Shown piece after piece: positions 1 through 64,000 of a DNA stretch of 64,000 bases. Position 1 is the first letter of the stretch. Every line of letters starts with the position of its first letter. A program made the position numbers and the translations under genes. The stretch covers positions 3,841,369-3,905,368 of the forward strand of contig NZ_CP100445.1 of the NCBI RefSeq assembly GCF_024227435.1, given 5' to 3'. The stretch comes from Natrinema caseinilyticum. GTDB lineage: Archaea > Halobacteriota > Halobacteria > Halobacteriales > Natrialbaceae. The notes under the pieces were generated by a model. The model saw only the letters and a list, made by a program, of their open reading frames with translations. It made no database searches and was not told the origin of the DNA.

Positions 1-1
1 G

Positions 2-1369
2 ATCGACGAGACGTTCGTCGCGGAGCGCACCGAAGGGTTCGAACACCTGCGACGGACGCTCGAGGACTTCGACAAAGCCGCGGCGGCCCAGGAGTGTGGC
101 GTCCCTCTCGAGGATATCGAGCGAGCGGCAGAGAAGTACGCGACGGCGGACAACGCGGCTATCTTCACCGGGATGGGGATGAGCCAGCACGCCTGTGGCG
201 TCGACAACGTCCAAAACGAGATCAATCTGGCGCTGATCACGGGCAACCTCGGACGGCCGGGGACGGGCGTCAACCCGCTGCGCGGACAGAACAACGTTCA
301 GGGTACCTGTGACGTCGGTGCGATGCCGAACGTGTTGCCCGGCTATCAGCTCGTCGACGACGACGCAGCGCGCGAATCCGTCGAGGACGTCTGGGGGTTC
401 GACGTTCCGGACGAGCCCGGACTCACGAACGTCGAGATCACGTCGGAAGCCGGCGAATCCGTCGCGGGGCTGTACGTCATGGGCGAAAATCCGGTGATGA
501 GCGAGCCCGACGCCAACCGCGTCGCCGAACGGCTCGAGGACCTCGAGTTCATGGTCGTTCAGGACATCTTCATGACCGAGACGGCCGCGTACGCCGACGT
601 GATCCTTCCCGCTACCACCTGGGCCGAACGCGGCGGAACGGTCACTAACACGGACCGCCGCGTTCAGCGTATGCGCGGCGTCGAGAAGGTTCACGAGAAC
701 ACGAAACACGATCTCGAAATCCTCCGCGATATCGGGTCCCGGCTCTTCGGTGGCGACGGATTCGACTTCGACGACCCCGAAGCCGTCTTCGAGGAACTCA
801 GGCAGGTCTGTCCGAGTTACCACGGGATGACCTACGACCGACTCGGGACGGAGGGGAGACACTGGCCCTGCTACGAGCCGGGTGACGAGGGCGATCCCTA
901 CCTCTACGAGGAGGCGTTCGACACGGAGAGCGGCCGCGGTCACATCGAGGGGGTCGCCCACCAACCGCCGGCCGAAACGCCCGACGACGACTACCCGCTG
1001 ATCCTCACGACCGCGCGACTCGAGGAACACTACAATACCGGCACGATGAGCACCCGGTCGCCGACGCTCAACCGGCAGACGCCGGAGAATTTCGTCGACG
1101 TCAATCCCGCCGACGCCGAACGCTACGGTATCGCGGACGGTGAGACCGTTCGGCTCCGCTCGCGACGCGGCGAGATCACGCTCGAGGCTCACGTCACCGA
1201 GGACACCAAGGAGGGCGTCGTCTGGACGACGCCGCACTTCGCCGCCGCGTCGGCCAACGTGCTCACGAATCACGTCCTCGACGACCGAGCAAAGATTCCG
1301 GAGTACAAGGCCGCCGCCGCGGAGATCGACGTCGGGATCGAACCCGTCGACGCGAGCACTGACGACTGA
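2..1369 (+). CDS. Formate dehydrogenase-like molybdopterin oxidoreductase, alpha subunit (3' part)
   Basis: The frame is open from base 2, so the N-terminus with the 4Fe-4S and first molybdopterin regions lies outside the window. The visible part resembles the FdhF/NarB family. It has the central signature GMGMSQHACGVDN followed by NLALITGNLGRPGTG and LRGQNNVQGTCD. A PATTWAERGGTVTNTDRR block follows, then a C-terminal dinucleotide-binding domain (about the last 120 residues) with EEHYNTGTMSTRSPTLN and the closing ANVLTNHVLDD. This family oxidises formate or a related substrate at a Mo/W-bis-MGD centre. Whether the substrate is really formate cannot be decided without the active-site residue (Sec/Cys) upstream. 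The next gene is convergent. Confidence 0.9.
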   Translation: MDETFVAERTEGFEHLRRTLEDFDKAAAAQECGVPLEDIERAAEKYATADNAAIFTGMGMSQHACGVDNVQNEINLALITGNLGRPGTGVNPLRGQNNVQGTCDVGAMPNVLPGYQLVDDDAARESVEDVWGFDVPDEPGLTNVEITSEAGESVAGLYVMGENPVMSEPDANRVAERLEDLEFMVVQDIFMTETAAYADVILPATTWAERGGTVTNTDRRVQRMRGVEKVHENTKHDLEILRDIGSRLFGGDGFDFDDPEAVFEELRQVCPSYHGMTYDRLGTEGRHWPCYEPGDEGDPYLYEEAFDTESGRGHIEGVAHQPPAETPDDDYPLILTTARLEEHYNTGTMSTRSPTLNRQTPENFVDVNPADAERYGIADGETVRLRSRRGEITLEAHVTEDTKEGVVWTTPHFAAASANVLTNHVLDDRAKIPEYKAAAAEIDVGIEPVDASTDD

Positions 1370-1591
1370 GCCGCGGCCCGTTCTCAGTCGTCGGCCGCCG
1401 TGTCCGCGTTCACGCCGTCGGCAGTCCGCACTCCCGCCAGTTCGAGCCACGGCGTCACCGACTCCAGGGCGACGTCGAGGCCGGCCAACTCGACGCCATC
1501 GGCGAGAGAGACGTCCAGTGACCTGATCGGCCGATCGTTTCGCCCGTGTGGCTCGTCTTCCGAGGGATCTCGCGCTCCGAGCGGACACGTG

Positions 1592-2476
1592 CTATCGAGC
1601 TCGATCGAGCGTTACGAGGGCAATTCCCGCGATCACGACGACTGCACCGAGGGCCGTGACAGCGCTCGGATATTCGCCGAGCAGGACGGCCGCAAGCAGG
1701 GTCGCACCCAGCGGCTCTCCGAGCCAGGCGACGCTGACAACGACCGACTCGAGGTGCTCGAGGACCCAGTTGCTCACCGTGTGGCCGATGATGCCGGGGC
1801 CGACGGCCAGCCCGACGAAGAGAAGCCACTCGCGGGTCGGATATCCGAGATACGTGTGGCCCTGCACGCCGACCAGGAGAAACAGCGCGACCGTACAGAC
1901 GCCGTAGACGACGGTCACGTACGGGAACAGCGGAACGCGCTGGCGGATCGAGCGGCCGGCTAGCACGTAGCCGGCGACGGTCACCGCACCGAGCACTGCG
2001 AGCGCGTTGCCGTACAGCGTCGCGTCGGAGAGGATCGTCGTTCCTGCGTCGCTGACCGTCATGACGGCCGCGCCGGCGATCGTGACGAGGATACCCAGCA
2101 CCGTTTTCGGGCCGACGCGCTCGCCGAGGAGGAGCCCCGCGCCGACCGCGACGAACAACGGCTGACTCTGGACCAGCGTGACGCTCGCGGCGACGGTCGT
2201 GTGTGCGAGGCTCTCGAACCAGGCCGCGAAGTGGACCGCGAGCGCCGCCCCGGCGACGACAGCACCCCCGAGATCGCGGAGCGAGAGCCGTGCGAACGCC
2301 CCGCGGTGGAAGATGAGCGCGACGGGCGCGACCAGCGCCGTCGTGAAGAGTACACGGTAGAACGCCGCGACCGAACTCGGCGCCACGCTCCACCGGACCA
2401 GGATCGCGCTGGTGCTCGTGGCGAACACGGCGAGGGCGAGCGCGGCGGCGGGCGACACCTCGTGGTCGACGCGCAC
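1592..2476 (-). CDS. DMT-superfamily (EamA) transporter
   Basis: A 294-residue protein made of two repeats of about five hydrophobic helices each, the usual EamA size and build. The second EamA repeat ends with GEPLGATLLAAVLLGEYPS, the loop-helix typical of the family's second half, and the first half has LLLGERVGPKTVLG at the equivalent place. Family members export metabolites or amino acids by proton antiport; the substrate cannot be read from the sequence. It lies 78 bp downstream of the NosL-like gene on the same strand and could be co-transcribed. The chosen ATG puts a hydrophobic helix right after a short N-tail. Confidence 0.85.
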   Translation of the reverse strand: MRVDHEVSPAAALALAVFATSTSAILVRWSVAPSSVAAFYRVLFTTALVAPVALIFHRGAFARLSLRDLGGAVVAGAALAVHFAAWFESLAHTTVAASVTLVQSQPLFVAVGAGLLLGERVGPKTVLGILVTIAGAAVMTVSDAGTTILSDATLYGNALAVLGAVTVAGYVLAGRSIRQRVPLFPYVTVVYGVCTVALFLLVGVQGHTYLGYPTREWLLFVGLAVGPGIIGHTVSNWVLEHLESVVVSVAWLGEPLGATLLAAVLLGEYPSAVTALGAVVVIAGIALVTLDRAR

Positions 2477-2554
2477 AGCTATCGCACTCGCTCGAGCGGT
2501 AAAACGGGTTCCGGAACCGGCCCGGGCGCGCCGGCGGCGGTGGCGGCCGGTCCG

Positions 2555-3145
2555 TTATTCGTCCGGAAGCCGACTGTCGCGGTATATCGACGCGATTTCG
2601 AGGTCGACGTCCTCGAGGCCGACGATGATGTCGTCCTCGGTCAACTCCTCCGCGTCCCACTCCTCGAGAAATGCCAATGCGTCCTCGCGGTCGGCGTACG
2701 GGCGCGGATCGATGCCCATCGGATCGTCGGCGGCCTCCTTGTCGGTTATGAGGACGAAGTGGGCCGCGGTCGCGTCGATGAGCTCTTCGGTTTCGTAGTC
2801 GGTCGTCCACGCGCCGGCGATCGGCGACTCCGGCGTCGACGATACCGTATACGCGAACAGACAGCCCGGCGAATCGAACACCGCCGCCAACCCGTTTTCG
2901 TGAACGAGTTGGCCCTTCCCGAAGTACTTGGTCGCTGGCATGTTACAGACCGCACACCGGTGTCCCTCGGGGAACGCGAACGGTCCTTCGTCGACGTTCT
3001 CGATCGTGGGCTCGTACACCTGTGGTTGTGTTTCGCCGTCGTCTTCTGGCTGCTCGCCCCCGAGGCAGCCAGCGAAACCGGCGGCCAGCCCCACCCCGAG
3101 CGAACACAGAAGTCCCCGGCGCTCCAGCCCGTTGCGGTCGGTCAT
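2555..3145 (-). CDS. NosL-like copper-binding Tat lipoprotein
   Basis: 196 residues from the ATG at 3145. The start is chosen because it is followed directly by a twin-arginine-like signal (ERRGLLCSLG) and a lipobox ending at Cys27 (GFAGC), so the protein is probably exported by Tat and lipid-anchored. The NosL signature region is HRCAVCNMPATKYFGK (Cys64, Cys67, Met69), corresponding to the CxxCxM copper site that supplies Cu(I) to nitrous oxide reductase in denitrifiers. No nosZ or other nos gene lies nearby, so a general role in copper delivery or sensing outside the membrane is as likely. An upstream ATG would add an unrelated 62-residue tail and is rejected. Confidence 0.82.
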   Translation of the reverse strand: MTDRNGLERRGLLCSLGVGLAAGFAGCLGGEQPEDDGETQPQVYEPTIENVDEGPFAFPEGHRCAVCNMPATKYFGKGQLVHENGLAAVFDSPGCLFAYTVSSTPESPIAGAWTTDYETEELIDATAAHFVLITDKEAADDPMGIDPRPYADREDALAFLEEWDAEELTEDDIIVGLEDVDLEIASIYRDSRLPDE

Positions 3146-3248
3146 ACGCGACGCTACCGGTGCGACGGTCAAAACGATCTTGGTACACCCATCGAACGCC
3201 CGCGATGAAATCTGAACGGACCGACCTCCGGGGACCCGTCGCAATCGG

Positions 3249-3728
3249 TCACTCGAGTCGCGCTTTCGCGAGCCGATGGCGGGCCCGGAACATGGCCTCG
3301 AAGCCGATCCGAGAGAGCGGCGCGATCGCATCGCCGATCCCGCCCAGCGGGAGTTCGTAGGTGACCCGATCTCGAACGACGGTTCGGTCGTCGTCGGCGT
3401 AGAAGGCGTGCGTGTGCTCCCACCGGTCGAACGGCCCGTGGACCATCTCGTCGCGAAAGTACGCGGACCCCTCGTGGCGCTCGCGGTCAGTGATCACCGA
3501 CGTCCAGTGCTGGCGCGGTCCGACTCCGAAGGGGCGGATCGACAGCGCGACCTCCGAACCCGGCTCGAGAACGTCCGGAGACGGCTCGCCGTCGGGACCG
3601 ATCACGCGCTCGACGCGCAGGTGCATCCAATCGGGTGTGACCGCCTCGAGGCCGGAAATCCGCGAGTTGAACTCCCAGACGTCTTCGAACGGCGAGTCGA
3701 CCGTCGTTTCACGTTCGTACGTGGGCAT
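3249..3728 (-). CDS. SRPBCC (START-like) family protein
   Basis: 159 residues beginning MPTYERETTVDSPFEDVWEF, the N-terminal strand plus VWEF helix of the polyketide cyclase/SRPBCC fold. A bulky central strand region (EHTHAFYADDD) and a C-terminal helix (FEAMFRARHRLAKARL) follow. Such proteins enclose a hydrophobic ligand; members close to this one are called cyclase/dehydrase-like or YgaP-like, but the ligand is unknown. It lies 220 bp downstream of the Lrp gene on the same strand. Two perfect inverted repeats occupy that gap, so it may be separately regulated. Confidence 0.8.
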   Translation of the reverse strand: MPTYERETTVDSPFEDVWEFNSRISGLEAVTPDWMHLRVERVIGPDGEPSPDVLEPGSEVALSIRPFGVGPRQHWTSVITDRERHEGSAYFRDEMVHGPFDRWEHTHAFYADDDRTVVRDRVTYELPLGGIGDAIAPLSRIGFEAMFRARHRLAKARLE

Positions 3729-3804
3729 GGATCGACTGGCCCTACGGTGGCGAGCGTCAAAACGTCGGTCCCGACGGAACGACCCGTGGATACTGCGCTC
3801 CCGA

Positions 3805-3825
3805 CAGACACCGATCCGGTGTCTG
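3805..3825. promoter_or_regulatory. Perfect 9-bp inverted repeat upstream of the SRPBCC gene
   Basis: CAGACACCG at 3805-3813 is followed by a 3-base loop and its exact reverse complement at 3817-3825. It lies 77 bp upstream of the SRPBCC start. It could be a regulator-binding operator or an RNA hairpin; there is no poly-T tract for a classic terminator. Confidence 0.4.
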
Positions 3826-3859
3826 CAAACGCGTTCGTCAGATGCGATCTCGCGGGCTA

Positions 3860-3874
3860 TCAGACGCGGTCTGA
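3860..3874. promoter_or_regulatory. Second perfect inverted repeat in the Lrp-SRPBCC gap
   Basis: TCAGAC-GCG-GTCTGA forms a 6-bp stem with a 3-base loop, 75 bp after the stop of the Lrp gene. It shares the half-site CAGAC with the 3805-3825 repeat, which suggests that both are sites for the same protein rather than chance hairpins. Confidence 0.35.
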
Positions 3875-3949
3875 CGACGTCGTGAAAGCGGCAAGTTCCA
3901 CATCACGGGGCGGACGGTATCAGCCGTGAACAAGGAGGGCGGGGAGAAA

Positions 3950-4378
3950 TCACTTCAGGCGCTCTTGCAGAAACGACGGATGGGCCGCGGTGACGCCGTC
4001 TATCTCGAGGAGTTCGTCGGCGATGATTTCCCCCAGCGAATCGCCGTCCTCGGCGCGAACTTCGGCCATCAGCATGTGATCACCGCTGGAGCTGTACAGT
4101 GCCTCGACCTCCTCGAGTTCCTTGATCGCCTGCGTCGCCTCGACGTAGCGTTCGCTCGCGACGTCGAGTCCGACCAGGGCGATGGTCTGACTCGAGAGCT
4201 TCTTCGGGTCGATGTCGGCGGAATAGCCGACGATGACCCCTTCCTCTTCGAGTTGATTGATGTACTTTCGCACCGTGGGTTTCGAGACGCTAGCCCGCTC
4301 GGCGATCTCGGCGTAGGACGCCTGTGCGTCCTCCTCGAGGACCTCGAGGATACGATCTTCCGTCGCCTGAGTACTCAT
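3950..4378 (-). CDS. Lrp/AsnC-family transcriptional regulator
   Basis: 142 residues from the ATG at 4378. An N-terminal winged helix-turn-helix (ASYAEIAERASVSKPTVRKY, about residues 16-40) is followed by a RAM ligand-binding domain (about 65-140, with VGLDVASE and the sensor loop SSSGDHMLMAEV). The start is supported by an AT-rich TATA-like stretch (4402-4418) about 25-40 bp upstream. Upstream in-frame ATGs would translate that promoter. The gene ends the run of minus-strand genes headed by the 2-oxoacid oxidoreductase and probably controls it in response to an amino acid or redox metabolite. This link is inferred from position only. Confidence 0.88.
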   Translation of the reverse strand: MSTQATEDRILEVLEEDAQASYAEIAERASVSKPTVRKYINQLEEEGVIVGYSADIDPKKLSSQTIALVGLDVASERYVEATQAIKELEEVEALYSSSGDHMLMAEVRAEDGDSLGEIIADELLEIDGVTAAHPSFLQERLK

Positions 4379-4401
4379 ATGAGTATGTTTTGCTCCGGCG
4401 G

Positions 4402-4418
4402 AAAAATATCTTTTGTAT
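4402..4418 (-). promoter_or_regulatory. TATA-like promoter of the Lrp gene
   Basis: Read on the minus strand the segment is TATACAAAAGATATTTTT, with an AT-rich core 24-35 bp before the ATG. That spacing fits a leaderless haloarchaeal transcript. Confidence 0.45.
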
Positions 4419-4572
4419 ACGAAAACGACGGATATCCGACCGGATGAGGCGCGGTCCGTAACCGTCGGAACGCATCGCCGAGACGAACGGGCGACCCACC
4501 ACTTCCGGCCTCGATCGGCGCGGTCACAGCGCCCACGACGGTGATAAACGCCGCGTCCGTGCCGCGCTGCGT

Positions 4573-5508
4573 TCAGGTGTGTCGGTCGAGGAGGTCGTAG
4601 CTGCGTTCCCACTCCGCGTCGTCGTCGAAGTAGCGCTCGGCCAGCGGCTCGTCCGGCATCTCACCGACGGCGGCTTTCTCCTGCTGATACGACGGGCGGT
4701 CCTCGTCGACGTAGTATCGCCCCGTCAGGACGGTCCCCTCGTTGAGCACGTCCTCGGTTTCGTGCATCATTTCGGCGGCTTCACGACGATCGGTCACGTC
4801 GAAGTCGTAGTCGTCGGACTCCTGTACGTCGATGTAGGGGACGTACTGTCGAGCGTCCTTGTTCCAGGTCGGACACTGGGTGAGGAAGTCGATGTGGGCG
4901 AAGCCGTCGTGTTCGATGGCCTCTTTGATGATCTCTTTGGCCTGGTTCGGGTTGACCGCCGCAGTGCGGGCGATGTAGCTCGCGCCGGCGTTCAGGGACA
5001 GCGACAGCGGCCGGAGCGGCGTCTTCGCGCTGCCGGACGGTTGGGTCTTGGACTTGTGGCCCTTCGGACTCGTCGGCGAGGTCTGGCCCTTGGTCAGGCC
5101 GAAGATCTCGTTGTTGAACACGATGTACGTCATGTCGTGGTTCTCGCGGGCCGAGTGGATGAAGTGGTTCCCGCCGATCCCGTAGCCGTCGCCGTCGCCT
5201 CCGGCGGCGATGACCTCGAGGTCGGTGTTCGCCAGTTTGGCCGCCCGAGCGACGGGCAGCGAGCGCCCGTGAATCGTGTGGAATCCGTAGGTGTCCAGGT
5301 AGCTATTCAGTTTGCCGGAACAGCCGATCCCGGTGACGGTCAGCACCTCTTCGGGCGTCTTGCCGACTTCCGGCAGGGCCTGTTTCAGCGCCTTCAGGAC
5401 GCCGAAGTCGCCACAGCCGGGACACCAGGTCGGCTGGGGTTCGACGCCGGGGGTAAACTCGTCCCGGTCGATCTCCCGTTCCTCTCCGATCGCGTTGAAT
5501 GCACTCAT
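4573..5508 (-). CDS. porB: 2-oxoacid:ferredoxin oxidoreductase, beta (TPP) subunit
   Basis: 311 residues, the usual haloarchaeal size. It carries the cysteine motif WCPGCGDFG (28-36), a further Cys in GIGCSGK (61-66), and the thiamine pyrophosphate motif GDGDGYGIGGNH (104-115) ending in NN (132-133), followed by GLTKGQTSP. With the alpha subunit it oxidatively decarboxylates a 2-oxoacid to acyl-CoA and reduces ferredoxin, the archaeal replacement for pyruvate dehydrogenase. Subunit sizes (634 + 311) resemble the enzyme named PorAB in Halobacterium rather than the shorter KorAB, so pyruvate is the more likely substrate. 2-oxoglutarate or branched-chain acids are not excluded. The start lies 3 bases beyond the alpha stop. 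Confidence 0.93.
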   Translation of the reverse strand: MSAFNAIGEEREIDRDEFTPGVEPQPTWCPGCGDFGVLKALKQALPEVGKTPEEVLTVTGIGCSGKLNSYLDTYGFHTIHGRSLPVARAAKLANTDLEVIAAGGDGDGYGIGGNHFIHSARENHDMTYIVFNNEIFGLTKGQTSPTSPKGHKSKTQPSGSAKTPLRPLSLSLNAGASYIARTAAVNPNQAKEIIKEAIEHDGFAHIDFLTQCPTWNKDARQYVPYIDVQESDDYDFDVTDRREAAEMMHETEDVLNEGTVLTGRYYVDEDRPSYQQEKAAVGEMPDEPLAERYFDDDAEWERSYDLLDRHT

Positions 5509-5511
5509 ATG

Positions 5512-7416
5512 TTAGTCACCTGTTGCGGGTTCGATCCGTACCTGTGCGGTCGGTTGGCGGTCCTCCTCTGCGAGGTTGACCTCGTAGCCCTCGACGATCT
5601 CGGCGGGTTCGAAGGGTTCGCCGTTGTACTTCAGCAGGCTGGTCATCTCGTCGCCGAACCGACCGAGTTCCTTCTGAATCAGACCGCGGAACTGCGCGGT
5701 GGCGTTCATCTCGACGACCATCGCCTCGTCGACGCGCTCTAGGAACTCCGTCACTTCGGTTTCCGGGAACGGCATCATGTCGGAGACGCCGAGTCCCGCG
5801 ACGGAGTGGCCGTTCTCGTTCAGTCGTTCGACGGCTTCGCGGACGGCGCCCTGGCTCGAGCCCCAGGTGATGACGCCGTACTCGGCGTTTTCGTCGCCGA
5901 AGGTGGTCTGATTGGAGGCGTGTTCCGCCTCGAGTTCCTCGCGGATGTGCTCGAGCTTTTCGAGCCGGCGCTCCATCTGGAAGACGCGGTTGTCGGGGTC
6001 CTCACTGATGTGTCCGACCGGGCTGTGTTCGTTGCCGGTCGCGAGGAAGCGCCCGCCTTTCTGGCCGGGGAGCGAGCGCGGACTGACTCCGTTTTCGGCG
6101 TCGTCGTAGTTGAACCGTCTGAATTTCCCGCTCGCGTCGTGGGCGGCCTCCCGGAGTTCGTCTTCGGTCAACGTCGAGCCCAGATCCGGCTGTGGCTCGC
6201 GGTCGAAGAATTCGACGTCGACGTTGGTGTTCTCCCCCGAGAGCTTCTGGTCGTAGATGACGATCGCTGGAATCTGGTAGTCCCAGGCGATTTTGAACGC
6301 GAGTCTGGTCTGGTCGTAGGCCTCCTCGACGTTCCCGGGCGCGAAGACGACCCGCGAGGAGTCGCCCTGGCTCGTATAGAGTACGTGTTCGAGGTCGCCC
6401 TGTTCGGGTTTCGTCGGCATTCCCGTCGAGGGTCCGGCCCGCATCGACTCGACGAGGACGATGGGCGTTTCGGTCATCTCGGCGAGACCGAGCGGTTCGG
6501 ACATCAGGGCGAAGCCGCCGCCCGACGAACCGGACATGGCCTTCGCGCCGGCGTGGCTCGCACCGACCGCGAGCGCCGCCGCGGCGATCTCGTCTTCGAC
6601 CTGCTCGGAGACGCCGCCCATGTCGGGGAAGTTCTGGCTGAGGATGGTGAACACGTCCGTCCACGGTGTCATCGGGTAGCCGGCGATGAACCGACAGCCG
6701 GCGTCGATCGCGCCGTAGGCGATCGCGTTCGATCCCGACAGCAGTGCCTGCTCGGTGTCGTGAGAGCCCTCGGGCGCGCGCAGTTCGTGGTCGAAGTCGT
6801 ACTCCTCGTTGATCGTGTCGTAGGCCTCGTGGAGAATCTCGAGGTTCGCCTCGAGGACGTCCCCACTCATGGCGTCTTCCATCAGGTCCTCGATGTGGTC
6901 GAGGTCCATCTCGAGCAGCGCCGCCGTGACGCCGACGCCCGCGGTGTTTCGCATGACCTCCCGGCCGTACTCCCGCGCGAGCGACCGGAGGTCGAGCGGG
7001 AACACGTGCCAGTCGTTCTCCTCGGCGCGGGCCTCCAGTTCGATGTCCGCGACGTCCTCCTCGCTGATGAGGCCCTCGTCGTAGACGATGATTCCGCCCT
7101 CGCGGAGATCGTCGAGATTCTCCGAGAGGGGCTTGATCTCTTCGTTCCCGTAGTAGGCCTCTTCCTGCGGGTTCCGGGCGAACGAGTCGCCCAGTGCGAG
7201 CAGGAAGTTGTAGCCGTCCCCGCGTGACTGTACCTCGTGGTCTGCGGCCCGAATCTCGACGTAGGTGTGGCCGCCGCGAATTCGCGACGGATAGTGCCGG
7301 TGGGTGAATACGTCGAGTCCCGAGCGCATCAGCGCCTTGGCGAAATTCTGGCTCGTCGAGTCGATTCCGTCGCCGGAACCACCTGCGATTCGCCAGATAA
7401 GTTCATCGCTACTCAT
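5512..7416 (-). CDS. porA: 2-oxoacid:ferredoxin oxidoreductase, fused gamma-alpha subunit
   Basis: 634 residues. The N-terminal gamma domain (about 1-190) opens with WRIAGGSGDGIDSTSQNFAK and contains YPSRIRGGHTYVEI. The alpha domain (about 200-450) starts near SGSNAIAYGAIDAGCRF, with the pyrimidine-binding block YPMTPWTDVF and MSGSSGGGFALMSEPLGLAEM. A C-terminal transketolase-like domain (about 480-610) includes VITWGSSQGAVREAVERL. This gamma-alpha fusion is normal in haloarchaea. The gene is first in a two-gene operon with the beta subunit. A 313-bp AT-rich gap separates it from the divergent OsmC fusion gene. Confidence 0.93.
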   Translation of the reverse strand: MSSDELIWRIAGGSGDGIDSTSQNFAKALMRSGLDVFTHRHYPSRIRGGHTYVEIRAADHEVQSRGDGYNFLLALGDSFARNPQEEAYYGNEEIKPLSENLDDLREGGIIVYDEGLISEEDVADIELEARAEENDWHVFPLDLRSLAREYGREVMRNTAGVGVTAALLEMDLDHIEDLMEDAMSGDVLEANLEILHEAYDTINEEYDFDHELRAPEGSHDTEQALLSGSNAIAYGAIDAGCRFIAGYPMTPWTDVFTILSQNFPDMGGVSEQVEDEIAAAALAVGASHAGAKAMSGSSGGGFALMSEPLGLAEMTETPIVLVESMRAGPSTGMPTKPEQGDLEHVLYTSQGDSSRVVFAPGNVEEAYDQTRLAFKIAWDYQIPAIVIYDQKLSGENTNVDVEFFDREPQPDLGSTLTEDELREAAHDASGKFRRFNYDDAENGVSPRSLPGQKGGRFLATGNEHSPVGHISEDPDNRVFQMERRLEKLEHIREELEAEHASNQTTFGDENAEYGVITWGSSQGAVREAVERLNENGHSVAGLGVSDMMPFPETEVTEFLERVDEAMVVEMNATAQFRGLIQKELGRFGDEMTSLLKYNGEPFEPAEIVEGYEVNLAEEDRQPTAQVRIEPATGD

Positions 7417-7729
7417 AGGTGATCAGTGGCCAGTGGCCAACCGTATTCGAAATTTGCCCCACGTTGCCTAAAGACTTTGCTATAGATTACCAAGGATCTT
7501 TCGTGAAGAATGGACATCCATTGAAGAATATGTGTGAACAATCATTATTATCCAAGGAAAACGAGTTTATAATTGTCCACATTCGTTCGAGCATTTCCGT
7601 TCCGAATAGCAGGGTGGGCCGTCGAAACCGTTCCGCGCGAGCCGTCGAATGCGGTCGTCCGTTCCTGTCCCCGACCGTCGGTTCCGAGAGGCACATCCCT
7701 TTTACCCCCTGTACGCGCTACGAACTCAC
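7417..7729. promoter_or_regulatory. Divergent AT-rich control region between porA and the OsmC fusion gene
   Basis: This 313-bp gap is much richer in A/T than the flanking genes (about 7450-7580). It contains the inverted repeat AATGGA-CA-TCCATT at 7509-7522, itself flanked by two GAAGAAT copies. A CTTTTACC box at 7698-7705 stands about 27 bp before the plus-strand ATG at 7730 and is its likely TATA element. An AT-rich stretch near 7443-7455 is correctly placed for porA. No coding signal is seen inside. Confidence 0.5.
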
Positions 7730-8566
7730 ATGGGCTACATCGTCCGAATGCCGGCGCTCGGTCCCGAGACGAAACGCGGGACCCTCCTCGAGTGGACGGT
7801 ACTCGAGGGGGAGTCGGTTTCAACGGGAGAGGCGATCGCCGACGTGGCAACCGAGCCGGACGTGGAACCCGAACCGCAATCGGATGCGGAATCGGGCTCA
7901 CGCGTCGGAGTGGTCGAGGCACGCGCCGGTGGCGTTCTGCGTCGGACGTATCTCGAGGGCGGCGAATCGGTGCCGCCCGGGACCCCGATCGGCATCGTCG
8001 CGCCGACTGCGAACACCATCGAGGACCTCGAAGCGGAGGCGGCGACCGACCTCGAAGCGGCCGCCGAGCGCGTCGAGAACCCGTGGCCGTCGCCCGCAGA
8101 AAGCGGTACGGGCGCAGCCGCCCGCACAGTCGAGACCGGGACAGCCCGTCGGGGTGAACACGAGATGCCCGGACGGTCGGTCTCCGCGACGAACGCCGAG
8201 GGGATGCGGGGGCACATCGAGGCCGGCTCCTTCGAGTGGGCGTTCGACGAACCGGAATTGAGCGGCGGCACCGAAACCGGTCCGACCCCGGTCGACGTCT
8301 TCCTCGGTGGGCTCGCAGCGTGTCTCTCGCTCAGCACCAGGTACCAGGCGACGAAACGTGACGCGTCGGTCGACGAGATTCGGGTCGACGTCGACGCAGC
8401 GCCGGAGCGCGGCTCCGTCGAGCGGATCGACGCGACGATCCGGATCGACGCCGACGAGGACGACGAGACGGTCGAACACATCGTCACCCTCGCCGAACGG
8501 GGCTGTCACGTTTCACAACTCCTTCGAGACGACCTGTCGCTGACGCTCGCCTGGGAACGGCGTTGA
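7730..8566 (+). CDS. Lipoyl-like domain fused to an OsmC-family protein
   Basis: 278 residues from the ATG at 7730, with a TATA-like box 27 bp upstream. Residues 3-91 read like a biotinyl/lipoyl-attachment domain: MPALGPETKRGTLLEW, GESVSTGEAIADV, then GGVLRRTYLEGGESVPPGTPIGIV. Where the modified lysine (ETDKA type) should be there is an inserted acidic/Pro segment (about 43-58) and no lysine. A linker (about 92-148) leads to an OsmC domain (150-276) with two family cysteines, Cys198 in GLAACLS and Cys259 in RGCHVSQLL. OsmC proteins reduce organic hydroperoxides. The first domain probably acts as a binding or assembly module rather than a cofactor carrier. Confidence 0.82.
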   Translation: MGYIVRMPALGPETKRGTLLEWTVLEGESVSTGEAIADVATEPDVEPEPQSDAESGSRVGVVEARAGGVLRRTYLEGGESVPPGTPIGIVAPTANTIEDLEAEAATDLEAAAERVENPWPSPAESGTGAAARTVETGTARRGEHEMPGRSVSATNAEGMRGHIEAGSFEWAFDEPELSGGTETGPTPVDVFLGGLAACLSLSTRYQATKRDASVDEIRVDVDAAPERGSVERIDATIRIDADEDDETVEHIVTLAERGCHVSQLLRDDLSLTLAWERR

Positions 8567-8711
8567 AAATAGGTGCCCGCCGACGCCGGGTTCCCGATCA
8601 CGACCGGTCGCGCTCGAGCCCGGTTTCACGGTTTCGGACGACCCCGCCCGACACAGAACGAGTCCGCCGCTACTCGAAACGGATTCGCGGCCGCTCGGTG
8701 TGGGTTCCCGG

Positions 8712-9491
8712 CTACTGGACGACCCCATCGGGGGTGACGGGCTCGAGGCCGGCCTCCTCGACGAACCCGGTGAGAAAGCCGATGCGATCGGGAATCTCTC
8801 CCGGGCGATGGGAGTCGGTGCCGACGGTCACGGCCACGTCGTGTTCGCGCAGCACGGACAGGAAGGGATCGGACGGGTGGACGACCTCGGCATCGGACAG
8901 GGCTCGTCCGGCGTTGATCTCCGGAACGGTTCGGGAGTCGGAGAACGCCCGTGCCACCCGTCTGTAGTGTGCGTCCGTTGCACGCCCCCGTAACGGCGGG
9001 GTCCGCTCGAGCAGATCGACGTGAGCCGCGATATCGAACAGTTCGGACTCGACGAGTGTGACCAGTTTCTCGAAATACTCGTCGACGACCGCGTCGCGCT
9101 CGGCCTCGGTCATCTCCGCGAAATGTGATGCGACCTGGACGTTCTTCCCGTCGACGTCGTGGACGCTCCCGATCGCGTACTCAAATCCGGCCTCGGAAAG
9201 AAACGCGTCGATCGCGGCCTCGTCGCGCGGGTCGTAGTCCATCTCGACGGCGTCGTAGATCTCGAGACCGAACTCCTCCCGCAGTCGCTCGATCCCCCGG
9301 CGGCGGCGTTCGTGGGTGAGATCGAGATTGAACCCGTATACGCTCCGCATCGATTCGTGGCGGTCGCGTGTGGCCACGTTGCAGTGGTCGGCGATACCCA
9401 CACCCTCGAGACCCGCCGATTCTGCGGCCCGGATCATCCCTCTGAGGAAGTCGCCGTCCGAGTAGTTCGAGTGGACGTGAAAATCCCGCAT
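8712..9491 (-). CDS. PHP-domain phosphoesterase
   Basis: 259 residues. All the metal-binding motifs of the PHP family are visible: DFHVHSNYSDGD at the N-terminus, GIADHCN, a Glu in DAVEMDYDP, AIGSVHDVDGKN, DIAAHVDLLER, and TVGTDSHRPGEI near the C-terminus. The family hydrolyses phosphate esters with a trinuclear metal centre. The closest named enzymes are HisK-type histidinol phosphatases and polymerase-associated PHP proteins. It stands alone, convergent with the OsmC fusion gene, so the substrate is unknown; histidinol phosphate is only one possibility. Confidence 0.85.
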   Translation of the reverse strand: MRDFHVHSNYSDGDFLRGMIRAAESAGLEGVGIADHCNVATRDRHESMRSVYGFNLDLTHERRRRGIERLREEFGLEIYDAVEMDYDPRDEAAIDAFLSEAGFEYAIGSVHDVDGKNVQVASHFAEMTEAERDAVVDEYFEKLVTLVESELFDIAAHVDLLERTPPLRGRATDAHYRRVARAFSDSRTVPEINAGRALSDAEVVHPSDPFLSVLREHDVAVTVGTDSHRPGEIPDRIGFLTGFVEEAGLEPVTPDGVVQ

Positions 9492-9582
9492 ACGTCGCCG
9501 ACCACGGGGGATGTATTAGTTGTTACGCTTACAGAACCGGGCTTCGAAACGGCGAAAACCGGTGGCAGAACGCCGACTCGAG

Positions 9583-10734
9583 CTATTCGCTCCGCGGGTT
9601 GCTCGGATGGTACTCTGTATCGTACTCACCGGGCCGGTCGTCGACGCGATCCGGATTGAGTCGACCGCTCAGAAGCATGAAGTCGACGAGCGTCAGCGCG
9701 AGCATCGCCTCGACGACGGGGACTCCTCGAGGCGGAAGGACGGGGTCGTGTCGACCGATGACCTTCTCTTCTTTGAGTTCGCCGGTCTCCCAGTCGGCCG
9801 TCTGCTGGGTTTTCGGAATCGAGGTCGGCGCGTGGAGCGTGACCTCGCCGTAGATCGGTTCTCCCGAGGAGATGCCGCCCTGAATGCCGCCGTGGTCGTT
9901 CTCGACCGGCGTCGGATTCCCCTCGTCGTCGAACTCCCAGTCGTCGTTTCGCTCTTTTCCAGTCCACTCGCGGGCCTCCCGACCGAGGCCGAACTCGAAC
10001 GCCGTCGTCGCCGGCACCGACATCATCGCCTGCCCGAGGCGGGCCGACAACGAATCGAACCGGGGCGCGCCGAGACCGACGGGGACGCCCCGTGCCTCGA
10101 AGTAGATGCTCCCGCCGATCGAGTCGCCTTTTTCCTGATACTCCTCGATCAGGGTTTGCATCTCCGCGGCCGTCTCGGGATGGCCACAGCGCACGTCGTT
10201 TTCCTCGGAGTGAGCGACGATCTCCTCGAAGCTCACCTCGGGAGCTTCGACGTCGCCGATCTGGTTGACGTGGGCTTTGAGTTCGATCCCCTGTTGCGAG
10301 AGCAGTTTCTTCGCGATCGCGCCCGCAGCGACCCAGTTTACGGTTTCCCGGGCGGACGAACGACCGCCGCCACCCCAGTTTCGCGTCCCGAATTTGGCCG
10401 AATACGTGAAGTCGCCGTGGCTGGGTCGCGGTGCGGTGATGAAGGGCTCGTACTTGCCCGACCGTGCGTCCTTGTTCTGGATCACCATCCCGATCGGCGT
10501 CCCGGTCGTGTAGCCGTCCTGTATTCCGGATTTGATCGAGACGGCGTCCGGTTCGCCGCGACTGGTCGTGATCATCGATTGGCCCGGTTTCCGGCGGTCG
10601 AGATCCTCCTGAATGTCCTCTTCGGAGAGTTCGAGCCCGGCGGGACAGCCCGAGACGGTACAGCCCATCGCCTCCCCGTGGCTCTCGCCGAACGTAGTCA
10701 CCTGGAAGAGGCGACCGAAGCGGTTGCCGTTCAT
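9583..10734 (-). CDS. aroC: Chorismate synthase
   Basis: 383 residues from the ATG at 10734, with the typical start MNGNRFGRLFQVTTFGESHG. It converts 5-enolpyruvylshikimate-3-phosphate to chorismate with reduced FMN, the last step of the shikimate pathway. Family motifs are GESHGEAMGC, the RKPGQSMITTSRGE region, GGGRSSARETVNWVAAGAIAK, and the C-terminal GRHDPVLPPRGVPVVEAML. The final 20 residues are an acidic tail usual in haloarchaea. aroA, which makes its substrate, lies 2.6 kb away on the same strand but is separated by unrelated genes. Confidence 0.97.
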   Translation of the reverse strand: MNGNRFGRLFQVTTFGESHGEAMGCTVSGCPAGLELSEEDIQEDLDRRKPGQSMITTSRGEPDAVSIKSGIQDGYTTGTPIGMVIQNKDARSGKYEPFITAPRPSHGDFTYSAKFGTRNWGGGGRSSARETVNWVAAGAIAKKLLSQQGIELKAHVNQIGDVEAPEVSFEEIVAHSEENDVRCGHPETAAEMQTLIEEYQEKGDSIGGSIYFEARGVPVGLGAPRFDSLSARLGQAMMSVPATTAFEFGLGREAREWTGKERNDDWEFDDEGNPTPVENDHGGIQGGISSGEPIYGEVTLHAPTSIPKTQQTADWETGELKEEKVIGRHDPVLPPRGVPVVEAMLALTLVDFMLLSGRLNPDRVDDRPGEYDTEYHPSNPRSE

Positions 10735-10868
10735 TACCCTGCTCTCTGGGACGCGGACACTTAGCCCTGCAGGATTCGGAGACGAAACGCTGCGCCGGAG
10801 CCCTCGGCTCAGCGGACGTTGCAAGTACCGCGTACAGCTATTTCAGGGACGCGCGCGTACACGTTTCA

Positions 10869-11240
10869 ATGGGCGACGAGCAGTTCGATCCCGATCCGTT
10901 CGCCCTGCGCACGGCGACCGGTGCGTTCCCGGTCGACGACGTGCTCCGTCTCTTCGCCGATCGACGCGCCCGCTACGCGGTCGTCTATCTCGCCGATCAT
11001 CCGACGCCGACGCTCGAGGAACTCGCCGACGTGATCGTCGCGAAGGACGCGAGCGTCGAGGGGACCATCGCCACACCTGCCGACCGTGATCGCGTTCGTA
11101 TTCGACTCTATCACACGATACTTCCCAAACTCGAGTCGCTGGGGTTCATCACGTACGACGGCGAGACGAACGCCGTCACTGAAACCGACATCCCGCCGGC
11201 GGTGATCGACGCCCTGGGGGTGACCGACAGACCGCCATGA
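10869..11240 (+). CDS. DUF7344-like winged-helix protein
   Basis: 123 residues. The core reads VDDVLRLFADRRARYAVVYL, then a helix pair TLEELADVIVA and YHTILPKLESLGFITYD. This is the arrangement of the haloarchaeal DUF7344 domain, a small winged-helix module that often accompanies sensor or signalling genes. Its stop overlaps the start of the DICT gene (ATGA at 11237), so the two proteins are translationally coupled and probably act together. DNA binding is inferred from the fold, not shown. Confidence 0.8.
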   Translation: MGDEQFDPDPFALRTATGAFPVDDVLRLFADRRARYAVVYLADHPTPTLEELADVIVAKDASVEGTIATPADRDRVRIRLYHTILPKLESLGFITYDGETNAVTETDIPPAVIDALGVTDRPP

Positions 11241-11968
11241 ACTCGCTCGGAGCGGTCATCGAGTCGATCGAACGACGACGGAAAACGCTCGAAGTTCACA
11301 CCGACGACGATGCGGTCGTTGCGGAACTCAGACGCCAGTTCGAGACGCGGAACGTGGTTCTCGTTCACCGCTCGCTCGGGTCGCTCGACGAGGCCGGATT
11401 CGTCATCGTCCGGGACACGGACGATGAGTTCCGCGGCGCGCTGGGGATCGACCAGTTTCGGGCTCTCCTCTCGCCGCGAACTCATCCGCCGTGGAAACTC
11501 GCCGAAACCGAGCAGGACCGATCGGAGCTCTTCGATTTCCTCGAGAACACGTTGTTTACGTCCTACAGCCGTCGGCAGATGCTGGCGACGGCCCGCGAGA
11601 TCGAAGAGCGAGCGTGGCGCATCAGCTCCGGCAGTCTCTATACCGGATTCGAACGGGCGCGGGCGTTCGCCGCACAGAGAGAGGTCTACGACCGCCTGGG
11701 AAGCCACGGATCGCTCGCGGTGACGGTGTTCTTCGACGATGCGTGGGACGCGTCCGTCCCGGAGGGTGTGACGGTGGTGACCGAACCGAATAGCGAACTC
11801 GGCGAGTACTGGTTCGTGGTGTTCGACGGCGGCGGCAACGAACTCGAATCCTGTGCGTTACTCGCCGAAGAACGGCGACCGGGGGAGTACTACGGGTTCT
11901 GGACGTACGATCCGACGATCGTTCGGGAACTCGTCTCGCACCTCGAGACGACCTACGACATCGGGTAG
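11237..11968 (+). CDS. DICT-domain sensory protein
   Basis: 243 residues with the features of DICT domains, often linked to diguanylate-cyclase and two-component systems: TLEVHTDDDAVVAELRRQFE, a central TSYSRRQMLATAREIEERAW helix, LAVTVFFDDAWDASVP, and ELGEYWFVVFDGGGNELESCALLAEE near the end. It has no catalytic or membrane segments. Haloarchaea commonly pair such proteins with small HTH proteins, as here, where the start overlaps the DUF7344 stop by 4 bases. A role as input domain for the neighbouring HTH protein is an inference from coupling. Confidence 0.82.
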   Translation: MNSLGAVIESIERRRKTLEVHTDDDAVVAELRRQFETRNVVLVHRSLGSLDEAGFVIVRDTDDEFRGALGIDQFRALLSPRTHPPWKLAETEQDRSELFDFLENTLFTSYSRRQMLATAREIEERAWRISSGSLYTGFERARAFAAQREVYDRLGSHGSLAVTVFFDDAWDASVPEGVTVVTEPNSELGEYWFVVFDGGGNELESCALLAEERRPGEYYGFWTYDPTIVRELVSHLETTYDIG

Positions 11969-12080
11969 AAGAGTGAGGGCCCCGGTGTGTCGGCCGAGCC
12001 AGCCGCGTTCGGTCGCCGTTTCGCGGACGCCTCGGCGACGACCGCTCGTGTGAGACGATCGGTTCGCCCGGAGGACCGGA

Positions 12081-13223
12081 TTACGGGAGCTCGAACTCGA
12101 TCGCAGCTCCCTGGCCGAAGCCGACGCACTCGGTCGCGATTCCGCGATCGACGCCGCGGCGGTTCATCTCGTGAACGAGCGTCACCGGAAGACGTGCCCC
12201 CGAACACCCGAGCGGGTGGCCGATGGCGATCGCGCCGCCGTTGACGTTGAGTTGCTCGTCCGGGATGCCGAGTTCGCGCTGGGAGTACAGCGTCTGGCTG
12301 GCGAACGCCTCGTTGATCTCGACCAGTCCGTAGTCGTCGATCTCCCGACCGGCGCGTTCGAGGAGTCCCTCCGTCGCCGGAACCGGTCCGACTCCCATTA
12401 TCGTGGGGTCGACGCCCGCGACGTAACTCGTCCCGACCTCTGCGAGGATCTCGAGATCGTTCTCGGCCGCGAAGTCGCGACTGGTCAGCAAGACGCCGGC
12501 GGCACCGTCGGCGATCTGTGAGGCGTTGCCGGGCGTGACCGTCCCGTCCTCTTTGAAGACCGTCGGGAGATCGGCGAGCGTTTCGGAGGTCGTTCCGGGA
12601 CGCAACCCCTCGTCTTCGTCGTGGACGCCGTCGTCCGTTTCGAGCGGGACGATCTCGTCGTCGAACCGGCCCTCCTCGGTGGCTTCGACCGCGCGTTGCT
12701 GGCTGCGCGCGCCGTACTCGTCCTGTTCCTCGCGAGAGATATCGTACTTCTCGGCGACCTTTTCGGCGGTCATCCCCATCGCCAGGTTGCGCATTCCGTA
12801 TTTCTCCTCGAGACCGGGGTACAGATCGCCGCTGTCACCGCCCCCCATCTTGACGCGGCTCATGCTCTCGACGCCGCCGGCGATGACCGCCGAGTGGCGG
12901 CCCGCGGCGATCGAATCGGCGGCGCTGATGATCGCTTGCGCGGAGGACGCACACTGTCTGTCGACGGTCGTCGCCGGAACTCCTTCCCCGAGCTCGGAGA
13001 AGAGCGCGATCTGTCGTGCGATGTTCGTCCGCTGTTCCGAGCGCTGCTGGGCGCAGCCCCACATCAGGTCGTCGACGTGCTCCCCGGCGAGCCCCGTCTC
13101 GGCGAGCATCTCGTTGACCAGCGGAATCGAGAGGTCTTCGCTCCGGATGTCCGTGAGCGCACCGTCTTCTCTTCCCTGAGCTGTTCTAACAGCGCTAACG
13201 ATTACCGGCGTATTGCCTGACAT
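12081..13223 (-). CDS. Acetyl-CoA C-acyltransferase (thiolase)
   Basis: 380 residues covering a full thiolase. The nucleophile is in [11 protein letters not shown] (about residue 90), the glycine-rich [13 protein letters not shown] lies mid-chain, and the C-terminal catalytic block [22 protein letters not shown] carries the second active-site His and Cys. It condenses two acetyl-CoA or cleaves 3-oxoacyl-CoA in beta-oxidation, ketone or PHA metabolism. It stands alone, with neither a DUF35/OB-fold partner nor an hmgS gene next to it, so a catabolic role is slightly favoured. Start [17 protein letters not shown] is standard. Confidence 0.93.
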
Positions 13224-13246
13224 TGTATACCAACATTTTCTGCGGA

Positions 13247-13255
13247 CATAAATAG
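13247..13255 (-). promoter_or_regulatory. TATA-like promoter of the thiolase gene
   Basis: CTATTTATG on the minus strand, 24-32 bp before the ATG at 13223, in an otherwise GC-rich gap. This spacing predicts a leaderless mRNA. Confidence 0.5.
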
Positions 13256-13319
13256 CTACTCGCTCCGGAAAGTTCTCACTCGAATCGATGAACGGACGGT
13301 GCGCTCGCGGATCGGAGCG

Positions 13320-14618
13320 CTACCCCTGTCGCTCGAGTCCGGCGCCCAGGTCCTCGAGCATCTCGAAGAAGCCGGGGAACGAAACGTCGACGTGTTCGGC
13401 CCCCTCGACGGTCGTCTCACCGGTTGCGACCAGTCCCGCGAGCGCGAGCGCCATGATGATCCGGTGGTCGTCGCGTCCCGAGACGGTCGCCCCCTCGAGT
13501 TGCGAGTCGCTCCCGTGGATCGTCAGGGAGTCGGGCTCTTCGGTCGTTTCGACGCCCATCTTTCCGAGCTCCTCGGCCATCGCGCTCACCCGGTCCGTCT
13601 CCTTGTATCTGACGTGCTCGGCGTCGACGATCTCGGTATCGCCCTCGGCGACCGCGCCGAGCGTCGCGATCGTCGGCAGGAGATCCGGCGTGTCCTCGAC
13701 GGAGACGCGGGTCCCGGACAGCGGTGCCGATACGACGTCGATCGACCCCTCCTCGCGGTTCCAGTCGACGTCCGCGCCCATCCGGTCGACGATGTCGACG
13801 ATGGCGCTGTCGCCCTGCGCGCTCGGATGGGCCCCCTCGATGCGGACGCCCGTCCCATCCCCGCCGGCGATCGCACCCGCGGCGAGCGGATACGAGATCG
13901 ACGAGAAGTCCCCGGGGACCGCGTACTCCCCGCCTGCGGGCGCGTAGGACTGCCCGCCAGCCACGACGAAGCCGTCGTCCGTTTTTCGCGCGTCGACCCC
14001 GAAATCCGCGAGCACCTCGAGCGTGATGTCGACGTACGGCGCCGATTTGAGTTCCGTCTCCAGATCGATCGCGATCCCGTCGTCGGTGACCGCACCGGCC
14101 ATCAGTAACGCGGTGATGTACTGGGAGGAAACGTCACCCGGAATCGACACCTCGCCGCCGGACAGCGGCCCGGTGACGACCAGCGGAGCCTGTCCGTTCC
14201 CGCGCGTGCTGTACGCGTCGACTCCGAGGTCGGCGAGGGCGGAGAGCAGCGGGCCCTGGGGCCGCGACCGAAGGGATTCGTCGCCGGTCAGCACAGAGGT
14301 GCCGTCGGCCAGCGCCGCGGCGGCGGTGACGAGGCGCATCGTCGTGCCGCTGTTCGCGCAGTCGATGACGTCCGCAGGCACGTCGGGCCGGCCGTCGAAG
14401 CCCTCGACGTCGAGGGTTCCGGTTTCTCGTCGGTCGACCTCGCCGCCGAACAGAGTCACTGCGCGAGCGGTCGCTTGCGTGTCTGCGCTCCAGAGCGCGT
14501 CCCGCACGGTCGCCTCGCCCGCGAAGCCCGCCGCGAGGATCGCCCGGTGGGTGTAGCTCTTCGAGGGCGGCGCACGCGCCGACCCCGAGACGCTCGAGGG
14601 CGTGATAGTGACGTTCAT
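13320..14618 (-). CDS. aroA: 3-phosphoshikimate 1-carboxyvinyltransferase (EPSP synthase)
   Basis: 432 residues. It transfers the enolpyruvyl group of PEP to shikimate-3-phosphate, the step before chorismate synthase. The hallmark motifs are present: [15 protein letters not shown] at the N-terminus, the PEP-binding [24 protein letters not shown], a [16 protein letters not shown] region and [19 protein letters not shown]. Length and organisation are normal. It probably forms its own transcript; the 96-bp gap to the thiolase gene downstream contains no obvious shared element. Confidence 0.96.
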
Positions 14619-14932
14619 GGTCGCTCTGTCGTGTGGGCCCGCCTTACCGATACCGATCCCCGCACTGGTACGGATTCTCGGCCCGGTGCCGACGCTGGAG
14701 CGTCAGAATCGATCCGTCTCGAACGGGAGCGACGACCCCACCTCGAGCGGCGGTACCTGAATCGACACCACCGTCTCTCGGCGGTCGCGCGCTCGAGAGT
14801 CCGGAATTCGGTATCCGAACCCAGGGGCTTCTCCGCAGGCCGCCGCACCCGCGGGTTCCTCCGTAGGCCGCACCGATCGATTGCGGGGCGGGCCACTGGG
14901 GAAATTTGGTCCGCGTCGCCGTATGGGAGACC
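14619..14932. other. Intergenic region between aroA and the UspA gene
   Basis: 314 bp between divergent genes. No convincing reading frame. It holds a short imperfect direct repeat (CCGCAGGCCGC near 14835 and CCGTAGGCCGC near 14862). A weak AT box (GGGAAATTTGG near 14900-14910) at the right distance for the UspA start is also present. Confidence 0.3.
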
Positions 14933-15379
14933 ATGACCACACGAGTTCTGGTCGCGTTCGACGAATCTACGCAAGCGAACATCGCGTTACGGTACGCCCT
15001 CTCGACGCACCCCGGTGCGGAGATTCACGTGCTTCACGTGAACGATCCGGAGGAGTGGTACCGGAACGAGGACCTGAACGAGTTCTACCCCGAGGATTCG
15101 TACGAAAAGTCACTGGAAGCAGCGGAATCGCTTCTGGAGCGGGCCGAAGGGATCGCACGCGAGTCCGACGCGGACGCGGACGTACGGACGGTGTCGCTCG
15201 ATGGGGACGCAGCGTCCACCATCGTGACGTACGCGGAGGACCACGACGTCGATCACATCGTCGTCGGTAGTCACGGGCGCGAGGGACTGGTTCGATATTT
15301 ACTCGGAAGCGTCGCCGAGCACGTCGTTCGACGGTCGCACGTCCCCGTGACGGTCATCAGAGAAGAGCGATCCTCGTGA
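14933..15379 (+). CDS. Universal stress protein (UspA family)
   Basis: 148 residues starting TTRVLVAFDESTQANIALRYA, the Rossmann-like first strand of Usp proteins. The ATP-binding signature lies near the C-terminus as VVGSHGREGLVRYLLGSVAEHVVRRSHVPVTVI, a complete G-2x-G-9x-G(S/T) motif. It is therefore expected to bind ATP, unlike UspA proper. A WYRNEDLNEFYPEDSYE insertion in the middle is longer than in bacterial members. The upstream ATG at 14906 is not used because it would add nine unconserved residues across the promoter. Confidence 0.9.
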   Translation: MTTRVLVAFDESTQANIALRYALSTHPGAEIHVLHVNDPEEWYRNEDLNEFYPEDSYEKSLEAAESLLERAEGIARESDADADVRTVSLDGDAASTIVTYAEDHDVDHIVVGSHGREGLVRYLLGSVAEHVVRRSHVPVTVIREERSS

Positions 15380-15456
15380 GAGAGACGGCCGTCTCCGCGC
15401 GGCCCGACAGTCCCCCGAAAACCGACGCCGCGTACGAATCGGTGACGTGAACGATT

Positions 15457-15861
15457 TCACGCCCGCGCATCGGGGAGCCGTTGGAAGGCCTGTCGACCGC
15501 AGGCCCACGATCCGATCGCCCCACCGATCGCGCCCGGGGTAGCGTAGAACGCGAACAGGAACACGCCGACGGCGAGCACGCCGAACTCCGGGACGAACCC
15601 CGCGAAGAAGAACGTCGCGAACGTGACGACGACCAGGTTGAGAAGCGACGCGAAGACGGTCATTAGTCCGCCGTGGACGGCCCCGGAAACGACCGTGCCA
15701 CCGGCGAGAAAGCCGGTGACGATACCGCCGAGGACACCGATGATAATCCACGAAAACGTCAGGATCATCGGGTTTATCGCGACGACCAACCGGCCCCTGA
15801 TGACCGCGACGACCACAACGAGGAGTAGTCCGATCAGTATCGCTCTCCAGTCGATATCCAT
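15457..15861 (-). CDS. DUF5518 membrane protein
   Basis: 134 residues from the ATG at 15861, beginning MDIDWRAILIGLLLVVVVAVI. Four hydrophobic helices can be seen, with glycine-rich turns (GVLGGIVTGFLAGG and GAIGGAIGSWACG). This matches haloarchaeal DUF5518 proteins, whose function is unknown. Longer starts give an unconserved tail. It is convergent with the UspA gene, 77 bp apart. Confidence 0.72.
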   Translation of the reverse strand: MDIDWRAILIGLLLVVVVAVIRGRLVVAINPMILTFSWIIIGVLGGIVTGFLAGGTVVSGAVHGGLMTVFASLLNLVVVTFATFFFAGFVPEFGVLAVGVFLFAFYATPGAIGGAIGSWACGRQAFQRLPDARA

Positions 15862-16371
15862 GCGGCCTGCTACCGTATCGAAGCGGATAACCCCCTCTTC
15901 AGAATTTTCGAAATGTGAGCCCCAGTTGATGTGACCGGTGATCGTGCCGACAAAGCATCTTCCACCGTGTTCCGTCGCCGGACGCCTCGAAACTACCCGT
16001 CGGGTCATATCGTGTCGGCGGACGCGACGACCCGGTGTACCGAGCGTGGATTCACGAGCCCCCAGTCGCTCATCGTGTGCCGACTCTGGTGGAAGAACTG
16101 GGAGTCGGAAGCGAACACGACCGACGACGTCGGTGTCGGATTACCGTTCTCCGAGTAATGTTCCCAATTTGACAATCACTGTAGATTTAAGGGTTTGCTC
16201 GAGGTATCGTCTCTCGGAAGAACCCACCCATCGCGGGCTACTCGACGGTTGCGGGGGTCTGACGAGGACGTCAGTTATCCTTCGATTGGATTGGAAAAGG
16301 GAATTAATGAGTGACAGTATGGCAGTACCTGGGCCTCTCGATACGTCGGGCACTGGCAGTGGTGTCCAACC
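15862..16371. other. 510-bp intergenic region with no clear gene
   Basis: Between the divergent DUF5518 gene and the first AI-2E permease. Several short frames are open, but none has recognisable sequence or typical halophile composition. An AT-rich patch (about 16160-16195) and AAGGGAATTAATG near 16300 may serve the downstream permease. A 22-codon frame starting near 16307 ends by overlapping the permease ATG (stop at 16373-16375) and could be a leader peptide. Confidence 0.35.
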
Positions 16372-17400
16372 ATGACCGAAGACGGCACCGACTCTTCGAT
16401 CACCTTCCTTCGGATTCTCCTGCTAGTCTTCGGTACGCTGTCCGTGGTTCTCGTATTGCCGTTCCTGCAGTTTGTACTGGCCGGTGGATTGCTGGCGTAT
16501 CTCGTCGCACCGGTAAACGCCCGACTGTCGGACCGACTCGGGGCGACTGCCGGTGCGGTCGGTACACTCCTCGCCACGGTGGTCGTCGTTCTCGTCCCGC
16601 TCCTCGTCGTCGTCGTCGTCGCAGTGGATCAGGCAGTCTCGGTGGCGAGCGGTGCCGAACTCCCCGACGCCGCGGCCGTCGAAGCCATCGTCCAGGATCG
16701 GTTCGGAGCGGATGCGGACCTTCAAACCCTGCTCGAGCCGTTCTCCGGCGCGGTCGAAACCGGTCTCCGCGGCGTCGTGGGCGGGATCATCGGCATCGTC
16801 GGCGGGATTCCCGCGTTCGTCGTGGGCGCTGTCGTCTTCCTGTTCACCTTCTACTACCTCCTGCGAGACGGCGACGCGTTCATCGCCTGGCTACGGACGG
16901 CCGCCCCGCTCGAACCGGACGTGATGGACGAACTCCTGGGTAACACCGACGACCTCCTCTGGGCTGCAGTGGTGGGCAACGTTATCGTCGCCGGCTTGCA
17001 GGCGATTCTGACCGTTCTCGCCTTCATCGTCATCGGTTTCGACAGCATCGTCTTCTGGGGCGTGATCACGTTCGTTCTGTCGCTACTCCCGCTCATCGGA
17101 GCGTCGATCGTCTGGATTCCGGCTGTGATCTACCTCGTCGTCGTGGGGAGCATTCCGGCGGCGGTGGGACTACTCGTGTACGGGACCGTCGTCATCAGCG
17201 GCTCGGACAACGTCGTCCGACCGCTCGCGATGCAGCGCGGTACGCGCCTCAATCCGGGCATTCTCGTCATCGGCATCCTCGGTGGCGTCGCCGTCTTCGG
17301 GTTCCTCGGCCTCTTCGTCGGGCCCGTTCTGATCGGACTGGCCAAAACCATCGTCGACTTGCTCGTGGAAGCCCGCGGCGAATCGAGCAGGTCCGAATAG
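16372..17400 (+). CDS. AI-2E family transporter (first of a tandem pair)
   Basis: 342 residues with the AI-2E/PerM layout: two N-terminal helices, a helix hairpin, a less hydrophobic central segment (about 105-150, DAAAVEAIVQDRFGAD), then five C-terminal helices ending with the motif GGVAVFGFLGLFVGPVLIGL. The family includes the TqsA autoinducer-2 exporter and sodium or proton antiporters. Quorum-sensing transport is not implied here. Its paralogue begins 163 bp downstream on the same strand. Confidence 0.88.
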   Translation: MTEDGTDSSITFLRILLLVFGTLSVVLVLPFLQFVLAGGLLAYLVAPVNARLSDRLGATAGAVGTLLATVVVVLVPLLVVVVVAVDQAVSVASGAELPDAAAVEAIVQDRFGADADLQTLLEPFSGAVETGLRGVVGGIIGIVGGIPAFVVGAVVFLFTFYYLLRDGDAFIAWLRTAAPLEPDVMDELLGNTDDLLWAAVVGNVIVAGLQAILTVLAFIVIGFDSIVFWGVITFVLSLLPLIGASIVWIPAVIYLVVVGSIPAAVGLLVYGTVVISGSDNVVRPLAMQRGTRLNPGILVIGILGGVAVFGFLGLFVGPVLIGLAKTIVDLLVEARGESSRSE

Positions 17401-17563
17401 CGGGCATGCGAGCAGCACACCTCTTTACGACCATCGATCGCGTTTCGGGATCCCCCGTCTCGCTCGACCGATCACCGCCGTATCGGCGTTTGAAATACCG
17501 AACCCTGATAATTCAGTACGAGTGTGCAATTTCGTTAATAGTGTTTCCGTGGTATCAGTACCC

Positions 17564-18763
17564 ATGGACGAAACCGATTCACCGATACGAAACGTCCGCA
17601 TCTGGGCGGCTCACGAACGCCTCGGGTGGTGGATTCTGGGGCTCGTACTATTGGCCGTGTTGGGACTGGTCGTCGACCAGTACCTCCCGTGGCTCGTCTT
17701 CGGGCTGTTCATCTACTACGTCGCGCGGCCCATCACGCAGCGACTCGAGCGGCGCTTCGCCTCGCCGACGCTCGTGGCGGCGCTGACGCTGCTCCTGATC
17801 GTCGTCCCGATCGTGGTGATGATCGGCGCGATCCTCCTGGTCGCTCTCGGGCAGTTGGTGACCGCGGTCGCGGACCTGCCGGTCGACAGGATACTCGCGC
17901 AGTTGCCGGTTCAGATCTCGGATCTCCCGAACACGCCCTCCGAGGTGTACGACACGACGGTCGTGTTGATCCAGGATCCGTCGGTCCAGAGCCTGCTCGG
18001 GTCGGTCGGCGGCGTGGTCGGCGCCATCGGTGCGACGCTGTTCAACATGTTCATCTCGCTGCTGATCGCGTTCTTCCTGCTGGTCAGCGACCGAACTATC
18101 GCCGACTGGTTCGAATCGAACGTGTTCGGCGAGGACAGCCTGGCAACCGACTACCTCTCGGTCGTCGACCGAGGACTGGGTTCGATCTACTTCGGGTACA
18201 CGATGACGATCTTCGCGGTGATCGTCCTCTCGGCGATCATCTACACGGCGTTTAATTTCTTTGCGCCCGGCGACCTGGCGATCCCCTCGGCGGTGCTGTT
18301 CGCCGTCGTCACCGGTCTGTTCACGCTCGTCCCGCTCGTGGGTCGGTCGATCGTCTACTTTGCGATCGCCGCGACTCTCGCCCTCCAGGCGGTCGCCGTC
18401 GATCCGCGATTCCTCTGGTTCCCGCTCGTGTTCCTCGCGGTCATGATCGTCGCGTTCGACAACCTCGTCCGGACGTACATCCGACCGTACCTCTCCGGAC
18501 GACTGCTCAACACCGGGCTGGTCATGTTCGCGTACCTGTTCGGGCCGCCGCTGTTCGGCTGGTACGGGATCTTCCTCGGCCCGTTCCTGATGGTGTTCAT
18601 CGTGATGTTCGTCCGGATGATCCTCCCGGTCCTGGCCGGTCGAGACCGCGACCGCGTCGACGTCGAACCCGAACACACGCTCGACGAGTATGCCGAGAGC
18701 GTCGCCGAACGGCAGGAGGAACCGCCCTCTGAAGCGGACCGGACCGACGTCGGGCCGGGGTGA
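17564..18763 (+). CDS. AI-2E family transporter (second of a tandem pair)
   Basis: 399 residues from the ATG at 17564; a TTAATAG box 23-29 bp upstream supports this start. It has the same helix plan as the preceding gene: LVLLAVLGLVVDQYLPWLVFG, a central soluble stretch around PVDRILAQLPVQIS, a C-terminal block around LFTLVPLVGRSIVY, and FGWYGIFLGPFLMVFIVM as the closing AI-2E signature. It ends in a charged tail of about 45 residues (RDRDRVDVEPEHTLDEYA) that the first copy lacks. The two proteins are only distantly alike, so the pair is an old duplication or a hetero-oligomer. Confidence 0.88.
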   Translation: MDETDSPIRNVRIWAAHERLGWWILGLVLLAVLGLVVDQYLPWLVFGLFIYYVARPITQRLERRFASPTLVAALTLLLIVVPIVVMIGAILLVALGQLVTAVADLPVDRILAQLPVQISDLPNTPSEVYDTTVVLIQDPSVQSLLGSVGGVVGAIGATLFNMFISLLIAFFLLVSDRTIADWFESNVFGEDSLATDYLSVVDRGLGSIYFGYTMTIFAVIVLSAIIYTAFNFFAPGDLAIPSAVLFAVVTGLFTLVPLVGRSIVYFAIAATLALQAVAVDPRFLWFPLVFLAVMIVAFDNLVRTYIRPYLSGRLLNTGLVMFAYLFGPPLFGWYGIFLGPFLMVFIVMFVRMILPVLAGRDRDRVDVEPEHTLDEYAESVAERQEEPPSEADRTDVGPG

Positions 18764-19068
18764 GATCCACGGCGGAAGCGACTCACGAGACCGGTCTTGC
18801 ATTCCGCTCCAATGCGGCGGTCCCCGTCACCTGTACGGGCAGGACGTCTGGATCGGTGTCCACGTCTTCCGCGACCTACCCGATCGGACGAGTCGCCCGC
18901 GGTACCGGTGGGCGTGAGGCGCGGACTCGAGAATCGGCCCGAGAAGTGGGTCGGCGACTGCAAGTCCCGTCGGCTCCAGGAATACTCGACAGGCGTGCGT
19001 CGCGTCCGGGTCGGTCAGCGGGACGACCGACGCGGCCGAAAGCGGGTCCCGACGGGTGACATATCGTC
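18764..19068. other. Intergenic region between convergent transporter genes
   Basis: 305 bp between the AI-2E gene and the antiporter gene. No supported reading frame, repeat or promoter was seen. It must contain the 3' ends of both transcripts. Confidence 0.3.
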
Positions 19069-20817
19069 TCACGATTGCCGATCCCCGGCTTTCGAGCCAT
19101 CGTCCGGTCGTGACGTACCCGCCTGGACCGCCTCGTTGCCATCGTCGAGGGACACCGCCTCGAGTTCCCGACGCCAGTACGGGGTGAAGTCGGTCGGCGT
19201 CGGTTCGGTTGCAGTCCACTCGTCGGTCAGAACGCGATCGAGTTTCACTTTGACGTCGTCCAGCAAGCGGTCACCCACGTCCCCGCCTATGTCCCCTCGC
19301 TGTATCGCCTCGTTGATGGCCCGGTGTTCCGCGACGAGAATGCGTCGGGTTCCGAGTCGCTCCTCGTGGCGACGGACGTCGGGATACCGATCGAGCAGCG
19401 ACTCGAGTGCGGCTTCGAGCTCGTCGCGTTCGCGTCTGTAGACTGCGGTGACGTCCTCGAAGACGCTCTCCGAAATCTCGTCGTCTTCGTGGAGTCGCTC
19501 TGCGGTGTCGAGGGCGGCGTCGACGCCGTGAAGGCGACCGACGAGCGACTCGTAGAGTCGCTGTGGCGGCGTTCGCTGACCGATTTCGAGGCGGTCGAGC
19601 AGTCTGCCCATCGTCGGGCCGTTGACGAGAAGCGTGAACGCGGCGACGCCGAAGACCATCGCGGTGAGCTGTGCCGCGAGGGGGTCCGAAATCGCCCCCG
19701 TTTCGGAGACGCCCAGGATCAACGCGATGGAGACGGAGGCGTGAATGCCGCTCCACGTCAGGACGTGCTGGTAGGACCGCGGAATCGAGTCGATTAGCCA
19801 CCGGTTGAGAAGTTCGACCAGCGGGTAGATGACGACGGCCCGCGCGAAGAATACGAGGACGATCGCCGCGGCGACGTGCCCGGCGGACTCGACCTGGAGG
19901 GCGATCGGTGTGACGATGCCGATACCGACGAAGATGATGGTGTTCGCGAGGACGGCCGCGTACTCCCAGACGTTCTCGAGGGTGAAGTGCGTCGCCGGGG
20001 GCAGCTCCGTGGTCCCACTGGGTGAGGCGAGGAAGATACCGGCGGTCAGCGTTCCGATGACGCCGCTGCTACCGAGAACGTCGAGGAAGACGTAGACGCC
20101 GTAGGCGAGACCCACCGAGACGACGATCGTGGTCAGACTGTCGTCCGCGAAGGCGACGAGTTCGGTGGCGACGTATCCGGCCACGGCACCGACGAGTGCG
20201 CCGCCGACCACCGCGACGGTGATCCCGATCGCGACGTCACGCAGTAACCGACCGTGCGTGTAGATCTCTCCGAGCGCGACGCCCGCGGATTCCGCCTCGA
20301 GGACGATGGCGAGGACCGACGAGTAGACGACGATCGACACGCCGTCGTTCAGGAGGCTCTCGCCCTCGACGAGGACCGCGAGTCGCTCGGGGGCGCCGAT
20401 GTCGTCGAACGTGGCGAGCACCGAAACGGGATCGGTCGGCATGATAATGACGCCGAACAGGATCGCGATGACCAGCGGGAATCCGAACAGAAATCGACTC
20501 GCGACGGCGACGATGGCGATCGAGACGAGGAGGCCCGGAACGGCGAGCGCGAGAATGGGGCCGAGATTCTCGCGGAACCCGCGAGGGTCGATGTTGACCG
20601 CCTCGTTGAAGATGAGGATCGGCAGTAAGACGAGCAAGATGAAGTCGGACGTGAGTTCGACGTCGACCGGAGAGCCGACGACGGAAATGAGCAGTCCCGT
20701 GACGATGAGCCCGGTCGTGTACTGTATGCGCTCGCGTCTCGCACTGACGACCCCGACGACGGTGGCGATGGCGAGGAGATAGAGGAGGGTTATCAACTGG
20801 TCCTCGATGCCGACCAT
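19069..20817 (-). CDS. Na+/H+ (cation:proton) antiporter, CPA1/NhaP type
   Basis: 582 residues from the ATG at 20817, with a TATA-like box 23-31 bp upstream. About 12 helices fill residues 5-410. The ion-binding motifs of CPA1 antiporters are present: IIMPTDPVSVLATF (TDP) and LVEGESLLNDGVSIVVYS (ND). A cytosolic tail of about 160 charged residues (from RTPPQRLYESLVGRLHG) resembles the regulatory tails of NhaP/NHE proteins. It probably exports Na+ or exchanges K+ for pH and salt balance, a core need for a halophile. Confidence 0.92.
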   Translation of the reverse strand: MVGIEDQLITLLYLLAIATVVGVVSARRERIQYTTGLIVTGLLISVVGSPVDVELTSDFILLVLLPILIFNEAVNIDPRGFRENLGPILALAVPGLLVSIAIVAVASRFLFGFPLVIAILFGVIIMPTDPVSVLATFDDIGAPERLAVLVEGESLLNDGVSIVVYSSVLAIVLEAESAGVALGEIYTHGRLLRDVAIGITVAVVGGALVGAVAGYVATELVAFADDSLTTIVVSVGLAYGVYVFLDVLGSSGVIGTLTAGIFLASPSGTTELPPATHFTLENVWEYAAVLANTIIFVGIGIVTPIALQVESAGHVAAAIVLVFFARAVVIYPLVELLNRWLIDSIPRSYQHVLTWSGIHASVSIALILGVSETGAISDPLAAQLTAMVFGVAAFTLLVNGPTMGRLLDRLEIGQRTPPQRLYESLVGRLHGVDAALDTAERLHEDDEISESVFEDVTAVYRRERDELEAALESLLDRYPDVRRHEERLGTRRILVAEHRAINEAIQRGDIGGDVGDRLLDDVKVKLDRVLTDEWTATEPTPTDFTPYWRRELEAVSLDDGNEAVQAGTSRPDDGSKAGDRQS

Positions 20818-20839
20818 AGGCGCTGTTCGGCAGTTAGTC

Positions 20840-20848
20840 AAATAAACA
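20840..20848 (-). promoter_or_regulatory. TATA-like promoter of the antiporter gene
   Basis: TGTTTATTT on the minus strand, 23-31 bp upstream of the ATG, which decides the start against a longer frame that would run through this box. Confidence 0.45.
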
Positions 20849-21046
20849 CCCTCTCCAAACTGGTGATTCAGACACTTCTCTCCCTGAATTTCACGACAAT
20901 TGGCTAGGCGTCTCGAGCGATACGTTGCCGAGAGACGTACCGAGGGCCGAAGGGTCGGCAACGCGGCCGCGCAGCGAGTACGGCCGCGTCACACCCGTAT
21001 CAGCCTCGAACGGTGTTCCGGCGGGTAACCGGTGGTTCGCGGATGC

Positions 21047-21235
21047 TTACTCCTCGCGCTCGTTCCGACGCCTGCGCTGTGCGATGATCTGATCGGGCGT
21101 CACCGAACAGCCACAGGGACCGACGGTCCCCGTGTCGGGCCCGGTGGTCGTTATTCTGGTCACCAACTGGCCACAGCACGGACAGTCCGGGAGCGACGAC
21201 TCGGCGTCCTTACCCGAGTCTCGATCGCTACTCAT
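21047..21235 (-). CDS. Small CPxC zinc-binding protein
   Basis: 62 residues. Two cysteine pairs, CPCCGQ and PCGC, are spaced by about 20 residues and suggest a compact zinc ribbon; a basic C-terminus (QRRRRNEREE) follows. It belongs to the many small zinc-finger proteins of haloarchaea, mostly unassigned. An ATG three codons further up (21244) is equally possible. It sits just before the accessory region. Confidence 0.6.
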   Translation of the reverse strand: MSSDRDSGKDAESSLPDCPCCGQLVTRITTTGPDTGTVGPCGCSVTPDQIIAQRRRRNEREE

Positions 21236-21644
21236 ACTGGCCACGCTCTCGGTTCCATTTCGAGTCCGGTTCCGGACCGAACGGTGGTCGTGTCGGGCGA
21301 TTCCGCCGGCGTGCGGGACGTTTATATCCCGGTAGAATCAACGTAATCATGGCAACCGGTTCCCTGAGCGGGAGACGGAAGCCAAGTCTCGGGTGCTCTG
21401 ACCACCCGGGGCGTTTACGCGATGCCCCCTTACTCGTGGAGACCGGCTTCCGTTCTAACCATTGGACCTTTCTACCTTATAACTACTGTTATCTGCGGAA
21501 AATTTACACCGGAAACCGGCAACCGAAACCGGTCAAATCGACAGCGGAAAGGGCCGAAGGCGACTCCTATTCACAGTCCGATAATAGTTCGCGAATCCGA
21601 TGTTCGAACCGGCACATCGCTCGAGTGGTTCCGTCGAAGCATGA
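21236..21644. other. Non-coding stretch leading into the transposase remnant
   Basis: 409 bp of falling GC content with no supported gene. It probably holds the decayed 5' part of the insertion sequence whose 3' end follows. The string CGGAAACCGGCAACCGAAACCGG near 21511-21533 is a cluster of ACCGG words without a clear role. Confidence 0.3.
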
Positions 21645-21983
21645 GTGGGTCGCTGTTTCGTGCGCGGAGAATCGCTGCCCGTTTCTCCCCTCCACAACGC
21701 GTGGAATGCGCCACTTGACAGCGAACTCTACGACAGATGGAACACGACCGAGACAGTGAACGCTGCAATCAAGCAGGAATTCAGCATATTCATCCAGTCA
21801 CATATCTCGTGGAAGCAGTTTCGCGAACTCCTCGTCAAGTGTATTGTTCACAATGTGGAACGTGGCCTCGCTCTTTCACACGAGACGTACAGAAAGTCAC
21901 TGACTCTGAAGGAGGCGGGTTGCTGCATACAGAGAATGAGTTCAGCACGACGATCCCGTTTGTTTTACACCCATCATATATGA
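21645..21983 (+). pseudogene. C-terminal remnant of an IS5-like transposase
   Basis: The stretch PLDSELYDRWNTTETVNAAI, followed by QFRELLVKCIVHNVERGL, resembles the C-terminal end of haloarchaeal IS5/IS4-type DDE transposases, where a YxRxxxET helix carrying the catalytic Glu precedes a conserved (W/Y)xxxFRExVxxCxVxN helix. The N-terminal catalytic half, with its two Asp motifs, is missing, and no open frame upstream supplies it. The gene therefore cannot be active. It marks an old insertion next to the nuclease/HIT segment. Confidence 0.6.
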
Positions 21984-22040
21984 ATATATGCCAATCGAAT
22001 GCTGGTACTTCTATCAGCTATCGGTGACGTTGGCAAAGCG

Positions 22041-22055
22041 GTGCTGAATAGAGAG
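22041..22055. repeat. Left 15-bp inverted repeat bounding the nuclease/HIT segment
   Basis: GTGCTGAATAGAGAG reads inward. Its partner at 23629-23643 on the other strand is GTGCTGAATACAGAG, one mismatch in 15. Both copies are also preceded by AAGC on the outer side. The layout is that of transposon ends, but no clear target duplication flanks them. Confidence 0.5.
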
Positions 22056-22135
22056 GAGCGATCCATCATATAAATGGGCATTTGGACGATGCCCGATTGC
22101 AGAGAAAATGTTCGGGGAATAAGAATTTCCGCGAA

Positions 22136-23044
22136 TCACGCGAGCCGTTGTTGGTAAGAGTCCGACTGGTCGATGCGAACTTCATAGTGCTGATCATCAA
22201 CGACGTGTAACCCGGCAAGGCACGGTCGCGTTTCGCCCGCTGGAAGCTCCGAACATTCATAAATACTGTATCGAATGGCGTCACTTACGGTCTGTGCTCG
22301 GAGATAAACAGGCACAACCCGATCAACAGCGAGCGACAGCGATGTTCTCGCGGCGAGTACAGGGTAACCCAACTTATGTTTGGCCAGTTCTCGTGGCGCA
22401 CCACACTTTGCCTCAACGACCAGTAGGATTCGCTCGCTTCCCCGACGGGCCACAATGAGAGCGTCAATTTCAACTTGACCGCCGTTGTGATGAACGATGG
22501 TTGGTCGGTTGGGATGCGGTTCGAACTCAAAATCGAATGTGGACGCGACCGTCGTCGGAGCGGTTCCTATCTGTTCAGTGTCAAGGTCAAGCGCTCGCGA
22601 GAAGATTCCCGTTGACAAGGCGAAGTTCACGAACGAGGTCTCCGAGAAGGTCGGAAGTGATCGGTAGACTTCGAGCATATCTTGAGCACTCTGTCTGAGA
22701 GCAAGCGCTTCGTCGCCTCCGGAAGAATAATCAAGAACCTGCCGGTCATCCGGATTAAATTCACTTTCGTCAATGAAAAAATCATCAAGCTGACCGGACA
22801 CGTTGACGAGACTAAACTGTGTCCCGGGACCATTTGACGCTCGCCCCAGACGTAGAACCATTGTCTCTTGTTCGTCTAACCGATCCGAGAGCTGTGCGCG
22901 GGTGTCTATCGAGAGTTCGTCTGCTGTCCGGTACTGGTTCGGGTCTTGGCCAATATCTCGCAGATAGCCAATGAAAGACTCTGGGCCATAGAGACCACTC
23001 TTCGAATCCTGTAGTGAGCGCAACGCTGGATCCCAGTGACTCAT
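22136..23044 (-). CDS. PD-(D/E)XK nuclease-like protein
   Basis: 302 residues of lower GC content than the chromosome around it. The C-terminal half has a nuclease core: VEIDALIV (Asp194), then a strand ILLVVEAKCG (Glu211, Lys213), giving D-(16)-ExK, followed by a helix with KHKLGYPVLAA. The N-terminal 170 residues include a block on DNA- or recognition-domain scale (LRLGRASNGPGTQFSLVNV) that I do not recognise. It could be an orphan type II-like restriction enzyme, but no methyltransferase is adjacent. A clean TATA box 25-35 bp upstream supports the start. Confidence 0.68.
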   Translation of the reverse strand: MSHWDPALRSLQDSKSGLYGPESFIGYLRDIGQDPNQYRTADELSIDTRAQLSDRLDEQETMVLRLGRASNGPGTQFSLVNVSGQLDDFFIDESEFNPDDRQVLDYSSGGDEALALRQSAQDMLEVYRSLPTFSETSFVNFALSTGIFSRALDLDTEQIGTAPTTVASTFDFEFEPHPNRPTIVHHNGGQVEIDALIVARRGSERILLVVEAKCGAPRELAKHKLGYPVLAARTSLSLAVDRVVPVYLRAQTVSDAIRYSIYECSELPAGETRPCLAGLHVVDDQHYEVRIDQSDSYQQRLA

Positions 23045-23068
23045 TATTATCTTTGATTACCCACGTAC

Positions 23069-23079
23069 CATATAAATAT
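23069..23079 (-). promoter_or_regulatory. TATA box of the nuclease-like gene
   Basis: ATATTTATATG on the minus strand ends 25 bp before the ATG at 23044. The match to the archaeal TATA consensus is among the best in the window. Confidence 0.6.
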
Positions 23080-23110
23080 CTGGCACACCCCCAATTGAAC
23101 CGGTCAGTGT

Positions 23111-23121
23111 GAGATTTTATT
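23111..23121 (+). promoter_or_regulatory. TATA-like promoter of the HIT gene
   Basis: GAGATTTTATT, centred about 29 bp before the ATG at 23146. It lies only 32 bp from the opposite-facing TATA box of the nuclease gene, so the two promoters share one 100-bp region. Confidence 0.45.
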
Positions 23122-23145
23122 CCATCCTCCTTCGTATTGGGTATC

Positions 23146-23529
23146 ATGAGCAGCACTGATAACTGTGTGTTCTGCGATATAGTTGACGGTACCCGCGACG
23201 CCACAGTTCTGCTTGAATCCGATACATACCTCTGCTTTCTTGATAAGTATCCAGTAACGGAGGGGCACGCGCTCGTCGTACCCAAAACTCACGTCCAGTA
23301 TCTCAACGAAGTCGACGGAGAAGCCCTCTACAAGTTTCTTGAACGGGCAATTACGAAGGTCCGTCGCCACTACGAACCCGACGGCATGAATATCGGTCTG
23401 AACGACGGCCCGACTGCTGGGCAGACGATTCCACATCTTCACTGGCACATCATTCCACGGTACGAGGGCGATATTGAGGATCCGACTGGCGGTGTTCGTG
23501 GCGTGATTCCGGCAAAGCGGATGTATTGA
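23146..23529 (+). CDS. HIT-family nucleotide hydrolase/transferase
   Basis: 127 residues from the ATG at 23146. NCVFCDIVDG at the N-terminus supplies the zinc-type cysteine pair seen in HINT/HIT proteins. The histidine triad is IPHLHWHIIPRY (about 103-114), complete for catalysis. KTHVQYLNEVD and NIGLNDGPTAGQTIPH are family-typical. Such enzymes hydrolyse AMP-lysine, AMP-NH2, Ap4A or similar nucleotides. The gene is GC-poor and diverges from the nuclease-like gene within the inverted-repeat-bounded segment, hinting at common transfer. A housekeeping role is equally compatible. Confidence 0.88.
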   Translation: MSSTDNCVFCDIVDGTRDATVLLESDTYLCFLDKYPVTEGHALVVPKTHVQYLNEVDGEALYKFLERAITKVRRHYEPDGMNIGLNDGPTAGQTIPHLHWHIIPRYEGDIEDPTGGVRGVIPAKRMY

Positions 23530-23831
23530 GACGCTTTGCCGACCCACTGTGATAACCCGCCGATGTAGATCTAAGTCAGAACCAATCGTTTTTGTACAGG
23601 CTACAAATGCAATGGCGCTAGATATGTGCTCTGTATTCAGCACACTGCTTATAACACCTATCTTATAGATAGATTGTCGCTCCGTTACCTCCTAGACCTG
23701 TACTGAACGATCACCACTTTCGTAGATTGATCACGATCTCGTGTCGCGTTCACGCTGTGATTGTCGCACGAATTTCGATACCGGTCACCAATCGTGGATT
23801 TCGACGAGGCCAGCAGGGTAGAACCGACGCG
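23530..23831. other. Intergenic region at the right edge of the low-GC segment
   Basis: 302 bp between the HIT gene and the end of the LolA-like gene. No gene is seen. It contains the right inverted repeat (23629-23643) and an AT-rich run (about 23640-23680), after which composition returns to the chromosomal norm. Confidence 0.35.
23629..23643. repeat. Right 15-bp inverted repeat bounding the nuclease/HIT segment
   Basis: On the minus strand this is GTGCTGAATACAGAG, matching the copy at 22041-22055 except for one base. The two copies lie 1.6 kb apart in opposite orientation and enclose exactly the two low-GC genes. Confidence 0.5.
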
Positions 23832-24992
23832 TTACGAACAGCCGATCGACGACGCGATCTCGAGCAGCGGCGAGTCGTCGACGAGGCTCGAGACTTCGTA
23901 GCTCAGGTCGTCGCAGGTCCAGAAGATGCTCCGGATGCGACCGTCGCGACGGTAGGCCGTCTGCCCGTCGAATTCGATCTCCTCGAGCGCGTCGGGATCG
24001 AACCGCTGTTGTTGTCGGACGGCCACGTAGAGTTCTTTCGCGATCACGGTCGGATCGTTGTACCAGAGCGTCGCGACGGTCCCGCCGTACTTCGGCTTCT
24101 GTTCGATCACCGTGACTCGATCGAGGACGTACGCGTCGGCCACGTCCGGGTCGGGCAGGTCGTAGGGGAGGATTTCCTCGGCGGCGGTCCGCGACTCGAA
24201 GACGCCCTCAGGCTCGCGGCCGTCGGTGACGACCGTCGCACCCTTTGGCGGTTCGTACGTGAACGTTCCCGACCGAATTCCCTGATCGATCGAGAGATCC
24301 TCGTACGTGACGAGCAGTTCGTGAAGCGTCTCGCCGTCTTCTGCGACCGCGTTGCGCTCTTTGATCGGATACCGGTGTTCGTCGTCGATCCAGATCGTCC
24401 GGGAAACGTCCACCGCCTCCGGATCGCCGGTCACTCGTAACGGGACGACGAAGGTCGTTTCGCCGACGACGAGATTGATCGTCGGCCCGACGTCCTCCGT
24501 CGGCGGTCTCGTCTCGATAACGTGTGCGTCGCGCCCGTGTATCGTCTCCTGGCCGTCGTACCTGAGTTCGTGATCCGACCGGAGGTCCTCGAGGACCAGT
24601 CGGACCCCGTCGGTGTCGACCTTGTTCGGGTGGTACTGTTTGTCGACCGTCTCGGTCTTCGGGTTGTACTCCCACGTCGTCGCGCGGTTCGTCACGGTGA
24701 CCGAACCGGCGGGGGTGTCGGGATCGGTCGACTCGACCACCTCGATGCGCTGTTTGGCCGGCGGGACCCGCGCGAGACGCTCGACTCGCTCGACCGACCC
24801 GTCGGGAGCGGCGACCTGCATGGTTCGACGGGCCGTCAGGTCGTGCATGTGCCGGCGCGTCTCGATCGCGGACTCCAAGAGCCCGTCGCTCGTCGGCTGC
24901 TCGCCGTTCGTGTCGTCGTCGATATCGGTGGTGGTTCCACAGCCGGAAAACGCGACTGCCGCCCCGGTTGCTAGTAGCTGCCGGCGATCCAT
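23832..24992 (-). CDS. LolA-like outer-surface lipoprotein
   Basis: 386 residues. MDRRQLLATGAAVAFSGCG is a short Tat-like signal with a lipobox ending at Cys18. The body resembles LolA/LppX beta-barrel halves that bind lipids: a first domain (about 40-230) with TNRATTWEYNPKTETVDKQY and VVGETTFVVPLRV, and a second (about 260-380) with an extra cysteine pair near the C-terminus (WTCDD and IGCS). In haloarchaea these proteins are anchored outside the membrane; the lipid ligand is not known. A TATA-like box lies 22-33 bp upstream. Confidence 0.78.
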   Translation of the reverse strand: MDRRQLLATGAAVAFSGCGTTTDIDDDTNGEQPTSDGLLESAIETRRHMHDLTARRTMQVAAPDGSVERVERLARVPPAKQRIEVVESTDPDTPAGSVTVTNRATTWEYNPKTETVDKQYHPNKVDTDGVRLVLEDLRSDHELRYDGQETIHGRDAHVIETRPPTEDVGPTINLVVGETTFVVPLRVTGDPEAVDVSRTIWIDDEHRYPIKERNAVAEDGETLHELLVTYEDLSIDQGIRSGTFTYEPPKGATVVTDGREPEGVFESRTAAEEILPYDLPDPDVADAYVLDRVTVIEQKPKYGGTVATLWYNDPTVIAKELYVAVRQQQRFDPDALEEIEFDGQTAYRRDGRIRSIFWTCDDLSYEVSSLVDDSPLLEIASSIGCS

Positions 24993-25013
24993 ACGTGTGA
25001 GACTTCTAACTTA

Positions 25014-25025
25014 ATTCATAAATGT
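25014..25025 (-). promoter_or_regulatory. TATA-like promoter of the LolA-like gene
   Basis: ACATTTATGAAT on the minus strand, 22-33 bp before the ATG at 24992, with spacing typical of a leaderless message. Confidence 0.45.
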
Positions 25026-25121
25026 GTTGGTCCGAATCGATGCCCGACGACGCAGTCTCCTGGGACGAAACCGCTCGAGAGGATCCGCGGGATTATGTGG
25101 CCGCTCGATAGATACCTTCGC

Positions 25122-26318
25122 ATGAACGTGGACGTCGATCTCTCGTCGCTTCGCGAGTATCTCTCGGAAACCGAACAGGACGGGTACCTGATCGACGACG
25201 ACGCGTCGGACGCGGACCAGCGGTACGTCTCCGGCTTCAGCGCTCCCGATCCCTATCAGACGCTGGTAACCGCTTCGGGGGTCCACGTGCTCGTCTCGGG
25301 TCTCGAGTACGGCCGCGCGAAATCGGAGGCGAACGCCGACTCGGTCTCCCGACGTGCGGACTACGAGTACCAGCGACTGGTGGCCGAGCACGGCACGTAC
25401 GAGGGGACGATCCGCACCCTGGCGGCGTTTTGCCGGGATCACGACGTCTCGTCGATCGCCGTCCCGCGGGCCTTCCCGACGGGAACCGCAGACGGACTCC
25501 GGGAGCGCGGCCTCGAGGTGACGGTCGAACCCGACGGGATCGTGACGGACATCCGTGCAAAGAAAACCGACCCGGAAGTCGAACAGATTCGAGCGACCCA
25601 GCGGGCCAACGAAGCCGCGATGGCGCGAGCCGAGGAACTGATCGCGACCGCGGACGTCGACGACGGCGTCCTCGTTCACGACGGGGAACCGCTCACCAGC
25701 GAGCGCGTCACGGAGGAGATCGAGATCACCCTGTTGCGACACGGCTGCGGGCTCGACGAAACAATCGTCGCCTGCGGCGCCGACGGTGCCGATCCACACG
25801 ACCGGGGCAGCGGACCGCTCGAGGCAGACGAGTTGATCGTGATCGACATTTTCCCGCGGGACAAGGAGACGGGCTACTTCGCGGACATGACCCGGACGTT
25901 CGCCCGCGGCGACCCCGGCGAGGAGGCTCGGCGGCGTTACGAGGTCACGCGCTCGGCCTACGAGGCCGCACTCGAGACCGTCCGGGCCGGCGTCACGGGC
26001 GCCGAGGTCCACGACGCCGCCTGCGACGTGATCGAAGACGCGGGCTACGCCACGCTCCGGAGCGATCCGAACGCGGAAACGGGGTTCATCCACAGCACCG
26101 GCCACGGCGTCGGCCTCGACATCCACGAGCAACCGAGCGTCTCGCCGACCGGCGGCGACCTCGAGGCCGGTCACGTGATCTCGATCGAACCCGGCATCTA
26201 CGACCCCGCGGTCGGCGGCGTCCGCATCGAGGACCTCGTGGTCGTCACCGCGGACGGGTACGAGAACCTGACCGAGTATCGCATCGGGCTCGAGCCGATG
26301 GCCGGCGGCCGAGAGTGA
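25122..26318 (+). CDS. M24 family metallopeptidase (Xaa-Pro aminopeptidase-like)
   Basis: 398 residues from the ATG at 25122. The N-terminal creatinase-like domain (about 1-140) is followed by a pita-bread peptidase domain with the five metal ligands visible: Asp in VIDIFPRD, Asp in YFADMTRTF, His in STGHGVGLDIHE, Glu in SIEPGIYDP, and Glu in VRIEDLVVV. It removes N-terminal residues that precede proline, probably from imported or turned-over peptides in the cytosol. It is a single gene convergent with the cupredoxin gene. Confidence 0.92.
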   Translation: MNVDVDLSSLREYLSETEQDGYLIDDDASDADQRYVSGFSAPDPYQTLVTASGVHVLVSGLEYGRAKSEANADSVSRRADYEYQRLVAEHGTYEGTIRTLAAFCRDHDVSSIAVPRAFPTGTADGLRERGLEVTVEPDGIVTDIRAKKTDPEVEQIRATQRANEAAMARAEELIATADVDDGVLVHDGEPLTSERVTEEIEITLLRHGCGLDETIVACGADGADPHDRGSGPLEADELIVIDIFPRDKETGYFADMTRTFARGDPGEEARRRYEVTRSAYEAALETVRAGVTGAEVHDAACDVIEDAGYATLRSDPNAETGFIHSTGHGVGLDIHEQPSVSPTGGDLEAGHVISIEPGIYDPAVGGVRIEDLVVVTADGYENLTEYRIGLEPMAGGRE

Positions 26319-26390
26319 GGGGGTCGGACGGGAGAAACGGGTCCCGTTGGAGACGGGGAAGCCCTGCATCCGCGAGCGAGGTCGTTCTCA

Positions 26391-26414
26391 GTACCCCCAG
26401 CAAAAGGTGGGTAC
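26391..26414. terminator. Possible bidirectional hairpin between convergent genes
   Basis: GTACCC at 26391-26396 pairs with GGGTAC at 26409-26414, enclosing an A-rich loop. It lies between the ends of the peptidase and cupredoxin genes and could stop both transcripts. The stem is short, so this is tentative. Confidence 0.3.
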
Positions 26415-26481
26415 GCACGGTATCGGTTCGGCGGAACGGGACCGACTATCGTCGTCTTTGAAACGAGGTACTCACCGCTCG

Positions 26482-26958
26482 CTATTCGACCTGAATGTCG
26501 GCGACCATCGTCGTCGGGTGGACCTCGCAAATGTACGTGACCATCTCGCTTTTGGCCTCGAACTCGAGCCACTGATCGTCGCCGGGATCGGTGACCTTCT
26601 CGGTCACGAGGTCGTCGACGACCTCGTCGTTTTCGTCGTAGATCGCGATGTTGTGCCGGGCGGTGTCGCCGGTCGTCCAGCCGATCTCGTAGGTTTCGCC
26701 CTCCTGGAGGATGAGCGTCGGGTTCTCCGTGTCCGCGATCGAGTCGGGTGCGATGCCGACCCAGCCGGACGTCTGTCCGTCGAACTCGATCGCCGTGTCT
26801 GGATCGATCTCCACGCCGCCGTCTCCGCCGCCGTTACCGCCGTTACCACCGTTACCGCCGTTACCGCCGCTACTGCAGCCGGCGATGAACGCGACCGACG
26901 CTGTGGCACCCGTCAGCTCGAGCATCCGACGTCGGGACACCCCTCTATCTCGTGTCAT
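26482..26958 (-). CDS. Halocyanin-like cupredoxin, Tat lipoprotein
   Basis: 158 residues from the ATG at 26958. A twin-arginine signal (SRRRMLELTG) and lipobox ending at Cys28 are followed by a flexible (GGN)n linker. The cupredoxin domain (about 50-158) has all four type 1 copper ligands: His102 in ARHNIAIYD, then Cys144, His147 and Met151 in YICEVHPTTM. It should be a membrane-anchored blue copper electron carrier like halocyanin. A TTATTG-type box stands 23-32 bp upstream. Longer starts have no signal sequence in register and are rejected. Confidence 0.9.
   Translation of the reverse strand: MTRDRGVSRRRMLELTGATASVAFIAGCSSGGNGGNGGNGGNGGGDGGVEIDPDTAIEFDGQTSGWVGIAPDSIADTENPTLILQEGETYEIGWTTGDTARHNIAIYDENDEVVDDLVTEKVTDPGDDQWLEFEAKSEMVTYICEVHPTTMVADIQVE
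26827..26872. repeat. Nine-base tandem repeat encoding the GGN linker
   Basis: About five imperfect copies of CCGCCGTTA lie inside the cupredoxin gene and encode Gly-Gly-Asn units. The repeat number could vary by slippage without breaking the frame, which would change the tether length between membrane and copper domain. Confidence 0.7.
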
Positions 26959-27041
26959 CACGTTCGCTTCGGACCAAACAGCAATAAGCAACTGGACAAT
27001 TCCGATCGGCTGGGAACGTCGTTCCAGTACGAATGACGGGC

Positions 27042-28058
27042 TCAGCGGTAGCCGCCGCCGTCCGCACCACGAGCGACGTCGATCCGCTCGAGTTGCTCGT
27101 CACCGAGGTCGACCTCGACCGCGCCGACGTTCTCCGCGAGTTGATCGGGCGTCCGCGCGCCGACGATCGGCACGCAGGTAAATCGATCCCGCTCCATCAG
27201 CCACCGCAACGATACCTGCGCGGGCGTGGCGTCGACTTCCGCTGCGATCGACTCCACCGCCTCGAGGACGTCCCAGGCGGTCTCGCTCGTGTATCGGTCC
27301 TCGAAGAGATCGGAGAGGGTGCCCCGGGAGCCGTCGGGTGCGACGACGGTCCCGTCCTCGGCACGCTCGTACTTTCCGGTGAGGAACCCGCCGGCGAGCG
27401 GCGAGTACGGACAGACTGCGACGTCCTGGTCGGCGCAGACCTCGAGATAGTCCGCGACGTCGTCCGTATCCGCCGCGTTGAACATCGGCTGGGTGACGTC
27501 GAAGCGCTCCAGGCCCTCGACGTCGCTTTCCCACAGCGCTTTCGTGAGCTTCCAGGCGGCCATGCTCGAGGCGCCGAGGTAGTGAACTTTCCCGTCGCGG
27601 ACGAGTTCCGTGAGCGTCCGGAGGGTCTCCCGAATCGGCGTGTCCTCGTCCCAGCGGTGGATGTAGTAGAGGTCGAGGTAGTCGGTACCGAGGCGCTCTA
27701 AGGTGCCCTCGATCTGGGCTCGGATGTGCTTCCGGCCGAGGCCGGAGTCGTTCGGCCCCGGTTCGCCCCGGCCGTCGAACGGAAAGTAGACTTTCGAGGC
27801 GATGACGAGGTCCTCGCGATGGTGGTCGCGGTCCGCGAGCCACTCGCCGATCCAGCGCTCGCTCGTGCCGTCCGGATCGCCGTAGACGTTCGCCGTGTCG
27901 ATGAAGTTGATCCCGGCGTCCCACGCCGCGTCGAGCAGTTCGTGTGCCTCTTCACGGTCCGTTTCGACGGTCCCGTCGCTCTCCTTTCCGAAACGCCAGG
28001 TGCCGAAGCAGAGTTTCGAGACCGTCGTTCCCGTGTTTCCGAGGGTCGTGTACTCCAT
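27042..28058 (-). CDS. Aldo/keto reductase
   Basis: 338 residues from the ATG at 28058. The catalytic tetrad is visible: Asp and Tyr in FIDTANVYGDPDGTSERW, Lys in VIASKVYFP, His in DLYYIHRWDED. The C-terminal VPIVGARTPDQLAENVGAVE is the NADP(H)-binding block. Sequence type is close to YajO/IolS-like reductases acting on aldehydes or sugars. Downstream of the VapBC pair on the same strand, 62 bp away, but unlikely to be functionally tied to it. Confidence 0.9.
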   Translation of the reverse strand: MEYTTLGNTGTTVSKLCFGTWRFGKESDGTVETDREEAHELLDAAWDAGINFIDTANVYGDPDGTSERWIGEWLADRDHHREDLVIASKVYFPFDGRGEPGPNDSGLGRKHIRAQIEGTLERLGTDYLDLYYIHRWDEDTPIRETLRTLTELVRDGKVHYLGASSMAAWKLTKALWESDVEGLERFDVTQPMFNAADTDDVADYLEVCADQDVAVCPYSPLAGGFLTGKYERAEDGTVVAPDGSRGTLSDLFEDRYTSETAWDVLEAVESIAAEVDATPAQVSLRWLMERDRFTCVPIVGARTPDQLAENVGAVEVDLGDEQLERIDVARGADGGGYR

Positions 28059-28120
28059 GCAATCGGATTCGGCGGCGGGGATCAAAAACGAGTTGGGAAG
28101 CGGCGATCGTTTCGTGACAG

Positions 28121-28510
28121 TCAGTACGTACGTATCTCGAGGTCGTCGACTCGTTCGAAGTGATCGACGTTGTTCGTTACGACTGGGACGTCGTTTTCGA
28201 GTGCGGTCGCGGCGATCATCACGTCGGCGTCGTCGATCGGGGCACCGTCTCGCCGCAGCGTCGCGTTGATTTCACCAGCAGTCATCGCGCACGCTCTGTC
28301 GAACGGGAGTTCCCGAACGTCACCGAGCAGATTCTTCACGACACCCCGTTCACGGTCGGACGAGTCCGCGAGGTGGATTCCCTCCCACAGTTCCATCACG
28401 GTGACCGAACTGACCTGCGCCGTGGCACCCTCGTCGATCGACCTGACCGCGTCTTGCACCGCCTCTTCTCCGCGGAGCACGTCGATGAGAAACGAGGTGT
28501 CGAGAATCAT
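28121..28510 (-). CDS. vapC: VapC toxin, PIN-domain ribonuclease
   Basis: 129 residues. The acidic active site of PIN ribonucleases can be traced: Asp4 in ILDTSFLIDVL, Glu in SVTVMELWEG, Asp residues in PIDDADVMIAATA, and the late Asn/Asp in VVTNNVDHFERV. VapC toxins cleave tRNA or rRNA when freed from VapB. The start overlaps the antitoxin stop by 4 bases (28507-28510), a typical translationally coupled toxin-antitoxin arrangement. Confidence 0.92.
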   Translation of the reverse strand: MILDTSFLIDVLRGEEAVQDAVRSIDEGATAQVSSVTVMELWEGIHLADSSDRERGVVKNLLGDVRELPFDRACAMTAGEINATLRRDGAPIDDADVMIAATALENDVPVVTNNVDHFERVDDLEIRTY

Positions 28511-28752
28511 TCGAGCGCGTCCGCGATTCGTTCGACTCGGTCCCGCGATTCGTTCGTCCGCTCGGTCCGCCGTCGCGAGACGATCCCTTCCAGTTCGTCC
28601 GCCGTGTCTTCGCCCAACGTCCCGTAGTACTCCTCGAGCGTCGTGCCCTCCGTTAACCGACGAACGACGTCACTGAAGCTCTCGTTCTCGCGCTTTTCGG
28701 CCCGGAGTCGTTCGTACGCGTCGTCGGCGAGTGAGATCGTTTTCGTCCCCAT
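28507..28752 (-). CDS. vapB: VapB-type antitoxin
   Basis: 81 residues from the ATG at 28752. The N-terminal MGTKTISLADDAYERLRAEK is a ribbon-helix-helix-like DNA-binding segment, and the charged C-terminus (RRRTERTNESRDRVERIAD) would wrap and block VapC. The start is decided by the promoter. A TATA box and palindrome lie immediately upstream, so an ATG further up, at 28791, would place coding sequence over them. It is expected to repress its own operon with VapC. Confidence 0.85.
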   Translation of the reverse strand: MGTKTISLADDAYERLRAEKRENESFSDVVRRLTEGTTLEEYYGTLGEDTADELEGIVSRRRTERTNESRDRVERIADALE

Positions 28753-28754
28753 AT

Positions 28755-28776
28755 CTGTGTATGTGTACGTACACAG
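28755..28776. promoter_or_regulatory. Palindromic operator of vapBC
   Basis: Perfect 14-bp palindrome TGTGTACGTACACA at 28762-28775, overlapped by a wider inverted repeat CTGTGTA (28755-28761) / TACACAG (28770-28776). It lies between the TATA box and the vapB ATG, where bound VapB or VapBC would block the RNA polymerase. Confidence 0.7.
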
Positions 28777-28786
28777 CCGATAAAAG
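28777..28786 (-). promoter_or_regulatory. TATA box of vapBC
   Basis: CTTTTATCGG on the minus strand, about 25-34 bp before the vapB ATG, so transcription is expected to start at or next to the start codon. The palindrome 28762-28775 lies directly downstream of it. Confidence 0.55.
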
Positions 28787-28905
28787 TCCATCGCACTGGT
28801 ACCCCCCGGACGGATCGGATCGAACGACCGTCACGAGGAGCCGGCACCCAGAGAGCCGTGAGGGCTTCCCGAAGTTACTAAGCCCTCTGCAGTCACGTAC
28901 TGGTG

Positions 28906-30537
28906 ATGAACAACTGGTGGCGGCGAATCGTCCTCTCGCTGGTCGCCGTCCTGGTGCTCGTCCTCGTCTACGCCGTCGTCTATCGGGCCGGAATGGCAAT
29001 TTTCGAGGGTGCTAGTACGACCTACTACGAGGCGCTTCAGTTCGTAATCGAGGCGCTGACGACGGCCGGATTCGGCGGCGACGCCGCCGATTGGGACAGT
29101 CCGCAGATGAACCTGATGGTGATCGTGATGAACCTCACGGGCGTCTTGCTCGTTTTCCTCGCGTTGCCGCTGATCGTCGTCCCGCTGTTCCGGGAGGCCC
29201 TCGAGGATCGGCCGCCGGAGACGACCGACCTCACCGACCACGTCGTCATCTGCTCGTACACGCCGCGGTCGGACGTCCTCGCGGAGGAACTCGAGGCGGC
29301 GAACGTGCCGTACGTGTTCGTCGACGACGATCCCGAACTCGTCGTCCGTCTCAGTCGGGAGGGCACCGACGCGATCTACGGCCAACTCGACCAGGAAGGG
29401 ACGCTTCGCGCGGCGAACGCCGCCGAGGCCCGCGCGCTCGTCACCGACGTCGACGACGAGACGAACGCGATGGTGATCCTCACCGCGCGAGAACTCTCGA
29501 GCGACCTCAGGATCGTCAGCGTCGCCGAAAACGAGGACGTCGCGAGCTATCACCGCTACGCCGGTGCCGACGACATCGTTCGCCCGCGACGGGTGCTCGG
29601 CCAGAGCCTCGCCCGAAAGGCGACGACGACCGTCTCGGCCGAACTCCGCGACACGATCGAGTTCAGCGAGGACCTCGCGGTGACCGAACTGCTCGTCCAG
29701 GAGCAAAGCGACCTGGTCGGCCAGACGATACCGGAGTCGGGCATTCGAGATCGGATGGGGCTCACCGTCATCGGCGCGTGGTTCAACGGCGAGTTCGTCC
29801 CCGTTCCCGGCCCCGACCACCAGGTCGACGGCAACACGATTTTGCTCGTTGCGGGCCGGCGCGACGACCTCTCGGAACTGAAAGCCCGGACCGTGTCGAC
29901 CTTGCAACACCGTCGTGATCGCGTCGTCGTCGGCGGATACGGTGCCGTCGGCCGAACGGCAGTGGAGACCCTCGCGGACGACGGCGTCGAAACCTTCGTC
30001 GTCGACTACGCGGAGATGCCCGGCGTCGATATCGTCGGGGACGTCACCGACGAGGCCGATCTCGAGGCCGCCGGCGTCGACGAGTCCCGGTCGATCATTC
30101 TCACGTTGGACGACGATGCGACGACGATCTACGCGACGCTGGTCCTGAAGCAGGTGGCACCCAACGTCGAGATTATCGCGCGAGCGAACGAACCGGGGAA
30201 CATACCCAAACTCTATCGGGCCGGGGCGGAGTACGTCCTCTCGCTGTCGACGGTGACCGGTCGGATGCTCGCGTCCGTCCTGATCGAAGACGAGGAGATT
30301 TTGACGCCGGAGACGCAGTTCGAACTCGTCCGGACGACCGCACCGCAGATCGCCGGCCGGAGCCTCGGTGACGTCGACTTGCGGGCGCGGACCGGGTGTA
30401 CGGTGGTCGCGGCCGAACGCGGCGACGAGCTACTGACGGACCTCGGCCCGGAATTTACCGTCCTCGAGGACGACACCCTGATCGTCGCCGGGAGCGACGA
30501 GGCGATCAATCGGTTCGTCGCGCTCGCGACCGAGTAG
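28906..30537 (+). CDS. Two-RCK-domain potassium channel (TrkA-N family)
   Basis: 543 residues. Two membrane helices flank a pore loop with the filter-like TTAGFGGD (52-59), a K+ channel variant. Two RCK units follow. The first (about 105-220, DHVVICSYTPRSDVLAEEL) lacks the glycine-rich nucleotide loop; the second (about 345-460, VVVGGYGAVGRTAVETL) has an intact GxGxxG. Each is followed by a TrkA-C domain. It is expected to gate K+ flux in response to nucleotide, central to salt-in osmoadaptation. A GTTACTAAG box about 27 bp upstream suits a leaderless start. Confidence 0.9.
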   Translation: MNNWWRRIVLSLVAVLVLVLVYAVVYRAGMAIFEGASTTYYEALQFVIEALTTAGFGGDAADWDSPQMNLMVIVMNLTGVLLVFLALPLIVVPLFREALEDRPPETTDLTDHVVICSYTPRSDVLAEELEAANVPYVFVDDDPELVVRLSREGTDAIYGQLDQEGTLRAANAAEARALVTDVDDETNAMVILTARELSSDLRIVSVAENEDVASYHRYAGADDIVRPRRVLGQSLARKATTTVSAELRDTIEFSEDLAVTELLVQEQSDLVGQTIPESGIRDRMGLTVIGAWFNGEFVPVPGPDHQVDGNTILLVAGRRDDLSELKARTVSTLQHRRDRVVVGGYGAVGRTAVETLADDGVETFVVDYAEMPGVDIVGDVTDEADLEAAGVDESRSIILTLDDDATTIYATLVLKQVAPNVEIIARANEPGNIPKLYRAGAEYVLSLSTVTGRMLASVLIEDEEILTPETQFELVRTTAPQIAGRSLGDVDLRARTGCTVVAAERGDELLTDLGPEFTVLEDDTLIVAGSDEAINRFVALATE

Positions 30538-30551
30538 TCAGAAGCCGGAAA

Positions 30552-31505
30552 TCAGAACGAAGGCAGGACTTCTTCCGCGTAGAACTCGAGCGCCACGTCC
30601 TGATCGGGGCCGATCTGGTGGACGTAGACGTGGTCGTAGCCGGCGTCGAGCGCCCGTTCGATGCTGTCGATGTGGGCCTGTGGATCGGGATCGGTGATCG
30701 TCCCGGACTCGGCGATGTCTTCCCGGTCGACCATCCGGGCGGCTTGCTCGAAGTGAGCCGGGGTCGACAGCTCCTGGCCCAGCTCGCCCGGGATCGACCC
30801 GTTCGGCCACTGCTCGTAGACAGTGTCGATCGCTTCGTCCTCGGTTTCGGCGTAGCAGCCGTGCAATTGCGTGTAGGACGGCCCGTCGCCGCCGGCCTCT
30901 TCGTACGCCTCGAGCGGCTCTTCTCTCGGCCCGGAACACCAGAGGCCGTCCGCGTGTTCGGCCGTCCACCGGGCGGTCTGGGTCCCGAACGCGCTCGCGA
31001 TCGTCGTCGGCTGTTCGTCGGGTGCGGTGAACAGCTGTGCGTTCTCGACCGTGTAGTGCTCGCCGCGGTGACTCGTCGTCTCGCCAGTCCACAGTTTCCG
31101 CATCACGTCCAGCGCCTCCTCGAGTTTCTCGAGACGGACGTCGTGTTCGGGCCAGCGCTCGCCCGTCACGTGTTCGTTCAGGTTCTCACCCGTGCCGACG
31201 CCGAAGGTGAAACGGTCGCCGAGCATCTCGTCGACCGTGGCGACGGCGTGGGCCACGTTGACCGGATGGATCCGCGTCGTCGGACAGGTGACGCCGACGC
31301 CGACTTCTATCTCGTCCGTCACCGTCGCGATGCCACCGAGCGTTGACCAGACGAACGGCGACTCTCCTTGCGCGGAAACCCACGGGTGGAAGTGATCCGA
31401 GATGGAGACGAAATCGAAGCCTTCGTCCTCGGCGCGGCGGGCGATGTCGACGAGTTCCGTCGGACCGAACTCTTCGCTCGAGAGGGTGTATCCGAGTTTC
31501 GTCAT
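30552..31505 (-). CDS. F420-dependent LLM-class oxidoreductase (TIGR03557-like)
   Basis: 317 residues with a luciferase-like TIM barrel: GYTLSSEEFGPTELVDIARRAE, SISDHFHPWVSAQGESPF, GVGVTCPTTRIHPV and FGVGTGENLNEHVTGERWP, the last typical of the glucose-6-phosphate dehydrogenase-like branch that uses coenzyme F420. The substrate is unknown. It is convergent with the potassium channel gene, 14 bp between stops. Confidence 0.88.
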   Translation of the reverse strand: MTKLGYTLSSEEFGPTELVDIARRAEDEGFDFVSISDHFHPWVSAQGESPFVWSTLGGIATVTDEIEVGVGVTCPTTRIHPVNVAHAVATVDEMLGDRFTFGVGTGENLNEHVTGERWPEHDVRLEKLEEALDVMRKLWTGETTSHRGEHYTVENAQLFTAPDEQPTTIASAFGTQTARWTAEHADGLWCSGPREEPLEAYEEAGGDGPSYTQLHGCYAETEDEAIDTVYEQWPNGSIPGELGQELSTPAHFEQAARMVDREDIAESGTITDPDPQAHIDSIERALDAGYDHVYVHQIGPDQDVALEFYAEEVLPSF

Positions 31506-31687
31506 TCTCGCTGTGGTAGCACGATTCGGCGGGTAACGGTTGAGCCTGCGAGGGCAGACGTACGGACGGCCCGAAGCGGTTCACAGGCGTCTCGAGGCGG
31601 AAACGAACCCGACGCGTGCTGCTGCGATGGCCACCGTCTTTGTAGCAACTCGAGAGTCAGCTACAGTGGAGAAGCCAACTGGGCCTC

Positions 31688-33081
31688 ATGATGTGGCAAC
31701 TGACGCCGTATACGGTTCCGCTTGCCCTGGCGACGTGTATCGGTATCGCCGGTGCGATCCTCGCCTGGCAGCAACGATCGGGGCCGCTCGAGACCTGGGG
31801 AATGGTGGTCCAGGCCACGGTCGCCTTGTGGTCGCTCACGGTTCTCCTGACCGTATCGAGCGTCCCGATGACCCTGAAGCTGTTCTGGTTTCAGGCCTCG
31901 CTTGCGACGCCCCCTTGTTGATTGTCTCGACGCTGTGTTTTACGCTCCACTTTACCGGTCGCGGTGGGTGGCTCACCCGCCCTCGCGTAGTGGCGCTCTT
32001 CCTGTTTCCCGCGACGGTGTTCGTTTCCGCGATGACGAACGACGTTCACGGACTCGTGTTCGTCGATCCCGCCGTCGAACGCGTCCGGTTCGATATTCTC
32101 CGCTACTCGTGGGGGCCGCTAGCCTCCGTATACTTCGCGGGATCGCACGCGATCGTGACCGTCTACTGCGGGCTCCTCTTTCGGAAGTTGCTGCACTCGC
32201 GAAACGTCTATCGGCGGATCACGTTCGTCATATTCGTCGTCGCCGTCGGGACGGCCATCGTTACGATTTTCTCCGTCACGAAGGTCAGTCCGTTTCCTCA
32301 CTTCATGCTGGTCCCGTTCGCGTACCTGGCCCTCGGTGTTCCGCTCATTCTGGCGACGTCGAGCGTCAGGTTCGCCAGACGGATCCCCGTCGATCGATTC
32401 CTGTCGATCGTGACGTCACAGCAGCGTCGTTGCGCTGGCGAGGGACTTCATCGTCGAAGCGGTCGACAACGGAATCGTCGTCGTGGATCGAAACGATCGC
32501 GTCGTGGACATCAATACGACCGCAAAGAAGATGCTCGGAAGGGAGCGGCCGGTCGGCAAACACGTGACGGATATTATCCGGTCCGAGATGGTGCTCCAGG
32601 CCGGTGACCTCGAACCGGTCCTCGCCGGGGCGGAACCGATCGGCGAGTTACGGGACGAAGCGTGGATTCGAACCGACGGCGTCGAACTGTGTTACGACGT
32701 TCGAGTCTCGGCGATCGGACCGGCGACGACTCCGTCGGACACGTGAACGACGCCGCGGCTGGTGATACCGAATCCGCGAGCGTGACCGTTCGCGTCGGTC
32801 GGCTCGAGGTGGACCGGAGCAGGACCGAAACCACCGCCTGCGAACCCGGATTCTACGTCGAAAACGACGGCACCGGCATTCCGGACGACGAAAAGGTGTC
32901 CGTCCTGGACGAGGGAGACACGACGGCAAACGACGGAACCGGGTTCGGCCTCGCGATCGTGCGGGACAGTATCAGGGCCCACGGCTGGTCGATCGCGGTG
33001 ACCGACGCCGACGACGGCGGTGCGCGCTTCGAGATTACGGGAATCGACCGCTCCGCCCTCGACGACCTCGAGCAGCCCTGA
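31688..33081 (+). pseudogene. Decayed membrane-sensor histidine kinase
   Basis: Fragments of one kinase appear in alternating frames. An N-terminal 7TM-type sensor (31688-31921) breaks near a CCCCC run at about 31910 and continues in another frame through membrane helices to about 32415. A PAS-like part (ALARDFIVEAVDNGIVVVDRND, through GVELCYDVRVSAIG) then runs to a stop at 32746. The third break leads to an ATPase remnant with FYVENDGTGIPDDE and GTGFGLAIVRDSIRAHGW, ending at 33081. The HisKA helix with the phosphorylated His and the N-box are absent, so simple sequencing error cannot restore it. Confidence 0.82.
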
Positions 33082-33190
33082 TCGGCTCTCGGGCCGACTG
33101 GTGCCCGCTTTCGCGGGCGGGTGACGGGTAAAACGGCGTCGCAACTCTCGAAATCGAACTCCTTACCCGCATTCCCCGGAAATTACCTGT

Positions 33191-34180
33191 ATGGCAGCCG
33201 CAGTCGACGCGACGGACCTCGAGAAGACGTACGGTGAGACGGTCGCGCTGGCGGGGGCCTCGCTCTCGGTCGAGCGTGGTGAGGTCTTCGCGCTGATCGG
33301 CCCGAACGGAGCCGGCAAGACGACGCTCGTGCGTGCACTGACGGGAACGACCGATCCGGACGGCGGTACCGTGCAGATCCTCGGCGACCCCCCGACGGCC
33401 GTCGATCGCGACCGGATCGGCGTTCTCCCGCAGGAGTTTTCGCCGCCGGGGAGGCTCAGCGCCCGCGAACTGCTGGCCTATTACGCGGGACTCTACGACG
33501 ACGCTCGCGATTCCGACGACGTGCTCGCTGACGTCGGTCTCGTCGACGCCGGCGAGACCTGGTACGAGGACCTCTCCGGGGGCCAACAGCGCCGTGTCTG
33601 CGTCGGGTCAGCGCTGGTCAACGACCCCGATCTGCTCTTCCTCGACGAGCCGACGACCGGCATCGACCCCGCCGGCCGGCGCACGGTCTGGCGACTGATC
33701 GAGGAACTCGCCGACGGCGGGACGACCGTCGTCCTGACGACCCACGATATGGCGGAAGCGCAGCGACTGGCCGACCGCGTCGGCCTGCTCGCCGACGGAC
33801 GCCTCGTCGCGCAGGGCTCGCCCGAGGAACTCGTCCGTGACCACGGCGGCTCGAGCAGACTGGCGATCGAAACGGCGGCCTCCCTCGAAGCGTTCGCCGA
33901 TCTCGGACATCCGGTCGAGCGTCCGGACGGCGGCCGGGGTCGGAGCCCGGAGAGCGCGGTCGTCGTACGCGACATCGAACCCGCCGAAATTGGGGCCGTC
34001 GTCGACTACCTCGAGGCCCACGCCCTCGAATACACGGAGCTCTCGTGGTCCGAGCCCGATCTCGAGGACGTGTATCTCACACTGGCCGACGCGGCGGAAC
34101 GCCAGCGAACCGAGCGGCTCGAGGCCGGGGACGGCGGAGCCGGTGAGGGAAGGCTCACGCAGGCGGGTGAGACCGCGTGA
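33191..34180 (+). CDS. ABC transporter ATP-binding protein
   Basis: 329 residues. Walker A is GPNGAGKTTLVRALTG, the signature LSGGQQRRVCVG, Walker B LLFLDEPTTGID, and the switch His lies in TTHDMAEAQRLADRV. A C-terminal extension of about 90 residues resembles the DrrA-type accessory region. It energises export through the permease encoded next, whose GTG start overlaps its stop (34177-34180). Possible cargo includes drugs or lipids; nothing fixes it. Confidence 0.93.
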   Translation: MAAAVDATDLEKTYGETVALAGASLSVERGEVFALIGPNGAGKTTLVRALTGTTDPDGGTVQILGDPPTAVDRDRIGVLPQEFSPPGRLSARELLAYYAGLYDDARDSDDVLADVGLVDAGETWYEDLSGGQQRRVCVGSALVNDPDLLFLDEPTTGIDPAGRRTVWRLIEELADGGTTVVLTTHDMAEAQRLADRVGLLADGRLVAQGSPEELVRDHGGSSRLAIETAASLEAFADLGHPVERPDGGRGRSPESAVVVRDIEPAEIGAVVDYLEAHALEYTELSWSEPDLEDVYLTLADAAERQRTERLEAGDGGAGEGRLTQAGETA

Positions 34181-34950
34181 GCCGAATGGGACGCGTGCGT
34201 GCGGAGACCAGTGCGGGGTGGCGGTCGTTCGTCCGCCGCCGGACCGCGGTGTTTTTCACCTTTTTCTTCCCGGTGATCCTGATCGTCATCTTCGGCGCGC
34301 TCGTTCGAACGGACCCGACTGGAGAGGGGCTATTCACCGAGCCACCGGCCTTCTACGTGCCGGGTTATCTCGCGGTGGTCGTTCTCTTCACTCCGCTGTC
34401 TCGGATGGGCAGCGAAGTCGCGCGCCACCGAGAAGGCAGCCGATTCGAGAAGCTCGCGACGACGCCACTGTCCCGCGCCGAGTGGTTGCTCGCTCAGACC
34501 GCCGTCAACGCCGTCATCATCGGGCTCGCGAGCCTGCTCATCCTCGGCCTCGTGGTCGTTCTGACGGGGGCGGAAATCACCGTCTCGGCGCTGCTGATAC
34601 CGTACGTGCTGGTAGGCGTCGTCTGCTTTTGCGGCGTCGGCGCGATGCTCGGCAGCTACACCGATTCGCAGGACGGTGCGGTCGCGGCGAGCAACGCGAT
34701 CGGACTCCCGCTTCTCTTTCTCTCCGAGACGTTCATCTCGCTCGAGCAACTCCCCGGCTGGTTCGGCCCGCTGGTGAACCTCTCGCCGCTCACCTATTTC
34801 GCCCGCGGCGTCCGGGCCGCGACGTTCTCCGGGGCGCAGCAGGCCGAAATTGCGGGGGTCGATCCCGTCATCGCGAACCTCGTGATCCTGGCTGTCGTGG
34901 CCCTCCTCGCCTTCGCACTGGGTGCGCGGTCGATTCCGCGCACGGACTGA
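34177..34950 (+). CDS. ABC-2 type transporter permease
   Basis: 257 residues with six predicted helices. The N-terminal SFVRRRTAVFFTFFFPVILIVIFGAL, middle SEVARHREGSRFEKLATTPLSRAEWLLAQ loop and FLSETFISLEQLPGWFGPLVNLSPLTYF are typical of ABC-2 exporters of the DrrB/YhfI type. It pairs with the preceding ATPase. The GTG at 34177 overlaps the ATPase stop; an ATG at 34186 in the same frame is an alternative that would shorten it by 3 residues. Confidence 0.9.
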   Translation: MSRMGRVRAETSAGWRSFVRRRTAVFFTFFFPVILIVIFGALVRTDPTGEGLFTEPPAFYVPGYLAVVVLFTPLSRMGSEVARHREGSRFEKLATTPLSRAEWLLAQTAVNAVIIGLASLLILGLVVVLTGAEITVSALLIPYVLVGVVCFCGVGAMLGSYTDSQDGAVAASNAIGLPLLFLSETFISLEQLPGWFGPLVNLSPLTYFARGVRAATFSGAQQAEIAGVDPVIANLVILAVVALLAFALGARSIPRTD

Positions 34951-35076
34951 CGGCGACGGTTTCGCCGTCGAGTTGGCGCAGCCGATCCGACGCGCTGGCC
35001 GATCCGCCGTGAGACGGCGCGCCCGCTCGAGAACGAACCGACTTAGGTGCGCCGCCCGAATCCCGTGGCAACCAGC

Positions 35077-36444
35077 ATGCGCCCAGCCCACCCCACCGAG
35101 CAGGCCGTCGGCATGGAACACTACGTCAGCGACACGGAGGGCGTCGGCGGCCACCTGCGCGAGCGGGACGACCACTTCCGGGTGCGCGAACTCGAGCGCT
35201 TCGACACCGAACCGCTCGACGCGTCGACGGACGCCTACCCCCATCTCGTCTTCCGAGCGACGCTCCGCGGGTGGGATACGAACGACTTCGCCGCACGGCT
35301 CTCGGACGCGCTCGGAATTTCCCGGGAGCGGATCGACTGGGCCGGCACGAAGGACAAGTACGCCGTGACGACGCAGCTGTTTTCGGTCTACGGGGCCGCC
35401 CCCGGAGACCTGCCGGTCATCGAGGGAGTCGACGTGGAGATAGTCGGCCGCGCTGGTCGAGGCCTCGAGTTCGGCGACCTCGCGGGCAACGAGTTCGAAC
35501 TCGTGGTCAGCGATCCTGCGCGGCCGGACAATGCGGCGGCGATCACCGAGGAACTGCGAGCGTTCGGCGGACTCGATACCGCAGATCGCGGCGACGCGGA
35601 CGGTGAATCGCCGGTTTCGATCGGCGTCCCCAATTTCTTCGGTCAGCAGCGCTTCGGGAGCCGCCGACCGGTGACACACGAGGTCGGTCTCGCGATCGCC
35701 CGTGGCGACTGGGAAGGGGCGGTGATGGCGTACCTCGGGAACCCGACCGAAGCGGAACCGGAGGGAACGCAGGAAGCCCGGGCCTTCGTCGAAGAAACCC
35801 GGGACTGGCAGGAAGCACTCGAGCGCGTCCCCCACCGACTTCGGTACGAGCGCTCGATGATCCACGCACTCGCCGAGAACGAGGGCGAACCAGGTCCTGA
35901 CGAGTTCCGAACGGCACTCGAACGCGTCCCCTCGAACCTCCAGCGGTTGTTCGTCCACGCCGCCCAGTCCTACGCGTTCAACCTGATGCTGAGCGAACGC
36001 GTCGAACGGGGACTGCCGTTCGATCGTCCCGTCGCCGGAGACGTGGCCTGCTTTTCCGATACCGACGCGCCGGACGCGCTCGAACTCCCCGACACGGAGC
36101 GACTCCAGCGCGTCGACGAGCGCCGAGTGAAGTCCGTCACGCGCCACTGCGAGCGCGGTCGGGCGTTCGTCACTGCGCCGTTAGTCGGTACCGAGACCGA
36201 CCTCGCCGACGGCGAACAGGGTGAGATCGAACGATCGGTCCTCGCCGACCTCGACCTCGAGCCCGCGGACTTCGACCTCCCCGGCGAATTCCACTCGACC
36301 GGGACGCGTCGCGCGATTCTCGTGCGGACGGACGTGCGCTTCGAGACCGATCCGCTCACCTTCGAGTTTGCGCTACCGAAGGGTTCGTACGCGACGGTCG
36401 TCTGTCGGGAGTATCTCAAGGTCGATCCGGTGTGTCTCGGCTGA
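35077..36444 (+). CDS. truD: tRNA pseudouridine(13) synthase
   Basis: 455 residues from the ATG at 35077 (a GACTTAGGTG box lies about 30 bp upstream). The catalytic Asp is Asp93 in [16 protein letters not shown], the TruD motif. [21 protein letters not shown] and [19 protein letters not shown] are further conserved blocks, and a TRUD insertion domain lies between about 165 and 320. It converts U13 of several tRNAs to pseudouridine. In many haloarchaea pth2 is adjacent, but here it is not. Confidence 0.95.
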
Positions 36445-36954
36445 CCACGGTTCCGTTCGTTTCTGACGCCTCCCGACGACACCAGCGATACCGTCTCGTT
36501 CGACGGACGTGACGGGCGAAACGCGACCGAATCGATGTAGAAATAATATGTACTTAAACAAAAATAACTCACGGCTACATACATGGTTTCTGTTAGTGAT
36601 GGCCACCGGATACCGTCCGTTGCGTGACGCGTCTCTCGGGAAATCACGGTCCGAACGCACTCGATTCCGGGTTTCTCGAGTTATGCGGCGGCGGATCCGC
36701 GTCCACACCGCTCGTGGCACCGTCCCGTTTCGCAGATACTGGATCCGTACCGCTCGAACGGCTGGATTCGACGTCTTCGATGGCTATCGAGACGGTTCTT
36801 CAGAGTCGGGCGGACCGTCGGTTTCGATCGGAACGGGGCCCTCGCTTCGCAACCGAGAATGGTGACGAAGTGGACCGGTCGACGAGCGAATCATCGATTT
36901 GATATGCCAGTCTAACAAAACTTACTTAATAGACGAAAACGGAATTACTAATAC
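36445..36954. other. 510-bp AT-variable region before the carbamoyltransferase gene
   Basis: No frame in this stretch looks like a real protein. Composition jumps: an AT-rich patch near 36530-36590, then GC-rich sequence, then another AT-rich patch from about 36895 that holds the carbamoyltransferase promoter. Such patchiness is common at the edge of acquired DNA. No repeat or attachment site could be identified. Confidence 0.35.
36920..36932 (+). promoter_or_regulatory. TATA-like promoter of the carbamoyltransferase gene
   Basis: ACTTACTTAATAG, centred about 28 bp before the ATG at 36955, predicts a leaderless transcript. Confidence 0.45.
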
Positions 36955-38688
36955 ATGGCCTATGTCCTTTCATTTAAGCCAGCGATCGGACTCTACGGGC
37001 AACACGATCCGAGTGCCGCTCTCTTCGCCGACGGCAATCTTCAATTTGCAATCGAAGAAGAGCGACTGACCCGTGACAAACACGCCACAGATACTTTTCC
37101 GGAGAAAGCGATACGGGCCTGCCTCGAGAGCGAGGGAATCGAACTCGCGGACCTCGAGAAGATCGTGTTGCCGTACGATCCCCGACTCAGGACGAAGATC
37201 CTCGGTCACTATCTGGGCAATACGGCCCCGAACGACAGCACGCTTCGGACGATATCGCACCTGTTCAACGTGGCCAAAGATCAGTTCGTGTCCCGCTACC
37301 TGCCGACAAAACAGGTCGAAGCACGACTCAAACGGATCGGGACGCCGCTCCCGCCGATCGAGTGTCGCTCGCATCACGCCTGTCACGCGGTCAGCGCGTT
37401 CCACCCGTCGACGTTCGACGAAGCCCTCGTGTTGACCGTCGACGCGAAGGGTGAGTACGATTCGACCGTCGTCTGGCACGCGACTGCCGACGGTCTCTCT
37501 CGTCTCCGAACGTACGATCATCCGAACAGCTGGGGGCTGTTCTACGCAGCGGTCACGGAGTACCTCGGGTATCGGATGTTCAACGGCGAAGGGAAAGTAA
37601 TGGGACTCGCTCCCTACGGCGAGGACGATCCGGACATCGAGCGCCGTCTCAGAGACACCATCGAAACCGGGGTCGATTACGACGTCACAGCGCTCACCGG
37701 TCGGTGGGGGACGGATTACGGAGTTCGAACGCTCGAGGACATGTTCGATCGACCGCGATCGACCACCACCGACGAGTTCGACCAGTTCGAAAAAAATCTC
37801 GCCCACACCGCTCAGAAACTACTCGAGGAATCTGTCACCGCCATCGTCGACGAGTACATCGACCGCGTCGAAACCGGGAACGTCGGCCTCGCAGGGGGCG
37901 TCGTCCTCAACTGCAAGCTCAACAAAGCCGTCATGGAGCACCCGTCGGTCGACGACCTGTTCGTCCAGCCGGTCGCTCACGACGCGGGACTCGCGCTCGG
38001 CGGCGGCTGGATCGACCGGCAGCCCGATCAGGTCGAGCCGCTGACGAACGTGTATCTGGGCCCCGAGTACGACACCGAAGAGATTCGGTCGCTGCTCGAG
38101 ACGAACAAAGTCGAGTACACCGAACCGGACGACCTCGAACGGGTCGTCGCCGAGTTACTCGCCGACGGGGCACTGGTCGGCTGGTTTCAGGGGCGACTCG
38201 AAATGGGCCCGCGAGCGCTCGGCAATCGCAGCATTCTCGCTGATCCACGGACCGATGCGTCACGCGATCGGGTCAACGAGTTCGTCAAACACCGTGAAGG
38301 GTGGCGTCCGTTCGCGCCATCGATGATCGAATCGGCGGCCGACGAGTACCTCGAAAACGCGACCGAATCGCCGTACATGATCAATACGTTCGACGTTTCG
38401 CCGGAGCACTGTGACGACGTGAGCGCGGTTCTCCACCCCGCGGACAACACGACGCGGCCCCAGACCGTTCGCAAAGAACAGAACCCGCGGTATCATCGGT
38501 TGCTCAGAGAGTTCGAGGACGTAACCGACGTTCCCGTTCTCCTCAACACCTCGTTTAACGATCACGGCGAACCGATCGTCAACACACCGGTGGAGGCGCT
38601 CAAAGATTTCTACGGAATGGGACTCGACGTCCTCGTCCTCGAGGACCTCCTCGTCACGAAAGACGACTCGCTGTCGGCCGATCTCTGA
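36955..38688 (+). CDS. Carbamoyltransferase of the NodU/CmcH/TobZ family
   Basis: 577 residues. The N-terminal ASKHA-type domain contains HHACH (140-144), metal and carbamoyl-adenylate site residues, DAKGEYDSTVVWH and NGEGKVMGLAPYGED. The C-terminal YrdC-like domain has GWFQGRLEMGPRALGNRSI and the acceptor-site LNTSFNDHGEPIVNTP. Family enzymes carbamoylate hydroxyls on sugars or antibiotics using carbamoyl phosphate and ATP. No biosynthetic genes are beside it; only an MFS exporter follows at 154 bp. Surface glycan modification or a small exported product are possible. The pair looks acquired. Confidence 0.9.
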   Translation: MAYVLSFKPAIGLYGQHDPSAALFADGNLQFAIEEERLTRDKHATDTFPEKAIRACLESEGIELADLEKIVLPYDPRLRTKILGHYLGNTAPNDSTLRTISHLFNVAKDQFVSRYLPTKQVEARLKRIGTPLPPIECRSHHACHAVSAFHPSTFDEALVLTVDAKGEYDSTVVWHATADGLSRLRTYDHPNSWGLFYAAVTEYLGYRMFNGEGKVMGLAPYGEDDPDIERRLRDTIETGVDYDVTALTGRWGTDYGVRTLEDMFDRPRSTTTDEFDQFEKNLAHTAQKLLEESVTAIVDEYIDRVETGNVGLAGGVVLNCKLNKAVMEHPSVDDLFVQPVAHDAGLALGGGWIDRQPDQVEPLTNVYLGPEYDTEEIRSLLETNKVEYTEPDDLERVVAELLADGALVGWFQGRLEMGPRALGNRSILADPRTDASRDRVNEFVKHREGWRPFAPSMIESAADEYLENATESPYMINTFDVSPEHCDDVSAVLHPADNTTRPQTVRKEQNPRYHRLLREFEDVTDVPVLLNTSFNDHGEPIVNTPVEALKDFYGMGLDVLVLEDLLVTKDDSLSADL

Positions 38689-38806
38689 TGTCCACGGTGG
38701 GGAGAATCTCGAACATCGGAATCCGACGGCCGGCATGAACGTACGATACCACAAGAAGAGCCACGGAGAACGTCGTTATTACGATTTCTCAGGATCAGAA
38801 TAACAG

Positions 38807-38816
38807 AGTATAATTG
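38807..38816 (+). promoter_or_regulatory. TATA-like promoter of the MFS gene
   Basis: AGTATAATTG, 26-35 bp before the ATG at 38842. It gives the MFS gene its own promoter despite lying downstream of the carbamoyltransferase gene. Confidence 0.45.
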
Positions 38817-38841
38817 AGTACCGCGTCGACAAACTCGACAA

Positions 38842-40068
38842 ATGAACGTCGCCTCCGAGTCTCGCTGGCGAGGGTCGACACGCGGACGTGTCCTCAAATA
38901 CTATCTCTACAAGTCTACCAAAGCTGTCGAGTTTTATCGGCCGATTATGTACCTCTTCTTTCTCGCACAGGGGCTCACCTTCACGCAGATTACAATTCTC
39001 GAAGCGATATACAACCTCACGACGCTGTTCGGTGAGATTCCAACTGGGTACGTCGGGGATCGCATCGGTCGGCGGAATAGCCTGCTCGTCGGGACGGTGC
39101 TGATTTCCGTGACGCTGCTCGGGATCGGTCTTGCCGGATCGTTTCTCACGTTGGCCGTTCTCTACGTCTGCTGGTCTGCGGGGTACAACTTCAGATCGGG
39201 AAGCGAGGATGCGTGGCTCTACGACGCGCTCACGGACGATCTCTCCGAAGGTGAGTTTGCACACGTTCGCGGTCGCGGCGAATCCGCATCGCTCGCGGTT
39301 GGGGCTGGTGCAGCTATCGTCGGGGGCTATCTCGGAAGTCTCGATCTCTCGTACCCGTGGTTCGTTGCTGCCGCCGTCACCGGACTCGGCGCGGTAGTGC
39401 TACTCACGCTGGATGAACCCGAGACGTACAAGAAGACGGAGACGGACGAATTGAGTCTCCGACGAACCGCTACTATCGTTACGGGAGCACTGTCTCAACG
39501 GAATCTGCGGGCGTTCATCCTCTATTATTACGTCCTCTACGCCGCGGTGACGTATCTCGTATTCGTCTTCCTCCAGCCGATATTCCGGACCGTCGTCGTC
39601 GATCTGGGCGTTTCTCCGGATCAGGTCGAATCGCTCCTCGGGTGGTTCTATGCGGCGTACAGTCTCGTCGGTGCGGTTCTCAGCTACTACACCGGTGCAA
39701 TCAAGGATCTCCTCGGCGTTCGGCTGTGGTTCTTCGTTCTTCCGTTCGTCGTGGGCGCGGCGCTGATCGGCATGTACTTCGTTCCCGTTCTCGCTCTTCC
39801 GACGTTCCTCTTTGCCCGGGGGCTCGCGGATGTCACGCGGACATTCGCAGGACAGTACGTTAACGATCGCATCGAAACACTCGGGCGAGCGACTGTATTG
39901 AGTGCGATGGCGATGGTCAGCGGTCTGGCGGTCGTTCCGTTCCAACTCGGGAGCGGCGTTATTTCGGATTCTGTCTCTCCACTCTTTGCATTAGCCGTTG
40001 GAGGCGCGATTCTCGTCGTCGGATCGGGTGCAATCCTCCTGTGGGAGAGACCGATACGCGAGCAATAA
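38842..40068 (+). CDS. MFS transporter
   Basis: 408 residues with 11-12 predicted helices. The MFS motif A is GEIPTGYVGDRIGRRNSLLVG between helices 2 and 3, and a second interdomain copy is weak (GAIKDLLGVRLWF). The C-terminal half begins after a long charged loop around DEPETYKKTETDE. It has lower GC content than its neighbours, like the carbamoyltransferase gene before it. The likely role is export of a small molecule, possibly the carbamoylated product; this is inferred from adjacency only. Confidence 0.85.
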   Translation: MNVASESRWRGSTRGRVLKYYLYKSTKAVEFYRPIMYLFFLAQGLTFTQITILEAIYNLTTLFGEIPTGYVGDRIGRRNSLLVGTVLISVTLLGIGLAGSFLTLAVLYVCWSAGYNFRSGSEDAWLYDALTDDLSEGEFAHVRGRGESASLAVGAGAAIVGGYLGSLDLSYPWFVAAAVTGLGAVVLLTLDEPETYKKTETDELSLRRTATIVTGALSQRNLRAFILYYYVLYAAVTYLVFVFLQPIFRTVVVDLGVSPDQVESLLGWFYAAYSLVGAVLSYYTGAIKDLLGVRLWFFVLPFVVGAALIGMYFVPVLALPTFLFARGLADVTRTFAGQYVNDRIETLGRATVLSAMAMVSGLAVVPFQLGSGVISDSVSPLFALAVGGAILVVGSGAILLWERPIREQ

Positions 40069-40099
40069 CCCTCACAGATCGGATTCATACCTACGGCTC

Positions 40100-40330
40100 G
40101 AAATTGCGGCGTCGCGTCCGCCGAGAGAACGGCGACAGGCGCCCTCTCGTGGAACGGACGTCCCGCCGACCCGGACTACCGCCCGTCCTGTGGCGACGCC
40201 TCGAGGTCGACGCCGGACCGGACGAGGGAGTCACCTGTCCCGAACGCGGAGCGGTCGCTGCGGATGGACCGCGGTACTGTCCAGTTTGCGGACCGAACCT
40301 CGGTGATGCGATCGGCGGTCCATCGTCGTG
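40100..40330 (+). pseudogene. Possible decayed double zinc-ribbon protein
   Basis: Two different frames keep zinc-ribbon-like text. One reads ADPDYRPSCGDA (near 40157-40205), the other VTCPERGAVAADGPRYCPVCG (near 40230-40300), where the first pair has lost a cysteine (CPER for CPxC). A gene of the haloarchaeal tandem zinc-ribbon type may have been here and broken by frameshift. No start codon can be assigned, so this is a weak call. Confidence 0.3.
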
Positions 40331-40390
40331 TGCGCCGACTTCCCAACCCGAACTGATAGATGGGTTGCCCGCTAGACGAGGAGTACGGCA

Positions 40391-41227
40391 ATGGAACTGG
40401 ACTCAGAGCCACACATTCTCCTGACGAACGACGACGGGATCGACGCGCCCGGAATTCGCGGGCTAGCGGACGCGCTCTCGACGGTCGGCGCGGTTACCGT
40501 CGTCGCGCCGGATCGAAATCAAAGCGCGGTCGGCCGGTCGCTGTCCTACGGCCGGACGCAGTCGTCGACGGACGACCTCTCGATCGATCTGTCCGACAGC
40601 GCGTTCACCGTGCCGGTCCCCCACACCGACCACGAACTCGGCTACGCCATCGACGGCACCCCCTGCGATTGTGTCATCGTCGGCGTCAACGCCCTCGAGC
40701 CCGCGCCCGATATCGTCGTCTCCGGCTGTAATTCGGGGGCGAATCTCGGGGCGTACGTCTTCTCCCGATCCGGTACCGTCAGTGCCGCGATGGAAGCGGC
40801 CTTCCTCGAGACCCCGTCGATCGCGGTCTCGATGGATACGCTCGGCTACGACGAGGACCTCGAGCCAGCGGACTTCGAGCGGGCGGGCGAGGTCGCTGCG
40901 GCCCTCGTCGGTGGCGCACCTGGGACCGGGCTGTTCGACCGCGTCGATTACCTGAACGTCAACGTTCCCCGACCGAATTGCGAGCCGAACGGGTTCGCGG
41001 TCACGCGTCCGACGAGAGTCTACGAGATGGACGCGACCCACGAGAACGGCGAGTTCCAGTTGACCAATCGACTCTGGCAACAGATGGCGAATCGGGACAT
41101 CCCGGATCCCGAGGACACCGACCGCCACGCGGTCCTCGACGAACGGGTGTCGGTCTCCCCGCTTCGGGTCCCGTACGAGATCGTCGATACGGAACCGGTT
41201 CGGCGGATTCTCGGCGGGCTTCTGTGA
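40391..41227 (+). CDS. surE: 5'/3'-nucleotidase SurE
   Basis: 278 residues. The metal site is complete: LLTNDDGIDAPG at the N-terminus (Asp-Asp), Ser/Asn in VVAPDRNQSAVGRSLSYG, and Asn in VSGCNSGANLGAYVFSRSGTVSAAMEA. SurE dephosphorylates nucleoside 5'- and 3'-monophosphates with Mn2+ or Mg2+. In haloarchaea it often lies near this ribosomal/transcription cluster. Start is the ATG at 40391. Confidence 0.95.
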   Translation: MELDSEPHILLTNDDGIDAPGIRGLADALSTVGAVTVVAPDRNQSAVGRSLSYGRTQSSTDDLSIDLSDSAFTVPVPHTDHELGYAIDGTPCDCVIVGVNALEPAPDIVVSGCNSGANLGAYVFSRSGTVSAAMEAAFLETPSIAVSMDTLGYDEDLEPADFERAGEVAAALVGGAPGTGLFDRVDYLNVNVPRPNCEPNGFAVTRPTRVYEMDATHENGEFQLTNRLWQQMANRDIPDPEDTDRHAVLDERVSVSPLRVPYEIVDTEPVRRILGGLL

Positions 41228-41318
41228 TGCCGTCGGACCGGCCCGCCGAGAGAGTTCGTCCCCCGGTGGGCCGACCGAAAAACACGTCCGTTTTACACGC
41301 CGACGTTCAATCCCGCGT

Positions 41319-42080
41319 ATGGAGTGTCGCCACTGCGCATCGCCCCTCGAGAAACCCGGGGACTTCTGTCTGGTCTGTCGGGAAGCCAACACCGCGGCGA
41401 TCGTTCTCGAGGCGGCACGCGACAGGGCGACCATCACGATGCTCGCGGGTGAGGACGACGGTCCGGCCGACGCGGCGGCGTCGGGCGACGTCGACGAGTC
41501 GGTACTCGGCGAAACGACCGTTACAACGACCCCGGAAGAGGGCGAGAACCAACCCGTCGAACTCCGTAACTTCGCGGGATTGATCGGCGACGAAATTCGA
41601 CGAAAACGGCCCGAGGAAGTCTACGCCGGGGGGACGCGAGCGGTGATCCGCGCCGTCCGCGAGGACATCCATCACCCCTTCTATCGCGTCGACGACGACG
41701 ACCCCGTTCGGGCTGTCCTCGACCGCCGCGGCGACCGCGCGCTCGACGTCGTCGAGACGCCCCCGGCCGAGAAAATCGGGGGCAGTCACACGACGCTCAT
41801 CGGGGGTCGATCGGGAATGCAGGCCATCCAGACCGTCGCGGGCCATCCTCACGTGAAAAAAGTGATTCCGGGCCCCATCGACGCCGGCGGGAAGGGGTCG
41901 CAGTCGGGGCTGCGGGCGAAGGTCACCCGCGCCGACAACGGCGGCAACGTCCGCATGCTCATCAGGGACGGCTCGAGCGTCCAGGAAAATCGTATCGTGA
42001 CGACCGCTCGCGACCGGGAGATGGGCGAGCGAATTCGGGCCGATCTCAACGACGTCCTGACGGACGCGGAATTCCAGTAG
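41319..42080 (+). CDS. DUF2103 metal-binding protein
   Basis: 253 residues. The N-terminal ECRHCASPLEKPGDFCLVC is a four-cysteine zinc ribbon. The rest matches archaeal DUF2103: EVYAGGTRAVIRAVREDIHHPFY, EKIGGSHTTLIGGRSGMQAIQTVAGHPHVKKVIPGPI and the basic GGKGSQSGLRAKVTRADNGGNVRML, which looks RNA-binding. Function is unknown. Its genomic place next to translation and transcription genes suggests a role there. Confidence 0.88.
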   Translation: MECRHCASPLEKPGDFCLVCREANTAAIVLEAARDRATITMLAGEDDGPADAAASGDVDESVLGETTVTTTPEEGENQPVELRNFAGLIGDEIRRKRPEEVYAGGTRAVIRAVREDIHHPFYRVDDDDPVRAVLDRRGDRALDVVETPPAEKIGGSHTTLIGGRSGMQAIQTVAGHPHVKKVIPGPIDAGGKGSQSGLRAKVTRADNGGNVRMLIRDGSSVQENRIVTTARDREMGERIRADLNDVLTDAEFQ

Positions 42081-42217
42081 GACCGGATCTCGGGACCGCC
42101 GTCGGATCCGCGCACGGGAGACTCTTCGCCCGAAGAGTGTGCCGGGTCGATGGAGGTGTCAGGTGCTGCTGATTGTCACAGCATTAATGGGGCGGGTGTA
42201 ATTAGATATAATTAGCC

Positions 42218-42427
42218 ATGCTCGAGCGACCGGACGTCGTCTTGACCCTGATTCCGCTCCTCGCCGTAAGCGGCCTGGCAACGCGGATGCTAATCGTGAT
42301 GACGGGTATCGGTACGAGATTGCTCGCCGCACCGCTCGCACCGGTCGGATACGGTGCCGCGCTCGCGGTCGTCTTTCTGGAACTGCTGGCGTGGCCGGCC
42401 GCCGAGCGCCTCGGCGGTTCCTCGTGA
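42218..42427 (+). CDS. Small membrane protein
   Basis: 69 residues with two hydrophobic stretches (VVLTLIPLLAVSGLATRMLI and APVGYGAALAVVFLELLAW). No family recognised. Composition and position between DUF2103 and the L37Ae gene, with AT-rich upstream DNA, support a real gene. Confidence 0.6.
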   Translation: MLERPDVVLTLIPLLAVSGLATRMLIVMTGIGTRLLAAPLAPVGYGAALAVVFLELLAWPAAERLGGSS

Positions 42428-42509
42428 TCGGACTCGGGCACACACCCCTCGGTCGCCGACCCGCGGGCACGCCACTCGATCGGTCCGTTCGAACCGACGT
42501 GACTCAACA

Positions 42510-42519
42510 GGTTTAAGAA
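42510..42519 (+). promoter_or_regulatory. TATA-like promoter of the L37Ae gene
   Basis: GGTTTAAGAA, 26-35 bp before the ATG at 42545. It probably drives the L37Ae-RpoP-Pcc1 operon as a leaderless message. Confidence 0.5.
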
Positions 42520-42544
42520 TCCGCTGGCGATAGACAGCACTACT

Positions 42545-42808
42545 ATGGCCAAGAAAGGACAGGTCGGTAGCGCTGGCCGCTTCGGTGCCCGCTACGGCCG
42601 CGTCGCCCGCCGTCGCGTCAGCGAGATCGAAGACAACATGGAACACGCCGAAGTCGACGGCGACGACGTCACCCGCGTCGGCACCGGCATCTGGAAGAAC
42701 GAGGAAACGGGCGAGGTCTTCACCGGCGGCGCATACCGCCCGGAGACTCCCGCCGGCCGCACCGTCCAGCGGTCCATCCGCGCAGCGCTCGCAGAGGACG
42801 ACGAATAA
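42545..42808 (+). CDS. rpl37ae: 50S ribosomal protein L37Ae
   Basis: 87 residues. The ends are clearly L37Ae: [21 protein letters not shown] at the start and [16 protein letters not shown] with [12 protein letters not shown] at the end. The middle, which in most archaeal and eukaryotic L37Ae carries two CxxC pairs that hold zinc, reads [24 protein letters not shown], with no cysteine anywhere in the protein. The same loop length is kept, so the fold probably survives with acidic side chains in place of zinc. First gene of a conserved cluster with rpoP and pcc1. Confidence 0.93.
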
Positions 42809-42827
42809 CACCCCTTTCAGTCCCAGT

Positions 42828-42962
42828 ATGAGTTACAAATGCTCTCGCTGTAAACGCGACGTTCAACTCGACGAGTACGGCGGCGTCCGCTGTCCCTACT
42901 GCGGCCACCGCGTGCTCCTGAAAGAACGCAGCCGCGACGTCAAGGAAGTCGACGTCCAGTAA
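42828..42962 (+). CDS. rpoP: DNA-directed RNA polymerase subunit P (Rpb12-like)
   Basis: 44 residues, [19 protein letters not shown] then [14 protein letters not shown], with the zinc-binding CxRC...CPYC pairs. It is a small subunit of archaeal RNA polymerase that helps assembly of the core. It lies 19 bp after the L37Ae stop and 5 bp before pcc1, clearly one operon. Zinc ligands are intact here, unlike in L37Ae. Confidence 0.95.
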
Positions 42963-42967
42963 CGACC

Positions 42968-43240
42968 GTGTCTTCGCACGACGCGACCCTCGAGTTCGAC
43001 TACGAGAGCGCGTCGCGTGCCACACTCGTCGCCGAAAGCGTCGACCGCGAAATCGGTGAGATCGACGACGACCGGTCACGGACCACCCTCGAGCGTGACG
43101 GGGCCCGACTCGTTATCGAAATCGACGCAGACGATATCGTCGCCCTGCGGGCGGCATTGAACACCTGGTTTTCGCTGGTCGACGTCGCCGAACGGACCGC
43201 CGATGCGGGTTCGAGGATTCTCGAGTTCGAACGGCAGTGA
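42968..43240 (+). CDS. pcc1: KEOPS complex subunit Pcc1
   Basis: 90 residues from a GTG start. It has the Pcc1 form: ATLEFDYESASRATLVAESVDREI, then RLVIEIDADDIVALRAALNTWFSLVDVAER. Pcc1 dimerises and binds Kae1 in KEOPS, which makes threonylcarbamoyladenosine (t6A37) in tRNA. The GTG at 42968 is 5 bp after the rpoP stop; there is no alternative ATG in frame. Confidence 0.9.
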   Translation: MSSHDATLEFDYESASRATLVAESVDREIGEIDDDRSRTTLERDGARLVIEIDADDIVALRAALNTWFSLVDVAERTADAGSRILEFERQ

Positions 43241-43300
43241 CAGGACGCGGCTGCCCCAGCGTTCGTCGAGAGAGTACCGCCGCCGACCCATCGTCTCGTG

Positions 43301-43348
43301 GGCGCTGCCGGCGGCCTGTACCGGCAGGCAGCGCCGTCTTCGGCGCTG
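43301..43348 (+). promoter_or_regulatory. Two mutually exclusive hairpins before the DUF2243 gene
   Basis: GGCGCTGCC (43301-43309) can pair with GGCAGCGCC (43327-43335). Alternatively CAGCGCCG (43329-43336) pairs across a TCTT loop with CGGCGCTG (43341-43348). The middle segment is shared, so only one hairpin can form. They lie between pcc1 and the ATG at 43365; the second would end 16 bases before it. Confidence 0.4.
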
Positions 43349-43364
43349 CGTTCGAATCGACCGC

Positions 43365-43919
43365 ATGGTACGACAGAACCCGAACGAAACGTGGATCGGT
43401 CTGCGGCGGGACGCGAAACCGCTCGTGCTGGCCGGGCTCGCACTCGGGGTTGGTATCGGCGGCTTCTTCGACGGGATCGTCTTTCACCAGCTCCTGCAGA
43501 TCCATCACATGCTGTCTTCGTATCCGGACTCGAGCGTCGCGACCGATCTGGAGCTCAACGTGATGGCGGACGGGATCTTTCATCTCGCGACGTACACGTT
43601 CACGATCGTCGGTATCGTGTTGCTCTCCCGCGCGTGGCGATTTCACCCGGTACCGAAGTCCCGGCGGACGCTGTTCGGTGCGGTGATCATGGGCTGGGGT
43701 GTCTTCAACGTCGTCGAGGGGATCGTCGCTCACAAGTTGCTCGGGCTCCACCACGTCTGGCCCGCCGGACCCGGCCCCGTCCTCCTGTGGGATCTCGTTT
43801 TTCTGTGCTGGGGAGTGCTGTTCCTGCTCGGTGGGTACCTCGTGATCCGGACTGACAGCGCCGCGACACCGACGACCCGCGACGACGCGGTCGCAACGGA
43901 CGGGAGCGGATCGACGTAG
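43365..43919 (+). CDS. DUF2243 membrane protein
   Basis: 184 residues from the ATG at 43365. Four hydrophobic helices with the DUF2243 features [66 protein letters not shown] and a histidine-rich pattern (FHQ...IHHM, FHLA, HHV). The conserved histidines suggest metal or heme binding, but function is unknown. It interrupts the otherwise conserved run from pcc1 to prefoldin beta. Confidence 0.85.
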
Positions 43920-44056
43920 AGACGTCACGCCGGAAGGGTATCCGATCGGACCGACACCGATGGGACAGCACATCGCTCCGACCGTCGGTCCGAGTTCGCG
44001 CCCCGATCCGAACGACAAAGCTGGTCTTTATCAGTCCGGAGGGCGAGGGTCGAGAC

Positions 44057-44455
44057 ATGCAAGGAAACCTGCCGCCGGAAGCACAGGAGAAAATCGAGCA
44101 GTTGCAGGACCTCCAGGAGACGGCTCAGGAAGTCGCCGTCCAGAAACAGGAAGCGGAATCGAGCCTCACCGAAGCCGAAAGCGCCCTCGAGGAACTCGAG
44201 AACATCGACGAGGACACCGCCATGTACCGCAACGTCGGCGAACTCCTCGTCGAGACGGGGTACGAGCAGGCGGAAGAAGACCTCCAGGACAAAGTCGACA
44301 CCCTCGAGATCCGCCTCGAAACCCTCGAGAAACAGGAAGGGCGCGTCCAGGATCAGTTCGAGAGCTTGCAGGACGAACTCGAAGAACTACTCAGCGGTGG
44401 CGCCGGTATGGGCGGCCCGGCAGGCCCCGGCGGTCCGGGTGCTGGCGGCGCGTAA
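44057..44455 (+). CDS. pfdB: Prefoldin subunit beta
   Basis: 132 residues. Two long coiled-coil arms (about 8-50 and 75-115, with [20 protein letters not shown] and [11 protein letters not shown]) flank a hairpin containing [16 protein letters not shown], the prefoldin beta signature. A Gly/Pro tail closes it. With the alpha subunit it forms the hexameric jellyfish-shaped holdase that hands unfolded proteins to the thermosome. A CTTTAT box 24-33 bp upstream suits the start. The DUF3194 gene begins at the next base after its stop. Confidence 0.93.
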
Positions 44456-44704
44456 ATGCCGACCGACGAGCCGTCTGACGAGACCGTCGTCCAGACGGCG
44501 GCCGAGGCCGCGGAGGACGTGATCTTCTCGCGGTACAAACAATCGGCCGTGCGCGATTACGACGTCACCGTCGTCTTCGAAGCCGGCGTGCTCGAGGTCG
44601 ACGTCTATCTCAACGCGCCCGAAGACCAGGCCGACCCCGAACAGGTCGCCGACGACGCCGCGCGCGCGGCGAGACGGGCGGTCGACGAACTGTTCGGCGA
44701 GTAA
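44456..44704 (+). CDS. DUF3194 protein
   Basis: 82 residues, beginning directly after the prefoldin stop. VIFSRYKQSAVRDYDVTVVF and LEVDVYLNAPEDQADPEQVADDAARAARRAVDELFG match archaeal DUF3194, an alpha/beta protein of unknown function that nearly always follows prefoldin beta. Translational coupling suggests a link with protein folding. Confidence 0.88.
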   Translation: MPTDEPSDETVVQTAAEAAEDVIFSRYKQSAVRDYDVTVVFEAGVLEVDVYLNAPEDQADPEQVADDAARAARRAVDELFGE

Positions 44705-44824
44705 GCACCGTTTTCCGGCTTCGATTTCGTTTTTCTCCGCGCTCGCCACTGCGGAGAACCGATCCGTGAAGCGACTCGTCGAGCCTCGGATATTCGGGCC
44801 TCTCTCACGCGGTCGAGCGGGACG
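44705..44824. other. Gap between DUF3194 and the membrane-protein remnant
   Basis: 120 bp with a T-rich run (TTTTTC near 44730) just after the DUF3194 stop, a plausible transcription end for the prefoldin operon. No gene seen. Confidence 0.3.
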
Positions 44825-45023
44825 TCACCGTCGGAGTCGGCCACTCCCGACGAACGCGAACCCGAGGCCACCGCCCAGAATCAACACGGGACGGACGGGC
44901 CCCGGGACGGGTACGAATGCCTTCACCGACGGATCCAATCAGGACGAGCACAACGGCACCAGCAGCGGGCAGTGGGTGTGCAGCCAGTTGCTGACCGAAC
45001 GACCGGAGCGACCAGTAGAGCAC
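44825..45023 (-). pseudogene. Small membrane protein, apparently frameshifted
   Basis: From a GTG at 45023 the frame reads MLYWSLRSFGQQLAAHP then the helix AAGAVVLVLIGSVGE. After that it turns non-conserved (RTRPGARPSR). In the neighbouring frame a natural continuation appears, AFVPVPGPVRPVLILGGGLGFAFVG, ending at 44825. Joined, they would give a two-helix protein with a Pro-rich turn. One indel near 44915-44925 explains this. It begins 8 bp after the stop of the gene before it on the same strand. Confidence 0.4.
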
Positions 45024-45031
45024 CTCGAGAG

Positions 45032-45268
45032 TCAGTGTGAGGTGGATGTGAGCGGACGGTTTCCGTCCGGATTTTCCGCCCGATCGAATCCCTCGAGGTC
45101 GTCGGCACTGACCGTTACGATTTCGCCAGTGCTGACTCGTCGACCGTCAGCGTCACCGACGCGAAGCAACGTGACGGCCTCCCGACTCGTTCCGACGACA
45201 CGATAGATACCGTCGGGACGATCGGCCTCGATCGGCCGGACGTGATCGCGAATCGAGAGTGACCTCAT
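45032..45268 (-). CDS. Conserved-looking small hypothetical protein
   Basis: 78 residues from the ATG at 45268. Sequence IYRVVGTSREAVTLLRVGDADGRRVSTGEIVTVSADDL looks like a small beta barrel, perhaps SH3-like. I do not recognise the family. Composition is typical of halophile genes. It lies 127 bp downstream of the lut genes and just upstream of the frameshifted membrane gene, possibly one unit with that. Confidence 0.6.
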   Translation of the reverse strand: MRSLSIRDHVRPIEADRPDGIYRVVGTSREAVTLLRVGDADGRRVSTGEIVTVSADDLEGFDRAENPDGNRPLTSTSH

Positions 45269-45395
45269 TTTGGACGTCCGAGCACATCTACCGACCCAAA
45301 TGACGTAATCCGAGGGGAACGAATCCTGTCGATAGTTGCACTCGAGTGCGTCGCACAGAAATCGGTGACCGCCTCGCGCACGGCGTCGACCACCG

Positions 45396-47711
45396 CTACG
45401 TCGGAGACCCGTCGGGCGCGAGCAACTCGATCGGATGGGGAACGTCCCGTTCGAGGAGCGTCTCGAGTTGGTCGCCACAGGACGTCCCGGACGCGACGAC
45501 CGTCGGCGCACCCTCGACCTGGGTGGCGAGGCGCTCGCCGACCTCCATACTCAGTTCGTAGTACTCTCGCTTGTAGCCGAACGAGCCGGCCATGCCACAG
45601 CACTCGGCGTCGGAGGTGTCGGGCGCGTAGCCACAGCGCTCGAGAACTGCGACGGTGGGGGCCTCGAGGTCGAGCGTCCGCTGCTGGCAGTGGGAGTGGT
45701 AGGCGACCGGTTCGTCTCCGTCTCCGGTCGACAGCGCCGCGGGATCGGCTCCGTTCTCGAGAAGACCGTAGACGTACTCGCAGATCTCGTAGCTGTTCGA
45801 CCGGAGACGCTCGAACGACTCCTCGGGCAGCAGCCGCTCGTACTCGCGGTGGATGGCCGCCAGATCGGAGGGTTCGATGACGACGACGTCCCGACCGGCG
45901 TCGATGTCCTCCGCCACCGCCGCATAGAGGCGGCTGGCCTGACGGTCCGCCGTCGCGATCATTCCCTGGGAGAGCGCTGCGCGGCCGCTCTCGGGAAGGT
46001 CCGGGACGTTGACCGGGATGCCGAGGGACTCGAGCGTTCGTACCGCGGCCTTGCCGCGATCGGTGTCGACGTAGTTCGTGTAGACGTCGGCGTAGAGGAC
46101 CACCTCGCGATCGATCGCGGCCCCGCGAGACCGGGCCCGGTCCGCGCGTCGCTTCGATGCGTCCGCGCCGCCCCGGCTCCGGAACCAGTCGACGAGCGAC
46201 GTCCGCTCGAACGACGGGAGGTCGCGCCGTCGGTCGATTCCGAGCGTCCGCTCGAGCAGCCCGCGGACGGGGTCCACGTCGGTGAGCCAGTTGGAGACGG
46301 GCGCCGTCGCGCTGGCGGCTTTCGCGACCGTTCCGATGTTACCGAAAAAGCGTTTCCCGTGGCTGATTCCGCCCCCCTCGAGGTCGGGCGTGAGGCCGTC
46401 GACGAGGAAGTCGTACGCTTCCGGTTCGCCGCTGCGATTGACCCGATCTCTGACGACGGTGTTGATCCACGGGATGTCGATCTTGACCGGACAGGCGTCG
46501 ACGCAGCGCGAACAACCGGTACAGAGATCGTTGAACTCCGCGGCCGACTCCCGGCCGTGGACGCCGGCCTCCCAGCCGGTGGCGATGCCGCCCGAGTAGG
46601 TTTCACCGCCGAAACCGTGTCCGCCGACGGTGTGGAAGTTCGTACAGGAGTTCGAACACGCTCCACACCGGATGCAGTAGAGCGTCTCCCGGAGCTGGTC
46701 GTCCTCGCGCATATCCATGCGACCGTTGTCGAGTAACACGAGGTGGAAGTCGCGCTCCCCCGCGTGGCCGCTCGCAGCCGCCGCTTCGTCCGTCGAGGCT
46801 CCACCGCTCGTGATCGGCTCCTCGGGCGCGTCGAAATCAACCGTCGGCGAGTCGGTCGGCGGCGAGAGCATCGTTACGTACTGGGAGATCGGCTGGCCGG
46901 TCGCGCTCTTGGCGATGATATCGACGAACGGCTCGAGGTCCGACAGCGTCGGTATCAGCTTCTCGACGCCGGCGATCGCGACGTGGGTGTCGGGCGTGAC
47001 AGCGCACTTGCGGGCGTTGCCCTCGTTCGTGACGAGCGTGATCGTTCCGGTATCGGCGACGACGAAGTTCGCGCCCGTGATACCGACGTCGGCCTCGCGG
47101 ATGTGTTCCCAGAGGTGGTCGCGGGCGAACCGGGTCAACTCCTCGGCCGTCTCCAACGGCTCGTCGGGATCGAACGTTTCGTTGAACAACTCGGCGATCT
47201 CCTCGCGGGAAATGTGCATCGCCGGGCCGACGATGTGCGAGGGGGTGTCGTCGGCCACCTGCAACACCCACTCGCCGAGATCGGTCTCCGTGACGGCGAT
47301 CCCGTTCGCTTCGAGCGCGTCGTTGAGGTCGATCTCCTCGGTCGTCATCGATTTCGATTTCACGACCGACGGGGTGTCGTCGTCCCCAGCGATCCCGGCC
47401 GCGTCGGTACGGCTCTCGACGACGTCAGCGACGTACGCGTTCGCGTCCGCGGCATCGTCGGCGACGTAGACGGTGCCGCCGTTCGCCTCGACCGCCTCTC
47501 TGACGGTGTCGATCAGATCGGGAAGACGATCGATGGCGGCTTCCTTGATCGAGCGAGCTTCGATTCGGAGCGCCTCGAGGTCGTCGGTCGCGTCGTAGGT
47601 CTCGTACCGGCGGGCGTTCGACGCACTCGCGTGGGCGTGTACGGCCCCGCCTTCGGTCTCGAGCAGCTGTCGGATCCGATCGGCCCGCTCCGACCGCGTG
47701 CGCTGGGCCAT
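45396..47711 (-). CDS. Fused LutB-LutA type lactate-utilisation iron-sulfur protein
   Basis: 771 residues. The N-terminal LUD domain (about 60-290) has EEIDLNDALEANGIAVTETDLGEWVLQ and GANFVVADTGTITLVTNEGN. Two 4Fe-4S motifs follow, CIRCGACSNSC and CTGCSRCVDACPVKIDIPW. A C-terminal part (about 540-770) is LutA/GlpC-like, with SHCQQRTL and LERCGYAPDTSDAECCGMAGSFG. Only the second cysteine-rich CCG motif is complete. With LutC it oxidises L-lactate to pyruvate, passing electrons to the membrane pool. Its start lies 1 base beyond the lutC stop. Confidence 0.88.
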   Translation of the reverse strand: MAQRTRSERADRIRQLLETEGGAVHAHASASNARRYETYDATDDLEALRIEARSIKEAAIDRLPDLIDTVREAVEANGGTVYVADDAADANAYVADVVESRTDAAGIAGDDDTPSVVKSKSMTTEEIDLNDALEANGIAVTETDLGEWVLQVADDTPSHIVGPAMHISREEIAELFNETFDPDEPLETAEELTRFARDHLWEHIREADVGITGANFVVADTGTITLVTNEGNARKCAVTPDTHVAIAGVEKLIPTLSDLEPFVDIIAKSATGQPISQYVTMLSPPTDSPTVDFDAPEEPITSGGASTDEAAAASGHAGERDFHLVLLDNGRMDMREDDQLRETLYCIRCGACSNSCTNFHTVGGHGFGGETYSGGIATGWEAGVHGRESAAEFNDLCTGCSRCVDACPVKIDIPWINTVVRDRVNRSGEPEAYDFLVDGLTPDLEGGGISHGKRFFGNIGTVAKAASATAPVSNWLTDVDPVRGLLERTLGIDRRRDLPSFERTSLVDWFRSRGGADASKRRADRARSRGAAIDREVVLYADVYTNYVDTDRGKAAVRTLESLGIPVNVPDLPESGRAALSQGMIATADRQASRLYAAVAEDIDAGRDVVVIEPSDLAAIHREYERLLPEESFERLRSNSYEICEYVYGLLENGADPAALSTGDGDEPVAYHSHCQQRTLDLEAPTVAVLERCGYAPDTSDAECCGMAGSFGYKREYYELSMEVGERLATQVEGAPTVVASGTSCGDQLETLLERDVPHPIELLAPDGSPT

Positions 47712-47712
47712 C

Positions 47713-48219
47713 TTATCGGCCCTCCAGGACGATCACGGTGACGTCGCCGGGCCCGTGGACGCCGTGGACGAGTTCCCCCATGTCGCCGGTCGCGCTCCGA
47801 CCCGTCGCGAAGACGACGCTATCCCGACCCGCGTCGAAGCCGTCGGCGAGACGATCGAACCCGGCACTCAGATCCGACATGACGTCGCTTTCAGCGACCA
47901 CGGCGACGTGGCGCTCCGGATACAAGGCGACCGGTTCCGCGCCGTCCGGTGTCGATTCGACCGCGACGGTACCGTACTCCGCGATCGCGAACCCCACCGG
48001 GGTAACGCCCGTTCGAGCCGCCTCGAGTTCCGCAGCCGTCGGTTCCGTCGTGATCGATTCCGGGAGCGTGACCCCGTCGAATGGGAGCGCCACGCCCACG
48101 GCCGGTTCCTGGACGATCCGTTCGATCCGCTCGCTCGCGTCGGCGGCCGCAACGCGCTCGAGTCCCACCTCGAGTCCCTCGAGTGCGCGTTCGAACCGAC
48201 CGACAGTGTCGACTGTCAT
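47713..48219 (-). CDS. lutC: LUD-domain protein LutC
   Basis: 168 residues, a single LUD domain: VGVALPFDGVTLPESI, PTAAELEAARTGVTPVGFAIAEYGTVAVES, ALYPERHVAVVAESDVM, and TGRSATGDMGELVHGVHGPGDVTVIVLE at the C-terminus, the last being the LutC signature. It is the third component of the LutABC lactate oxidase system and directly precedes the fused LutBA gene. Start at 48219; promoter-like and operator-like sequences lie about 100 bp upstream. Confidence 0.88.
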   Translation of the reverse strand: MTVDTVGRFERALEGLEVGLERVAAADASERIERIVQEPAVGVALPFDGVTLPESITTEPTAAELEAARTGVTPVGFAIAEYGTVAVESTPDGAEPVALYPERHVAVVAESDVMSDLSAGFDRLADGFDAGRDSVVFATGRSATGDMGELVHGVHGPGDVTVIVLEGR

Positions 48220-48329
48220 CGGTTGTCACATCTGCGCGGACGGTCATGAGACTGACGATCGGTCCGCCGATTCGCCGCCAGGGCCCGGCGCTCGTTGCAC
48301 CTCCGGGCTCACAGAAATATCAAAACGGA

Positions 48330-48350
48330 ATAATTTAGGTGTGATCACAC
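48330..48350. promoter_or_regulatory. 12-bp palindrome next to an AT-rich box upstream of lutC
   Basis: GTGTGATCACAC at 48339-48350 is a perfect palindrome. An AT-rich patch (ATAATTTAGG, about 48331-48339) abuts it on the side towards lutC. It could bind a regulator of the lactate genes, leaving a leader of up to 100 bases. Confidence 0.4.
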
Positions 48351-48508
48351 GCCGACGGGCGTGGACGGGACGCGTCGTCTCGACCGTTCGGTGGCGGGAA
48401 CCGCACCCGACGGGGCAGTTCGCCACCGTCGACGGGACCGTTCGTGATCGGTCTATGTGACGGAGCCGTTACGGTCCGGTCGCGCGTCTCGAGACGACCG
48501 CTGGTCGT

Positions 48509-50248
48509 CTATCGACTCCCCGTGGCGAAGAATCCGAGGAGTTCGCTACCGATGTCGATAATCGCGTGCACGATCGCGGAAATGGTGTCGACCGGATCTT
48601 CATCCGGATCTGGATCAGGTTCCGGTTCCGGCTCCGGCTCCGGATCGGGACAGTCGCCAGGGTCTTCACCGCCGTCATCGGTTTCGGCGAGCGTCACGTC
48701 GACGGTCGTGGTCGCGTCGGCTTCGACGGTGACGTTCTCGCTGGTGTCCTGGTACCCCTCGGCCGAAACATCGAGTGTGTAGTCACCCGACTCCAACTCG
48801 AGCGAGTAGCTGCCATCGTCAGCGGTCGTGGTCTGCTGGTCCCTGACGGCGACGGTCGCATTGGACACCGGATCTCCGTTCGCGTCGGTGATCGTGCCTT
48901 CGACGGTGCCGGTGGTCGGCTCCGGATCGGTGTCTTCGAGCGCCTCGAGTTTGTCGGCTGCACCGGTAAGCGGGGGCCTGAGATCGTTTTCGACGAGGTC
49001 GGCCGCGTCTCGCAGCGACTGGGCTGCCTGCGAGGCGAGTCCGCCCTGTTGCTCGAGGCGGTCGGCGACGGCTCGTGCGTCCGCGGGCGACTGGACCTCG
49101 TTCGGATCGACGTCGGCGACGCCGCCGTCGTTGATGACCGTCACGACTCTGTCGAAGATCGCCGCCTCTCGGTCGTCGGCGGCGATCCGGAGTCGGTCAG
49201 CTTCCGCCTGCGCCTCCGAGGCACTGCCTGCGGTGACGTTTTCGACCGACTCGACGTTCTCGACGTCGACTCCGAGAAGATCGGCCTTCTGCTGCAGTTG
49301 GTCGTTGAACGACGCGATCGCATCGTTCGCGCTCGCGATCTCGTTCGCGTTGACGCTCTCGACGACGTCCGTGACCGTCTCCGATCCGTCGTCGCCGGAG
49401 CCATCGTCACCGGATCCGTCGTCCGTCGTCTGGAGGGCGACGTCGACGGTTGCAGTCCCGCCGGCCTCGACGGTGACGTTCTCGCTCGCGTCCTGGTAGC
49501 CCTCAGCCGAGACCGAGACCGTGTATTCGCCCGACTCGAGTTCGAGCGCGTAGCTCCCGTCCTCGCCGGTCGTCGTCTGTTGGTCACCGACGGTGACGGT
49601 CGCGTTGGCGACCGCATTGCCGTCGGAATCGGTGACCGTGCCCTCGACCGTGCCGGTAGTCGGCTCGGCTTCGACGGCACTCAGCTTGTCGGCGGCGGCG
49701 GTGAGGTTGGGTTTGATCTCGGTTTCGACGAGGTCGGCTGCGTCTCGCAGCGACGTCGCTGCCTGGGTGGCGAGACCGCCCTGTTGCTCGAGGCGGTCGG
49801 CGACGTTCCGTGCGTCGTCCGGCGACTGAACCGCGTTCGGATCGACGTCGGCGACGCCGCCGTCGTTGATGACCGTCACGACTCTGTCGAAGATCGCCGC
49901 CTCTCGGTCGTCGGCGGCGGTCCGGAGTCGGTCAGCTTCCGCCTGCGCCTCCGAGGCCGATTCGGCCGATGCGGCCGGGACCTGGTCGACGTTCTCCACG
50001 TCGACTCTGAGGAGATCGGCCTTCTGCTGCAGTTGGTCGTTGAACGACGCGATCGACTCGTTCGCGTTCGCGATTTCGTTCGTATTGACGCTTTGGACGA
50101 TCTGGCTCAGATCGTCGCTCTCCGTATCGGTTTGTTCCGCGGCCTGTGTTGCGGCGCCACCCATCCCTGCCGCCCCGAAGGGGGCAGCGATGAGTGACAC
50201 TACGAGTAGTGCTACAAGCGTTGTTGTCCGTATGTGTCGATTTATCAT
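48509..50248 (-). CDS. Secreted protein with two copies of a helical plus carboxypeptidase-regulatory unit
   Basis: 579 residues from the ATG at 50248 (an ATG 3 codons earlier is possible). A Sec signal (TTTLVALLVVSLIAAPFGAAG) is followed by two tandem copies of a unit of about 230 residues. Each has a helical part (SFNDQLQQKADLL, REAAIFDRVVTVINDGGVAD) and a carboxypeptidase-regulatory-like beta sandwich (GTVEGTVTD, DGSYALELESGEYTV, SAEGYQDASENVTVE). A Pro/Asp/Glu spacer and a C-terminal amphipathic helix (TISAIVHAIIDIGSELLGFF) close it. Probably a surface protein; function unknown. Confidence 0.82.
   Translation of the reverse strand: MINRHIRTTTLVALLVVSLIAAPFGAAGMGGAATQAAEQTDTESDDLSQIVQSVNTNEIANANESIASFNDQLQQKADLLRVDVENVDQVPAASAESASEAQAEADRLRTAADDREAAIFDRVVTVINDGGVADVDPNAVQSPDDARNVADRLEQQGGLATQAATSLRDAADLVETEIKPNLTAAADKLSAVEAEPTTGTVEGTVTDSDGNAVANATVTVGDQQTTTGEDGSYALELESGEYTVSVSAEGYQDASENVTVEAGGTATVDVALQTTDDGSGDDGSGDDGSETVTDVVESVNANEIASANDAIASFNDQLQQKADLLGVDVENVESVENVTAGSASEAQAEADRLRIAADDREAAIFDRVVTVINDGGVADVDPNEVQSPADARAVADRLEQQGGLASQAAQSLRDAADLVENDLRPPLTGAADKLEALEDTDPEPTTGTVEGTITDANGDPVSNATVAVRDQQTTTADDGSYSLELESGDYTLDVSAEGYQDTSENVTVEADATTTVDVTLAETDDGGEDPGDCPDPEPEPEPEPDPDPDEDPVDTISAIVHAIIDIGSELLGFFATGSR
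48674..50113. repeat. Internal tandem duplication (two units of about 0.7 kb)
   Basis: Unit one covers roughly 49421-50113 and unit two 48674-49384. The copies share long identical stretches such as ASEAQAEADRL, AADDREAAIFDRVVTVINDG and SAEGYQD, so the duplication is recent or kept alike by recombination. Confidence 0.75.
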
Positions 50249-50257
50249 GACTCTCAC

Positions 50258-50528
50258 GCCGGTTGAGAAATCAACAACGTTCCGATTGTAATTTTTCCCG
50301 GATATGACTGCAACCTTTATCCGACGACTATATCCGCCGGCCGGGCTTCCCTCCCGGAGACAGCGACGTCACCAGGTGCGACTCGAGCGAGCCGAAGCGG
50401 GGCTGAGTGATCCGGTTCGTGTAGACGCGTCTCGCGGCGTGGAAACGAGTCCGTCTCCGTTTCACCCGAATCGAAGCGGTACCGTCCCGACCTCGCCGAG
50501 CGAAACCGAGTGTGGAGGGCGGGTTAGT
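50258..50528. other. Gap between the duplicated secreted protein and guaAA
   Basis: 271 bp. An AT-rich run (GATTGTAATTTTT, 50284-50296) close to the 5' end of the secreted-protein gene is a plausible promoter for it. Nothing else recognised. Confidence 0.3.
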
Positions 50529-51083
50529 TCACCGCGACTCACAGATGTCGAGAAAGTTTTCGAATATCTCGTCGCCCTCCTCGGTGTGGGCGACTTCGGG
50601 GTGCCACTGGACGCCGTAGAGGTCACGATCGGTGTCACTCATCGCTTCCACGTCACAGACGTCGCTTTTGCCCGTAAGTTCGAACCCGTCGGGTAACTCC
50701 GTCACCTCGTCAGCGTGGCTCGCCCAGACGCGCGTTTCCGGATACAGTGACCCGGTCAGCGGGTCGTCGTCGTCGACGATATCGACGGTCACGTCCGCGT
50801 AGCCGCCGTACTCGCCGCTGCCGACACGGCCGCCGAGTTCCTCCGCGATCAGTTGCATTCCCAGACAGATGCCGAGGACCGGAACGTCCGCCTCGAGGTA
50901 CTCCGCGGAGCGTCCGATGCGGTCCATGTCGGGGCCGCCCGAGAGCACGACGCCGTCGGTCTCGACTTCCTCGGGGGGCGTGTCGTTGTCGATCAACTCC
51001 GTCTCGACGCCGAGGTCACGAAGCGCTCGGCGTTCCAGGTGGGTGAACTGTCCGTGGTTGTCCACCACGACGATCTTCGTCAT
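50529..51083 (-). CDS. guaAA: GMP synthase glutamine amidotransferase subunit A
   Basis: 184 residues from the ATG at 51083. It is a class I glutamine amidotransferase. The nucleophile elbow is VLGICLGMQLIAEELGG, and the His-Glu partners are in YGVQWHPEVAHTEEG. TKIVVVDNHGQFTHLERRAL is the archaeal GuaA N-terminus. In archaea this subunit supplies ammonia to a separate synthetase subunit (GuaAB), which is not in the window. A start 7 codons earlier is less conserved. Confidence 0.93.
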   Translation of the reverse strand: MTKIVVVDNHGQFTHLERRALRDLGVETELIDNDTPPEEVETDGVVLSGGPDMDRIGRSAEYLEADVPVLGICLGMQLIAEELGGRVGSGEYGGYADVTVDIVDDDDPLTGSLYPETRVWASHADEVTELPDGFELTGKSDVCDVEAMSDTDRDLYGVQWHPEVAHTEEGDEIFENFLDICESR

Positions 51084-51210
51084 TGGCTGATCGTAGCGGG
51101 TCACCCGGTAAAAGCGGTCCGGAACCCGATCTCGGCCGCACTGATAAAGAGCGAACTGTTCGAGGGATGGCCGTATCAGTGATCGCTCTCAACCGGGCGT
51201 ACGATCAGTC

Positions 51211-51432
51211 ATGAATCGGCCGACCATCGACGCCGGCGATATGCAGTGGGGATGGACCTGTCCGCTGTGCGGGACGGACGCCTCGGTCTCGAGAGACTCC
51301 GACTCCGGAACGTTCAGATGGAAGTGCGACGCCGAGGCGTGCGACGCCGTCGGCTTCGGTTTCTCCTCGCGGCGCAGGGCCCGACTCGCCCTCCGAGAGT
51401 ACTGCGAACGGCACGAGAGCGTCTATCGCTAG
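51211..51432 (+). CDS. Small zinc-finger protein
   Basis: 73 residues. WTCPLCGTDASVS and WKCDAEACDAVGFGF supply four cysteines in two CxxC/CxxxxC pairs, then a basic helix RRRARLALREYCERHES. Such proteins are common in haloarchaea and mostly unassigned; DNA or RNA binding is plausible. It has its own plausible start at 51211. Confidence 0.72.
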   Translation: MNRPTIDAGDMQWGWTCPLCGTDASVSRDSDSGTFRWKCDAEACDAVGFGFSSRRRARLALREYCERHESVYR

Positions 51433-51534
51433 ACGGATCTTCCCCGTCCCCTCGAGAACGGAATCGAGGCGGAGCCACGCCGGGTGAGACGGCGTTCCGG
51501 TACGTTTATGCATTCGTCACGGGATTGCTGGCAC

Positions 51535-51672
51535 ATGGCAGTCGATCTCGGCGAATTCGAGCATCCGTCGTGGCTCACCGCGGCCGGAACGGGCATCGGG
51601 TACGCACTAATCCTCGCTGTGTTGACGGTGGCCCTGTTCATCGTTCCGTGGCTCGTCTTTACGACCTTCTAA
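51535..51672 (+). CDS. Small single-pass membrane protein
   Basis: 45 residues. AVDLGEFEHPSWLTAAGTGIG is followed by one strong helix YALILAVLTVALFIVPWLVF. The ATG at 51535 is supported by an ACGTTTATGC box about 25-35 bp upstream. Function unknown; conserved-looking rather than random because the hydrophobic block is sharply bounded. Confidence 0.6.
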   Translation: MAVDLGEFEHPSWLTAAGTGIGYALILAVLTVALFIVPWLVFTTF

Positions 51673-51771
51673 TCGGACGGCATTCGGGGAGACGAGCGCC
51701 GCGGGTTCGCCACTGATACCGTTCGAACGCACCCCGTCATTGATGTTCCGTCCCGGTGGACGGAGACCCGT

Positions 51772-52101
51772 ATGGCAGACCTCCCCATCACGACGACGGA
51801 TAGTCTCGACGGCCACGAGGTAACGGAGTACTGTGGCATCGTCTCGGGAGAGGCGGTCATCGGCGCAAACGTCGTAAGCGACATCGCTGCGGGTATCCGA
51901 GACGTCGTTGGCGGCCGGAGCGGATCGTACGAGAAGAAAATCGAGGCCGGACGCCGGGAAGCGATCACCGACATTCGAGCGGAGGCTCGGGATCTCGGCG
52001 CCAACGCGGTCATCGGCGCTTCGTTCGACTACGAGGAGATGGCCGAAGGGATGCTGTGGGTCAATCTCTCCGGGACGGCGGTCGAGACGGAGCCTCGCTA
52101 G
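51772..52101 (+). CDS. YbjQ/UPF0145 family protein
   Basis: 109 residues with the family blocks TTTDSLDGHEVTEYCGIVSGEAVIGANVVSD, GGRSGSYEKKIEAGRREAI and EARDLGANAVIGASFDYE. The fold is a pentamer-forming heavy-metal-binding-like domain (DUF74). Function unknown. Monocistronic by spacing. Confidence 0.9.
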   Translation: MADLPITTTDSLDGHEVTEYCGIVSGEAVIGANVVSDIAAGIRDVVGGRSGSYEKKIEAGRREAITDIRAEARDLGANAVIGASFDYEEMAEGMLWVNLSGTAVETEPR

Positions 52102-52280
52102 CAGCCGCCTCGCGATATGGACGATGGGACCGGTACGATAGTGACGGGACGTCGGTGACTGCGCGTCGACAGCTGCCGTGTCGCTCGAGTGGCCGTGGCT
52201 GCCGTCCCGTGTGTCCAGGTTCCGTAATCGACCGCCGTCACGGCCGAATCGAATTATCTCAGAAAAATGTCATATAGGCA

Positions 52281-52292
52281 CTGTTATAACTT
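52281..52292 (+). promoter_or_regulatory. TATA-like promoter of the DUF5602-like gene
   Basis: CTGTTATAACTT, 20-31 bp before the ATG at 52312. It decides the start against an ATG at 52267 that would precede it. Confidence 0.45.
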
Positions 52293-52311
52293 GTTATACC
52301 CTTTATTGTTT

Positions 52312-53295
52312 ATGGATAACAGGAGTCAGTTTTCGTCGGGGAGGCAGTCAGACAGTCTCGAAGCCACACGTTCTCTCGAGGGGACGAACCAGCGACCGAC
52401 TCGGCGGCGGTTCCTCCAGACCGTCGCAGTAGCCGGAGCCGGTGTCGGAGCGACCGGCCTCGGTAGCGCTCGTGACCGCAGCGACGGAGGCTACGGGAAC
52501 GGGTTTCCGCCCACGGGGTGTACGGAGTGGTCCACGCCGGTTCGACTCGGAAACGGTACCGCGCGAACGTTCACGACCGTCACCCCGTCCGGACGACCGA
52601 AGTACCACGGCCTGTACGTGGAGCGAAGTGCCCTCGAGGGACTTCCGACGGCGGCGGACCTCGAGGCCGCGAGCGGCTCGCGCTATTCCGACAAGTACGG
52701 CCCAGACGGCCTGGCACTCCCCATCCATCACCGGTGGTCCCAGGAGTTTTTCGTTCCGTTTCCGGAGACGGCGGCGACGCCGTATACGTTCCTGGGACTG
52801 AACTGGAACCCGAACGGACATCCGCCGGTCTGGTCGGCGCCGCACTTCGATATCCACTTTCACACCCTTCCGATGGCGGCCGTCGATACGATCACCGGGC
52901 CGGCGGCACCGACGTACGAATTGCCGGCGGAATACGTTCCAACGGGATACGCACGCAGTCCGGCCGTCGACGAACGGGTCATCACCGACATGGGCGAACA
53001 CATGGTCGATCCGACCGTCCCCGAGATGAACGGCGGAACGTTTACCAACACGCTCATCTGGGGCGCGTGCGATCCCGACGACAGCGGAACCGCTGAACTC
53101 ACGTTCGTCGAACCCATGCTCACCCGCGAATTCCTTCGCGGCCACACCGGGATCGACCGGCGATCGATCGCCCAACCCGAGACGTACGCCCGCGCTGGCA
53201 CCTACCCGACCGCCTACACCGTCCGCGACGTTCCGAGCGCTGATGCGATCGCGGTGACGATCGAGGCCTTCGAGTCGTTCGAGGGCGACGAGTGA
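52312..53295 (+). CDS. Exported Tat-signal protein, DUF5602-like
   Basis: 327 residues. The N-terminus has a long pre-region and a twin-arginine motif, TRRRFLQTVAVAGAGVG, so it should be exported folded. The mature part has conserved HHRWSQEFFVPF, GLNWNPNGHPP and HFDIHFHTLPM, a histidine cluster likely to bind metal, then VDPTVPEMNGGTFTNTLIWGACD. This matches the TTHB210-like DUF5602 family of unknown function. It has its own promoter and no operon partner. Confidence 0.75.
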   Translation: MDNRSQFSSGRQSDSLEATRSLEGTNQRPTRRRFLQTVAVAGAGVGATGLGSARDRSDGGYGNGFPPTGCTEWSTPVRLGNGTARTFTTVTPSGRPKYHGLYVERSALEGLPTAADLEAASGSRYSDKYGPDGLALPIHHRWSQEFFVPFPETAATPYTFLGLNWNPNGHPPVWSAPHFDIHFHTLPMAAVDTITGPAAPTYELPAEYVPTGYARSPAVDERVITDMGEHMVDPTVPEMNGGTFTNTLIWGACDPDDSGTAELTFVEPMLTREFLRGHTGIDRRSIAQPETYARAGTYPTAYTVRDVPSADAIAVTIEAFESFEGDE

Positions 53296-53616
53296 GGGTG
53301 ACAGCAGCGTCCCGACTGCGTCGGCGTCGCCGGAATTGGTCGACGGCCCGAATCGCGCTCGTCGGCGGTGGTCGCCGCTCCAGTTTGGAACGCGAACGAT
53401 CGCGTTCCGATCGATCGTCGGCCACCGCACCCCGAAGGCGGGGCGGCACCTCGACGCGACCGTGGGAGTACTCGAGCGACGGACGCCGACCGCCGTCGTC
53501 CGCTTTCGGATGGAATCGAACTGGGCGAGAGGAGTTTCGGCTCGAAACGTAAACGCCCGTCCCGGCCGTGATATACGAGGCACAATCCCGAAAAAGTCGG
53601 ATCCCGTAGGCCGGGT
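53296..53616. other. Intergenic region before the YHS permease gene
   Basis: 321 bp of GC-rich sequence without a supported gene. A GATATACG box near 53570-53577 is the only promoter-like element, 40 bp before the GTG start, so a short leader is likely. Confidence 0.3.
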
Positions 53617-54948
53617 GTGGACAGAACCGAATACGCGATCCTCTCGATCATCGCGCTCGCGACGGTCGGAATCGGCGTATTCACGACGTCGAAACCGCTG
53701 AGCGCGTTCTTCGTCGAGAGCACGCGACAGTTCGTCACGACCACTGCGGCGATGGCGTGGATCACGTGGTGGGCGCTGGTCCTCGGATTCGCCGTCGCAG
53801 GCGGCGTCGAGGCGTGGACCTCGAACGAGGCCGTCTCCGATCTCCTGGAGGGACACGGCCTCCGCGAGATCGGGTACGGCTCGTTGTTCGGGTTCGTCTC
53901 TTCGTCGTGTTCGTACAGCGCCATCGCGACCGCGAAGAACCTGTTCAAAAAGGGCGGGTCCGCCGCGGCCACCCTCGGCGCGTTCATGTTCGCATCGACG
54001 AACCTCGTCATCGAGATCGGTGCCGTCATCTGGATCCTGCTCGGCTGGCAGTTCCTCCTGGCGGACATCGTCGGCGGGTTCATCCTCATCGGGTTGATGG
54101 CGGTCGGGTTCGTCTCTCTCGTCCCCGACGACGTCGTCGAGCAGGCCCGAGAGAACGTCCTCGAGGACGGTGCACGAACCGTCCAGGATCCCGTTTGCGG
54201 AATGGAGATCGACCCCGAAACGGCCGACTACTCGACCGAACACGACGGGCAGACCTACTACTTCTGCTCGCAATCGTGTAAGGAAAGCTTCGATCCGGAA
54301 GAGGCGAACACCACCGTCCGCGAACAGGCGACGTCGCTCTCCGGTTGGAAAGCGCTGGCCGACAAACAGTGGAAAGAGTGGGGAATGCTGTGGGACGAAA
54401 TCGCGATCGGGTTCGTCTTCGCGGGGCTCATCGCCGGATTCATCCCACGAGAAGTCTGGACGTCCGTGTTTTCCGAGCCCACGTTCGGACTCCCCGTATA
54501 CATCTTCTGGACCGCCGCGCTCGGTGCGATAATCGGCGTCGCCACGTTCGTCTGTTCGGTGGGCAACGTCCCGTTCGGGGCCGTCCTCTGGACGAACGGG
54601 CTCCCGTTCGGGTCGGTGCTCTCCTACATTTACGCGGACCTCATCGTCCCGCCGATCATGGACGCGTACCGCGACTACTACGGCTCGAAATTCGCGGCGA
54701 TCCTCTCGGGGATGATCTTCGTCTCGGCGGTTCTCACGGGGGTCGTCATCCACTTCCTGTTCCTCGGACTGGGCTTCATTCCGGACCCGTCGACGGCGCA
54801 GATCGCCGAGGTGGGTATCGAGATGAACTACAAGCTAGTCCTCAACGTGCTCGCAACCGCCGTTTTCCTGTTCCTCTACTGGCTGCACCGCTCGAGTTCC
54901 AGGGGGGAGGAAGACGGCCACGGCGAGCACGCACACGCCGCGGACTAG
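53617..54948 (+). CDS. Permease (ArsP/SO_0444-like) with an inserted YHS metal-binding domain
   Basis: 443 residues from a GTG start. The first membrane half (about 1-175) has SLFGFVSSSCSYSAIATAKNLFKKGGS and FASTNLVIEIGAVIW, the two-permease signature with a cysteine near the substrate path. A soluble YHS domain (about 185-230) follows, with DPVCGMEID, YYFCSQSC and KESFDPE, as in copper ATPases. The second membrane half repeats the permease motif (ATFVCSVGNVPFGAVLW). A His-rich tail (HGEHAHAAD) closes it. Likely efflux of copper or other soft metals. Confidence 0.88.
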   Translation: MDRTEYAILSIIALATVGIGVFTTSKPLSAFFVESTRQFVTTTAAMAWITWWALVLGFAVAGGVEAWTSNEAVSDLLEGHGLREIGYGSLFGFVSSSCSYSAIATAKNLFKKGGSAAATLGAFMFASTNLVIEIGAVIWILLGWQFLLADIVGGFILIGLMAVGFVSLVPDDVVEQARENVLEDGARTVQDPVCGMEIDPETADYSTEHDGQTYYFCSQSCKESFDPEEANTTVREQATSLSGWKALADKQWKEWGMLWDEIAIGFVFAGLIAGFIPREVWTSVFSEPTFGLPVYIFWTAALGAIIGVATFVCSVGNVPFGAVLWTNGLPFGSVLSYIYADLIVPPIMDAYRDYYGSKFAAILSGMIFVSAVLTGVVIHFLFLGLGFIPDPSTAQIAEVGIEMNYKLVLNVLATAVFLFLYWLHRSSSRGEEDGHGEHAHAAD

Positions 54949-55260
54949 GACGTTCTCGCCTCTCGAGTCCCGTTCGGGCGCGTCTCGAGGTTCTCGATCG
55001 CCGGCCGGAGACAGCGGGACGAGCAGATAGCCGTCCAGCGACTCGAGATCCGCGAGAATTTTCCGAAGACGGACGCGCATGCGGTCGTCGTCCCGCGGGT
55101 TCAGACGCGACCGACCCCCGGACCTACGTCGCCGGAAGTCGCATCGGTCGGGTACCGTCCGTCGAGCACCGAGGGTCTGATACGAACGCTGCACGTCGTT
55201 TACGTCACACGACAGTATCATCTATCGCACGTATTCCCAGTGGATCGATTAATCCGGAAC
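54949..55260. other. Intergenic region between the permease and acyl-CoA synthetase genes
   Basis: 312 bp with no certain gene. On the minus strand a stretch (about 55070-54955) can be read as MRVRLRKILADLESLDGY with LLVPLSPAGDRE, which has protein-like character. The frame then runs into the permease gene on the opposite strand, so it is not called. Confidence 0.3.
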
Positions 55261-55271
55261 AAATATTATAT
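55261..55271 (+). promoter_or_regulatory. TATA box of the acyl-CoA synthetase gene
   Basis: AAATATTATAT, 23-33 bp before the ATG at 55294, a strong archaeal TATA match. It fixes the start at 55294 and excludes the in-frame ATG at 55240, which lies upstream of it. Confidence 0.6.
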
Positions 55272-55293
55272 TCAGCCGGCAAGGCTTGCGCAT

Positions 55294-56907
55294 ATGGAAG
55301 TCTCGCTTCTCGTGACTGATTTCCTCGACCGAGCGCGCAAGTACTACGGCGACGAAGAGGCGATCGTCGCCGCGACGGGAGATCGATTCACGTACGACGA
55401 ATTCGGCGATCGAGTCGACCGACTGTCCACAGTCCTCCAGGCACGCGGCATCGGGAAGGGGGATCGCGTGGCGGTACTCGACCCCAACACCCACTATCAT
55501 CTCGAGTCGGCCTACGGGATCATGCAACTCGGGGCGGTTCACACGCCGCTCAACTACCGGTTGACGCCCGAGGACTACGAGTACATGCTCAACGACGCGG
55601 GTGTGAAAGCGGTCGTCGCCGACTACGAATACGCCGAGCAGATCGAGGCGATCCGAGACGAGGTCCCGGTGGAGACGTTCATCACGAACGACGCGGCGGC
55701 CGTGGACGGGGACTGGGAGGACTTCGACGCGCTCATCGACGGCGTGGAACCGTCGTACGAACGCCCCGAGATGAGCGAGGACGAGGTCATCACGATCAAC
55801 TACACCTCCGGAACGACGGGCGATCCGAAGGGCGTCATGCGAACCCACCGGACCGAGTCGCTGCACGCGCAACTGGTGACGATCCACCACGAGATCCAGG
55901 ACGACGACGTCTACCTGTGGACGCTGCCGATGTTCCACGTCAACGGCTGGGGCCACATCTACGCCATCACGGGGATGGGTGCGAAGCACGTCTGTACGCG
56001 CGGTGTCGATGCAGCGGAGATCTTCCGGACCATCTCCGACGAGGACGTGTCGTTTCTCTGTTGTGCGCCGACGGTTCTCAGCATGCTCGGCGACTATCGG
56101 GAGGACAACGACGTTCCGACGGAAGGCGACGTCCCGATGCGCGTCACCGCGGCCGGGGCCGCGCCGCCCGAGAGCGTCATCGAGATGGTCGAAGAGGAAT
56201 TCGGCTGGCACTTCCGCCAACTCTACGGGGCGACCGAGACGGGTCCGCTGATCGGCACCTCCGCGACTCGGCGGTTGATCGACGAGGACAGCGACGGGCG
56301 CTTCGCGCTGAAGAAACGCCAGGGGATCGCGCCGCTCGCGACCGAGGTCGACGTCGTCGACGAAGACGGGACCGAAGTCCCCTGGGACGACGAGACCATC
56401 GGCGAAATCCTCGTTCGCGGCAATCAGGTCATGGAGGGCTACTGGGAGAAGCCCGACGAGACCGAAGAAGCGTTCAACGACAAGCGCGAGGGCTGGTTCC
56501 ACACCGGCGACCTGGCGGTCGTCAACGAGGACGGCATGATCGCCATCCAGGACCGCGAGAAAGACATCATCATCTCCGGCGGCGAGAACATTTCCAGCAT
56601 CGAACTCGAGGACACCCTGTTCGATCATCCGGACGTCTCGGACGTGGCGGTGATCCCTGCACCGAGCGAAAAGTGGGGCGAAACGCCGAAGGCGTTCGTC
56701 GTTCCGGCGAACGACGACCCGCAAAACCCGCCCGTTTCCGAGGAGGAACTGACGAACTTCACGCGCGAACGGCTCGCGGGGTACAAGGTCGTCCACCGCG
56801 TCGAATTCGTCAAGACCCTCCCCAAGACGGCAACCGGGAAGACCCAGAAGTACGAACTCCGAGAAGAGGAGTGGGAAGACGAAGACGGAATGGTCGGAGA
56901 AGGGTAG
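55294..56907 (+). CDS. AMP-forming acyl-CoA synthetase
   Basis: 537 residues. The adenylation motifs are complete: INYTSGTTGDPKGVMRTH (P-loop), QLYGATETG, GWFHTGDLAVV, and the hinge DREKDIIISGGENISS, with the C-terminal lysine motif LPKTATGKTQKYELRE. Class resembles medium/long-chain or aryl-acid CoA ligases (FadD/MenE-like) rather than acetyl-CoA synthetase. It may feed the beta-oxidation or degradation pathway that also uses the thiolase at 12-13 kb; that link is inference. Confidence 0.93.
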   Translation: MEVSLLVTDFLDRARKYYGDEEAIVAATGDRFTYDEFGDRVDRLSTVLQARGIGKGDRVAVLDPNTHYHLESAYGIMQLGAVHTPLNYRLTPEDYEYMLNDAGVKAVVADYEYAEQIEAIRDEVPVETFITNDAAAVDGDWEDFDALIDGVEPSYERPEMSEDEVITINYTSGTTGDPKGVMRTHRTESLHAQLVTIHHEIQDDDVYLWTLPMFHVNGWGHIYAITGMGAKHVCTRGVDAAEIFRTISDEDVSFLCCAPTVLSMLGDYREDNDVPTEGDVPMRVTAAGAAPPESVIEMVEEEFGWHFRQLYGATETGPLIGTSATRRLIDEDSDGRFALKKRQGIAPLATEVDVVDEDGTEVPWDDETIGEILVRGNQVMEGYWEKPDETEEAFNDKREGWFHTGDLAVVNEDGMIAIQDREKDIIISGGENISSIELEDTLFDHPDVSDVAVIPAPSEKWGETPKAFVVPANDDPQNPPVSEEELTNFTRERLAGYKVVHRVEFVKTLPKTATGKTQKYELREEEWEDEDGMVGEG

Positions 56908-57201
56908 CGGTGGTGTGACAACGGGGCTGCACCTCGTTTCTATTGGGCCGACGTTCAGATTCGACCGCTCACACGCCGTTCATTGTCGGTTCCGAAGTGT
57001 TCTGCTACCGGTTAGTTTCGTCGTATTACGATTTTAGTTTCGACGTATGCCGATACCAGTCGGTCCAGCGAGGGGCTGTAACCGGGTGACACGATCCGGC
57101 ACTCGAGAGCGACGACGAGTCGGCATCGCGAGCCGATACCGTGATCGCGAACCCGAGTCGGTGCCGCGAGACGATCCGGCTGGCGTCTCGAATCGTCGCC
57201 G

Positions 57202-57669
57202 TCAGGTATCGCCGCGGTCGGTATCGAGTTCGAACTGTTCGTTTTCGGCCACGGTGTTGAGGACGATGCTGGTGTTCGACTGATTGATGTCGGGGTCGGT
57301 GATGATCGCCTTGATTTCTTCGTTCATGTCGTCCGTATCTTTGAACTTACCGATAGCGATCACGTCGTAGTCCCCGGTAACCTCGTACACCGAGATCATC
57401 TGGCGGTGATCTCGCAGCGTCTCGGTAATCTCGGGAAGCGCGTTGCCCTCGGCTTTGAGTTGCATCACGGCAGTGACGTCGTATCCGAGCGAGTCGTAGT
57501 CGACGACCGGCGTGTACCCCTGGATGATGTCTTCGTCCTCGAGTTCGGAGAGGTGGTTCGAAACGGTGGTGACGGAGACGTCCAGTTCTTCGGCGAGGCT
57601 ACGGAGGCTGGCGCGGCCATCGTCGAGCAGTTCGTTAACCAGGTCCGTATCGAGGTGTTCGTAGGTCAT
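57202..57669 (-). CDS. lrp: Lrp/AsnC-family regulator, LrpA1-like
   Basis: 155 residues from the ATG at 57669. The N-terminal winged HTH is [24 protein letters not shown], and the RAM domain is [21 protein letters not shown] with the C-terminal [15 protein letters not shown]. This is very like the conserved haloarchaeal Lrp that responds to amino acids. A TATA-like box centred 26 bp upstream favours 57669 over the ATG two codons earlier (57675). Confidence 0.92.
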
Positions 57670-57690
57670 TTGCATACTATAAATCGAACC

Positions 57691-57700
57691 ATATATTAGG
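57691..57700 (-). promoter_or_regulatory. TATA box of the lrp gene
   Basis: CCTAATATAT on the minus strand, centred about 26 bp from the ATG at 57669. Confidence 0.5.
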
Positions 57701-57955
57701 GGTTTACGGATATCCATTTCCGTATCCGATTGGTGTGGCTTCGGCGAGAAGGAACGGACGACGAACTGGTGGGTCGCGTCGACGTCCGCGATCCGGTCCG
57801 TTCTGGCCTCCGCCTCGGCATTTGGAGCCGCGTGCCTCCACGTCCGCGGTCGATCCGGTCGGGCGACCGCACCTGCCGTCCACTCGATATCGTCGCGGCC
57901 GGTGACTCGATTTCGAGACCCGCGTGGCCCGTTCTGGCTGCTGCGCCCGGATCGA

Positions 57956-58657
57956 TCACGCACCATCCGCGAGGCGCCGGCTCGGAAACGCGACGACGTC
58001 GAGGCCCGGGCTGTAGTAGTGGACCGGGTCAGCCGTCGGTTGCGCGAACCCGTCGGCCCGCAACAGCGTATTCGTCTCGACCTCGGCCGCGGCCGGATAC
58101 AGCGTCCACGGATCGTGGTCGACGTCGGTGTATCGAAGCGATCCCGCGGGGGACTCGGTGTAAAACCGGTACCGCTCGACCAGGAACCTTCCCAGCGGGT
58201 CCTCGGGTGCTGCAAACGGGTCACCGGTCGGCCAGTAGATGGCCTCGTAGCTCGCGGGCCGCGCACCGGGATGGCGGCGCCGACTGTCGAAGTGTACCTT
58301 CCCGTCGACCCCCTCGAGCGAGATACGCGCGTAATAGTACGGCAGGTGGTGGAAACAGCGCGCGCCGATCACGCTCGCGATTCCCTGCGCGTCGAGGCTG
58401 AAGAAGTAGACGCTCGGAACGCCGTCGTGCGTCACGTAGGTCCTGACGTTGATCTCCGGCAGCGCAACGCCGGCCCACTCGGGGACGCCTTTCGGTCGAA
58501 CCGCGACGTTGGTAAACGGAACCACCGAGAGCCACGCGGACCCATCGTATTCGTCGACCTCGAGCGCGGGGGGAAGGTGTGCCTCGATCACGCCCGGATC
58601 CACCGGCCAGTTCTCGAAGAGGAGATGACGCCACCCCATTTCCAGCGCGATGACCAT
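57956..58657 (-). CDS. DUF2071 (YqjF-like) protein
   Basis: 233 residues beginning [20 protein letters not shown]. The DUF2071 pattern is clear: [69 protein letters not shown] and a C-terminal [23 protein letters not shown]. It is an acetoacetate decarboxylase-like fold of unknown function. It is convergent or separate from lrp; no operon partner. Confidence 0.85.
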
Positions 58658-58775
58658 AGTGGTGATTCTGTCATCGAATCGAGAAACGCCTTCCGTTTCG
58701 CGACGGACGTCCCCGACCGAGAACCGTAATCGCGACCCGTCGTTCCCGTTCGGTCGCCGTCTCGACGACCGACGG

Positions 58776-59534
58776 CTACTCGAACGAACCCAGCGAGGAC
58801 TGAAGGGCGCGTTCCGCCGTCCCTTCCTCGAGATCGTAACCGACCAGATCGCGCATGTCGACCGCGTACGTCGTGCCGGCCGTCTCGAGAACCAGGAGTC
58901 GGCCCTTGACGCCGACGATCGTCCCCGAGGCGATGGTCTCGCGAACCGGCCGCGTCTCGAGATCGATCCCGTAGTCGAAGTCGAATCGGTCGATGACGTC
59001 GAACTCGGAGCGGAGGGACGCCCAGGCGTCTTCGTCGACGTCGGCGGCGAGCGCGGCGATTTTCGGGCCGGTTCTGACGCGGTCGACCAACCGCGTTGCG
59101 ATTTCGGCCTCGAGTTCGCGGGCGATGCGGCCGTTCGAGACGGTGTGAACGTGGGCCGCACGGTCGGCTCCCTGTTCTCGCAGCCGGGTTTGGAGTCGCC
59201 ACTCGCGGGTGACGCCGACCTTGAACGTGTCCGGGGCGAAGGCGGCGATGTAGACGGCGTGGGGCTCGTAACAGTCCATCTCGTCTTTGAGGCAGGTTCC
59301 CGTACAGCGAGCGCAAACCCACGTACTCGTGTGGTAGTCGCAGTACGGGGCCGTCGGCCGATCACAGGGGATGTGCTCGCCGTCGTCGATCGTCCCTGCG
59401 CAGTGACGATCCGCGAGCGAATAGGACAGCGTCTCGCCGGACCCGAGCGGGTGACGAACGATCGTGGCACCGTCGCCGTCGCTCACCTGCAGCGCGGAAC
59501 CGGTCCCGCTCGGCTCGTAGCCCACCAGTTGCAC
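58776..59534 (-). CDS. DUF2797 protein
   Basis: 252 residues. Six cysteines and one histidine in the middle (DRHCAGTI, HIPCDRPTAPYCDYH, WVCARCTGTCLKDEMDC) probably hold a metal. The segment HAVYIAAFAPDTFKVGVTREWRLQTRLREQGA resembles the GIY-YIG nuclease fold's first strands and helix. DUF2797 members occur widely in archaea and actinobacteria with no known function. Confidence 0.85.
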   Translation of the reverse strand: MQLVGYEPSGTGSALQVSDGDGATIVRHPLGSGETLSYSLADRHCAGTIDDGEHIPCDRPTAPYCDYHTSTWVCARCTGTCLKDEMDCYEPHAVYIAAFAPDTFKVGVTREWRLQTRLREQGADRAAHVHTVSNGRIARELEAEIATRLVDRVRTGPKIAALAADVDEDAWASLRSEFDVIDRFDFDYGIDLETRPVRETIASGTIVGVKGRLLVLETAGTTYAVDMRDLVGYDLEEGTAERALQSSLGSFE

Positions 59535-59710
59535 GCTCGCGAGTTCGGACTGCGCGCAAATAGACGTAGCGTTTCCACCGGTGTGCGATCCGATCCGCGA
59601 ACGGCCAGTTGCGGCGCACCGCCATCGTTACTATTGGCCATTACTGACGACTACGTTCGGGTCTGAAACGATCGGTTCGAAAATTCCTACAATTTATTAA
59701 AAATATATAC

Positions 59711-59720
59711 GTTATTATCC
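59711..59720 (+). promoter_or_regulatory. TATA-like promoter of the PhoD gene
   Basis: GTTATTATCC, 28-37 bp before the ATG at 59748, within a very AT-rich tract (59690-59720). Confidence 0.45.
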
Positions 59721-59747
59721 AACTCGTGTCGTCCGATCTGCACAGTC

Positions 59748-61832
59748 ATGGCAGAGAAAGAGACGGACGGACGGTTCGAACCGGCGACGGATACCCGACG
59801 AGCGATCCTCCGGGCGATCGGAGTGACTGCGACGTCGACAGGCGTGGTCGGAACCGCGGCGGGGGCACGATCGGACGATGCGGCGACGAGTCGGGCCGAC
59901 GGGGATCTCGTGGCGCTGACACACGGCGTGGCGTCGGGCGACGTCACAGCGACGTCCGCGGTCGTCTGGGCCCGGTCGGACGGCGCGGCGACGATCCACG
60001 TCGCGTACGCCGAAGACGGCGGGTTCGGCGACGTCGGATACGAACGGACGCGGGTCGACGACGAAACGGACGACGCGGGCCACGTTCGACTGACGGATCT
60101 CGAGTCCGGTTCGAGCTATCGCTACTACGTCTGGGCCACGGAAACGAAACGGACCTCCCGACCGCCGCTGTCGAATTCGGACGCCGCCCGTGACGCTCGA
60201 TCGGTCGCCACACGGCTCCCCGACGGAGTCGAAACCGCGACGTTCGTTACGGCGCCGGCACCCGACGACGAGGCGAGCGTCAGTTTCGCCTGGAGCGGCG
60301 ACACCTGGGGCTACGGCGACGATCCGGTCGAGCCGCCGTTCCCCGGGCTTCGAGCGATCGCCGAGCGGGAGCCCGATTTCTTCCTCTATCACGGGGATAC
60401 GATCTACGCCGACGCGAGAACGCCTGCCGGTAAGATCACCAGGGACACGCCGATCGAGGACGCACTCGAGATCTACCGGTCGAAGTACAAGGAGATGCGG
60501 GAGCCGCCGTCGTCGGTCGCGGAGCGGACGTATCTTCGCGAGCTACTCGAGAGGACGTCCGTCTACACGATCTGGGACAACCACGAGGTGATCAATAATT
60601 TCGCGGGTCCGGTCGAGCCGCTCATGCCCGAGGGACGGCGCGCGTTCCGCGAGTACTGGCCGCTCGATCGGGACGACACCGCCGATCCGGGCGAATCCAA
60701 TCGGTTCTACGATAGCTTCCGCTGGGGAAAACACGCCGAACTGTTCGTCATCGACACCCGCCAGTACCGCGATCCGAACGTCGACCGCGACTCGAAGACG
60801 CTCCTCGGCGACGACCAACTCGAGTGGCTGAAACGCTCGCTGGCGGAGTCCGACGCGACGTGGAAGATTCTCGCCTCGCCGGCTCCGCTCGGATATCCGT
60901 CGGACTCGTGGGCGAATTCGGCCCCCGGAACCGGATACGAGGCGGAACTGCTCGAGGTCGTCGATCACGTCCAGACCGAACCGGTCTCGAACCTGGTCGT
61001 CGTCGCCGGCGACGTCCACAAGTCGGTCGTGGGCGCGTTCGATCCGGACGACGACGGGACGTTCGAGTTCGTCGAAGCCATCGCGGGGCCGCTCGGCGCA
61101 CCGGCTGGTCGGCCCGACGACCTCTACCCGGCGCTCAACGGAACGGAATTCTTCGCGAAAGGCGGGTACGCTAACTTCGGCACCGTCGACGTCGACGAAT
61201 CCGGCGAGACCCTGACGATCGGCATCTACGACGAGACGGGGGCCGAGCAGTTCTCGAAGACGATCCACACGGACGACATCGACGCTCGACCGACCACTCC
61301 CGACCGCATAGAGAGCACGTTCGACGACGACGCCGACGGCTGGCTCGTCTCGCAGAACGGCAGGAGCGACCGACCCGAGTATCGCGGAACCGACGGCGAT
61401 CCCGGCGGTCACGTGACCGACGACGACAGCCAGGGCGGCGTCGCCTGGTACTATCAGGCCCCGTTCAAGTTCCTCGGCGACCGCGAGGCGTTTTACGGCG
61501 GGCGGTTGCGGTTCGCCCTCCGCCAGACCCGATCCGACGAGCAGTTCGCCGCCGACCCGATCGAAGGCGGTGACGTACTGCTCGCAAGCGGCGAGACGAA
61601 ACTCGTCTACGAGTTCCGCGGCAAAGACGGAAATCCGGGTACCGAGTGGACCGGGTTCGACGTCCCCCTCTCGGCCGACGCCGACTGGATCGATCTGTCG
61701 GCCGCTGAGCCGTTCGCGACCGAAGAGCGGTTCCGAACCGTCCTCGCGAACCTGCACGTGCTGCGCATTCGCGGCGAATACAGAGTGGGCGCCGACACGA
61801 GCGCCCTCGATACCGTCGTCCTCTCCCGGTAA
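59748..61832 (+). CDS. PhoD-like alkaline phosphatase with C-terminal laminin-B-like domain
   Basis: 694 residues, exported by a twin-arginine-like signal (TRRAILRAIGVTATSTG). An N-terminal PhoD_N beta domain (about 50-165) with GVASGDVTATSAVVWAR precedes the metallophosphatase domain (about 175-510). Its metal ligands are in GDTWGYGDD, YHGDTIYADA, IWDNHEVINN and VVAGDVHKSVVGAF. The last 165 residues (from IESTFDDDADGW) fit a laminin IV/LamB jelly roll, which could bind a surface polymer. It releases phosphate from diesters outside the cell. Confidence 0.85.
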   Translation: MAEKETDGRFEPATDTRRAILRAIGVTATSTGVVGTAAGARSDDAATSRADGDLVALTHGVASGDVTATSAVVWARSDGAATIHVAYAEDGGFGDVGYERTRVDDETDDAGHVRLTDLESGSSYRYYVWATETKRTSRPPLSNSDAARDARSVATRLPDGVETATFVTAPAPDDEASVSFAWSGDTWGYGDDPVEPPFPGLRAIAEREPDFFLYHGDTIYADARTPAGKITRDTPIEDALEIYRSKYKEMREPPSSVAERTYLRELLERTSVYTIWDNHEVINNFAGPVEPLMPEGRRAFREYWPLDRDDTADPGESNRFYDSFRWGKHAELFVIDTRQYRDPNVDRDSKTLLGDDQLEWLKRSLAESDATWKILASPAPLGYPSDSWANSAPGTGYEAELLEVVDHVQTEPVSNLVVVAGDVHKSVVGAFDPDDDGTFEFVEAIAGPLGAPAGRPDDLYPALNGTEFFAKGGYANFGTVDVDESGETLTIGIYDETGAEQFSKTIHTDDIDARPTTPDRIESTFDDDADGWLVSQNGRSDRPEYRGTDGDPGGHVTDDDSQGGVAWYYQAPFKFLGDREAFYGGRLRFALRQTRSDEQFAADPIEGGDVLLASGETKLVYEFRGKDGNPGTEWTGFDVPLSADADWIDLSAAEPFATEERFRTVLANLHVLRIRGEYRVGADTSALDTVVLSR

Positions 61833-61944
61833 GCGGACCGTGAATCCGGTTCACCGGGAGCGAGGGGAGACGGAACGTGAATTCCGGTCCCATTTCATTT
61901 CGTGACGGATAAGACCTATCTGTGCCGGCACCGAACCTCGAAAT

Positions 61945-62289
61945 ATGACGCTCGAGGGATCGCTCGATGCGGCGGAAGACGACGCCGGAGACGCCGTCTC
62001 GTTCGTATTTACCGTCACCAACGAGGGAAGCGACCCGATCGAATTCCAGTTCTCGGACGCGTGTAAAGCGGAGTTCGTGGTGGAAGACGACGACGAGGAG
62101 GTCTGGCGGTACACCGACGGTCGCATGTTCGCCCAGGTGCTCAGTTCGGAGACGCTCGAACCCGGTGCGGCGACCAGTTACGATGCTGAATGGTCCGAAC
62201 CGAAGCCGGGCGAATACGTCGCGGTTGCCGAATTGAGAGCCCGGAATCAGACCTGCAACGCCCGAACCGACGTTTCAGTCTCGGCCTGA
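61945..62289 (+). CDS. BsuPI-domain protein
   Basis: 114 residues: SFVFTVTNEGSDPIEFQFSDACKAEFVV, EVWRYTDGRMFAQVLSSETLEPG and GEYVAVAELRARNQTC. This is the beta sandwich of intracellular-proteinase-inhibitor-like BsuPI domains. It has no signal peptide, so it is cytosolic. A GGATAAGACC box 29-38 bp upstream suits the start. Two cysteines may form a disulfide. Confidence 0.82.
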   Translation: MTLEGSLDAAEDDAGDAVSFVFTVTNEGSDPIEFQFSDACKAEFVVEDDDEEVWRYTDGRMFAQVLSSETLEPGAATSYDAEWSEPKPGEYVAVAELRARNQTCNARTDVSVSA

Positions 62290-62447
62290 CGTCGCCGCGG
62301 GCGACGACCGGGCCCGCCGGTGGGTCCGTATCCGGAGCTACGGGCCCGCAACCAGCGGATTCACGATCGGTGGGCCCGGCGCCGATGGACCCGGTGATGT
62401 GGACCGGCAGCGAAGTTCCTATACCGTCACCATCCTAACCGCCGTCC

Positions 62448-63359
62448 ATGCAAGCCCTGGTCGTCGCGGCACACGGATCGCACCTGAATCCGGACGCCTC
62501 TGATCCGACGTACGCCCACGCGGACACGGTCCGCGAGACGGGCGCGTTCGACGAGGTGCGGGAGGCGTTCTGGAAGGAGGAACCGCACTTCCGCGAGGTA
62601 ATCCGGACCGTAGAGTCCGACGAGGTGTTCGTCGTCCCGCTTTTCATCAGCGAGGGCTACTTCACCGAGCAGGTGATTCCCCGGGAGTTACGCCTCGAGC
62701 AGTGGGACCCCGACAAGTGGGAGTCTGACGGCACGAGCGCCTCGCAGGTAACGCTCGAGGCGACGGACGCGGGGAAGACGATTCACTACTGCGGGCCGGT
62801 CGGGACTCACGACGCGATGACGGACGTAATCGTCCAGCGGGCCGAAACCGCGACCGAGAAGCCGGGCGTCGGCGAGGGGTTCGGTCTCGCGGTCGTCGGT
62901 CACGGCACCGACCGAAACGAGAACTCCGCGAAAGCGATCGAATATCACACCGAACGGATCCGGGAGCGCGACCGGTTCGACGAGGTGAAGGCGCTGTTTA
63001 TGGACGAGGAACCGGAGGTCGACGACGTGACGGAGTATTTCGAGAGCGAGGACGTCGTCGTGGTTCCCCTGTTCGTCGCGGACGGCTACCACACGCAGGA
63101 GGATATCCCCGAGGACATGGCGCTCACCGAGGACTACCGCCTGGGGTGGGACGTGCCGGCCGAAGTCGACGGCCACCGGATCTGGTACACTGGCGCCGTG
63201 GGTACCGAGGACCTGATGGCCGACGTGCTCCTGGAGCGAGCGGCCGACGCCGGAGCCGACATCGGCGACGCTCGCGAAACGGTTCGAAAACTCGTCGGAT
63301 CGGCCACGGGGGCGGACGGCGAACCGAGCGCCGGGACGGAGACGGGGATGGGGGACTGA
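62448..63359 (+). CDS. cbiX: CbiX-like sirohydrochlorin cobaltochelatase (tandem domains)
   Basis: 303 residues with two copies of the chelatase fold. The first starts LVVAAHGSHLNPDA, with the metal His near HGS and EVFVVPLFISEGYFT. The second starts LAVVGHGTDRNENSAKAI, with DVVVVPLFVADGYHTQEDIP. It inserts cobalt (or iron/nickel) into sirohydrochlorin for B12 or heme-type tetrapyrroles. The following gene is DR2241-like, a usual partner in haloarchaea, starting 3 bp after the stop. Confidence 0.9.
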   Translation: MQALVVAAHGSHLNPDASDPTYAHADTVRETGAFDEVREAFWKEEPHFREVIRTVESDEVFVVPLFISEGYFTEQVIPRELRLEQWDPDKWESDGTSASQVTLEATDAGKTIHYCGPVGTHDAMTDVIVQRAETATEKPGVGEGFGLAVVGHGTDRNENSAKAIEYHTERIRERDRFDEVKALFMDEEPEVDDVTEYFESEDVVVVPLFVADGYHTQEDIPEDMALTEDYRLGWDVPAEVDGHRIWYTGAVGTEDLMADVLLERAADAGADIGDARETVRKLVGSATGADGEPSAGTETGMGD

Positions 63360-63362
63360 GAC

Positions 63363-64000
63363 GTGACGGTGACCGCCGACGATATCGAGACGCTCGCCGA
63401 ACGCGCCGCGTCGGGCATCGCGTTCGACGGGTTTCGCGTCGCGGAAACGGACGACGGGTACGCCCTCGAGACGCCGGAGAACGAGTGGACGGGTCTCGAA
63501 GACGCCGATCTCGAGCGAGCGCTCGAGGCCTGCGAGGAGTACGTCACGAACTGGCGGTACTGGCAGGAGACGGTCGGCGGAGCGGGAACCGCTCGGCGAG
63601 CGTTCCTCCGATGGTGTGAGCGCGCGCCCCTCGAGGACGACAGAACGGGGGCGAGTCCGGGCGGCCCGGTCGGAAGCGGTGACTCCAACAGCCCTGCGCC
63701 CGAGGAGCCACTCGCCGTCGCGGACCGATACGACGCGCTCGGCGAGGGCATCGACCGAAGGTGGGGACAACTCGCTATTACGACTCGATTCCTCGACGTC
63801 GACGACCGGGATTACGAGCGGGTCTACGACATCTGGCACGTCGACGACGCCGACGCCGATCTCGCCGCCCTCGAGGTACACGACGATCCCCGTGCGGCCC
63901 GCGAGATCGCGACGTACGATCCGGACGGCCGCTATCGGCCGTTGAAGACCGCGCCCACACTGGCTACCGGGTGGGCCTTCACCGGCCTCACGGGCGACGA
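63363..64000 (+). CDS. DR2241-family protein (5' part, runs off the window)
   Basis: Open from a GTG at 63363 to the last base, 212 codons seen. It starts VTVTADDIETLAERAASGIAF and continues with ALEACEEYVTNWRYWQETV and RAFLRWCERAP, then FLDVDDRDYERVYDIWHVDDA. It resembles the DR2241 proteins found beside CbiX. In full length these carry a C-terminal 4Fe-4S domain and may help chelation or reduction. The rest lies beyond the window, so the iron-sulfur part cannot be checked. Confidence 0.75.
   Translation, partial: MTVTADDIETLAERAASGIAFDGFRVAETDDGYALETPENEWTGLEDADLERALEACEEYVTNWRYWQETVGGAGTARRAFLRWCERAPLEDDRTGASPGGPVGSGDSNSPAPEEPLAVADRYDALGEGIDRRWGQLAITTRFLDVDDRDYERVYDIWHVDDADADLAALEVHDDPRAAREIATYDPDGRYRPLKTAPTLATGWAFTGLTGD

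Follow-up and report, generated by a model that had tools for sequence, protein, structure and literature searches.

The window analysed here, a 64,000-nucleotide stretch of the Natrinema caseinilyticum genome, carries two divergent genes enclosed by a pair of short inverted repeats. The first (22136–23044, minus strand) codes for a 302-aa PD-(D/E)XK-type nuclease of the DUF6997 family (PF22518; Pfam 8e-13) and the second (23146–23529, plus strand) for a 127-aa HIT-family hydrolase (PF01230, 2e-22; PADLOC ThsC, 1e-16), in which the HxHxHxx motif is present intact as HLHWHII. The repeats, GTGCTGAATAGAGAG (22041–22055) and CTCTGTATTCAGCAC (23629–23643), are complementary at 14 of 15 positions. 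The original prediction had described these features as a low-GC, transposon-like unit with 15-bp ends, comprising a divergent nuclease-like and HIT gene pair next to an IS5-type transposase remnant on the left. Its account of the repeats, genes, remnant and composition holds, whereas the extent of the unit and the nature of its ends had to be revised.

The inserted block and its margins

Two congeners provide the empty site that had been proposed as a check. One of them (G023), about 90% identical in this region, aligns unbroken to window position 21626 and picks up again at 23821–23824, and the other (G003) has about 70 nt between the same flanks instead of the intervening DNA. The inserted block, therefore, spans 21627–23811 (2,185 bp). 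It includes the IS remnant, the nuclease and HIT genes, and repeats lying outside both genes, and its GC content is 51% as against 64% for the window. No clear target duplication is seen at its margins, in line with what had been stated at the outset. Further, none of the 28 other genomes in the genus has the nuclease gene. These absences agree with the earlier suggestion of a horizontally acquired unit that lacks an enzyme of its own and was possibly moved in trans. The proposed extent stands in part: the unit is indeed bounded by the repeats, but the inserted block is larger, the 15-mers lie within longer sites, and a second pair of half-sites lies outside them.

The left margin of the block, GGTTCCGTCGAAGC (21627–21640, plus strand), coincides exactly with the empty-site junction and resembles the left terminal repeat of the IS5-type elements of the same genome at 8–9 of 14 positions (compare GGCCTTGTTGAAACCC and GGCTCTGTTGAAATCC of intact IS5 copies). 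The right margin at 23811, reading GGCCTCGTCGAAATCC on the minus strand, is a good match to this repeat and ends no more than about 10 bp from the junction. The transposase remnant and its 3' region (21690–21939, plus strand; NF033579, NCBIfam E 1e-4) share 74% identity across 250 bp with an intact copy at locus L065; this C-terminal piece is all of a transposase that the block retains. A repeat on the right-hand side (23644–23816), which is dispersed in 15 of the 29 genomes of the genus, might have been the tail of a transposase gene (its 3' end), but this was ruled out because the repeat is devoid of coding signal.

IS5-type elements have mobile insertion cassettes and MITEs that carry transposase-less cargo between terminal-repeat-like ends and are absent from close relatives, and the block is like them in each of these respects. 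Hence, it might be read as such an insertion cassette or as a non-autonomous transposon, bounded by terminal inverted repeats and moved by an IS5-family transposase in trans, with the 15-mers being sub-terminal IS-end sequence. The form of the margins, the IS5 remnant within the block, and two single-gene units of the same genome that have such ends outside their half-sites all fit this reading. However, unlike in those elements, the inner boundaries are recombination-type half-sites; pairs of these half-sites spaced by 37 nt occur between genes throughout the class; and the homology between shared cassettes stops at half-site cores rather than at terminal repeats. Moreover, intact IS5_2 copies end elsewhere, and none of them ends in the exact GTGCTGAAT motif, which rules out the 15-mers as IS5 terminal repeats and runs against the expectation that intact IS5-type elements would carry the same 15-bp ends. 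We therefore regard this reading as unlikely. End sequences of IS5 type lie instead at the block margins, and the 15-mers themselves are parts of dif-like half-sites that are found class-wide between genes.

Outside the block, an intergenic stem-loop at 21385–21455 (GGAAGCCAAGTCTC...GGAGACCGGCTTCC), downstream of TTTATATCCCG, is kept in both congeners and is a candidate non-coding RNA; Rfam searches gave no hit at all, this stem-loop included.

Half-sites, compound sites and tandem arrays

Taken alone, the inverted repeat pair is weak, as shuffles of the 3.5-kb region give an equally good pair in 4 of 20 cases. We count it as real because of the number of 15-mer copies in the genome (34 with up to two mismatches, against 7 with the reversed control) and not because of the quality of the pair. 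As seen from sites elsewhere in the genome, the 15-mers are part of a 29-bp dif-like palindromic half-site with an 11-bp arm, a 7-bp core and a second 11-bp arm. When up to three mismatches are allowed, the palindrome GTGCTGAATAC-N7-GTATTCAGCAC is present in 222 of the 391 haloarchaeal genomes and in 67 of the 86 genera, as against 0 for its reversed control in the same 391 genomes. The copies are clustered, with 43 in genome G404, which has site-free congeners, 22 in G319 and 15 in G228, and in these clusters the half-sites come in pairs. The linker, whose length was left free at 20–60 nt during pairing, is exactly 37 nt in 33 of 41 units. The resulting 95-bp compound unit has the consensus GTGCnACATTC-GCGCCCT-GTATTCAGCAG on the left, followed by the 37-nt linker nAnCTGAnCGAnCTACCGAnnTGCTGTCAnAAnCGGC and, on the right, GTGCTGAATAC-AGAGGAT-GnGTTCAGCAC; we term the left half (core GCGC...) B and the right half (core AGAG...) A. 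An HMM of this unit was used to scan for sites, and its top score on about 470 kb of shuffled DNA was 7.3 bits.

The main finding of this analysis is that these sites form tandem arrays between genes. The survey, which covered one site-rich genome and two plasmids and was complemented by the class-wide pattern count, recovered such arrays by HMM scan in G404, in the plasmid NZ_CP099393 of Natronococcus sp. CG52 and in the plasmid NZ_CP083668 of Haloprofundus halobius. In G404, and likewise in the plasmids, single genes or gene pairs, spanning about 0.5–2 kb, separate successive sites; some array intervals have no annotated gene and others several. A single site out of 27 overlaps an annotated CDS, and neighbouring full sites have the same polarity in 45 cases and the opposite polarity in 8. 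A short, palindromic, intergenic and widely dispersed unit, in which two inverted palindromes are joined by a short spacer, resembles REPINs. Thus, the 95-bp unit could be seen as a small REPIN- or MITE-like two-palindrome element that is spread by a transposase with a preference for intergenic insertion, leaving the flanked genes immobile as such. The uniform polarity of the arrays tells against this, as does the observation, presented below, that cassette-specific inner arms move with the gene while the outer arms change; we hold it to be decidedly improbable.

RNAalifold gives no consensus fold for the 95-bp sites and so lends no support to a folded strand like that of attC. Pairing of L with L' shows slight covariation, with 2 of 500 shuffles scoring equally high.

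As a separate observation, near-identical insertion sequences, each coding for a 283-aa DDE_Tnp_1 protein, occupy the same position in three 95-bp sites (L268:16813, L271:8916 and L273:2951), where their end, AAACACGGCCC, takes the place of the B inner arm. They may be likened to the IS1111-attC elements, which target attC.

Shared cassettes and a proposed mode of exchange

A FAD-oxidase gene lies between such sites at unrelated loci in G000, G404, G024 and G023, the right end being worn in the last of these. The cassette bodies are 90–95% identical, as against a near-background 51–57% in the 157 bp outside them. All retain the inner arms (GTATTCAGCAG for A, TTGATGAATAC or TTGCTGAATAC for B) despite these being unlike the general consensus; the outer arms, the linkers and the ends of the cores vary from locus to locus. 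Likewise, a cassette for a Tat-signal protein is common to G000 and G023 (96% identical), one for a 201-aa protein to G404 and the Natronococcus plasmid (93%), and one for a DUF998-like protein to G404 and G000 (80%), with the homology in all three ending at or near the sites. In the FAD-oxidase and Tat-signal cassettes, the inner arms move with the gene and the outer arms and linkers do not. Going by the sequences, this pattern is what would be expected if dif-like sites had recombined at their cores.

We advance the following mechanism. A cassette would have an A half-site at one end and a B half-site at the opposite end, both with 11-bp arms around a 7-bp core, and the 37-nt linker would join adjacent half-sites of an array into the 95-bp compound site. 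A site-specific recombinase supplied in trans, most likely a tyrosine recombinase of the Xer/IntI type, would swap strands within the 7-bp core; the inner arms would then go with the cassette, and the outer arms and linkers would remain with the neighbour. No excision product, circle or inversion was observed. A tyrosine recombinase gene (L271:11836–12771) is situated about 320 bp past the last site of a G404 array, and a 67% identical homologue on a Natrinema salinisoli plasmid has no sites nearby; neither the flanks of this array nor the homologue tied a recombinase to the sites. The tyrosine recombinase of the type found in Halobellus rufus is encoded near a few relevant loci (L133, L227 and, as a fragment beside the HIT gene, L158), which are too few for a claim.

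Among the known systems, the Xer dif or pdif modules of Acinetobacter consist of genes between short sites with two 11-bp arms, form island clusters and are common to several replicons (PMC12907356). The haloarchaeal cassettes are like these modules in that genes are flanked by short sites with two 11-bp arms around a core, and in being clustered and shared between replicons. The FAD-oxidase and Tat-signal cassettes also appear to have been exchanged, as in Xer dif modules, at the core of inverted arm-core-arm sites. In contrast to the Acinetobacter sites, the haloarchaeal ones are unrelated in sequence, have a core of 7 rather than 6 positions and are doubled to 95 bp with a 37-nt linker. The dif layout, 28 bp in an 11-6-11 arrangement cut by XerC/D or XerA (layout: PMC8371274), thus differs from the doubled 11-7-11 arrangement seen here. 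Archaeal integrons have so far been described from metagenome-assembled genomes of nine phyla, in an account that does not mention Halobacteria or haloarchaea (PMC9668308). The arrays are reminiscent of integron attC arrays in their tandem, mostly one-gene cassettes of uniform polarity and in the order arm-core-arm-spacer-arm-core-arm of the compound site. Unlike in integrons, none of the 32 sites has RYYYAAC and GTTRRRY boxes on one strand or the other, neither IntI nor attI was found next to the arrays, although one tyrosine recombinase gene adjoins an array of G404, and a consensus fold is not supported by RNAalifold; further, the linkers on both sides change as the haloarchaeal cassettes move.

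Taken together, haloarchaea may have a cassette recombination system of their own, independent of integrons and the known dif modules and built on the 95-bp double half-site, which carries genes singly from one chromosome, plasmid or genus to another and includes the nuclease and HIT genes as defence-type cargo; belief and doubt are about equally weighted in our view of this. If true, it would have been overlooked because its sites are short, palindromic and intergenic. Neither the system nor the motif is mentioned in the open-access papers searched, where queries on DUF6997 and on haloarchaeal cassettes were also fruitless. It would place a cassette system in a whole archaeal class noted for rampant gene exchange, render haloarchaeal gene shuffling directly testable and offer a handle for finding the recombinase. 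The cassettes, many of them with no assigned function, would become a catalogue of traded genes, to which the present locus contributes the DUF6997 nuclease and the nuclease-associated HIT subfamily as candidates.

The probable cassette in the window and its cargo

In the window, the nuclease and HIT genes have an A half-site on their left, GTGCTGAATAG-AGAGGAG-CGATCCATCAT (22041–22069, plus strand; HMM match 22030–22067, 12.1 bits), and a B half-site on their right, GCGCTAGATAT-GTGCTCT-GTATTCAGCAC (23615–23643, plus strand; 18.3 bits at 23616–23646 and, with its linker, 22.7 bits on the minus strand at 23667–23617, E 3e-6), which is the polarity of intact cassettes. The first 15-mer comprises the outer arm of the former with the first bases of its core, and the second comprises the core and outer arm of the latter. 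Linker remnants extend beyond both, at 22008–22040 (minus strand; HMM positions 15–62 at 22055–22008, 13.6 bits, E 0.002) and at 23644–23667 (minus strand; positions 43–66 of the match 23667–23617). Outside this cassette (22041–23643) lies a second pair, composed of an outer A half-site, TTGCTGCATAC-AGAGAAT-GAGTTCAGCAC (21920–21948, plus strand; HMM match 21907–21948, 19.0 bits, E 4e-5), and an outer B half-site, GTGTCGCGTTC-ACGCTGT-GATTGTCGCAC (23741–23769, plus strand; IS-end HMM match 23749–23811, 20.2 bits, with the layout taken from the sequence). Hence, one cassette may have landed inside another. The outer B half-site is followed by a terminal linker (23770–23811, minus strand; within the same 20.2-bit match), exemplifying linkers that end in the same IS5-type repeat as the block margins.

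The window has no complete 95-bp site: its linkers are partial, and its inner arms agree with the consensus at only 6–7 of 11 positions. With its sites worn in this way, the copy has probably lost its mobility. An IS graveyard, in which erosion left two unrelated half-sites that merely happen to flank two imported genes, would be compatible with the inverted-repeat pairs obtained by shuffling, the degenerate window sites and the many such sites in the genome. Nevertheless, the half-site HMM scores exceed those of all shuffles (at best 22.7 bits, against 7.3 or less in shuffled DNA), the arrangement of A on the left and B on the right matches intact cassettes, and two congeners lack the block; accordingly, coincidence is the least credible of the alternatives and very improbable. 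We instead favour, with a probability of roughly two in three, the reading that the segment 22041–23643 belongs, as a gene cassette, to a haloarchaeal system of cassette exchange, that it is set in a block of 2.2 kb whose ends are IS5-like, and that its sites have since degenerated. This block would have inserted between two host genes, with the degeneration of the sites coming later. It has the look of an eroded representative of a gene-shuffling system that resembles integrons and has not been described before. At no other locus were the nuclease and HIT genes seen to share a cassette bounded by such sites.

About 50 bp are conserved just inside the B half-sites (TGTACTGANCGATCACCACTTTCG..., at 23694–23740 on the plus strand of the window, within the repeat 23644–23816, and in L172–L198), and are perhaps an accessory binding sequence.

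Turning to the cargo, the alignment of nuclease homologues has D194 and E211 invariant and K213 nearly so (E211-x-K213), and the C-terminal half of the structural model (pLDDT 82) folds like PD-(D/E)XK enzymes. The best matches of the model include BsaXI, Hjc, HinP1I and AddAB, at modest Z-scores of about 4–5 (best 5.1). The D...ExK motif and the predicted alpha/beta core place the protein, a predicted nuclease, in the PD-(D/E)XK superfamily. Mitoribosomal proteins, which also surfaced as fold relatives, were set aside as weak matches with a TM of about 0.2. The nuclease has homologues in a bacillus, Halolamina, Halovivax and Halobellus rufus whose neighbours are, respectively, a GmrSD_N gene, a McrB-like AAA_5 gene, an HNH gene and a tyrosine recombinase gene. 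The closest ones (72–74%, Halobellus) have no HIT neighbour.

The cargo would probably comprise an accessory nucleic-acid defence enzyme and a nucleotide hydrolase. By guilt by association, the earlier proposal of a nuclease–HIT conflict module is plausible because the HIT subfamily adjoins nuclease genes elsewhere. As a fixed pairing it fares less well: among the nuclease homologues examined, G307 alone has a HIT gene, a divergent relic adjoining a damaged nuclease gene. Searches of viral contigs with the HIT protein, and of viral contigs and phages with the nuclease, led nowhere. ThsC is the HIT protein of a Thoeris variant in PADLOC (PMC8565338); the window protein shares its fold and matches its profile, but it neighbours a PD-(D/E)XK-type nuclease gene, with no ThsA or ThsB gene between the half-sites.

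The subfamily to which the HIT protein belongs has a DPxGGVR tail. Tailed relatives adjoin an HNH endonuclease or its homologue on four bacterial plasmids, from Polaromonas, Aromatoleum, Hymenobacter and Persicobacter, and that of Jeotgalibacillus does not; none of the tail-less relatives examined has such a neighbour. The tailed HIT gene and its HNH neighbour on these plasmids (L153, L155, L164 and L165) are a candidate two-gene system in their own right. In the haloarchaeal genome G383, a HIT homologue is beside, and divergent from, a gene whose product, a 1306-aa MrcB_N/AAA_5 protein, matches EVE weakly (L160:1–4477). Elsewhere in the window, an ordinary VapB/PIN (VapBC) toxin–antitoxin pair is encoded at 28121–28791.
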